A stretch of DNA of 34,938 nucleotides from Gemmatimonadota bacterium (GTDB lineage: Bacteria > Gemmatimonadota > Gemmatimonadetes > Gemmatimonadales > GWC2-71-9): NCBI GenBank assembly GCA_025357945.1, contig JANYLJ010000057.1:1-34938 (forward strand). Direction: 5' to 3'. Under the pieces are notes generated by a model. The model did no database searches, was not told where the DNA came from, and saw only the letters and a list, made by a program, of their open reading frames with translations. This document shows positions 1 through 34,938 of the stretch, piece by piece; position 1 is the first letter of the stretch, and each line of letters begins with the position of its first letter. The translations under genes and the position numbers were made by a program.

Positions 1-2
1 CA

Positions 3-75
3 TGCCCCGAGCAGGACTTGAACCTGCAACCTAGTGATTAAGAGTCACGTGCTCTACCAATTGAGCTATCGAGGC
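3..75 (-). tRNA. tRNA-Lys (CTT)
   Basis: The minus strand folds into a complete 73-nt cloverleaf. The 7-bp acceptor stem pairs GCCTCGA with TCGGGGC, the anticodon loop is CTCTTAA (anticodon CTT, lysine AAG), and the T-arm contains GGTTCAAGTCC. The discriminator base is A. No CCA is encoded; the next bases are TG, so a CCA-adding enzyme is required. It is the last gene of a five-tRNA minus-strand cluster. Confidence 0.96.
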
Positions 76-86
76 GCTGCGCGTCA

Positions 87-158
87 TAGCCCCAACGGGA
101 GTCGAACCCGTCTTTTAACCTTGAAAGGGTCACGTCCTAACCGATAGACGATGGGGCC
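87..158 (-). tRNA. tRNA-Glu (TTC)
   Basis: This is a 72-nt cloverleaf on the minus strand with anticodon loop CTTTCAA (anticodon TTC, glutamate GAA) and T-loop TTCGACT. The acceptor stem GGCCCCA/TGGGGCT closes with a G1-U72 wobble instead of G-C, a feature shared with the neighbouring Glu-CTC gene. The 3' CCA is not encoded. It lies 11 bases from tRNA-Lys and is probably co-transcribed with it. Confidence 0.95.
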
Positions 159-186
159 GACTCGTCCCGCGGATCACCACACACCA

Positions 187-259
<73 letters not shown>

Positions 260-402
260 CTGCAATCTTTCGTCGGCCAATATACACGGCTGGGAGCCGC
301 CAGCCTGGAGCTCATGGTCGGAGCGCCGGCACACCACTTCGCCCGCCGGCACGAGTATGATCAGCTCACCAGCTCCTCGCCCCCAGCTACCAACTTCAGC
401 CA
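260..402. other. Spacer inside the tRNA cluster
   Basis: This 143-base gap separates the Glu/Lys genes from the Trp/His genes. I see no cloverleaf on either strand and no coding frame with a plausible start. It contains two copies of GCCGGC about 20 bases apart that could pair. It may simply be processed leader between tRNA units. Confidence 0.5.
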
Positions 403-475
403 CAGGCCCGGCAGGACTTGAACCTGCAACCCCCGGTTTTGGAGACCGGTGCTCTACCAATTGAGCTACGGACCT
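403..475 (-). tRNA. tRNA-Trp (CCA)
   Basis: This is a 73-nt minus-strand cloverleaf. The anticodon arm is CCGGT-CTCCAAA-ACCGG, giving anticodon CCA (tryptophan UGG). The acceptor AGGTCCG/CGGGCCT is fully paired with one T-G wobble, and the discriminator is G, as is normal for bacterial tRNA-Trp. The 3' CCA is not encoded. Confidence 0.96.
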
Positions 476-493
476 TCGCCCTGCGCAAAACAG

Positions 494-568
494 GGTGCCT
501 GACGGGGATTGAACCCGCAACCTCCGCAGCCACAGTGCGGCGCTCTAACCAATTGAGCTACAGGCACC
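494..568 (-). tRNA. tRNA-His (GTG)
   Basis: This is a minus-strand cloverleaf with anticodon arm CCGCA-CTGTGGC-TGCGG (anticodon GTG, histidine). The acceptor is GTGCCTG/CAGGCAC, with the histidine-specific extra G-1 opposite C73 encoded in the DNA (coordinates include G-1). No CCA is encoded. It is the promoter-proximal gene of the cluster. Confidence 0.96.
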
Positions 569-587
569 ACGGTGCCGTGAAGTGCCT

Positions 588-616
588 AAAATGCCTCCCG
601 GCCCGGGGTGGGTCAA
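588..616 (-). promoter_or_regulatory. Candidate sigma70-type promoter of the tRNA cluster
   Basis: Reading the minus strand towards tRNA-His there is a TTGACC hexamer (616-611), a 17-base spacer and CATTTT (593-588), about 20 bases before the tRNA. The -35 matches 5/6 positions but the -10 only 3/6. The -35 overlaps the stop codon of the upstream aminotransferase gene. Position and spacing are right; the weak -10 keeps this tentative. Confidence 0.35.
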
Positions 617-1260
617 GCTGGGGGACGGTTCCAGAAGCGCGTTGCAAGCGCGGTCGTACGCGGATTCTCGGCAATCAGCGTCCCGTCGAGCATCCCCACC
701 GACAATACGCCGCGCGCGGCGTTGCACGCCAGGAACGACCGCTTGGCCAGCTCGTCGCGCGTCAATACCGCCTCGCGCACCCCGCTGCGCGCCATCTCGG
801 TCAGCCGGGACCGCGCCACGCTCTTGAGTCCGCCGAGCCCGAGCGGCGGGAAGCAGAGCGTTTCGCCGTCCCACCAGCCGACGGCCCACCGGGTCGCCTC
901 GATCAATCGGCCCTCGGCGTCAAACAGGAGGGCGTCGTCGGCACCCGTGGCGCGACCCGTCGCCCGAGCCGCCTCGAGCCACGCTCGGGCGGCCGTCTTG
1001 TGCGGGTAGCCGCGGTGCGGTGCGGGCGAGGTGGCCAGCGCAATCGGCTCCACGCTCCCGACATCGCGTTCGGTTACGAGCGCGCCGTCGGCGGTGAACT
1101 CGATCCGCAAGACGCGGTCAGCGCCACCTGCCGGCGCGTCGAACTCGGGCAGCGGAAGGCCAAGGATCAGGGCGCTGTTCGTCAGCCGCCACTGATGCAA
1201 CGGCCAGAGCGGTGCCACGCCGTCGATGATCCGCACCGTTTCGATCAGGGTGTCTGCCAT
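613..1260 (-). CDS. pabC: Class IV aminotransferase, PabC-like (aminodeoxychorismate lyase)
   Basis: The 215-residue protein belongs to the PLP fold-type IV family (branched-chain aminotransferase, D-amino-acid aminotransferase, PabC). The likely PLP lysine is Lys88 in HKTAAR. The cofactor-binding glutamate is Glu121 in IEATRW, followed by a glycine-rich turn (LGLGGLKS, about 140-147) and the late CNAARGV segment typical of PabC domains. Length is short for a BCAT and close to PabC or the C-terminal half of PabB-PabC fusions, so conversion of aminodeoxychorismate to p-aminobenzoate for folate is the best guess. No pabA/pabB is present here. Its ATG shares one base with the TGA of the EamA gene upstream, implying translational coupling. 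A D-amino-acid transaminase role cannot be excluded. Confidence 0.8.
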   Translation of the reverse strand: MADTLIETVRIIDGVAPLWPLHQWRLTNSALILGLPLPEFDAPAGGADRVLRIEFTADGALVTERDVGSVEPIALATSPAPHRGYPHKTAARAWLEAARATGRATGADDALLFDAEGRLIEATRWAVGWWDGETLCFPPLGLGGLKSVARSRLTEMARSGVREAVLTRDELAKRSFLACNAARGVLSVGMLDGTLIAENPRTTALATRFWNRPPA

Positions 1261-2123
1261 CAGACCAGGCCCGGTGTGGGCAGCGCCGACGGCGAACGCA
1301 TCGCCTGCACGATCGTGGCAGCCACGATGAGGCCGCCGCCGACGAGCGCGAGCGCCGCCGGCACTTCACCGACCAGCAGCCACGCCCAGAGCGGATTGAA
1401 TGCCGTTTCTACCAGCAGCATCAACGAGGCCTCGATGGCAGGAACATGGCGGAGCGCCGACGTGACCAGCAGGTACGCACCGGCGATCTGGAAGACCCCA
1501 AGATAGAGGATCACGCCCCACGCCATCACCGGATGGATCCCCAGCGGCAGTGCCATCGGCAGCGCCGCCAGGCAGGCGATCACGTTGCCCAGCACCACGG
1601 CCGAGATGGCGCGCTCGGTGTTGCCGTCGCGACCGAGCCACCGCAGTCCCACCAGCAACAGCGCGTAGCTCAATCCGCTCATGGCGGCGAGCACGTTGCC
1701 GCGGGCCGGATCGGTCGCCGTGGCACTCGGCGGGTTTGCGCCGAGCAGCACGAGCACGAGGCCGCCGATAACTGTTGCGATGACGGCCAAGTCGCGGCGC
1801 CGAATCGGTTCCTTGAGCAGCAGCGGTGCGAACAACAGTACGTACAGCGGTGCGGTCGACTGCAGGTAGATCGTGTTGGCGCTGGTCGTCATCCGGTTGG
1901 CGAGCACGAACAGCACCAGCGTGGCCGCATACGCGACACCGACCAGGGCTGGCCGCCACCCGAAGCCTCGCCGCACGCTCGGCACCACCAACAACAGCGT
2001 GATCGCCGCGATTCCGGATCGGAACGACGCGATTTGCCAGGGGTTGAAATCGGCCGCCTTGATGGCAGCGCCGCCGGTGGAGAAGAGGAGCGCCGCCACC
2101 GCGATCCGGAGACGCGGAGACAT
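1260..2123 (-). CDS. EamA/DMT-family permease
   Basis: This 287-residue, very hydrophobic protein has about ten membrane segments in two EamA halves. The N-terminal half starts RIAVAALLFSTGGAAIKA; the second begins near GNVLAAMSGLSYALLLVGL. Segments such as NTIYLQSTAPLYVLLFAPLLL and IEASLMLLVETAFNPLWAWLL are typical of drug/metabolite transporters that export small metabolites or amino acids; the substrate cannot be read from sequence. The frame stays open 82 codons upstream, but that part is Arg/Cys-rich and not membrane-like, so I start at the ATG ending at 2123. That ATG has no Shine-Dalgarno; a TATTAT hexamer lies five bases before it. Its stop overlaps the start of the PabC-like gene. 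Confidence 0.85.
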   Translation of the reverse strand: MSPRLRIAVAALLFSTGGAAIKAADFNPWQIASFRSGIAAITLLLVVPSVRRGFGWRPALVGVAYAATLVLFVLANRMTTSANTIYLQSTAPLYVLLFAPLLLKEPIRRRDLAVIATVIGGLVLVLLGANPPSATATDPARGNVLAAMSGLSYALLLVGLRWLGRDGNTERAISAVVLGNVIACLAALPMALPLGIHPVMAWGVILYLGVFQIAGAYLLVTSALRHVPAIEASLMLLVETAFNPLWAWLLVGEVPAALALVGGGLIVAATIVQAMRSPSALPTPGLV

Positions 2124-2128
2124 GCGGG

Positions 2129-2134
2129 ATAATA
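2129..2134 (-). promoter_or_regulatory. -10-like TATTAT directly before EamA start (leaderless candidate)
   Basis: On the minus strand TATTAT occupies 2134-2129, followed by CCCGC and the ATG at 2123. No Shine-Dalgarno lies between. If TATTAT is the -10 element, transcription would begin at or next to the A of the start codon. No clear -35 is visible. The same arrangement occurs before icd, the ABC exporter and arsR. Confidence 0.5.
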
Positions 2135-2215
2135 AGAGGGGTACCGTTCGAGGTGAGAGGGGCACAAGCCGTCCTGGTGGCGATGTTGGTGCCCGCGACC
2201 CGACGCAGCCACCGA

Positions 2216-3340
2216 TCAGCTGGAACGCACCACCGAGGCGACCAGCGTGGCAATCTCCGCGTCGAACACGGTTCCGGCACACTCCTCGACGTACAGCACG
2301 ACACGATCCGTCGGCCATCCGGCCCGGAGTGGACGCGGAGCACGCAACGCGGCGAAGGCGGCACAACATGCGACCAGGCGACTCGCCCAGTGCGGCGTTG
2401 GACTGAACCGCCGGGTGGGATAGCCGTTCCCGTCCGGCCGCAGGTGATGCTCGAAGGCGACGACCGCCGCGAGTTCGGAACCCACGCCACCGTGCCGCAA
2501 CAGCAGCTCCGCGCCTGACACGGTGTGAGCCTCGACTGCGGTGCGCTCCGCGTCGGTGAGGCTCTCCTTGGTGGCGAGTTCGGGTGGGAGCCGGACCATG
2601 CCGATATCGTGCAGCAAGGCGACCACCCCGATCTGGTGACGCCCCACCCCGTCAACGCCGACGGCGCCCGCCGCGGTCATCGCGAGCAACGCCGTGTTCA
2701 CCGGGTGCACCAGGTGATAGCGGCCCGCATAGTCGAGGTGGGCCGCCTGCGGCAGCTGATGCGGATCGACCAGTGCAACGAGGATTCGCACCACCGCCTC
2801 CGCTTCGGCTCGCGCCACGACTCCGCGAGCGGCCTCCGCCAGAATAAACTGCATCGCGGCGAGTTCGTCCGTGAGGTCGAGCCGCAGCCTCGCTTCCGAG
2901 TCACCGAGTGGCTCCGCCGGCTCGGCGGCAGACAGGTCGCCCTGACCCTGCACCGCGACGACGCCGAAGACGACCCCCGGGATCGGCGTCACTTCATCGC
3001 GTGACGGTTGCCCGGTGTTGAGCCTTGTCGTCAGCCGTTCGACAAGCCGCACGAGCGAGTCCAACGTCAGCGCCGAATCGAATTCGAGGCGCTGGACACC
3101 AATCGCGGCGAGGCGCGCGCTGTGGTGCCACTCGCGCAACTCGTGCAGCGCCCGCCCGGCATAGACCGGCGCAGTGCCCAGAAAGAGAAACACCGGGTGC
3201 GGGTCGGTGGCGAGCAACGCCGTGGCGGCCCGCCAGAGATGCTCGAGGCTTCGCCTCGTCGCCGGATGGCCGGGCGCGTACAGTGTGCTCGCGGAAAGGG
3301 TCTGGGCCAGCGCGTGAAGGAATCGGATCGCATCGCTCAT
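2216..3340 (-). CDS. HD-GYP-type phosphohydrolase domain protein
   Basis: The 374-residue protein has a C-terminal HD domain of HD-GYP type. Visible metal/active-site residues are His212 (HPVNTALL), His244-Asp245 (ALLHDIGMVRLP), His272 (EAHTVSG) and His298-His299. Next comes RPDGNGYP, where the canonical GxGYP is DGNGYP, so the GYP signature survives. HD-GYP proteins hydrolyse cyclic di-GMP; related ones cleave other cyclic dinucleotides, so the activity is probable, not proven. Residues about 1-110 form a separate module with LYAPGHPATRRSLEHL that resembles the N-terminus of the upstream HEAT gene product. No receiver or membrane segment is seen. The ATG overlaps the upstream stop by four bases (ATGA), so the two proteins are probably made together. 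Confidence 0.82.
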   Translation of the reverse strand: MSDAIRFLHALAQTLSASTLYAPGHPATRRSLEHLWRAATALLATDPHPVFLFLGTAPVYAGRALHELREWHHSARLAAIGVQRLEFDSALTLDSLVRLVERLTTRLNTGQPSRDEVTPIPGVVFGVVAVQGQGDLSAAEPAEPLGDSEARLRLDLTDELAAMQFILAEAARGVVARAEAEAVVRILVALVDPHQLPQAAHLDYAGRYHLVHPVNTALLAMTAAGAVGVDGVGRHQIGVVALLHDIGMVRLPPELATKESLTDAERTAVEAHTVSGAELLLRHGGVGSELAAVVAFEHHLRPDGNGYPTRRFSPTPHWASRLVACCAAFAALRAPRPLRAGWPTDRVVLYVEECAGTVFDAEIATLVASVVRSS

Positions 3341-5277
3341 CCGGCAGATCCGATCGCGCCCCGCACTTCGGGATCAGTCGACGCGGCGACGAGTTGCATC
3401 ACGGCCACCACCGGCCCCTCCGTGCGCCAGCGGCGGGCGAGCAGCTCGAGCGCGGCCAGCATCACCGGCGACTTCGGCCGCAGACGGACGCGGCGGAACA
3501 CACCGCGGCGTGCTCGCACAAGCGGAAGCAATCTGGCCACAATCAGCGGGCTGTCGCTCTCTGCCAGCGCCCGGATCGCCTGTACCGGAAGCGCCGGTTC
3601 GGGATGATCGAGCACGGCGAGCACCGCCGCCACGAGTTGCGGCGGGCAATCGCCTCCCAATGCGGTGAGCGCCATGCGTACCAGCGATTCCTCGCCGCTC
3701 ACGAGCGCCTGGGCGATGGCGCGATCGCGGGCCGGGCGCTGCCGAACGAGCACCTTGAGCGCCTCCTGCCGCACGCGTACCTCCGGGTCCGACAAGGCCG
3801 TGAACACCGGCTCGACATTCGCGATGGCGGAGAACTGCGCCAATACCGCGAGGATGTTGCGCGCCAGGTACCACGGCGCCCCCTCCAGGCGAGCGAGTAG
3901 CGTGGCCTCGGCCCCCGGCCCGATCCGCACCAGGATATCGAGAAGGCGGCGACGGGCAGTGCGCTCCGTTGCCGCGGCGAGGGCGTCGAGCAGGTGGCCC
4001 AGAGCGGCCGATCCGATGTGCGCGGCGACGCGCTCGATCAGAGCGAAGTCGGTGGCCGGCTCGGCAACCAACTTCTCGATCAGGGCCGGACCGAGAATGG
4101 CGTCGCGCACGGTGTGCGCTGTTCCGGAATCGTTGCGCGAATCGTCGATCAACTGCAATGCCTCGACGAGCCGCTGCGCATCCGCAAGGCGGCACGCTGC
4201 GCCGATGACGCCGGCAGACGGCACGCCGACTTCGAGCCCGAGCGCGAGCACCCGTGCCGGATCTACGCCGACATGCGCGTCGGCAGCTTCGTCTACCTCA
4301 TCGCTGACACCATCCCACTGCTGCACGAGTCCAAGCACCTGCATCGCGAACCCGCCATCAGCCGCCCCGATATCTATCGCTTCCCCGCCAGCGAGCTTCC
4401 CAAGCAACGAGCGGAGCGGAGCGGAGATCGGCTTATCATCGGCCTCCGCGACCGATTCGAGCAGCTGGATCAGGAGCGCCGGTGGCACCAGCTCGAGGGC
4501 ATCGGTGAGGAAGCGACGGCGCGACGCAGATGACGGCGCCGCCGACACGACGCGGGTAGTGGTCGGTCGCGACAGTGCCGAGAGCAGCTCGACAAATCGG
4601 TGGCGCGCACCACCCGCAACATGCCCTTCCCGCCCCGCCAGCGCGGCCGCGAACGTCGCGAGCGCCTCATAGACCTGTTTGGCACCATCGGCGCCGCGGG
4701 CAGCCCGCTCCGAGATGGCGTCGGCGAGTTGCGGAACCGTCGGCGCTGCGTCGCTGCCAGCCATCTGACGATCGAACGCTGCTTCGGCCAGTGTCGTCCA
4801 GAACGCTTCATCGAGCTCGTGTTCGGCCGTCGTACCGCCGAGTGCGAGCGCATCGTAGGTCATCGGCACGACGCGCGCGTGCTCCAGGTGCAGCCCGTCG
4901 CGGCCCACCGTTTCGTCGGCGTCGCTCGCCGCCAACGCGGCGAGCACGGCGGCCAGCTCAGCGGCGGTCACCCCGCGGCGAAGTTGGATAACGGCGATGT
5001 TCTTCCGGTGTATCCGCGCCGCGAACTCGCGCAGGACGCCGGGGAGCGGATCCGCCGCCATTCCGTCGAGCAGCAAGCCGTGCGGCAGGATGCTGATGGT
5101 GAGGGAATCCCGGTCGGCCATCGCAACGTCAAGCCGATCGATCAGCGACGCGGCACTTTCGGAAATGAACCGGTGGCCGGGCGGATATATCGCGACCTTG
5201 CCGAGTGCGTTGACGAACTCGCGCAGGACGGCGTCGACCGCGCGCGGCACCGGGATGCCGTGGGTGTCGCCGCTCAC
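3337..5277 (-). CDS. HEAT-repeat protein with YPPGH N-terminal module
   Basis: The 646-residue soluble protein starts at GTG (5277). The N-terminal part (about 10-125) contains IYPPGHRFISESAASLIDRL, LPHGLLLDGMA, a FAARIHRKNIAVIQL strand and GVTAAELAAVLAAL. This parallels the N-terminus of the downstream HD-GYP protein. The middle is Ala-rich and helical. The last about 200 residues are tandem helical HEAT-like repeats, for example NVEPVFTALSDPEVRVRQEA and PQLVAAVLAVLDHPEPALPV. HEAT arrays are protein-binding scaffolds; no catalytic motif is visible. The gene begins 22 bases after the icd stop and ends in a 4-base overlap with the HD-GYP gene, suggesting icd-HEAT-HD-GYP co-transcription. Function is unknown. 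Confidence 0.78.
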   Translation of the reverse strand: MSGDTHGIPVPRAVDAVLREFVNALGKVAIYPPGHRFISESAASLIDRLDVAMADRDSLTISILPHGLLLDGMAADPLPGVLREFAARIHRKNIAVIQLRRGVTAAELAAVLAALAASDADETVGRDGLHLEHARVVPMTYDALALGGTTAEHELDEAFWTTLAEAAFDRQMAGSDAAPTVPQLADAISERAARGADGAKQVYEALATFAAALAGREGHVAGGARHRFVELLSALSRPTTTRVVSAAPSSASRRRFLTDALELVPPALLIQLLESVAEADDKPISAPLRSLLGKLAGGEAIDIGAADGGFAMQVLGLVQQWDGVSDEVDEAADAHVGVDPARVLALGLEVGVPSAGVIGAACRLADAQRLVEALQLIDDSRNDSGTAHTVRDAILGPALIEKLVAEPATDFALIERVAAHIGSAALGHLLDALAAATERTARRRLLDILVRIGPGAEATLLARLEGAPWYLARNILAVLAQFSAIANVEPVFTALSDPEVRVRQEALKVLVRQRPARDRAIAQALVSGEESLVRMALTALGGDCPPQLVAAVLAVLDHPEPALPVQAIRALAESDSPLIVARLLPLVRARRGVFRRVRLRPKSPVMLAALELLARRWRTEGPVVAVMQLVAASTDPEVRGAIGSAG

Positions 5278-5299
5278 GCCGCGCCGCGGCGCGTCAACG

Positions 5300-6574
5300 T
5301 CAGCCCGTCTTGCTCATGTTCTCCACCATGGCGCGCCCGAAGGCACTGGTGGAGAGCTTCGTGGCTCCTGCCATAAGGCGCTCGAAGTCGTAGGTCACCC
5401 GCTTCTGCGCGATCGTCGCGGCCAGCGATCGGACGATCAGGTCGGCTGCTTCGTGCCAGCCGAGGTGGTGCAGCATCATTTCACCCGACAGGATCAGCGA
5501 GCCGGGGTTTACCATGTCCTTCCCGGCGTACTTGGGTGCCGTCCCATGGGTCGCCTCGAAGACCGCGTGACCGGACACGTAGTTGATGTTCGCGCCCGGC
5601 GCGATGCCGATGCCGCCAACCTGGGCAGCGAGCGCATCCGAGATGTAGTCGCCGTTGAGGTTGAGCGTTGCCAGCACGTCGTAGTCACGCGGGCGGGTCA
5701 GCACCTGCTGCAGCATCGCGTCGGCGATGACGTCCTTGATCACGATGCCGTTTGGCAGCACCAGCCAGGGCCCGCCGTCGAACTCGGTGGCACCGAATTC
5801 GTCGCGCGCGAGCTGGTAACCCCAGTCGCGGAAGCCACCCTCGGTGAACTTCATGATGTTGCCCTTGTGCACCAGCGTCACGTTCTTGCGGCCGAGATCG
5901 ATGGCGTACTGGATCGCGGCGCGAATCAGCCGCTTGGAGCCCTCCTCCGATACCGGCTTGATGCCGATCGCACTCGAGCCAGGGAAACGGATCGCGGTAA
6001 CACCCATTTCGTTTTGCAGGAAGGCGATCAACTTCCTGGCGTCGTCGCTGTACGCGGCGTATTCAATGCCGGCATAGATGTCTTCGGTATTCTCGCGAAA
6101 AATCACCATGTCGACCGCACCGGGATCCTTGACCGGCGAAGGCACCCCGGTGAACCAGCGCACCGGACGCACACAGGCGTACAGGTCGAGCTGCTGGCGC
6201 AGCGTCACATTGAGTGAGCGGAAGCCGCCACCGACCGGGGTGGTCAGCGGCCCCTTGATGGCCACCAGATAGTGCCTGATCGCCATCAGGGTGTCGTCCG
6301 GCAACCAGGAGTCGAACTTCGCCTTCGATTTCTCGCCGGCATACACCTCGAACCATGCGAGCCGACGCTTCCCGCCGTAGGCGACCCGCACGGCGCCATC
6401 GAGCACGTGCCGCGTCGCGGCCCAGATGTCGGGGCCGGTACCATCACCTTCGATGAACGGGATGATCGGTGCGCCGGGAACCTGCAACGTGCCACCGGCG
6501 AAGGTGATCGCTTCGCCGTCGGTCGGCGACTTGAGCTGCTGGAAGACGGGGGGAGTGGCAGTGTTGCTGGGCAT
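5300..6574 (-). CDS. icd: NADP-dependent isocitrate dehydrogenase
   Basis: The 424-residue enzyme oxidises isocitrate to 2-oxoglutarate in the TCA cycle, in the cytoplasm. Substrate-site residues are intact: RSLNVTLRQ (119-127) with the serine phosphorylated by AceK in E. coli (Ser120 here), CVRPVR, the ENTEDIYAG loop with its tyrosine, Lys237 in [11 protein letters not shown], and NGDYISD (about 307-313). [11 protein letters not shown] (343-353) carries the Lys-Tyr pair that marks NADP rather than NAD use. Length and full-length similarity match the E. coli type. The ATG lacks a Shine-Dalgarno and has TATTAT six bases upstream. It is followed closely by the HEAT/HD-GYP genes and preceded by an inverted repeat. 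Confidence 0.96.
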
Positions 6575-6580
6575 GGCTGA

Positions 6581-6586
6581 ATAATA
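6581..6586 (-). promoter_or_regulatory. icd: -10-like TATTAT directly before icd (leaderless candidate)
   Basis: TATTAT (6586-6581, minus strand) is followed by TCAGCC and the icd ATG at 6574. The six-base spacing would put the transcription start at the A of ATG. There is no Shine-Dalgarno. The inverted repeat at 6589-6615 lies immediately upstream, in the region where the -35 would fall. Confidence 0.5.
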
Positions 6587-6588
6587 CC

Positions 6589-6615
6589 GTCGTCCTGAGC
6601 GAAGCGAAGGACGAC
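6589..6615. repeat. 27-base inverted repeat between sulfurtransferase and icd
   Basis: A perfect 8-bp stem, GTCGTCCT (6589-6596) with AGGACGAC (6608-6615), encloses the 11-base loop GAGCGAAGCGA. It fills nearly the whole 48-base gap between the stop of the upstream sulfurtransferase and the start of icd. The core CCTGAGCGAAGCGAAGG resembles a short dispersed intergenic palindrome I recall from several bacterial phyla, including Acidobacteria; that recollection needs a genome search. It has no T-tract, so a simple terminator role is unsure. Confidence 0.65.
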
Positions 6616-6622
6616 ACCGTGC

Positions 6623-7498
6623 TCACGGCCGCTCGATCGGCGTCCTCACCGCGTTGCCCCACTCGGTCCACGACCCATCGTAGTTGCGCACATTGGCCCA
6701 GCCGAGGAGATAGGTCAGTACGAACCAGCTATGGGATGAGCGTTCGCCGATCCGGCAGTACACGACGAGCTCCTTGCCCGGCGCAAGGCCCTGTTCGCCA
6801 ACGTACAGCTGGCGCAGTTCATCGGCGGTGCGGAAGGAGTGGGTCGCCGGGTCGACGGCCTTGGCCCAGGGCACGCTGCGCGCACCGGGGATGTGCCCGC
6901 CGCGGACCGCACCCTCATTGGGGTAGTCCGGCATGTGCAGCCGCTCGCCGCGGAACTCCTCCGGCGAGCGGACGTCAACCAGCGGGCCCTTCGCTGCGAC
7001 GTGGGCGAGGACGTCGTCCTTGAAAGCACGGATCGGGGCATCGGTCCGGCTGCCGACGGTGATGTTGCCCGCCCGCGGCATCGGTGCATCGGTCACCAGC
7101 GGACGCCCCTCATCGGCCCAACGCGCCCGCCCGCCGTCCAGCAGCTTGCAGTTGCGGATGCCGAACAGCTGGAACACCCAGAACGCATAGCACGCCCACC
7201 AGTTGTTCTTGTCGCCGTAGAACACGATGGTGGTATCGTCGTCGATGCCCCGGGCACGCAGCAGCGCCTGCAGCTGATCGCGGTCGACGTAGTCCCGGAC
7301 GACCGCGTCGTTGAGGTCGGTGACCCAGTCAATCTTGACGGCACCGGGAATGTGGCCGGTCTCGTACAGCAGCAGGTCTTCGTTGGACTCGAGCAGCCGG
7401 ACCTTGGGGTCGTTGCGGTGCGCGGCGACCCAGGCACAGTCGACCAGCACGTCGGGCTGCGCGTAGCCGCGTGAAGCGATCGGGGGTGGGTTGATCAT
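6623..7498 (-). CDS. Thiosulfate sulfurtransferase (tandem rhodanese domains)
   Basis: The 291-residue protein has two rhodanese domains. The N-terminal one (about 10-125) has no cysteine in its active-site loop ([12 protein letters not shown]) and is structural. The C-terminal one carries the catalytic Cys248 in CRIGERSS, the loop of thiosulfate-type enzymes (actinobacterial CysA/SseA class), and ends with [11 protein letters not shown]. It transfers sulfane sulfur from thiosulfate to cyanide or a thiol acceptor. GGAG sits six bases before the ATG, so this gene has a normal ribosome site. It follows the hypothetical gene at 7510-8097 with an 11-base gap, indicating an operon. Confidence 0.9.
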
Positions 7499-7509
7499 GG
7501 CTACTCCGT

Positions 7510-8097
7510 TCAGGATCCCAACAAGTCTTCCAGCACCTTGTCCACCGCCTCCACTACTCGCCCCGACACAATTTTCGCCAATACGTCAATCGTTTCCAGC
7601 GGGAGGCTTTCCGGGTACTTGCGATCCTTCTGAAAGCGGATGATCGAGCCGAGGAGCACGGCGGCCATCGGCCGCTCGCCGGGCGCCGTTTCGCGGTCCT
7701 CGGCGATCACCCGTTCGTACTGTGACGATGGCACGGACGCCGCCCATGGCTCCGCCTCACCGTCCTCGTCGTCCCGCATCGGTTCCGGCGGCAGCGGCAC
7801 GATGGCGTAAAGCTCGCATTGCAGGCCGGGGTCTTCCTCTCGGGCGGCAAGGACCAGCCGGCGGGGCTCGGCGAACACGCCGTGCTTCGCGAAGTAGGCG
7901 GCCGCACCCGGCGGGACGACACAGCGGGCAACCAGCTTGGCATCGAGAAACGTCCCGAGACACCCCATGCCGTCCGGAACGCGATCGTCGGCGATCTCGC
8001 GCACCTCGATCGGCACCGGCCGATCGGTCGCCGCCAGCACCGCCGCTGGGCGCTCGGACCGCGCGTCATCGTCAGGGAGTTCGAAGGCATCAGGCAT
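7510..8097 (-). CDS. Conserved-looking hypothetical protein upstream of sulfurtransferase
   Basis: I do not recognise this 195-residue acidic soluble protein. It starts [14 protein letters not shown], has no signal peptide or membrane segment, and shows a mixed alpha/beta central part ([25 protein letters not shown]). The C-terminus ends in an amphipathic helix ([18 protein letters not shown]). Codon use matches its neighbours. An AGGAG five bases before the ATG supports the start. The 11-base gap to the sulfurtransferase suggests joint expression, which is the only hint about function. It is divergent from the O-antigen ligase-like gene. Confidence 0.7.
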
Positions 8098-8132
8098 GGC
8101 TCCTGCAACCTAGTCGATATGTTTGATGCGTC

Positions 8133-9767
8133 GTGACGACGCCAACCATTCCGGTACCCACAACGCTCGACTTCACCGCAGCCGCCGGCTGGCCGGTCCG
8201 CGCAGCCGCGCACGTCCTCGGTGCCGGCTTGCTGCTCGCCGTACTGGTAGCGTTGCCGGTGGCGCCCACCGACCTCGACCGGCACCAGTTGCCCAAGGAA
8301 ACCGTCGTCCATCTGTTCACCTGGGTGGCGGTACTACTCGCCCGGCCGGTCCCGTCCCGCGGCCTGCGCCCGGCAGCATTCTGGTCGGTTACCGCGCTGC
8401 TCGTCATCACGATCGTGAGCGGCGTGATGGCGAGCAACGGCTGGCTCGCGCTGCGTGCCGGCTCGCTCGTCGTGACCGGAGTCGCCGCGTTCGTTACCGC
8501 GCGCTACCTCGCCGCCGCCGGCGTCGGCGCCATCGTGCTGTCCTGGTGCTGCGTGGCGGCCATCGTGGGTGCCGGCACCGGTCTAGCCCAGGTGTACGGC
8601 GTGCGAAGTGCCCTCTTCGCCGCAACGCGGATACCGGGCGGAACGTTCGGCAACCGCAACTTCATGGCGCACTTCGCCGGGCTCGGGCTCCCCGTGCTGA
8701 TGCTCGTCGCCTTGTCCGCGCGACGCCAGCTCGTCACCGTCGCGGTGAGCGTGGGGTGCGCCGTCCTGGTCGCCGCGATCGTCCTCTCCCGATCGCGCGC
8801 GGCGTGGGTCGGCTCGGGCAGCGGGACCCTGCTTTTCCTCGGGCTCTGCCTCGCGGCGCGCCGGCGCCACGCGCTGCCGGCACTCAGCCGGCGGGTGCTC
8901 ATCCTCGGCGGCATGATGACCGCCGGCGTCGTCGCGGCGATGGTAATTCCGAATCGACTCGCGTGGCGGTCGGCGTCGCCCTACCTCGACACTTTCACGG
9001 CGCTCGCCAATCACGATGAGGGTTCGGGCCACGGCCGCGTGCTGCAGTACCGGAACACGGTCCGCCTTGCCCGGCAACATCCGCTGTTCGGCGTTGGCCC
9101 TGGCAACTGGCCGGTGCGTTACGGCGAGGTGGCGCCGCCGAGCGATCCGACCTGGGTTTTTGGCGATGTCGTGCCGATCAATCCGTGGCCAAGCAGTGAC
9201 TGGATGGCGCTGCTCAGCGAGTTCGGTATCCTCGCGGTGTTGGCGGCGTTGCTGTTCGGTGTCGCGCTCGCGTGGCGCGGCCTGGCGGCGGCGCGTGGCA
9301 ACGGCGATCGCGTACTCGGTGGTGCCGCGCTGCTGGCGTTGCTCGCCGTCAGCTTCATCGAGGGTAACCTCGACGCGGTATTGCTGCTGCCGGTACCGCT
9401 GCTCTTCGTGGCGATGAGCGCCGGCGCATTGCTGCAGCGGAGCGACGACACGCCGGGCGCCGCCGCCATCCCGTTCGGCGCGCCGGCGCGCGCGGCATTT
9501 CTGCTGCCAGTGGTGCTCAGCGTGATCACGTTGCGCAGCGCGATGCAGACCGCGGCGTACACGGTCGCCGGCAGCGGCCGCTCAGTGGCGCGGCTGGCGT
9601 GGGCCGCACGAGTCGATCCCGGGAGCTATCCGATCCGGATTGCGCTGGCACAACGAGAATCGTGCGCCGACGCCAAGAACGACGTCATCGCCGCCGTCCG
9701 CATGGCGCCGACCTGGCCAGCGACGATCGCGGCAGCAAGGCGATGTGGCATCCGAATTCAGAAATAA
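8133..9767 (+). CDS. O-antigen ligase-like (Wzy_C) polytopic membrane protein
   Basis: The 544-residue protein begins at GTG (8133) and has roughly ten to twelve membrane segments. Landmarks of the WaaL/Wzy_C family are RIPGGTFGNRNFMAHFAGLGLP, VLSRSRAAWVG, RQHPLFGVGPGNWPVRY and a large periplasmic loop containing PINPWPSSDWMALLSEFGIL, corresponding to the family's N-H-N-x-Y-L region. Such proteins join sugar polymers to lipid A-core, polymerise O-units or glycosylate pilins. No other polysaccharide genes are nearby, and type IV pilin genes lie 13 kb away, so the acceptor is unclear. A TATGTT hexamer ends nine bases before the GTG and no Shine-Dalgarno is obvious. Confidence 0.82.
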   Translation: MTTPTIPVPTTLDFTAAAGWPVRAAAHVLGAGLLLAVLVALPVAPTDLDRHQLPKETVVHLFTWVAVLLARPVPSRGLRPAAFWSVTALLVITIVSGVMASNGWLALRAGSLVVTGVAAFVTARYLAAAGVGAIVLSWCCVAAIVGAGTGLAQVYGVRSALFAATRIPGGTFGNRNFMAHFAGLGLPVLMLVALSARRQLVTVAVSVGCAVLVAAIVLSRSRAAWVGSGSGTLLFLGLCLAARRRHALPALSRRVLILGGMMTAGVVAAMVIPNRLAWRSASPYLDTFTALANHDEGSGHGRVLQYRNTVRLARQHPLFGVGPGNWPVRYGEVAPPSDPTWVFGDVVPINPWPSSDWMALLSEFGILAVLAALLFGVALAWRGLAAARGNGDRVLGGAALLALLAVSFIEGNLDAVLLLPVPLLFVAMSAGALLQRSDDTPGAAAIPFGAPARAAFLLPVVLSVITLRSAMQTAAYTVAGSGRSVARLAWAARVDPGSYPIRIALAQRESCADAKNDVIAAVRMAPTWPATIAAARRCGIRIQK

Positions 9768-9881
9768 CCCGAGAGAGGAGAGAGGAGAGAGGAGAGCGTA
9801 ACGCAAGGCGGCAAGACCTGCGCACAGGACGATGGTGTTTCTCTCGTCTCTCGTCTCTCGTCTCTCCTCTCTCGTCTCTCG
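9768..9881. repeat. GAGAGAGGA / TCTCTCGTC inverted purine-pyrimidine tracts
   Basis: Between two convergent genes lie a run of GAGAGAGGAGA units (about 9771-9796) and a longer run of CTCTCGT units (about 9839-9880). They are imperfect reverse complements separated by about 42 bases. The tracts begin and end right at the two stop codons. They could form a long hairpin acting as a bidirectional terminator or mRNA 3'-end protector. A related sequence occurs between the convergent genes at 17527-17600. Confidence 0.7.
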
Positions 9882-10712
9882 TTACTTGCCCCATTCCGCC
9901 CAACTGCCATCGTAAATCGCGACCGGCGGCCCCACTGCTTGCGCACCGGATTCGCGCATCGTCTCGACCGCGAGCGCCAGCGCGCAGGCACTCGTCCCCG
10001 ACCCGCACATCGCGACGATCGGCTTCGCCACGTCGAGCCCGCGTTCGGCAAGCAGCGAACGCAGCGCTGCCGGCAGCCGCATCAGATGCGTCGCCGGATC
10101 GGTCAACTCCGTGTACGGCACGTTGCGGCTCCCGGGCACGTGGCCGCGGCGCAGTCCGGCACGTGGTTCGTCCACTTCGGCGTTGAAGCGAGGCGCCGGT
10201 CGGCAGTCGGCGACCTGTGCCAAGTCGGTTCCAGCGCCGATCCGCTCCACATCCGCGCGGTCGCGAACGAGGGTCCGGTCGATCATCGGCACGGGGTACC
10301 CGGTCGGCGTGCGACGCGCGGTCCCCCGTTGCACTGCGCGCGTCGCGGACGACCAGGCCCGAAAGCCCCCGTCCAACACGGCCACCTGTCGATGTCCGAA
10401 GACCCGGAACAGCCACCACACCCGTGCCGCGCTGAGGTTCACCCCGCTGCCGTCGTAGCAGACAACGCGGTCGGTCGGCCGGATCCCCAGCCGCTCCATC
10501 ATGGCGGCGAAGCGCTCCGCGGTCGGCAGCATGTGGGGGAGGTCGGTGTCCGGATCGCTCGCGGCATCAAGATCGAAACGAAGCGCCCCGGGAATGTGCG
10601 CCGCAAGGTACTCGGCGTCCCCATCTCGCCCCGCTGACGGCAGGTACCACGAACAATCCAGCACCACCACGTCCGGTTCGTGGCCATGCGACGTGACCCA
10701 GATCGGGGACAC
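9882..10712 (-). CDS. sseA: 3-Mercaptopyruvate-type sulfurtransferase
   Basis: This protein of about 276 residues has two rhodanese domains. The C-terminal active-site loop is CGSGTSA, the mercaptopyruvate type (CG[SA]GVTA), unlike the CRIGERS loop of the sulfurtransferase at 6623. It ends in IYDGSWAEWGK. The N-terminal domain has an inactive loop (YDGSGVNLSAARVWW). It would move sulfur from 3-mercaptopyruvate to thiols or cyanide. The start is uncertain. I use GTG at 10712 because homologues begin near (V)SPxW; the frame is open to 10799, which would overlap the divergent sufE start. It converges on the O-antigen ligase-like gene through the purine repeat region. Confidence 0.85.
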   Translation of the reverse strand: MSPIWVTSHGHEPDVVVLDCSWYLPSAGRDGDAEYLAAHIPGALRFDLDAASDPDTDLPHMLPTAERFAAMMERLGIRPTDRVVCYDGSGVNLSAARVWWLFRVFGHRQVAVLDGGFRAWSSATRAVQRGTARRTPTGYPVPMIDRTLVRDRADVERIGAGTDLAQVADCRPAPRFNAEVDEPRAGLRRGHVPGSRNVPYTELTDPATHLMRLPAALRSLLAERGLDVAKPIVAMCGSGTSACALALAVETMRESGAQAVGPPVAIYDGSWAEWGK

Positions 10713-10752
10713 GAGTGAGGTCAGACCGCTTGCCGCTGTAGATTCCAATGCG

Positions 10753-11169
10753 ATGCTCTTCGATTCCTTGATTGCGCGCTTCCGCGCGGCCGACCGCAAT
10801 ACCCGCCTCGAGACGCTGCTCGACTACTCCCGCAAGTTTCGAGACCTCCCCGCCGGCCTACCAGCAACCAGCGACCGCGAAGTACATCGGGTCACCGAGT
10901 GCCAGACCCCCGTCTTCCTCTGGATCGGCGCCGCGAACGGCGCCGTCACGATCCAGGCCGAGGTACCCCGGGAGTCGCCAACGGTGCGCGGTTTCGTTGC
11001 GCTCCTGCAACACCAGCTGACCGGCGCCACGCCCGCCGACGTGGCGGAGATCCCTGACGACCTGCTCGACCGGCTCGCGCTGACCGAGACGCTTGGCATG
11101 ACGCGGACCCAAGGGTTGACGGCCATTCTGGGGAGGGTGAAGCGGGGCGTCGCCGCTGCATCACCATAA
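10753..11169 (+). CDS. sufE: SufE-family cysteine desulfurase sulfur acceptor
   Basis: The 138-residue protein matches SufE in length and pattern. Cys50 in HRVTECQTPVFLW corresponds to the acceptor cysteine (GCQS in E. coli), followed by the FVALLQHQLTGATPADV helix region and the C-terminal LTETLGMTRTQGLTAILGRV. SufE takes persulfide sulfur from the SufS cysteine desulfurase for Fe-S cluster assembly. No sufBCDS is in the window, so it is an isolated copy. I start at the ATG at 10753; a TAGATT hexamer ends eight bases before it and there is no Shine-Dalgarno. It is divergent from the mercaptopyruvate-type sulfurtransferase, which may place the two under a shared control region. Confidence 0.9.
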   Translation: MLFDSLIARFRAADRNTRLETLLDYSRKFRDLPAGLPATSDREVHRVTECQTPVFLWIGAANGAVTIQAEVPRESPTVRGFVALLQHQLTGATPADVAEIPDDLLDRLALTETLGMTRTQGLTAILGRVKRGVAAASP

Positions 11170-11509
11170 CGTCGGGATCGCATCCGCGGAACCGGGCGCT
11201 CGCAAACCGCCCTCGACCCCGACGCCCGGTCCGGAAGCCGATCCCGTCCGCTGTTCCGTTTATTGGCGCAGACGTAGCGAAAACCCCAATTCGCCCACCG
11301 CGCCGAGAACCGGCAAGTCGTTGCCAGATCGTGACCTCAGCGTCATCGGGCAGTGTCTCCCGGCGGCAATCGTTCGTCCTCCCGGATGTGGCACGAAGTA
11401 TGTAGTACAGCGGATGCCGGTCGTGATGTTCACCGGCGAGTGCGACCGGGTCGATGCTGCGTGTCAGCGGGACGCGTAGCGGAACGACGCGGGAGTGAAG
11501 GAGGACCCG
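11170..11509. other. 340-base intergenic region without a recognisable gene
   Basis: No frame here has a credible start or family similarity. An 8-bp inverted repeat (ACCGGGCG 11191-11198, CGCCCGGT 11223-11230) lies 21 bases after the sufE stop. It could end sufE transcription but lacks a T-tract. A TGTAGTACA palindrome lies at 11401-11409. No convincing promoter for the small downstream gene was found. Confidence 0.5.
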
Positions 11510-11695
11510 ATGTTCGGCGATTCGATGTTTGATGAAGAGGACCGGCTCCGGCGAGCCGAAGAGGGACGCGAGGACGAAGACGTCACCGCGCCCGACGAGG
11601 AACTCGAGGACGTGACCGCCGCCGGCGGACTCGACGAAAAGTTGCGTCGCCGCCAGGCGGTCGCCCAGTTGCTCCGCGAAGTTGGAGGCTGCTGA
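11510..11695 (+). CDS. Small acidic hypothetical protein (61 aa)
   Basis: This tiny protein starts at the ATG at 11510, chosen because AAGGAGG (11498-11504) lies five bases upstream, the best Shine-Dalgarno in the window. It reads MFGDSMFDEEDRLRRAEEG and onward: about one third Asp/Glu in the first 40 residues, then a short basic helix (LDEKLRRRQAVAQLLREVGG). It has no membrane segment and one terminal cysteine. I do not recognise a family. The strong ribosome site and codon use support a real gene. It converges on the ABC exporter with nine bases between stops. Confidence 0.6.
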   Translation: MFGDSMFDEEDRLRRAEEGREDEDVTAPDEELEDVTAAGGLDEKLRRRQAVAQLLREVGGC

Positions 11696-11723
11696 CCGCC
11701 TGCGTTACGGACGCAGGCTGGTC
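11694..11723. terminator. Hairpin shared by two convergent stop codons
   Basis: GACC-GCCTGCGT (11694-11705), a TACGG loop and ACGCAGGC-T-GGTC (11711-11723) form a 12-bp stem with one bulged T. The hairpin begins inside the stop of the small acidic gene and covers the stop of the ABC exporter (11705-11707). Only short T-runs follow, so it may work as a weak bidirectional terminator or as a 3'-end barrier. Confidence 0.5.
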
Positions 11724-13546
11724 GCGCCTTTCAGTTCTTCTCCCGGATTCACATATCGATCCAGTGCCTGACGATACTGACGCTCATAAAGCGCCCGGTA
11801 GCGCCCCTCCAGCTCCAGCAATTCCTCGTGCGTTCCGCGTTCCGCGATCTCGCCTGCTTCGAGTACCAGGATCGTGTCCGCCGAGGCAATCGTCGATAGT
11901 CGGTGCGCGATGACGAAGGTGGTCCGGCCCGCCCGGAGGCGCGCCAGCCCTTCCTGGATCAGCGACTCGCTCTCGGAGTCCAGCGAGGACGTCGCCTCGT
12001 CCAGGATCAGGATCGCCGGATTGGCCAGGATCGCGCGCGCGATCGCCACGCGCTGGCGCTGCCCGCCGCTGAGCTTGACGCCCCGCTCCCCCACGATCGT
12101 CTGGTAGCCCAGCTCGAAGCGAAGCGCGAACTCGTCGCAGTGCGCCACCCGCGCCGCCTCGCGAACTTCGGCGTCACTCGCACCGGGTGCCGCAAAGCGG
12201 ATGTTTTCGAGGATGGTCCCGTCGAACAGGAAATTGTCCTGCAGCACGATGCCGAGGCGGCTGCGGTAGTCGCGCAGCCGGAGGCCAGCGAGGTCGCGCC
12301 CGTCAATCAGGATCCGCCCGGAATCGGGGTGATTGAACGCCATTACCAGTGAAACCAGGGTGCTCTTCCCCGAGCCGCTGGTGCCGACCAGTGCCGTGGT
12401 CGTTCCCGCCGGCGCGTCGAACGTGATGTCCTTGAGGACCGGAGTTCCGGCGTCGTAGCTGAAGGTCACATGCTCGAACTTCACGTCACCAATGATCTTG
12501 CCCGCGGGCTCACGATTGGCGTCATCGGCGTCTTCGGGCACCCACGAGCGCAGCTCGCGAATGCGGTCCAGGCCGGCGAACGCTTCGGTGATCTGCGTGC
12601 CAATCGACGCGATCTGGATCAGTGGCGCCGCGACGAGGCCGGTGAAGAGGACGTACTGGAAGAGCTGGCCCACCGTCATCCGGCCCGCGAGGATGTCGCG
12701 TCCGCCGACGATGATGATCAGCGTACCAATGAGCCCCACGATCACGGTGGAGAGCGCGGTGGTCGCTGAAATTCCCGTCATCGTTGCCGCGACGTTCCGG
12801 AACAGCTTGTTGGCGCCGCGCGTAAAGCCGAGTTTCTCACGTCGCTCGGCGGCGTACGCCTTGACGACGCGAATGCCGGAGATGCTCTCCACCAGCCGAC
12901 CGGTCACTTCGGCGTTCAGCTGGCCGCGCGCCCGGAAGATCGGCCGCAGCTTGGCGAACGCGACCGCCATGCCAACCGCGAAGCCGAGGAGCAACACCAG
13001 CGTGAACGCGGTGAGTCGCCAGTTGAGCGACACCAGCCAGACAAACGCGACGATCGCCGTCAACGTGCCGCCAACCAGCTGCACCAATCCCGTTCCGATC
13101 AGGTTCCGGATCCCTTCCGCATCGTTCATCACGCGGGATACGAGTTGGCCCGTCTGGGTTGCATCGAACATGCGGACCGGCAGCCGGATCAGGTGCGCCT
13201 GCACGGTGCGCCGCATTTCCGTGATGGCCTTCTGCGCCGCAACCCCGAGAATCTGAGACAGGCCGAAGGACGACGCGGCCTGAAAAAGCGTCGCGACGCC
13301 AACCACCGCAGCCACCACCCAGAGCAGGTGGGCGTCCTTGGACGGCAGCACCGTGTCGATCAGGTACTTGGTTGAGCCAGGAAGGACCAGTCCGGCGGCT
13401 CGATTGACCAGCATGAGCGCGAGCCCGACGCCAAGTCGTTTCCGGTGGAGCCAAAGGAGTTCGCGGGCTTCGCGCCAGACGACGTCGCGGCTGAGCTTCT
13501 TCTTGGGGGGATCGACGGGCTTGGCGGGTTTGGCGGGAGCAGTCAT
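11705..13546 (-). CDS. ABC exporter, fused membrane and ATPase domains (MsbA-like)
   Basis: The 613-residue half-transporter has a type I exporter membrane domain with six segments (about 35-330). The nucleotide-binding domain shows Walker A VGTSGSGKST (about 387-396), Q-loop VLQDNFLF (about 434-441), signature LSGGQRQR (about 492-499), Walker B AILILDEATSSLD (about 511-523) and H-loop IAHRLST (about 547-553). All catalytic positions are intact. It should work as a homodimer exporting a lipid, drug or peptide; MsbA-like lipid export is plausible but sequence alone does not fix the substrate. The cytoplasmic N-terminus is Pro/Lys-rich. The start ATG lacks a Shine-Dalgarno and has TATCTT six bases upstream. 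Confidence 0.92.
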   Translation of the reverse strand: MTAPAKPAKPVDPPKKKLSRDVVWREARELLWLHRKRLGVGLALMLVNRAAGLVLPGSTKYLIDTVLPSKDAHLLWVVAAVVGVATLFQAASSFGLSQILGVAAQKAITEMRRTVQAHLIRLPVRMFDATQTGQLVSRVMNDAEGIRNLIGTGLVQLVGGTLTAIVAFVWLVSLNWRLTAFTLVLLLGFAVGMAVAFAKLRPIFRARGQLNAEVTGRLVESISGIRVVKAYAAERREKLGFTRGANKLFRNVAATMTGISATTALSTVIVGLIGTLIIIVGGRDILAGRMTVGQLFQYVLFTGLVAAPLIQIASIGTQITEAFAGLDRIRELRSWVPEDADDANREPAGKIIGDVKFEHVTFSYDAGTPVLKDITFDAPAGTTTALVGTSGSGKSTLVSLVMAFNHPDSGRILIDGRDLAGLRLRDYRSRLGIVLQDNFLFDGTILENIRFAAPGASDAEVREAARVAHCDEFALRFELGYQTIVGERGVKLSGGQRQRVAIARAILANPAILILDEATSSLDSESESLIQEGLARLRAGRTTFVIAHRLSTIASADTILVLEAGEIAERGTHEELLELEGRYRALYERQYRQALDRYVNPGEELKGATSLRP

Positions 13547-13552
13547 CGGGGG

Positions 13553-13558
13553 AAGATA
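13553..13558 (-). promoter_or_regulatory. -10-like TATCTT directly before ABC exporter (leaderless candidate)
   Basis: TATCTT (13558-13553, minus strand) is followed by CCCCCG and the ATG at 13546, a six-base spacing. The spacer cannot pair with the 16S anti-Shine-Dalgarno. The arrangement matches those before icd, EamA and arsR. Confidence 0.5.
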
Positions 13559-13677
13559 AGGACGGGACGCCGGATGAGAGCCTCAACTTTTCCCGCCGAC
13601 CCGCCGTACCAAGGCCGAGGTGCGACTGGGCGCTTCCGCTGAGGCTCGCGCCGCTGACCCCGACTCCGGGACATGAC

Positions 13678-16600
13678 ATGCTCGCTCGTTTCCCAGCTTG
13701 GTCCACGAGCGCGTTGGCACTATTGCTCGTGTTCAGCGCGATCACCGCCCGACCGCTGCACGCCCAGAGCACCGACATCATCGTCGGCACGGTCACCGAC
13801 GGCGCCGGCAAGCCGGTCGCCGGGGCGAAGGTCGACGCGTTCAGCATCGAAACTGAAGTCACCCGGTCCGGGATCACGAACGACAAGGGTCAGTATCGCA
13901 TCGTCTTCCCCGACGGCACCGGCCAGTACCGCATCAGCGTCAAGGCGATCGGCAAGAATCCCCAGATCTTCAACGTCGCGCGCGGCACCGACGACGATCG
14001 TATCGTCCTGAACATCAAGCTCGGCGACCAGCCGATCCAGCTGACGGACCTGGTGGCGAATGCGGGACGCCGGCCCAACGCCGACCAGCTCGACCAGCGA
14101 ACCTCTGCCGGCGAAACGTCGCGCTCGTTGACGGGCGACCAGGCGATGCGCCTGCCGATCGACGCTGGTGATCTCGCCATGCTCGCGGCACTCGCCCCAG
14201 GCGTGATCCTGACCGCCGGGACCGACTCGACCTCCGCGACGTTCTCGGTAGCAGGCCAGAGCGCGGCCGGAAACACCTACGTGGTCAACGGCCAGACGAC
14301 CACCAGCAGCACCGTGCCGCAGGACGCCGTTGGCCGGACCCGCGTGATCACCAACAGCTACGACGTCGCCCGCGGCAACTTTTCAGGTGGTATGGTGCAG
14401 GTCACCACCAAGGGCGGCAGCAATCGCGTCAGCGGCTCACTGAGCAGCGGGCTGCAGGACAAGAACCTGTCGTGGGGCGGCAACACCAGCAGCAGCTTCG
14501 GCGCAGGCCAGACGAACGAGAGCTTTGGCGGCGGCTTCGGCGGCCCGCTCAAGCGCGACAAGGTCTTTCTGTTCGGCGGCTTCAATGTCAGTCGCCGGAT
14601 CAACCCGATTCCGTCACTCGACATTGCCGATGCCGCAACGTTGTCGCGCCTCGGTGCGTCAACGGACTCGGTCAACAAGTTCATCCAACTGGTCAAGAAC
14701 ACCGGGCTGACCGGGCAGGCCGGGACGATCGCGTCGGACCGCAACACCGATGCGTTCAGTAGCATCGTCCGGTTCGACTGGAACGCCGGGCAGGTCCATT
14801 CGGTGATTTTCACCGGCCAGTTACGGCTCAATGGTACCGATCCGCAGAGCATCGGTTCGACCTCGCTGCCGCAGGTTGGTGGCAACAACACCGGTAACAG
14901 CGGCAGCGGCGGCCTGCGCGTCACGTCGCGCTTCGCGAATGGAATGATCAACAGCTTCGTCGGCGGCTACACGTCGAGCGACAATCACTCGACGCCGTTC
15001 CTCTCCGTCCCGGTCGGCCGGGTCACCAATTATTCACCCGACACGCTGGGCGGGGTCTCGACGACCACGTTCGGCTTCGGCGGCAACTCCGGCATGCCGC
15101 GGACGAGCAATACCCGGACCCTGGAGATCGCCAACGAACTTTCGTACAGCACCGGGTCCGGCACCCATCGGTACGCCCTCGGGTTGTACGGCAACCAGAG
15201 CGACTTCACCCAGGACGTGACGAGCAATCGCTACGGCACCTTCGCCTACGCCACGCTGGCCGACTTCCAGAACAATGTCGCCGCGTCGTTCTCGCGCACG
15301 TTGCAGCCGAGCGTCCGCTCTGGCGGCATCATGAATGAGGCGATCTACCTCAGCGATGCCTGGCGGCCGCGTACGGCGAGCAACAACAGCAACGGCGGTG
15401 GTGGTGGTGGTCCCGGCGGCGGTGGTCCCGAGGGCGGCGGCCGCGGCGGTCGCGGTGGATTCGGCGGCTTCGGCGGCGGCAACGGCGGCGGCAACCTGCA
15501 GCTGAACTACGGCCTGCGGCTCGAGCACTCCTCGTACACCGGGGCACCGGCGCGCAACGACGCCGTGTTCAACGAATTCGGGCTCGACACTCACGCGCTG
15601 CCGACCGAGGTCTACCTGTCACCGCGCGCCGGCTTCAGCTACTCGATCGCCGCACCGGAGCAGCAGGGACAGGCCCAGCGCGGCTTCGCGCCGCCGCTGC
15701 TGACAGTCCGTGGCGGGTTCGGCATCTTCCGCGGCACCATGCCATCGACACTGCCCGGCACCGCGCAGTCGCAGTCCGGCCTGGTCGGCTCGCAGGTGCA
15801 ACTGCTCTGCACCGGCGCGGCCGTGCCGATCGCCACTTTCCAGGATTACATCAGCCACCCCGAAGACATTCCGAGTCAGTGCCTCAACAACCAATCGACG
15901 CCAGTCATTACGGGCACGCCAAGCATCACCGGTTACGACCCGCACTACGGTGCGGCGAAGACCAAGCGCCTGTCGTTCGGTCTGACCCGGCGCATTACGC
16001 AGCGGGTGCAGTTCAGCATGGACGCCTCGTATGTGCGCGGTGTGGGCCAGAGCGCCTCGACGGACCTGAACCTCAACACCGACGCGGTGCGCTTCCGACT
16101 TGATAACGAGGCGAACCGTCCGGTCTACGCCGATCCGGCGCAGATCGTCCCGACCACCGGTCAGGTGCCGCTCTCGGCGTCGCGGCGCGACGTCGCCTAC
16201 GGTACCGTCAGCCGGGTGTTCAGCGGGCTGGAGAACGAAACGAAGCAGGTCACGTTCAACGTCGCGGGCACGACCGTGAAGCAGGTCAGCCTCAACCTGT
16301 CGTACACGCTGATGTTCGCCCGTGACCAGGGCGGCGCGGGCGGTGGCTTTGGCAGCGGTGGCTTCGGGGGTGGCAACCTGACCGACGGCAACCCGAATGA
16401 ATTCAATTGGGCTCGGTCGAACAGCGACCGCCGCCACAACTTCCAGACCTCGATCCTCTGGCCGGTCACGCCCGCCTTCGAACTCGGCTTGACTGCCGGC
16501 ATGCAGTCGGGTTCGCCGTACACGCCGGTCGTATCGGGCGACATTAACGGCGACGGGTCGCGGGGCAATGATCGCGCCTTCATCTACAATCCCGCGACGA

Positions 16601-17526
16601 CCGCCGACACGGCGGTGGCCAACGGAATTACGCGACTGCTGAGCTCGACGTCGGGCAGCGCCAAGAAGTGCCTGGAAGCGCAGACCGGCAGGATCGCGGA
16701 TCGCAACAGCTGCCGCGGGCCATGGTCGCCGAGCCTGAATTTCCAGATCAACTACCGGCCAGCGTTATTCAATCGTCGCCTCGCGATCCAGTTCCGGACC
16801 GTGAACCTGCTCGGCGGCCTCGATGAGTGGATCAATGGCGACAACAACATCAAGGGTTGGGGTGGCAATTCCCGGCCGGACGCCACGCTGCTCACGGTCA
16901 AGGGGTTCAACCCGACGATCAGCCAGTTCACCTACTCCGTGAATTCCCGGTTTGGTAACACCAGCTCGGGAGCGACCGCGGTTCGCAGTCCGTTTCAGGT
17001 GTACCTCGGGCTGAACTACGCGATCGGCTATGACCAACGGACCCAGGCGATCCAGAACCTGGCGCGCGGCCTGGGCGGCGCCGCCACCGGCACCGGCATG
17101 CTCGATACCATTCAGGCGCGTTTCCGCCGGCAGAACGTCGCCACAGCGGCACTCGCCGGCAAGGATTCACTGGTGCTCAGCCGGGAGCAGATTGTCGTAC
17201 TTCAGGCACTGGTCGACTCGAGCAACACCAAGCTCAAGATGACGCTCGATAGCATTCGCCCGATGGTGGCGACCGTGAACATGGCGGGCTCAGCCGCCGA
17301 CATCGGGCCGCTGCTGCAGCAGCTCGGACCGCTCGCGGCCTCGCTCGGAAAGCAGCAGCGCGAACTGCGTGACGCAGTCCAGAAGATCCTGACCGACGTG
17401 CAGTGGGCGCTGCTCCCCGACTCGGCGAAAAATCCGTCGGCCAACTTCATCGGTGGCGGACGCGGCGGGCCGGGTGGCGGCGCTGGCGGCGTGCGCGGCG
17501 GTGGTGGCCGCGGCGGCGGGCTCTAA
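13678..17526 (+). CDS. Giant TonB-dependent-receptor-like outer-membrane protein
   Basis: The 1282-residue protein has a signal peptide (to about residue 30, ending LHAQ). A carboxypeptidase-regulatory-like beta-sandwich follows (IVGTVTDGAGKPVAGAKVDAF onward, about 35-120). Next is a plug-like region (GNTYVVNGQTTTSSTVPQDA, MVQVTTKGGSNRVSGS) and a long beta-barrel. Glycine-rich inserts interrupt the barrel at nucleotides 15393-15495 and about 16327-16380. The barrel seems to end near QVYLGLNYAIGY (about residue 1112-1123). A non-barrel extension of about 150 residues follows: two or three charged helices (LSREQIVVLQALVDSS, LGKQQRELRDAVQKI) and a GGRGG tail. Family members import large substrates, but no TonB box or ligand is identifiable. 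It is monocistronic and converges on the EF-P gene. Confidence 0.85.
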   Translation: MLARFPAWSTSALALLLVFSAITARPLHAQSTDIIVGTVTDGAGKPVAGAKVDAFSIETEVTRSGITNDKGQYRIVFPDGTGQYRISVKAIGKNPQIFNVARGTDDDRIVLNIKLGDQPIQLTDLVANAGRRPNADQLDQRTSAGETSRSLTGDQAMRLPIDAGDLAMLAALAPGVILTAGTDSTSATFSVAGQSAAGNTYVVNGQTTTSSTVPQDAVGRTRVITNSYDVARGNFSGGMVQVTTKGGSNRVSGSLSSGLQDKNLSWGGNTSSSFGAGQTNESFGGGFGGPLKRDKVFLFGGFNVSRRINPIPSLDIADAATLSRLGASTDSVNKFIQLVKNTGLTGQAGTIASDRNTDAFSSIVRFDWNAGQVHSVIFTGQLRLNGTDPQSIGSTSLPQVGGNNTGNSGSGGLRVTSRFANGMINSFVGGYTSSDNHSTPFLSVPVGRVTNYSPDTLGGVSTTTFGFGGNSGMPRTSNTRTLEIANELSYSTGSGTHRYALGLYGNQSDFTQDVTSNRYGTFAYATLADFQNNVAASFSRTLQPSVRSGGIMNEAIYLSDAWRPRTASNNSNGGGGGGPGGGGPEGGGRGGRGGFGGFGGGNGGGNLQLNYGLRLEHSSYTGAPARNDAVFNEFGLDTHALPTEVYLSPRAGFSYSIAAPEQQGQAQRGFAPPLLTVRGGFGIFRGTMPSTLPGTAQSQSGLVGSQVQLLCTGAAVPIATFQDYISHPEDIPSQCLNNQSTPVITGTPSITGYDPHYGAAKTKRLSFGLTRRITQRVQFSMDASYVRGVGQSASTDLNLNTDAVRFRLDNEANRPVYADPAQIVPTTGQVPLSASRRDVAYGTVSRVFSGLENETKQVTFNVAGTTVKQVSLNLSYTLMFARDQGGAGGGFGSGGFGGGNLTDGNPNEFNWARSNSDRRHNFQTSILWPVTPAFELGLTAGMQSGSPYTPVVSGDINGDGSRGNDRAFIYNPATTADTAVANGITRLLSSTSGSAKKCLEAQTGRIADRNSCRGPWSPSLNFQINYRPALFNRRLAIQFRTVNLLGGLDEWINGDNNIKGWGGNSRPDATLLTVKGFNPTISQFTYSVNSRFGNTSSGATAVRSPFQVYLGLNYAIGYDQRTQAIQNLARGLGGAATGTGMLDTIQARFRRQNVATAALAGKDSLVLSREQIVVLQALVDSSNTKLKMTLDSIRPMVATVNMAGSAADIGPLLQQLGPLAASLGKQQRELRDAVQKILTDVQWALLPDSAKNPSANFIGGGRGGPGGGAGGVRGGGGRGGGL

Positions 17527-17600
17527 CGAGAGGCGAGGGACGAGAGACGTGAAAAAGCGAAGGGGGCTCCGCAAACTGGGGGGCCCTTTCTCGTCGCTCG
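17527..17600. repeat. Inverted repeat with GACGAGAGACG motif between convergent genes
   Basis: TAACGAG at the receptor stop codon is the reverse complement of CTCGTTA at the EF-P stop codon, so both stops sit in one stem. Inside lies a second pairing, AAGGG with CCCTT, around a G-rich stretch. GACGAGAGACG repeats the motif seen in the 9768-9881 region. A bidirectional terminator is the likely role. Confidence 0.55.
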
Positions 17601-18158
17601 TTACTTCACCCGCTCGATATACGTCTTCTCCCGCGGATTGACGCGCACCTTTTCACCCTGCGCGACGAACTCCGGCACCTGAATCGTCACCCCATTGCTC
17701 AGCCTGGCTGGCTTGCTGCTGGCGGACTTGGTGGCGGTCTTCATCACCGGGGAGGTCTCGAGCACTTCGAGTTCCACCGAGCTGGGCAGCTGAAAGGAGA
17801 TCGGTCGCCCTTCGAGCCAGGTGCAGTCAAAGCGCATTTCGGGGAGCATCCACGGGACGTCGTCGCCCACGACGTCGGGGTCGAGGGTGAACTGCTCGTA
17901 GGTGAGGGCATCCATCACGTGTACACCGTTGCCGTCGGCATAGAGGACTTGCATCCCCTTGGTATCGAGACGCGCCTCCTCGACGTTTTCCGTGGCGCTG
18001 TACCGATGATCGGTTGACATGCCCGACTTCAGGTTCCGCAGGCGAACCTGAACGAACGCCCGGAGGTTGCCCGGCGTGCGGTGGGTGAAGTCCATCACGA
18101 GATGGGGCTTGCCCTCGTGATAGATCACGGCGCCCTTGCGGATGTCATTGGCTTTCAT
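17601..18158 (-). CDS. efp: Translation elongation factor P (Asn-tip variant)
   Basis: The 185-residue protein has the three EF-P domains: an N-terminal KOW-like domain (MKANDIRKGAVIYHEGKPHLV), the central OB domain (about 65-125) and the C-terminal OB domain ending PEFVAQGEKVRVNPREKTYIER. EF-P enters the ribosomal E site and relieves stalling at polyproline. In E. coli the loop reads PGKGQAF, with Lys34 beta-lysylated. Here it is RTPGNLRAF, with Asn at that place and no lysine in the loop, so lysyl- or hydroxylysyl-type modification cannot occur there; an Arg lies two residues on. C-terminal features are closer to EF-P than to YeiP. The HRTPGNLRAF loop is one I recall from EF-Ps of several phyla. 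Confidence 0.93.
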   Translation of the reverse strand: MKANDIRKGAVIYHEGKPHLVMDFTHRTPGNLRAFVQVRLRNLKSGMSTDHRYSATENVEEARLDTKGMQVLYADGNGVHVMDALTYEQFTLDPDVVGDDVPWMLPEMRFDCTWLEGRPISFQLPSSVELEVLETSPVMKTATKSASSKPARLSNGVTIQVPEFVAQGEKVRVNPREKTYIERVK

Positions 18159-18244
18159 GGGTTCTCTTCTGACGACGTGAAGCGATGAATGATTGCTCGT
18201 CGTCCAAAATCGCCGTCCGGTGGCGTCTCAGGCAAGGCAGCCGT

Positions 18245-19342
18245 TCAGCGCGAGGCGGCGAGCCGCTCTCGGACCGCCCGCAGGAGATCTTCGGGACTGA
18301 ACGGTTTGGTCAGGATCGAGGCCTGATCTTCGCCAGCGGCGAATGAACGATGCGTAGCGGTCACCACCAGGTCGACATCGGGACGTTCGCGGCGAACCCG
18401 TTCGCCGAGCGGGCGCGCGCCAGCCGACAGCAGCCGCGCATCGATAATCATCAGGCGGACACACGAACCGGCGACATCATCCAGCAACTCGAGGGCATCG
18501 TTGGCCTGGCTTGCCTCGAGAACGCCGTACCCGGCGTGCCGGAGCGTGCGCGCCGCCGACATCCGGGCCCACTCGTCGTCGTCAACGATCAGGATGGCGG
18601 TAGCCGTTCCGGTTGCGGGCTGTCGGGAACGAGGCGGCTGCACCGTCGGGAGGCAAGCGGCCAGCGTGGTTCCGCCGCCGTTCGGCATGTCGAGCACCAC
18701 GTGCCCGCCCGCGTTGGACACGATGGCCGCAACCGTTGCCAGGCTCAACGTCGAGTCGAACGGGAGCCGGCGCATCGATGGGTCGAGGAGGTGGCGCATG
18801 CGTCGCTCGTCGACCGTGGCGCCGTTGTCGCGCACTTCAAGCGCCGACCAGACGCCCACCGGCAGGATCCCGACGCGGTACGGGGTTGGCTGGTCCACCA
18901 CCCAACGCCGGGTCGCCAGGCGCACCGTCCCGCCGAGCGGCAGCGCCTCGCGCGCGTTGATCGCCAAGCCGAGGGCCACCTGTTCGATCTGGCCGCGATC
19001 GACGGCCGCCCAGAGGCCGGGCAGGTGGAACGCTGTTTCGAGCGAGATGAAGGGCCCAAGGAGTCGCTGGAGCGGCGCGGCCATCTCCCGGACGACGGTG
19101 TTGAGATCGAGCGGCGTGGCGCGTACCGGGTTGAAGCGCGGCGCCGCGTCGAACTGCCCGGCCAAGACCGTCAGGTGTGCCATCGTCTGGTGCACCTGTT
19201 GCAGCCTGGGCTGCAACGGATCATCCGGCGCGCACGCGGCGAGCAGCTCGCGCAGGGTGGTTTTGGCCACCTCGAGCGCCTCGCCAATGCCCAGGGCGAG
19301 GGCGTCCGGGCCAGCTGATGCGGCCAAGTTAGGAAGACTCAA
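18245..19342 (-). CDS. Degenerate histidine kinase fused to receiver domain
   Basis: The 365-residue soluble protein has a helical dimerisation-like region (1-115), an HATPase-like region (115-232) and a receiver domain (247-362). The N-box is recognisable (ALGLAINAREALPLGGT). However, the G1 box is VRDNGAT rather than D-x-G-x-G, the F-box is LDPSMRRLPF, and the G2 box is DSTLSLATV instead of GTGLGLSTV. Where family members have GIAHDFNN, this has GIGEALEV, so the phospho-histidine appears replaced by Glu21. The receiver keeps its acidic pair (Asp254-256), Asp301 (MIIDARL), a Thr in VVTATHRSF and Lys346 (TKPF). It therefore looks like a kinase-dead scaffold with a working receiver. The start is TTG with only GACGAGG as a possible ribosome site, so the N-terminus is uncertain. 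Confidence 0.78.
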   Translation of the reverse strand: MSLPNLAASAGPDALALGIGEALEVAKTTLRELLAACAPDDPLQPRLQQVHQTMAHLTVLAGQFDAAPRFNPVRATPLDLNTVVREMAAPLQRLLGPFISLETAFHLPGLWAAVDRGQIEQVALGLAINAREALPLGGTVRLATRRWVVDQPTPYRVGILPVGVWSALEVRDNGATVDERRMRHLLDPSMRRLPFDSTLSLATVAAIVSNAGGHVVLDMPNGGGTTLAACLPTVQPPRSRQPATGTATAILIVDDDEWARMSAARTLRHAGYGVLEASQANDALELLDDVAGSCVRLMIIDARLLSAGARPLGERVRRERPDVDLVVTATHRSFAAGEDQASILTKPFSPEDLLRAVRERLAASR

Positions 19343-19620
19343 GCGTCGCGCCTCGTCTGACGTCGTAGGCAGTCACGATTCGTCAGCGAACCGGCCTGCG
19401 TGGTGCTCCAAAACGCAAGCGGCGGGCCGGGAATGCCAGCCAATGGGCAAGGCCGTAACTCTTTGTGCAATAATAACTTGTCGTTTCGTCACCCGAGCTA
19501 CATCGGCGCCGTCGCCGGCGGTCACCTCAGTTACGCTGACTTGGCGCCACAGTCGGTTGTGACACCGCCCCCGCTGGTTTCGGCACGCCGTCCCCGACAC
19601 CTTCCACGGATGCGAAGGAG

Positions 19621-21855
19621 ATGCTCGGTTTGCGGATGACCCCGAAACAACGTCGGCGACTCCTGTTCGCCGCCGCCGTGACAGTGATCGTGGCGGTGGT
19701 CGCGCTCTGGGCCCTTCGCTGGCACCTGAGCCGTACGGTCGTACGGGTCGCCGACCCGCTGGTTCGGGCATGGGTCGCAAGCCAGGTACTTGCCACGAGC
19801 GACAGCGCCTACCGCTTTAGCGCCAGCAGCATCCGCGTCGATGAAGCCGCCCGCCGGATCGCCATCGACAGCATCACGATTACCACGGACACCGAGGTCA
19901 ACCGCAGGCTGGCCCGGCCCCGGCCGATCCTCACCCTGCGATTTACCCGCTGCGAGTTGACCGGCATCGACCTCGCCGGGTTGGCGGCGGGACGCGGCCT
20001 GCACGCGACGCACGCCGGCTGCGACAGTGTGTCGTTGCTCGACCGAACGTTGGTGGCGTCGGTGGCCACCACGACCGCGACGGCGCAGGATGCCGACAGC
20101 AACAACTTCCTCCGCTTCCAGGGCAAACTCAACCTGCCAACGGTCCTCCCGTACGTCGGCGTGGACGTCGTCGCCTTCCCCCATGTCCACGTCGCATTCG
20201 AGCTGATCGGCACCGACGGAAAAGGGAGCGCGCTCTCGGTGGATAGCCTTGCCGTCGAACTCGACTCGGTGCGCATCGACCCGCGCGAGCCGGTCGCGAA
20301 GCGCCGCCCGCTCTTCTCGCGCGACATCAGCGTGCGACTCGACCGGTTTGCGGGACTGACGAAGGACGGGGCGCACCTATCGCTGGAACACCTGAACGCG
20401 AATCTCGAGGACGGCACCTGTCTCCTCGACGTCATCGTCTACGAACCGTCGCCGGGCCGGCGCGCCGATTCGCTCGGATTCGCGGCGCTACGCGCACGCC
20501 ACGTCACGCTCGAGGGCGTGAACTGGCGAGCGTTTCTGTTGACTGGTGCGGTGGCAGTGGGGCGTCTAAACGTTGACACCACCCTGATCCGGATTGTGGA
20601 AGCGCGCGCTCCGCGCGACTTCCGCGCGCTGCCGCGGGCACCGAAACGGATCGAGACGACGCTTCGCGCCATCGGGCACCGGGTTCGGCTCGACTCGCTC
20701 GCGATCAAGGCGGTCACCGTGGTGGAAACGGGCCAGACGCCGGGCGACGCCGCCACGACCACCTTCCGTCGGGTCTCCCTCGGTCACCTCGAGTTCGGCG
20801 ACGACGAGATGAGCTGGGGTTCGCCGTTCCCGATCGGGCACGTCACGCTCGCCATCGAGGGCCTGATGCGCCGAACGAGCGGGATGAACACGGCGGTGTC
20901 GCAGTTGGCACTCGACGCTGCGGGGAAGCGGATCACCGTGGATTCGCTCCGCTCGGCGCCGGAGGGTGACGACTCCGCGTTCCAACGACGAGAGCCATTT
21001 CGCAAGGTGCGGCTCAGCGTCGCAATGGCGCACCTCGAGGCAACCGACTTCGACCTGCCGGCATTCCTGCGCCGGGGCGCGTTGCGGACGCGAACGCTCG
21101 ACGTTCGCCGGCTGGTGCTCGACGTGTTGATGGACAAGGCCAAGCCGGAGAAGCCGGGGTCCCGGGTGCGACGGACGCCGCAAGCCGTGATGCGGGACGC
21201 GGCGACCGAGATCCAGGTCGACACCCTCACCGGCACCGGCCTGGTGACGTACCGCGAGCGGGACTCGACGGCAACGACGCCGGGTACGCTTACGTTCGGT
21301 ACCCTGCAGTTGCGCGGCTACAACTTCAGCACCGATCCGGCACGAATGACCAGCGCCACACCGTTTCGCCTGATCGGCGACGCCCGGTTGATGGGGGTCG
21401 GCGCCATGCACGTGGAGTGGGACGTTCCGCTCCTGTCGCGGGATTTCGCGATGCGGTGGCACGGGTCGCTGGGTCCAATGGACCCGAAGGCGATGAACAG
21501 CTTCCTGCCCGATGCGGTCGGGATGCGATTCATGGCGGGGACGTTCGAGGGCGCCGAATGGAGCGCCGTGGTCGCGAAGGGAATGGCCACGGGAAAACTG
21601 GCGCCGCGCTGGCACGACCTGCACGTGTCGCTGCCCGGCGTGGCACGGAACGATTCGGGCGTCGTCGGCGGTATCCTGCGAGGCGTCGCGAAGTTCGCCG
21701 CGAACACGTTCGGGATTCGCAGCGACAACACCGGCACCGGCGGTCACCAGCCGATCGATGCGAGCATTGGCCATCAGTGGGCCCGGAACGAGACGTTGCC
21801 GGAATTCGTCTGGGTGCAGCTGCGGGATCCGTTGCTGCTGATTCTCAAGAAATGA
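19621..21855 (+). CDS. AsmA/DUF748-like envelope protein
   Basis: The 744-residue protein has one N-terminal membrane anchor (RRRLLFAAAVTVIVAVVALWAL) and a long, beta-rich periplasmic part with repeated I/V-D-S-L patterns (VDSLAVELDSVRID, LDSLAIKAVTVV, VDSLRSAPEG). The architecture is that of AsmA-like/DUF748 proteins, some of which bridge inner and outer membranes and move phospholipids. Family assignment rests on architecture rather than a sharp motif, so it is moderate. The start may be the ATG at 19621 (GAAGGAG touches it directly, too close for a normal ribosome site) or the ATG at 19636. It is followed after 15 bases by a small membrane protein gene, probably in one operon. Confidence 0.7.
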   Translation: MLGLRMTPKQRRRLLFAAAVTVIVAVVALWALRWHLSRTVVRVADPLVRAWVASQVLATSDSAYRFSASSIRVDEAARRIAIDSITITTDTEVNRRLARPRPILTLRFTRCELTGIDLAGLAAGRGLHATHAGCDSVSLLDRTLVASVATTTATAQDADSNNFLRFQGKLNLPTVLPYVGVDVVAFPHVHVAFELIGTDGKGSALSVDSLAVELDSVRIDPREPVAKRRPLFSRDISVRLDRFAGLTKDGAHLSLEHLNANLEDGTCLLDVIVYEPSPGRRADSLGFAALRARHVTLEGVNWRAFLLTGAVAVGRLNVDTTLIRIVEARAPRDFRALPRAPKRIETTLRAIGHRVRLDSLAIKAVTVVETGQTPGDAATTTFRRVSLGHLEFGDDEMSWGSPFPIGHVTLAIEGLMRRTSGMNTAVSQLALDAAGKRITVDSLRSAPEGDDSAFQRREPFRKVRLSVAMAHLEATDFDLPAFLRRGALRTRTLDVRRLVLDVLMDKAKPEKPGSRVRRTPQAVMRDAATEIQVDTLTGTGLVTYRERDSTATTPGTLTFGTLQLRGYNFSTDPARMTSATPFRLIGDARLMGVGAMHVEWDVPLLSRDFAMRWHGSLGPMDPKAMNSFLPDAVGMRFMAGTFEGAEWSAVVAKGMATGKLAPRWHDLHVSLPGVARNDSGVVGGILRGVAKFAANTFGIRSDNTGTGGHQPIDASIGHQWARNETLPEFVWVQLRDPLLLILKK

Positions 21856-21870
21856 CCGAAGGAGCCTTTC

Positions 21871-22164
21871 ATGGACGCTGCACTTCCTGTTCTCGGCTGG
21901 TTGGTTCTCGCCTGGGGTGTCGGCATCGTCGTGATCGCGGAGTTCGCCAGCACGGCGAAGGTCCGCTCGCCGACACGACGGATCGCCGATGTTCTGAGCG
22001 GCCTGTTCTTCTGCCTGCTGGCGGGACAGGTGATCCTCGGCGATCTGGCCCGCGTGACGCGTCTCGTGCTCCTCAGCGCCGCGGTGGCCGTCGGCCTGGC
22101 CAGCTGGGTGTTGGGGCGGCGTGCCCGGCAAATTGACCGCGCAACCGGGGCACGTAGACGTTGA
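21871..22164 (+). CDS. Small three-helix membrane protein
   Basis: The 97-residue protein has three predicted membrane helices: LPVLGWLVLAWGVGIVVIAEF (about 5-25), RIADVLSGLFFCLLAGQVILG (about 37-57) and LVLLSAAVAVGLASWVLG (about 65-82). A basic tail (RRARQIDRATGARRR) is probably cytoplasmic. GAAGGAG six bases before the ATG fixes the start. I do not recognise a family. It follows the AsmA-like gene by 15 bases and precedes the pilin genes. Confidence 0.72.
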   Translation: MDAALPVLGWLVLAWGVGIVVIAEFASTAKVRSPTRRIADVLSGLFFCLLAGQVILGDLARVTRLVLLSAAVAVGLASWVLGRRARQIDRATGARRR

Positions 22165-22315
22165 AAATCGCGCGCTCGCGGCGCGGCGCCCGCCAAGAAT
22201 CGGCCGGACTTCTGCCGGGTAGGAACGGTAGTGGCCGTCCCTTACGCGTGACCGCGTTCAACCCCATATTAGGCTTACGATTGTCGAATGCACGACGTCA
22301 TCGAGGGGGCCGGCG

Positions 22316-22696
22316 GTGCTGATCCAACGCAAGGGACTCACGCTCATCGAAGTGCTGATCATCATCGTGATGATCGGGATTCTCCTGACGATCGTGATCC
22401 AGAAGCTCGGGGGGAAAAAGAACAAGGAACTGATCTCAGCGCTCCAGACCGACGTTCGCAATGCCCAAGCGGCCGAGAACAAATATTTCGCCGTACACAA
22501 CAGCTACGGCACGTTGGTGCAACTGGACAACGCCCGCCTCTTCAACCCCGTCCTCGGAAACACGGTCACGATCACGGTCACGCCGACCGGCTACGTCGCG
22601 ACCGCAACCAACAGTGCTGACCCGATGGCCTGCACGTTGACGGTGACCATCGGCACCGCGGGTACCGCGGCTGGCGCCGACCCGGTCTGCCAGTAA
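22316..22696 (+). CDS. Type IV pilin/pseudopilin-like protein 1
   Basis: The 126-residue prepilin starts at GTG (22316), supported by GAGGGGG six bases upstream. The class III signal is RKG-LTLIEVLIII: prepilin peptidase cleaves after Gly7, leaving Leu1 and the conserved Glu5, followed by the hydrophobic N-helix. The usual Pro near position 22 is missing (LLTIVIQKL, where the next gene has LAAIAIPKF), and a basic GGKKNKEL patch follows. Two cysteines near the C-terminus (MACTL, PVCQ) can form the D-region disulfide. It is a tandem paralogue of the pilin at 22975 (shared TDVRN, SYGTL, GYxATAxNS). It may be a minor pilin. No assembly genes are nearby. Confidence 0.88.
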   Translation: MLIQRKGLTLIEVLIIIVMIGILLTIVIQKLGGKKNKELISALQTDVRNAQAAENKYFAVHNSYGTLVQLDNARLFNPVLGNTVTITVTPTGYVATATNSADPMACTLTVTIGTAGTAAGADPVCQ

Positions 22697-22945
22697 GCCG
22701 AATCCACGGCCGACAAGCGACAGCGGACAGCCCAAGGGGGCCATCCCGGGTCCGCCTTCCCGTGATCGGTTCGCCGGTTCCCCGCAACAGGCCGCCACCG
22801 GGCGCCCGTGCAGAGCCACCACAGCGAATTGCGCGATCGTGGAGTGCCGCCAACCCGGCTCCCGCCCCGTGTTGATGTTCAGATTCGAATCACCGGCGGC
22901 CCAAAAACGGGCATTCCTCGGCGTTTTTGACCCCGGTACGCCATC

Positions 22946-22960
22946 TGGCCCCGGTATTGC
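22946..22960 (+). promoter_or_regulatory. Candidate sigma54 -24/-12 promoter before pilin 2
   Basis: TGGCCCCGGTATTGC matches the sigma54 pattern TGGCAC-N5-TTGC: GG and GC are exactly ten bases apart, with TGGC and TTGC intact. Sigma54 control of pilA is established in several bacteria. The predicted start (about 22972) leaves only about three bases before the ATG at 22975, so this would be an almost leaderless transcript, or the match is accidental. No enhancer site was identified. Confidence 0.4.
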
Positions 22961-22974
22961 CTTGGACAAGGGCC

Positions 22975-23361
22975 ATGACGAAACATCGCGCCGGTTTCAC
23001 CCTGATTGAGTTGCTGATCGTGGTCGTGATCATCGGGATCCTGGCAGCGATCGCGATCCCCAAGTTCGCGGCGACCAAGGACAAGGCGAAGCTTGCCTCG
23101 GCGCGAACTGATGTCCGTAACAGCGAGACGGCCGAAGAGTCCTATTTCAGCGACTACAACACGTACGGCAACCTCGCGCAACTGCAGGCCCTGTCGTTGC
23201 TGGGTCTCTCGTCCGGGAACACGATGACGATCGTTGCGGCGACGAACGGCTACACCGCCACCGCCTCGAACAGTTCGATCACCACTTCGATCACGAGTTG
23301 CAAGGTACAGGTGGCTGGCGGCGCCTCGTCCAGCGTGGACGGCGCGATCACCTGCCCGTGA
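22975..23361 (+). CDS. pilA: Type IV major pilin-like protein 2
   Basis: The 128-residue prepilin has a textbook class III signal, MTKHRAG-FTLIELLIVVVIIGILAAIAIPKF: cleavage after Gly7, Phe1, Glu5 and the helix-kinking Pro22. The globular part is short and Thr/Ser/Asn-rich, with two C-terminal cysteines (TSCKV, ITCP) for the D-loop. It is paralogous to the preceding pilin but has the canonical sequence, so it is the better candidate for the major subunit. The frame is open further upstream, but the ATG at 22975 gives the correct six-residue leader plus Gly. It converges with the acylase gene 46 bases on. Confidence 0.9.
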   Translation: MTKHRAGFTLIELLIVVVIIGILAAIAIPKFAATKDKAKLASARTDVRNSETAEESYFSDYNTYGNLAQLQALSLLGLSSGNTMTIVAATNGYTATASNSSITTSITSCKVQVAGGASSSVDGAITCP

Positions 23362-23407
23362 CCTTGCGGATCGGGCGCGCCAAGGGCGGCCCGGCACCAG
23401 CTCTCGC

Positions 23408-25555
23408 TCAGCTCCCCGGGTGATACACCCGCTCGGTGTGTCCCTTGAGCTGTGACGGGTAGAAGTACACGTCGCGCAGGTCGCCGGTGCTGTATCGCTT
23501 CGCCTGATCATTGAAGTGCGGCGACTCGGGGTCACCGCTCTCGCCGCCGGCGGTCACCGCTTTCGCGCGTACACTGTCGCCGAACTCCACCACCGCCACG
23601 AAACTATTGCCGCTCGTGCCGTAGATCTTCCTGGACCCGTTGTAGCTTCGCGCAGCAAACGAAGCGAGTGAGCCCCATGTCGCGGTGGTGAACGAAACGG
23701 GGACGCTCGGCGCAGCATCGTCGAACGGATGCACGATGTCGTCGGTGAGGCGCTGGAACCGGTTGATGTCGCCCCACCCGGTCTTCCAGGTGCCGAAGTC
23801 CGCGGTGAGCTTGTCCGATGCCGCGGCGAGCGCCTGCAGCATCTGGTCGGCCGAGGCGGCCGACACGCCGCCACCGTCACGCGCGGCGCGCCGTTGAATG
23901 TCGGATCCCCAGAACACCGCCAGCGACGTGGCAATCGACGTCGCCGACCAGCGCAGGTCCCAACCGCGCAACATGGCGATCTGCTCCGCCAGCTTCGCCT
24001 TGAGCGGATGGTCGGCCGGCGCGTCGTCCCACGCCTTGATCAGTGCCGTAATCGGCTTTTCGAACCAGGGCTGATAGCTGTCATATGCAGCCGCGCGGAG
24101 GCCATCGAGCGTGAAATCCTTCTTGTGCTCCAACACGCGGATGGCGTGCAATCCGCGGGCCGACTCGCCGCCCGATTCCACGTACACTGGAAAGTCCTTC
24201 TTCCTGGGGGAACTCGGCCCCGCCGCTGACCACGGCCAGTTGTTGGCGTTGTAGAGCCAGCCGCTGGCGGGGTTCAGCAGGTGTGGCGTTTCGTCGAGGG
24301 AGAGTACGCCCTTCCAGTCGGTCGCCGGATCGCTGCCATCCACCGGCCTGGTCCAGTCAACGGTGGTGTCGCGCCGGGGAATGAAGTTGCCGTGGAAGTA
24401 GGCGATGTTCCCCGACGCATCGGCAAAGATGGTGTTGTTCGACGAATTCGTGTGCAGTTCCATGGTCTGCCGGAACGCGCTGTAGTCCTTCGCCTTGGTA
24501 CGCGTGTAGGACTGCGTCAGCGCCTTCACCGGCTCCTGCATCAGCGCGGTGCTCACCCACTTGCCATTCAGCGCGCGGACGATCGGCCCGTGCTGCGAGT
24601 AATAGACGGTGAACTTCTTCGCCGCCATTCCGCTCGCGGTCTGGTACGGCACCGTGATCACCGCGGTCACAAAGGGTCGCTCTTCGTTGCCATACTTGTA
24701 GTAGAACCGGTCCCCCTTCTGCACCACGGTTTCGAGATACTCGTCCACGGCGTCTGCACCACTGGACGTGTGCATCCACCCGGCGTGCTCATTGAATCCC
24801 TGGTAGATGAAGAACTGCCCCCAGGTGGCGGCGCCATACGCGTTGAGCCCCTCATCGCTCGTCATCTGCAATTCGGCGCGAAAGAAGAACGAGGTGTGGG
24901 GGTTGATCAGCAGCAGCGCGTGGTGCGCGACGGTATTCGCTGGCGCTACGGCGGCGCCGTTCGATCCACCTGGTTCGGCGGGAAACTCACGCTCTTCAGC
25001 TGGTGGCGGCGAGGTCGCCGGGCCGGTGCCATAGAAGTTCTGTAACCCGCCGAGGTTCACCTTCTCGATGTCTCCGCCAATGCTCCCCTCGCTGAACGTG
25101 AGCGCCATCCACGGGTCAAAATGCTTGATCACCCTCGGCGTCACCTTGGGATGTCCGGCGAGGTAGTAGTTCAACCCGTCGGCCCACGCCTCCATCAGCG
25201 TCTTCAACCACGGCGGACTCGTCGCGTACTTCGCCTTCATCGAGTCGGGGTTGATGAACAGCTTCATCCGCAGGTCGCGCCACACCTCACTCTCACCCTC
25301 GGCCTCCGCGAGCTGCCCCATTGAATTGATGTAGTTGGTTTCCACCCGATTGAAGTCGTCCTCCGCCTGGGCGTACACCATGCCGAACACCGCATCGGCG
25401 TCGGTCTTGCCGTGGACATGGGCGATCCCCCAGTCGTCGCGGATGATGGTGACGTTTCGGGCGCGCTGCTCCCAACGGACGGACTCAGGACTGTGAACGC
25501 CAAGAGCAGCCGGCGAAACAAACGCCGCTGCAAGGAGGAGAACGAGCTGCTTCAT
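23408..25555 (-). CDS. Penicillin acylase (S45)-family Ntn hydrolase
   Basis: The 715-residue precursor starts at the ATG ending at 25555 and has a signal peptide (KQLVLLLAAAFVSPAALG). The N-terminal nucleophile should be Ser198 in EPGGSNGAAV, where autocatalytic cleavage releases an alpha chain (about 20-197) and a beta chain. Family landmarks follow: the LLLINPHTSF strand, an HxGP-like segment (YYSQHGPIVRAL) and SSNNTIFADASGNIAYFHGNF. Members hydrolyse amide bonds in penicillins, acyl-homoserine lactones or aculeacin; substrate cannot be told here. Action in the periplasm is expected. It is divergent from the Asp-box protein gene, with about 90 bases between starts. Confidence 0.9.
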   Translation of the reverse strand: MKQLVLLLAAAFVSPAALGVHSPESVRWEQRARNVTIIRDDWGIAHVHGKTDADAVFGMVYAQAEDDFNRVETNYINSMGQLAEAEGESEVWRDLRMKLFINPDSMKAKYATSPPWLKTLMEAWADGLNYYLAGHPKVTPRVIKHFDPWMALTFSEGSIGGDIEKVNLGGLQNFYGTGPATSPPPAEEREFPAEPGGSNGAAVAPANTVAHHALLLINPHTSFFFRAELQMTSDEGLNAYGAATWGQFFIYQGFNEHAGWMHTSSGADAVDEYLETVVQKGDRFYYKYGNEERPFVTAVITVPYQTASGMAAKKFTVYYSQHGPIVRALNGKWVSTALMQEPVKALTQSYTRTKAKDYSAFRQTMELHTNSSNNTIFADASGNIAYFHGNFIPRRDTTVDWTRPVDGSDPATDWKGVLSLDETPHLLNPASGWLYNANNWPWSAAGPSSPRKKDFPVYVESGGESARGLHAIRVLEHKKDFTLDGLRAAAYDSYQPWFEKPITALIKAWDDAPADHPLKAKLAEQIAMLRGWDLRWSATSIATSLAVFWGSDIQRRAARDGGGVSAASADQMLQALAAASDKLTADFGTWKTGWGDINRFQRLTDDIVHPFDDAAPSVPVSFTTATWGSLASFAARSYNGSRKIYGTSGNSFVAVVEFGDSVRAKAVTAGGESGDPESPHFNDQAKRYSTGDLRDVYFYPSQLKGHTERVYHPGS

Positions 25556-25645
25556 GGCTGGGCCTGTATCCGTGAGGGGGCAACGCGCATATTCTTGGTC
25601 ACTACGCCACATTCCTGCGTCGGCATTTTAATCAGGACGGACTCC

Positions 25646-28600
25646 GTGCGCACCGCCATCTCACGCGTCACCCTGGCCATTGTCTGCCTCGCCGCCGCGG
25701 TCCAGCTCGCATCGGCGCAATCCCCCAGGACGTACGCCGGCATGCACTGGCGAACGATCGGCCCCACCAGGGCCGGTCGGGCGCGGGCGCTGGCCGGGGT
25801 GCCGAGCCAGCCGAACGTCTTCTACATCGGCTTCGACAACGGCGGCGTCTGGCGCTCGACCGACTACGGTTCCAATTGGGAACCGCTCTTCGACCAGGCG
25901 CCCACCGGCTCAATCGGGGCAATCGCGGTCGCCGCCAGCGACCCCAACATCATCTATGTCGGCACCGGGGCCGGGATCATCCGTCCCGACCTCGCCGTGG
26001 GCGACGGCATCTACAAGTCCACTGACGCCGGGAAGAGCTGGACCCACCTCGGCCTGTTCGACACGCAGATGATCGCAATGATCGATGTCGACCCCAAGGA
26101 TCCGAACCGACTCTTCGTTGCCGCACTGGGCCACCCATACGGCCCGAACGCGGAACGCGGTATTTTCCGCTCGACCGATGGCGGCACGACCTTTCAGAAG
26201 GTGTTGTACAAGGACGAGTATACCAGCGGCAACGACGTCCGCCTCGACCCGAGCAATTCAAACATCGTCTACGCCGCGATGTGGGAACAACAGCAGAGCT
26301 TCATCGAAGGCGGCGGTTTTGGCGATGCGGCGAACGGCATCTTCAAGTCCACCGACGGCGGCACGACATGGACGCACCTCACCGAAGGACTTCCGGCAGT
26401 CGGCCAGGCGAACCTGGCCATCGCACCGAGTAATAGCCGGGTGATCTACGCGGTGGTTGGTGGAGCCGCGGGCGGCGGACGTGGTGGCGGAGACGGTCGT
26501 GGCACCGGGCTCTACAAGTCGCGGGATGGTGGCGAGCACTGGTTCCTCGCGGTCGACGACCCGAACGCACCAGCCGCGGTACCGCCGCGGACGGCGGACG
26601 CGCGGCCGATGGGGCGGATTGGCGGCGGTGATCTCCCCACGATCGCGGTGGATCCGAAAAACGAAAACGTCGTCTACAGTTCGTCGACGGTATTGTGGCG
26701 CACCGAGGACGGCGGCCTGACCTGGTCGGCGGTGCGCGGCGCGCCGGGTGGCGATGACTACCAGAAGACATGGATCAATCCCGACAACCCCGACATCATC
26801 CTGGTCGTGTCGGATCAGGGCGGCGTCGTGTCGGGCAATCGCGGCAAGTCATGGAGCAGCTGGTACAACCAGCCCACGGCGGCGATGTATCACGTCACGA
26901 CCGACAATGCGTTCCCGTACCTGGTGTGCGGTGGCCAGCAGGACTCCGGCTCCGCGTGTGTGGCGAGTCGTTCGATGGACGGTGAGATCACCTTCCACGA
27001 CTGGCACCCGGTCAATCTGCAGGAATACGGCATCGCGGCACCCGATCCGAAGAATCCCGACATGGTTTTCGGGAGCGAGCGCACCAACGTTTCGCTGTAC
27101 AACCGCAAGACGGCGCAGACCTCGACCGTCGGGCCGGACGCGAGCGCGCGGACGCCTGACTTCAACCGCAACGTCCGCACGATGCCGATCGTCTGGTCGC
27201 CGGTGAACGCCGATGTGCTGTTCTATGCATCCAACGCTGTCTGGAAGACGGTTGATCGCGGACACAGCTGGAGCCGGATCTCCCCGGATCTCGCACGCGC
27301 CACGTGGGCCGTGCCCGCCAGTGCTGGCAAGTACGCCAGCGGCGTGGTGCCGGCGCCGCAGGGCTCGATCACCGCGCTGGCCGCATCACCGAAGAGCGTC
27401 AACGTGCTCTGGGCCGGCACCGATGACGGCAACATTCAGGTGACGATGAACGGTGGCGCCACGTGGCACGACGTCACGCCGACCGGGATCACGCCGTGGA
27501 CGCGCATCTTCAATATGGAGGCCGGGCACTTCGACACGCTGACAGCCTATGCTGCGGCGAACACGCTGCGCGTGGACGATCTCAACCCGCACTTCTGGCG
27601 CACCCACGACGGCGGCAAGAGCTGGCGGGAGATCAACACCGGTATCGCACCGGGCGCGGTGGCGAACTCGATTCGTGAGGATCCGCGCACGCCGGGATTG
27701 CTCTACGCCGCCACCGACCTGCAGGTCTGGGTGTCGTTCGACGACGGCGATCACTGGCAGTCGCTCAAGCTCGACATGCCGGCGATCTCGGTGCGCGACA
27801 TTCAGGTGAAGGACGACAGCACCTGTCTCTGCGCCGACCTGGTGGCGGGCACCCACGGCCGGGGCTTCTGGATTCTGGACAATGTGACGCCGCTGCGTCA
27901 GGCTGCCGCCGCGATGGCCGCCGGCACCAACTATCTCTACCGCCCGGCGACCGCGGTGAGAATCCGGTTCGCCGGCAACGATCCGACGCCGTGGCCGCCG
28001 GAACTCCCGGCGGGCGAGAATCCGCCGCCGGGCGCGCTGCTCGACTACTACCTGGCAACCGACGCATCGCAGGTGACGCTCGAGGTGCTCGACCTGGCCG
28101 GGAACGTCGTGCGCTCCTACACCAGTGACGACAAGGCGCGCGATCCCGATCCGGCGCGCGACCCGGCGAATTACAACGAAATCTGCAAGCGCACGCCGAC
28201 CGCCGCGGACTGCGGCCTGCCGCTCTACTGGCCAGCGCCGTCGGTAGCGCTTTCGACACGGCAGGGGATGCACCGCTGGAACTGGGACATGCACTACGAC
28301 CCGATCGCGAGCAGCGGCGGCGGGGCGGGTGGTGCGGTCCCGCACCGCACCTATCCGGGCGTCAATTCGCCCTGGGCGCCACCCGGGGCGTACACCGTGC
28401 GGCTCACCGTGGACGGCAAGAGCACCACGCAACCGCTCACGTTGCGGCTCGATCCGCGGGTGAAGACGCCGGCACTGGCGTTGACGCAACTCGCGACGCT
28501 CACGCGCGAGATGTTCAACGGCGCCCGGAGCGCGCATGCCGCCTACACCGACGCCCGCGCGTTGGTGGCGCAGCTCGACAAGATACCTGGCGCCGACATC

Positions 28601-28915
28601 GGTGCCTTCAAGGCGAAGGTCGATTCGCTGGCGCCGGCGGCGGCCCCGGGCAGCGGTGGACGTGGTGGTCGTGGTGGTGCGGCAGTCGCGACTGCAGCGC
28701 CGACGCTCGAAGGAGTGAGCATGGCGATGCTGGCGGCAGCAATGTCGATGCAGAGCGCGGAGGTGTTACCGACGGCAACTCAGGTTGCGGCGTGTGCTCG
28801 CGCGCGAAGCCAACTCCGCGGCGTGATGCCAAGGTGGAATGCCCTCAAGACGACCAAACTGGCGGCACTCAACGCCCGGCGAAAGGCGGCGGGCCAGCCG
28901 GTGGTGGGCCAGTAG
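25646..28915 (+). CDS. Exported Asp-box (BNR/sortilin VPS10-like) repeat protein
   Basis: The 1089-residue protein has a signal peptide (RTAISRVTLAIVCLAAAVQLASA). About ten Asp-box motifs S/T-x-D-x-G-x-x-W follow, for example WRSTDYGSNW, YKSTDAGKSW, FRSTDGGTTF, FKSTDGGTTW, YKSRDGGEHW, WRTEDGGLTW, WKTVDRGHSW and WRTHDGGKSW. These mark a seven- to ten-bladed beta-propeller like VPS10/sortilin or xyloglucanase-type BNR proteins; no catalytic residues stand out. The C-terminal third has a beta-sandwich-like part (VTLEVLDLAGNVVRSYTSDD) and a helical tail with a GGRGGRGG run. I start at GTG 25646 (AGGACGG five bases upstream); the longer open frame begins within the divergent acylase gene. Function is unknown. 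Confidence 0.88.
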   Translation: MRTAISRVTLAIVCLAAAVQLASAQSPRTYAGMHWRTIGPTRAGRARALAGVPSQPNVFYIGFDNGGVWRSTDYGSNWEPLFDQAPTGSIGAIAVAASDPNIIYVGTGAGIIRPDLAVGDGIYKSTDAGKSWTHLGLFDTQMIAMIDVDPKDPNRLFVAALGHPYGPNAERGIFRSTDGGTTFQKVLYKDEYTSGNDVRLDPSNSNIVYAAMWEQQQSFIEGGGFGDAANGIFKSTDGGTTWTHLTEGLPAVGQANLAIAPSNSRVIYAVVGGAAGGGRGGGDGRGTGLYKSRDGGEHWFLAVDDPNAPAAVPPRTADARPMGRIGGGDLPTIAVDPKNENVVYSSSTVLWRTEDGGLTWSAVRGAPGGDDYQKTWINPDNPDIILVVSDQGGVVSGNRGKSWSSWYNQPTAAMYHVTTDNAFPYLVCGGQQDSGSACVASRSMDGEITFHDWHPVNLQEYGIAAPDPKNPDMVFGSERTNVSLYNRKTAQTSTVGPDASARTPDFNRNVRTMPIVWSPVNADVLFYASNAVWKTVDRGHSWSRISPDLARATWAVPASAGKYASGVVPAPQGSITALAASPKSVNVLWAGTDDGNIQVTMNGGATWHDVTPTGITPWTRIFNMEAGHFDTLTAYAAANTLRVDDLNPHFWRTHDGGKSWREINTGIAPGAVANSIREDPRTPGLLYAATDLQVWVSFDDGDHWQSLKLDMPAISVRDIQVKDDSTCLCADLVAGTHGRGFWILDNVTPLRQAAAAMAAGTNYLYRPATAVRIRFAGNDPTPWPPELPAGENPPPGALLDYYLATDASQVTLEVLDLAGNVVRSYTSDDKARDPDPARDPANYNEICKRTPTAADCGLPLYWPAPSVALSTRQGMHRWNWDMHYDPIASSGGGAGGAVPHRTYPGVNSPWAPPGAYTVRLTVDGKSTTQPLTLRLDPRVKTPALALTQLATLTREMFNGARSAHAAYTDARALVAQLDKIPGADIGAFKAKVDSLAPAAAPGSGGRGGRGGAAVATAAPTLEGVSMAMLAAAMSMQSAEVLPTATQVAACARARSQLRGVMPRWNALKTTKLAALNARRKAAGQPVVGQ

Positions 28916-28940
28916 ACGCGAGGCGGCAGCCGCGCGCCAC

Positions 28941-29001
28941 GAGCCCCTGGGGTAGCCTCGGCGAGAACGTGAGGTTCCGCACCGAGTCTACCCCAGGGCT
29001 C
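28941..29001. terminator. Long multi-part hairpin between convergent genes
   Basis: GAGCCCCTGGGGTAG (28941-28955) pairs with CTACCCCAGGGCTC (28988-29001) with one unpaired C. Inside, CTCGG (28957-28961) pairs with CCGAG (28982-28986), and GAAC/GTTC closes a small inner loop. On the plus strand the stem is followed a few bases later by TTTT (29008-29011), fitting a terminator for the Asp-box gene. The size and nested design are more than a simple terminator needs and may mark a dispersed repeat. Confidence 0.65.
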
Positions 29002-29009
29002 ACGGCCTT

Positions 29010-31013
29010 TTACGGCTGCCCTTTCGCCAGGTCACCGACCGCGGTGGCAAGCATATGCGCCTTGGGCTTGTCGGCCGCTCCGTCCGCGTTCTTGCGCAGT
29101 CGTGTCGCAAGCTGCGACAGTGCGTCATGCCGTGCCTGTCCCGACGTCCGTTCCGCTCCCGCCAGCGCGGTCCGTGCGGTGGCAATTTTTCCGGACGCGA
29201 GCCCGTTCGACCGTTCAAGCTGATCAAGGTACGCCCGTGCCAGCGCGAAGCTCGCCGGCCAGACAAACCTCGGTTGGTCCTGCACATTCAACTGGTCGAA
29301 GCGCACCGTCTTGGCGGCGTCGATCTCGTTCTGCGAGATCAGGCCGCTCGGCGTCAATGCAAAGACGTCGAGCCCACGCGCAATTTCGGAGCTCACAATG
29401 ACGCCGTTGTACCAGTAGGCGGACCAGGAGCCACCGGCGGCCATGTGGGTCGAGTCGATCGGGCCGCGATCGAAGAAGGCGATCTCCTTCGGGTGCGCCG
29501 CGTCGGTCCAGTCGAACACCGAGATGCCACCCTGATACCACGCCTGCGCCATCACGTCGCGCCCGGGAATCGGGATGAGCGAGCCGTTGTGGGCCACGCA
29601 GTTCTCGAACTTGGTCTGGGCTGCCGGCATCTTGTAGTAACTCTTGAACGTCAGCTTCCGGTCAACCAGGGAGAAGATCGCATCGGCGCCCCACTCCATC
29701 TTGTCGGTCGCGCGACACTTGGGCGCTCCGCCGCCGCCCCATTCATCCGAGAAGAGGATCTTGGTCCCGTCGTTGTTGAACGTGGCCGAGTGCCAGTAGG
29801 AGAAGTTGGAGTCGGCCACGGCGGCGATCCGCACCGGATGCGCTACGTCACGAATGTCGAGCAGCAGTCCGTAGCCACCGCACGCTCCGCCCGCGAGTCC
29901 GATCGCAGGGTAGACGGTGATGTCGTGACACTGGTCGGGCCCGGAGGGCTTGCCGCCGGCGTTCCCGCCAGTCATGATGTGAACCAGCGTCGGCAGGTAG
30001 GCGCGGAATGCGGCGCTGTCGGCCTTGGTTGGCGCGCCGGTGCCCTTCCGGGCCTTCACGATGCTGTCGAGCATCGGGTTGACGAACTGGGGTGGCAGGA
30101 CGAATTCCTGCGTGCCAAAAACCGCAACGAATGCACCTGCCTTGCGCGCCGCCGCCATTTCGGCGAGCTCGTCGGCCGCCTCGCCGTGCGTGGGTGGTGC
30201 GGCCAGGTCGCTGAAGATCCGCGGCGAGCTCACGATCGCTGCCTGCTCCGGATGCGCGAGCGGCACCTTGATCACCTCGATCCGGAAGTGCGCCGAGTTC
30301 GGGTCCTTGTCCAGGGCCGTATTCGAGCAGCCGGGAAGCTCAGTCGGCGACCGCACGCCGGCTGAACCCGAGACGTAGACGTAGACGTTGGCGTTGTCCT
30401 TCGGATCGGTCACCACGGTGTGGGTGTGCGAACCGCGACACGTCTGCACACTGGTGACGTAGGTCGGGTGGCTGATGTCGGTGGCGTCAAAGATGCGAAT
30501 GCCGCGCAACCGGTCCTTGCTGACGGTGTCCCGAACACCCTGGGTCCCACAGTCGAGGCGCCCCGAGTTGGATTCACTGGATACGAACAGCAGGTTCTTG
30601 TAGACCGACACATCGCTCTGCGACGCCGGACAGAGATTGAACGCCTTCAGCGTCGGCCGGCTCGGCGTCGAGATGTCCCAGACCTGGTAGCCGTTGTAGT
30701 TCCCCTGGATCGCGTAATTGCCGGTAAACGCCAGGTCGGAGTTGGTGACGCCAACGAATTTCTCCGACGCTGGCGTGTTCGACAGCAGCGTCAGGTTCCA
30801 CGACGCCTCGGCGGCGCGTGCGAGAAAGACCTTACCGGTGGAGTCCACGCGACCGCCGCGAAGTCCGACGCGCGGGTCCGGCTTGGGCGCCGCGGTCGAC
30901 ATCGCTCCGCCACCGCCCGCCGTCGGGGTGGGTGCGCCGGTCGAAGACGTGTACGTGGCGCACGCCGCGAGCGCGAGCACGCCGACTACGAACAAATATC
31001 TGTACGATTTCAT
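29010..31013 (-). CDS. LVIVD-repeat-type lipoprotein
   Basis: The 667-residue lipoprotein has lipobox LALAAC, with Cys18 as lipidation site, then a Thr/Gly-rich linker. The body contains beta-propeller-like repeats of the LVIVD type: GYQVWDISTPSRPTLKAF, GIRIFDATDISHPTYVTSV, GLLLDIRDVAHPVRIAAV and GISVFDWTDAAHPKEIAFF, where x-x-D-x-x-x-P is the repeat core. Several cysteines (TCRGSH, DQCHD, KCRATD, ENCVAH) may form disulfides. The C-terminus (about 590-667) is helical. It starts two bases after the stop of the DUF305 gene, so the two are translationally coupled and their products probably act together at the envelope. Substrate unknown. Confidence 0.82.
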   Translation of the reverse strand: MKSYRYLFVVGVLALAACATYTSSTGAPTPTAGGGGAMSTAAPKPDPRVGLRGGRVDSTGKVFLARAAEASWNLTLLSNTPASEKFVGVTNSDLAFTGNYAIQGNYNGYQVWDISTPSRPTLKAFNLCPASQSDVSVYKNLLFVSSESNSGRLDCGTQGVRDTVSKDRLRGIRIFDATDISHPTYVTSVQTCRGSHTHTVVTDPKDNANVYVYVSGSAGVRSPTELPGCSNTALDKDPNSAHFRIEVIKVPLAHPEQAAIVSSPRIFSDLAAPPTHGEAADELAEMAAARKAGAFVAVFGTQEFVLPPQFVNPMLDSIVKARKGTGAPTKADSAAFRAYLPTLVHIMTGGNAGGKPSGPDQCHDITVYPAIGLAGGACGGYGLLLDIRDVAHPVRIAAVADSNFSYWHSATFNNDGTKILFSDEWGGGGAPKCRATDKMEWGADAIFSLVDRKLTFKSYYKMPAAQTKFENCVAHNGSLIPIPGRDVMAQAWYQGGISVFDWTDAAHPKEIAFFDRGPIDSTHMAAGGSWSAYWYNGVIVSSEIARGLDVFALTPSGLISQNEIDAAKTVRFDQLNVQDQPRFVWPASFALARAYLDQLERSNGLASGKIATARTALAGAERTSGQARHDALSQLATRLRKNADGAADKPKAHMLATAVGDLAKGQP

Positions 31014-31015
31014 CG

Positions 31016-31648
31016 TCAGTCCCGTGGAAGTGTGAAGAGCATCTTCTGCATGCGATCGATCTCGGTGGTCTGGTCGACGTTCACATCGGAGGCGAACTTG
31101 AAGATCGCCTCATCCTGGCCGGCGCCGGTGGTGCCGAAAAGTTGCGCCACCATGTTGACCGCGCCCTGGTGGTGCTGGATCATGAAGGTCAGGAACCGGT
31201 GATCGAACTCGGTCCCCGTCGCCGCGTCCAGCTGCTTCATCTGCTCGTCGCTGAGCATTCCCGGCATCAGCATTTCGTGCTCGATGCCGTGCATCGTCAT
31301 TTTCATCGGCCCAGCCGTCGCCTCTGGCACCGGCTGGTGCCGGTCATTGAGCCAGTTTTGCATCAGCGTGATCTCATCGGTCTGGGCATTGATGATCCGC
31401 TCACAGAGGACGCGCACTGACTTGCTCGCGCCGTGCGTCGGTGCCCAGCCGGCCATCACGATCGCCTGGGCGTGGTGGCCGATCATACCGGAAATGAAGT
31501 GGATATCGGCGTCGGTATATGGATATCGGCCGGGAAAGATAGCATTGGCGGCGGTCGAGTCCTGGGCCGCCGCCGGACGTTGCACGCCTGAGACGGTGAC
31601 AACGCTCAGCAACAGGGTCGTCCAGATGGGTAATGCTGACCGGTTCAT
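31016..31648 (-). CDS. DUF305 exported protein
   Basis: The 210-residue protein has a signal peptide (to about Ala28, AAAQ). Two DUF305 helical hairpins follow, each with a paired-histidine signature: FISGMIGHHAQAIVMA (HH 58-59) and FLTFMIQHHQGAVNMV (HH 159-160). Between them lies a Met/His-rich segment (MKMTMHGIEHEMLMPGM, about 115-131) that looks able to bind copper. DUF305 proteins often occur near copper or heavy-metal genes; their chemistry is not established to my knowledge. GAGGGA seven bases before the ATG supports the start. It leads the two-gene unit with the LVIVD lipoprotein and lies 89 bases downstream of the arsenic operon. Confidence 0.88.
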   Translation of the reverse strand: MNRSALPIWTTLLLSVVTVSGVQRPAAAQDSTAANAIFPGRYPYTDADIHFISGMIGHHAQAIVMAGWAPTHGASKSVRVLCERIINAQTDEITLMQNWLNDRHQPVPEATAGPMKMTMHGIEHEMLMPGMLSDEQMKQLDAATGTEFDHRFLTFMIQHHQGAVNMVAQLFGTTGAGQDEAIFKFASDVNVDQTTEIDRMQKMLFTLPRD

Positions 31649-31737
31649 GGGACCGTCCCTCGATGTGCCATTTTGCCAACTACGATATTACGGCGGTGGT
31701 GTTTCGTTGGGAAGCGGGGCGTGTCGGCCTGGGTCCG

Positions 31738-32591
31738 TCATCCGACCCGGAGGGCGGCCGGGACCGGCGGGAAGAATCGCCGGTCCCCGAGCGCAACGTA
31801 CCCCAGCGCGATCAACGCTGGCACTTCGATGAGTGGCCCGACAACCGCCGCGAGTGCCTCCCCCGAACTGAGCCCGAAGGTCGCGACGGCCACCGCGATG
31901 GCAAGTTCGAAGTTGTTGCCGGCGGCGGTAAACGCGAGTGAAGCGCTCTCGGGATAGCCGAACCGGAGTCGCTTGGCGGGCAGCATCGACAGACCGAACA
32001 TCATCAGAAAGTACGTTGCCAGGGGTGCCGCGATTCGCAGCACGTCGAGCGGCCGTTGGAGAATGCGACTCCCCTGCATCGCGAACATCAGCACGATCGT
32101 GTATAGCAGGTCTAACAGCGCCGTCGGCCCGAACCGCGGCATGAAGACGCTGTCGTACCAAGCGCGAGGGAGTTCCAGATGAGCACCATCGCAATGCAGC
32201 GGGCGAGCCCGATCAGGATCAGTCCGTTCCGATAATTCGGCAGGTCGGGAAGGAAGAGCCACGCCAGGGCGAACATCAGGATCGGCCCGACGACCCAGTT
32301 GAGCACGAGCGACGTGCCGATCAGTCGCCCATTGCGCGCGTGTCGTCCGACCGCGTCGTAACGCACTTTCGCGAGCACCGGATACATCATCCAGAGCAGC
32401 CCGAATGCGATCGGGACCGACACGCCGGCGAGTTGCACTCGGTCGAGTTGCGCCCCGAGGCCCGGCCAGATCCGACCGATCCCCAAACCCAACGCCATCG
32501 CGCCGACGATCCAGAGCGGCAGGAACCGGTCGAGGAATGAGAGCTGTGCCGTCAGGCTGGTTCGGGTTGCTGGCGCCGGGCCAACGGTCAC
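31738..32591 (-). pseudogene. acr3: ACR3-family arsenite exporter, internal deletion plus frameshift
   Basis: Two frames together make a damaged ACR3. The first, from GTG at 32591, gives helices 1-4 and the arsenite-site cysteine in GLARCIAMVLIWNSLA. Near 32160 family similarity jumps to another frame, continuing AWYDSVFMPRFGPTALLDLLYTI and SASLAFTAAGNNFELAIAVAVATFG, normal for the C-terminal half. About 60-80 residues expected between WNxLA and WYxxxFxPRxGP (roughly two membrane helices) are absent. The total is about 284 codons, against about 345-400 in intact relatives. Neither frame alone gives a working transporter. The GTG overlaps the arsM stop by four bases (GTGA), so it once belonged to the operon. 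An assembly error is the main alternative. Confidence 0.8.
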
Positions 32592-33460
32592 GCCGGCTCG
32601 TCTTCGTCAAGCGCGCAGCAATCAGGGCCGCAGCACCGCAAGTTGTAAGGCTTCCGAGCCCGCACGAACGCGCTCATCACTCGGCCGCCGACTTCGCGGG
32701 CCAGGGCTTCGGTGTCGAGTCCGGCCTCCTGGAGGAAGGCGCGCGCATCGTCGAACTGATAGATCCTGGTCGGTTCGATACTCGCGTCGACAAAGCCGAC
32801 GTCGGCGAGAAGACGCAGGAACTCCGCTTCGGACAGCGCACCGGCGACGCACCCGACCCACAGCTCCATGCTGCGACGCACCTCGGTGGGCAATTCGCCG
32901 CGCACGACCACGTCGGACACGGCGAAGCGTCCGCCGGGCTTGAGCACCCGGAACGCTTCCGTCAGCACCTCCCGCTTGTCGCCCGAAAGGTTGATCACGC
33001 AGTTGGAGATGACCACGTCCACGGATTTGTCCGGCAGCGGCACCTGTTCGATTTCGCCCTTGAGGAACTCGACGTTGGTCGCACCGGCCTTGACCTGATT
33101 GGCGCGGGCCAGGGAGAGCATCTCTTCGGTCATGTCGAGCCCATACGCCTTGCCGGTCGGACCGACGCGCCGGGCGGAGAGCAGGACGTCAATGCCCCCG
33201 CCCGAGCCGAGGTCGAGCACGGTTTCGCCTGGGTGCAGATCGGCAAGCGCCGCAGGGTTGCCGCAGCCAAGCGAGGCGAGCACGGCGTCCCCAGGCAGAC
33301 AGCCAGCTTCGGCGTCGCTGTACAGGTTCGACGTGATCGGGTCGTCGCAGGCAGAGGACGCGCCGCCGCCGCAGCAGCCGCTCTTTTCGCCAGCGACGAC
33401 ACGCATCGCTGCCGCAGCGTACTTCTCCCGGACGACATTCTTGATTTGATCGGGCTGCAT
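32588..33460 (-). CDS. arsM: Arsenite S-adenosylmethionine methyltransferase
   Basis: The 290-residue enzyme methylates As(III) to methylated, partly volatile arsenicals in the cytoplasm. Motif I is [11 protein letters not shown] (81-91) with YGLDMT after it. The three conserved As(III)-binding cysteines are present: Cys66 (LGCGNP), Cys154 (SNCVINL) and Cys204 (WVGCVAGAL). Extra cysteine clusters occur near the N-terminus (SGCCGGG) and at the C-terminal tail ([11 protein letters not shown]). I start at the ATG at 33460 because GGAG lies six bases upstream and homologues begin MQPDQIK; an in-frame ATG at 33472 would lie in the operator. It sits between arsR and the damaged acr3. Confidence 0.94.
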
Positions 33461-33470
33461 TGCGTACTCC

Positions 33471-33486
33471 ATCAATAAAAGTTGAT
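33471..33486. promoter_or_regulatory. ArsR-type operator ATCAA-N6-TTGAT between arsR and arsM
   Basis: ATCAA (33471-33475), TAAAAG and TTGAT (33482-33486) form a perfect 5-6-5 inverted repeat. This is the operator form reported for the ArsR of Synechocystis. It sits in the 45-base gap between the arsR stop and the arsM ATG, in an unusually A/T-rich patch. It suggests an internal ArsR-controlled promoter for arsM-acr3. The arsR upstream region has only one ATCAA half-site (33834-33838). Confidence 0.65.
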
Positions 33487-33505
33487 ATATCGGGGATCAC
33501 ACCCA

Positions 33506-33820
33506 TCAGCCGCAGCAGCGGGCGGCGCGCTTCCACGCCGGCGCTGACATCGTCAGCACCTCGACCGCCTCGGCGAGCACGTCGCGCTGCAGCGTGTAAT
33601 AGATCCATTGTCCCTCGCGCCGGCTCGAGACGAGGCCGGCGTCCTTGAGCACGCGCAGGTGGAACGAGAGCCGCGACTGGGCAGCGTCGAGCTCACTCAT
33701 CAAGTCGCAGACGCAGCGCTCGCCGTCGGCGAGGAGCCCGAGAATGCGGAGGCGGATCGGGTCGGAGAGCGCCTGGAAGCGCGCGGCGGCGAGTTCGAGG
33801 TCGGCGACGGTGGCGGCCAT
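33506..33820 (-). CDS. arsR: ArsR-family arsenic-responsive repressor
   Basis: The 104-residue winged-helix repressor has the As(III)-sensing pair Cys36-x-Cys38 in ERCVCDLM, at the same position as in E. coli ArsR, followed by the recognition helix (AAQSRLSFHLRVLKDAGL) and wing (SSRREGQWIYYTL). A C-terminal RAARCCG may add thiol ligands. Binding of arsenite releases it from DNA. The frame is open to 33874, but homologues and the upstream TACACT-N6-ATG pattern favour the ATG at 33820. It leads arsR-arsM-acr3 and is divergent from the antitoxin-like gene. Confidence 0.92.
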   Translation of the reverse strand: MAATVADLELAAARFQALSDPIRLRILGLLADGERCVCDLMSELDAAQSRLSFHLRVLKDAGLVSSRREGQWIYYTLQRDVLAEAVEVLTMSAPAWKRAARCCG

Positions 33821-33826
33821 GGGGGA

Positions 33827-33832
33827 AGTGTA
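33827..33832 (-). promoter_or_regulatory. arsR: -10-like TACACT directly before arsR (leaderless candidate)
   Basis: TACACT (33832-33827, minus strand) is followed by TCCCCC and the arsR ATG at 33820. It overlaps the end of a TTGATATACAC stretch whose TTGAT is an operator half-site, so bound ArsR could cover the -10. There is no Shine-Dalgarno. Confidence 0.5.
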
Positions 33833-33889
33833 TATCAACATTTGTCGGGATTGTATACATGGCAAACACGGCACTGGGGCCGGCGGGGC

Positions 33890-33918
33890 TTGTGGTTGCC
33901 ACTAGGTACTTGTACCAT
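33890..33918 (+). promoter_or_regulatory. Promoter with overlapping palindrome for the antitoxin-like gene
   Basis: TTGTGG (33890-33895), a 17-base spacer and TACCAT (33913-33918) make a plausible sigma70 promoter 28 bases before the ATG. The palindrome GGTAC-TT-GTACC (33905-33916) overlaps the -10, and GTGG-TTG-CCAC lies next to the -35. Ribbon-helix-helix antitoxins commonly repress their own promoters through such palindromes. Confidence 0.5.
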
Positions 33919-33946
33919 TCCGCCTCTCTCATGCCCCTGAGGCGTC

Positions 33947-34162
33947 ATGCCCCGAAAGCACAGCTACCCGTTGTCCGTCAACGCCACCTCGAAGGAACAG
34001 GCCGCCCTGATCGCAGAGGCCGCCGATCTAGCTGGCCTAACGCTCTCCGGCTTCATGCTTGGCGCTGCGATCAAGGCGGCCAAGAAGCTGGGAGTCGACT
34101 TCAACGGATTCGACCAGTTGCCCGCCATCGGGCCAGTCCCCAAAAAGAAGCGTCAGAGGTAG
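33947..34162 (+). CDS. TacA/DUF1778-like ribbon-helix-helix protein (orphan antitoxin?)
   Basis: The 71-residue basic protein begins MPRKHSYPLSVNATSKEQAALIAEAA. The short beta-strand (PLSVNATS) followed by KEQAALIAEAADLAGLTLSGFMLGAAIKAAKK resembles the DUF1778/TacA ribbon-helix-helix fold, in which a G-L-(T/S)-L-S-x-F segment joins the helices. In complete systems such antitoxins neutralise a GNAT acetyltransferase toxin encoded immediately downstream. Here the next gene is on the other strand and is a lipoprotein, so no partner is present. GAGG four bases before the ATG supports the start. The Lys/Arg-rich tail ends PKKKRQR. It could also be a stand-alone regulator. Confidence 0.62.
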   Translation: MPRKHSYPLSVNATSKEQAALIAEAADLAGLTLSGFMLGAAIKAAKKLGVDFNGFDQLPAIGPVPKKKRQR

Positions 34163-34210
34163 CGCAGCCGCGACGACACGTCGCGTGGAGGGCTTCTTCA
34201 CGCCGCAGCC

Positions 34211-34666
34211 TTAGTGGCCCAGATAGGTCCGGAGTCGTCGCTCGGCTTTCTCCGCGTCCCATCGTGCGTGGTCTTCCATGATTGCTACGATACCCGAGAA
34301 CGGGCCGTCGCTCTTCCACATCAGGCGATCGCCATCCACCGTGACCCGGATCACCGTCTCGGTGGTGCGGCGGAATGTGCGCATCGTCGCGGTGCCGATC
34401 AGGTGGTGCCTGTCTTCTCGCAGCAGGGTCAATCCAGTCACCAAGATGTTGGAATCAGGGATGACCGCGCCTTCCCGAAGCAGTCGCATATCCTGCGTGT
34501 CTGCGCGCATTCGATACAGCTCAAGAAATGCGGAGTCCGCTTGGGCTTGAATCATCGGCTTTACGATGGCCGCAATCCTCTCCGGATCTGGGCCGCACGC
34601 AACGAGGAAGAACAAGAGACCGAGTGACAGCCGTCTCATCGTGCTACCATTTTGTGTTGGGGTCAC
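34211..34666 (-). CDS. Small lipoprotein of unknown function
   Basis: The protein of up to 151 residues carries a lipoprotein signal, RRLSLGLLFFLVAC, with the lipidated cysteine followed by GPDPERIAAIV. The mature part is mixed alpha/beta, with a strand-rich centre (HHLIGTATMRTFRRTTETVIRVTVDGDRLMWKSDG). I recognise no family. Two starts are possible: GTG at 34666, overlapping the upstream TGA by four bases (GTGA, coupling), or ATG at 34639, which gives a shorter n-region. I list the longer form. G+C looks lower than in the rest of the window, suggesting accessory DNA. Confidence 0.65.
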   Translation of the reverse strand: MTPTQNGSTMRRLSLGLLFFLVACGPDPERIAAIVKPMIQAQADSAFLELYRMRADTQDMRLLREGAVIPDSNILVTGLTLLREDRHHLIGTATMRTFRRTTETVIRVTVDGDRLMWKSDGPFSGIVAIMEDHARWDAEKAERRLRTYLGH

Positions 34667-34827
34667 GGCTTCTTGCGCGGAGACTTCTTCGTCGCCTTGG
34701 GGCGGACTGGTGGAGTCATCTTGCGGAGCGAAGCGTCGAAGTGCGCCTCGCTCTCATCAACGCCAAGCTCCTTGGCTTTGGCGATGAACGCCTCGCGCTG
34801 TTTCGTTGATGCCTTCGCTGGCGGCAT
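34663..34827 (-). CDS. Very small basic protein (54 aa)
   Basis: A 55-codon frame runs from the ATG at 34827 to TGA at 34663. It reads MPPAKASTKQREAFIAKAKELG, then DESEAHFDASLRKM and a Lys/Pro tail (KATKKSPRKKP). The start shares one base with the TAA of the upstream gene (TAATG) and the stop shares GTGA with the lipoprotein start, so it is embedded in a tightly coupled set. The helical middle and basic ends resemble small nucleic-acid-binding proteins, but I recognise no family. Confidence 0.55.
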   Translation of the reverse strand: MPPAKASTKQREAFIAKAKELGVDESEAHFDASLRKMTPPVRPKATKKSPRKKP

Positions 34828-34938
34828 TAGGAATCGGCCTCGAATGCGTCCATCTGCTGTTTCTTCGCTGGCAGCGTGAGATCCTTCAGGCCAATAGGCG
34901 TGATGCCATGCCGTTTCGCGAAGGTTCTCAGGCCGTTG
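34827..34938 (-). CDS. C-terminal fragment of a gene cut by the window edge
   Basis: At least 36 residues end at TAA (34829-34827): NGLRTFAKRHGITPIGLKDL, then TLPAKKQQMDAFEADS. The rest lies beyond the window. The frame is supported by the TAATG overlap with the following small gene and by its codon pattern. Function cannot be inferred. Confidence 0.5.
   Translation of the reverse strand, partial: NGLRTFAKRHGITPIGLKDLTLPAKKQQMDAFEADS

Follow-up and report, generated by a model that had tools for sequence, protein, structure and literature searches.

The window analysed here, a 34,938-nucleotide stretch of a contig from a Gemmatimonadota genome (3.0 Mb in 75 contigs), carries on its minus strand two tightly coupled genes. 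The first encodes a HEAT-repeat protein of 646 amino acids (positions 3337-5277, GTG start) and the second an HD-GYP protein of 374 amino acids (2216-3340). The two share four bases (ATGA), and the HEAT gene starts 22 bases after the end of the isocitrate dehydrogenase gene icd (5300-6574, same strand; Pfam Iso_dh, E 9e-90), which we treat as context outside the system. Both spacings, taken from the open reading frame coordinates, are as given in the initial annotation, and its HEAT and HD-GYP domain assignments are upheld by Pfam (HEAT_2, E 5.7e-8; HD_5, E 2.4e-13 and HD, E 1.4e-7). HEAT_2 scored above the Pfam cut-off in two stretches of the HEAT protein, and this, together with an AlphaFold model that is all helices from about residue 150 onward (mean pLDDT 86 for the whole protein), identifies tandem HEAT repeats. 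Foldseek matched this protein, at low TM-scores, to HEAT/ARM scaffolds, among them importins and the PP2A A subunit. The HD-GYP domain spans residues 201-364 (2249-2740, minus strand), and the profile of its family aligns to PmGH (PDB 4mcw) with an E-value of 1.1e-49. No strong membrane segment was found in either protein, the best 19-residue hydropathy mean being 1.6 in the HD-GYP protein and 1.7 in the HEAT protein.

Both proteins begin with a related module, at residues 1-132 of the HD-GYP protein (2945-3340, minus strand; well-aligned core about 1-110) and at about residues 11-124 of the HEAT protein (4906-5247, minus strand). Direct pairwise alignment of the two N-termini was not significant (local score 36; shuffled sequences averaged 31 with an s.d. 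of 5, and 174 of 1,000 did at least as well), so profiles were needed. When one profile per N-terminus (69 and 39 rows) was built and the two were compared with hhalign, 110 columns aligned with probabilities of 99.2-99.4% and E-values of 1.5e-19 to 3.4e-21, the former for the HEAT-protein module against the HD-side module; the controls, namely the HEAT module in reverse, four regions from elsewhere in the HEAT protein and the HD-GYP domain, gave E-values of 0.06 or worse. Individual profile searches agreed, with the HEAT-protein module being picked up at E 1.4e-15 by the profile from the HD side and at E 4.9e-33 by that from the HEAT side, and the HD-GYP-protein module giving a profile match at E 1.0e-29. 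The two N-terminal domains are thus homologous, in line with the similarity that the initial annotation had noted in the sequence. One detail of that proposal fails: the 'HR/HS' motif said to be common to both is out of register, as the HR of the HEAT protein lies opposite AA in the profile alignment, a few residues past the HS of the HD-GYP protein.

Structure predictions of each protein, made with AlphaFold on single chains, place the elements of both modules in the same order, ααββαβαβ. In the HD-GYP protein (mean pLDDT 90 for the module) these are helices 3-20 and 26-45, strands 50-54 and 57-60, helix 72-79, strand 84-87, helix 93-109 and strand 123-126; in the HEAT protein they are helices 12-30 and 36-52, strands 58-64, 67-70 and 73-75, helix 80-91, strand 94-100, helix 105-116 and strand 134-138. 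The module matched no model in Pfam or NCBIfam, had no convincing Pfam match in any of 33 members and had nothing convincing among PDB sequences. Comparison with PDB folds gave a best Foldseek E-value of 0.41 and a best VIA Z of 6.9 with an r.m.s.d. of 6.0 over 69 residues; a known fold may still lie behind such a missing match. The row with Z 6.9, EmrAB-TolC, was dismissed as the fold of the module because it covers 69 residues at 6 Å r.m.s.d. Neither module alignment contains an invariant column, and no ligand-site signature was apparent.

To assess the conservation of the pair, we searched with each protein independently. The HEAT protein was present in 44 of 61 relatives, and in each of the 30 loci taken from that search (L007-L036) the HEAT gene is followed immediately by an HD gene. 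Searching with the HD-GYP protein recovered 40 loci, 35 of which have a module-bearing gene directly upstream, usually overlapping; in the other five, the HEAT gene is split over two frames (L043) or the locus lies near a contig edge (L048, L053, L069 and L071). These 40 loci are on contigs titled Gemmatimonadetes, Acidobacteria, Omnitrophota, Aminicenantes, Acidimicrobiia and other Actinomycetota, Nitrospirae, Hebobacteria and others. Within the order to which the window belongs, the module was found in 36 of 37 near-complete genomes, and 123 of the 146 module matches in those 36 genomes form same-strand pairs 1.4-2.2 kb apart. At least one pair occurs in 35 of the 37 (35 of the 36 with the module), and most of these 35 have two, with the HEAT gene first and the genes mostly overlapping. 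Across the phylum, 220 of 297 genomes carry the module; beyond Gemmatimonadota, counts are based on the loci and on 12 genomes reached through them, all 12 of which contain it. The pair singled out in the initial annotation is therefore kept far past the genus, both in nearly every near-complete genome of the order and on contigs of several other phyla.

A tree built from 66 modules splits the HD-side from the HEAT-side copies, one long-branch row apart, and shows matching lineage subgroups within each half, although the fork between the two groups has modest support (75/88). This arrangement suggests one old duplication, after which the two copies would have been inherited as a pair. Module divergences also correlate between partners: across 23 loci, the divergence of one module tracks that of the other (rho 0.52) more closely than either tracks the other domain of its own protein (0.33 and 0.28). 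The partial correlation of the module divergences is 0.46, a value as high as which was seen in 0 of 2,000 permutations, with the proviso that these figures derive from 23 loci and raw distances and that permutation tests on matrices can make such a result look more significant than it is. Given the small sample and lenient test, we regard this covariation as suggestive of direct contact, and as the best sequence evidence for it here. Conservation, tree groups and covariation together favour a complex of long standing that has been inherited as a unit and was probably assembled by pairing of the two domains.

We compared the residues of the HD-GYP domain across 71 homologues and with the characterized mutants of PmGH (PMC4159591). 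The protein in the window has the hallmarks of the HD-GYP family (HD dyad, downstream histidines and GYP), keeping H212, H244, D245, H272, H298, H299 and GYP at 306-308. At the positions of PmGH D183, K225, D305 and D308, however, it has G206, M248, A327 and A330, and thus lacks all four of the residues that mark an active enzyme of the PmGH kind. Comparable losses extend across the genus: in all eight genomes with the gene, the K225 equivalent is M, the D305 equivalent is A or S and the D308 equivalent is A, V, I or T. One genus member, L014, also has a single H-to-Q change among the otherwise kept histidines. By contrast, K225 is kept in 58, D305 in 59 and D308 in 62 of the 63 other sequences, and, apart from E185, usually replaced by Y, the PmGH residues are present in most homologues of the pair.

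In PmGH, the substitutions K225A, D308A and D183A abolish or nearly abolish activity, and D305A strongly lowers it while leaving some (PMC4159591). As the equivalents of all four residues are changed in the window, the label of cyclic-dinucleotide phosphodiesterase in the initial annotation is probably wrong for this protein, although some activity is possible given that the metal-binding histidines are retained. The label suits most of the family, whose HD-GYP half is predicted from its residues to be an active phosphodiesterase in most lineages, and is doubtful for the window and its genus, where important residues close to the metal centre, the K225, D305 and D308 equivalents among them, have changed. 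Here the HD-GYP half probably serves as a non-catalytic sensor of c-di-GMP, predicted to bind the nucleotide without cleaving it. Comparable residue losses in a retained pair were also seen in L019, L031 and L051/L054, and partial losses in L015 and L063, the last of which has lost the GYP motif too. L019 is the first of two tandem HEAT/HD-GYP pairs (G057:C146:27219-33161), and its degenerate HD-GYP site has H221 replaced by R and K225 by M (PmGH numbering).

The genome of the window encodes a second HEAT/HD-GYP pair on another contig (L077:7968-11263, contig C38), near trpC/trpF-like and trpD-like genes. The HD-GYP protein of this paralogous pair keeps all of the PmGH residues except E185, including D183, K225, D305 and D308, and both members of the pair group with Nitrospirota pairs in the module tree. 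Judging from these residues, the intact C38 pair could still carry out hydrolysis in the same genome. Among the other HD-GYP proteins found in this genome, none but the C38 protein carries the module, and there was no HEAT-protein match at the remaining loci. Six GGDEF matches above the Pfam cut-off indicate that the organism probably makes c-di-GMP.

The gene icd lies directly upstream of the pair only in loci of the genus, and we rejected it as a functional clue because neighbours vary by lineage. Elsewhere, the neighbours include tryptophan-like genes, Tat-like genes, a LuxR-type response regulator and a PilZ gene. No general functional theme emerged among neighbours across lineages, and, because they differ in this way, no target could be guessed. 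At one locus, L076, the pair is preceded at a distance of 74 bases by a PilZ-domain gene (L076:5161-5835) and followed 26 bases downstream, on the other strand, by a gene for a Ras-like (MglA-like) GTPase (L076:8971-9996); these neighbours suggest a link to c-di-GMP and perhaps to cell polarity or motility.

Each half of the pair resembles known proteins. PmGH (PDB 4mcw/4mdz/4me4) shares the HD-GYP domain with the same motif order, but it has a different N-terminal domain, whereas the pair has the unnamed module and a HEAT neighbour with the same module; the genus protein has, in addition, lost several of the key residues. Other bacterial HEAT-repeat proteins (Pfam HEAT_2 / HEAT_PBS) have similar C-terminal HEAT repeats; the protein in the window differs from them in a module that it has in common with the downstream HD-GYP protein and that is not in Pfam or NCBIfam. 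A precedent for a non-cleaving HD-GYP domain is DvhD of Desulfovibrio vulgaris, a degenerate HD-GYP receptor that binds c-di-GMP without cleaving it (PMC13090378), and a degenerate domain of this type can therefore serve as a c-di-GMP receptor. DvhD itself sits in the membrane, carries dCache and PAS domains, no longer has its HD and HH motifs and functions within an adhesin operon (PMC13090378). The protein in the window likewise lacks key cleavage residues and may, by analogy, bind c-di-GMP, but it keeps HD and HH, has no evident membrane segment and has a HEAT partner. The initial annotation knew of no described system of this form, and we too found no description of the HEAT/HD-GYP pair in the literature searched, which omits most subscription journals, so an earlier account is possible. 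HD-GYP and HEAT proteins are each well known; their unnamed common domain and the persistence of the gene pair across several phyla point to an undescribed two-protein signalling unit.

Our preferred reading, to which we assign about an even chance, is that a HEAT scaffold and an HD-GYP c-di-GMP protein form an old co-inherited pair whose modules associate as a heteromer, and that the HD-GYP protein of this genus acts as a non-cleaving sensor. The two modules would bind each other to give a HEAT/HD-GYP complex, and the HEAT arm would present the HD-GYP domain to a target or relay its state to that target. In the genus of the window, the HD-GYP half would sense c-di-GMP without cleavage, with the C38 pair performing hydrolysis. 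That the HEAT protein docks on its HD-GYP partner by way of the module, the role first proposed for it, would fit the coupling of the genes, the partner-specific groups and the partial correlation of divergences, although the two proteins could instead make contact through other parts. The fuller picture, in which a two-protein c-di-GMP unit present in many bacterial phyla was built through paralogous copies of a new domain and the genus enzyme became a non-catalytic receptor on a HEAT scaffold, we put forward tentatively, as possible rather than probable.

The same module in the two proteins might alternatively be a ligand sensor that each uses separately, delivering the same input to HD-GYP and HEAT outputs, with the proteins unbound and the operon matching their amounts. 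In its favour, HD-GYP proteins often carry a sensory domain at the N-terminus, some HEAT-type proteins with the module have no HD-GYP gene next to them, and no structural match marks the module as a dimerisation fold. We nevertheless consider separate sensing unlikely, though a serious alternative, as the modules are old, distinct, partner-specific paralogues, with a covariation of divergences that exceeds that seen for the rest of the proteins, and as neither alignment has an invariant column that would mark a ligand site.

Two further explanations concern the altered active site. The HD-GYP protein in the window might still be catalytically active as a phosphodiesterase, perhaps on a different substrate or with its metals arranged differently, and be regulated by the HEAT protein. 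The simultaneous loss of the D183, K225 and D308 equivalents, each of which alone (nearly) abolishes PmGH activity when changed, and the fixation of the K225, D305 and D308 losses in all eight genus members with the gene make this improbable, even with the metal-binding histidines, HD dyad and GYP in place and with the residual activity of PmGH D305A in mind (PMC4159591). Far less probable still is that the pair is functionless here and the HD-GYP gene is becoming a pseudogene. Changed active-site residues and a second, intact pair on another contig might be expected in that case, but neither reading frame is broken, the coupling is tight and identity among the genus members recovered is about 47-62%, and the histidines and GYP persist with the single exception in L014. 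Binding between the two modules, with a non-cleaving HD-GYP half in this genus, remains the reading that we favour.

HD-GYP proteins are a main class of c-di-GMP hydrolases and, to our knowledge, few of them have a known route to their targets. A tightly conserved partner gene with a common domain offers a directly testable hypothesis for HD-GYP assembly and targeting. The pair occurs in several phyla that offer few genetic model organisms or none, and its members provide a natural series of active and inactivated HD-GYP versions.

Several module-bearing loci have unusual settings. One pair, L049, is on a contig titled Thermoplasmatales archaeon, which is probably a bacterial contig in the wrong bin. 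Two acidobacterial loci have an extra module-bearing frame beside the pair: an ORF of 132 amino acids with little beyond the module (L042:1281-1676), and an open frame of 512 amino acids that is truncated by the contig end and has no Pfam match (L043:9329-10864). HEAT-type module proteins with no adjacent HD-GYP gene in the 3.4-4 kb examined were found at L078:785-2338, L079:551-2233, L080:865-2535 and L081:1522-3147, with the module being weak in L080 and L081; these four are perhaps orphan partners of an HD-GYP protein encoded elsewhere.
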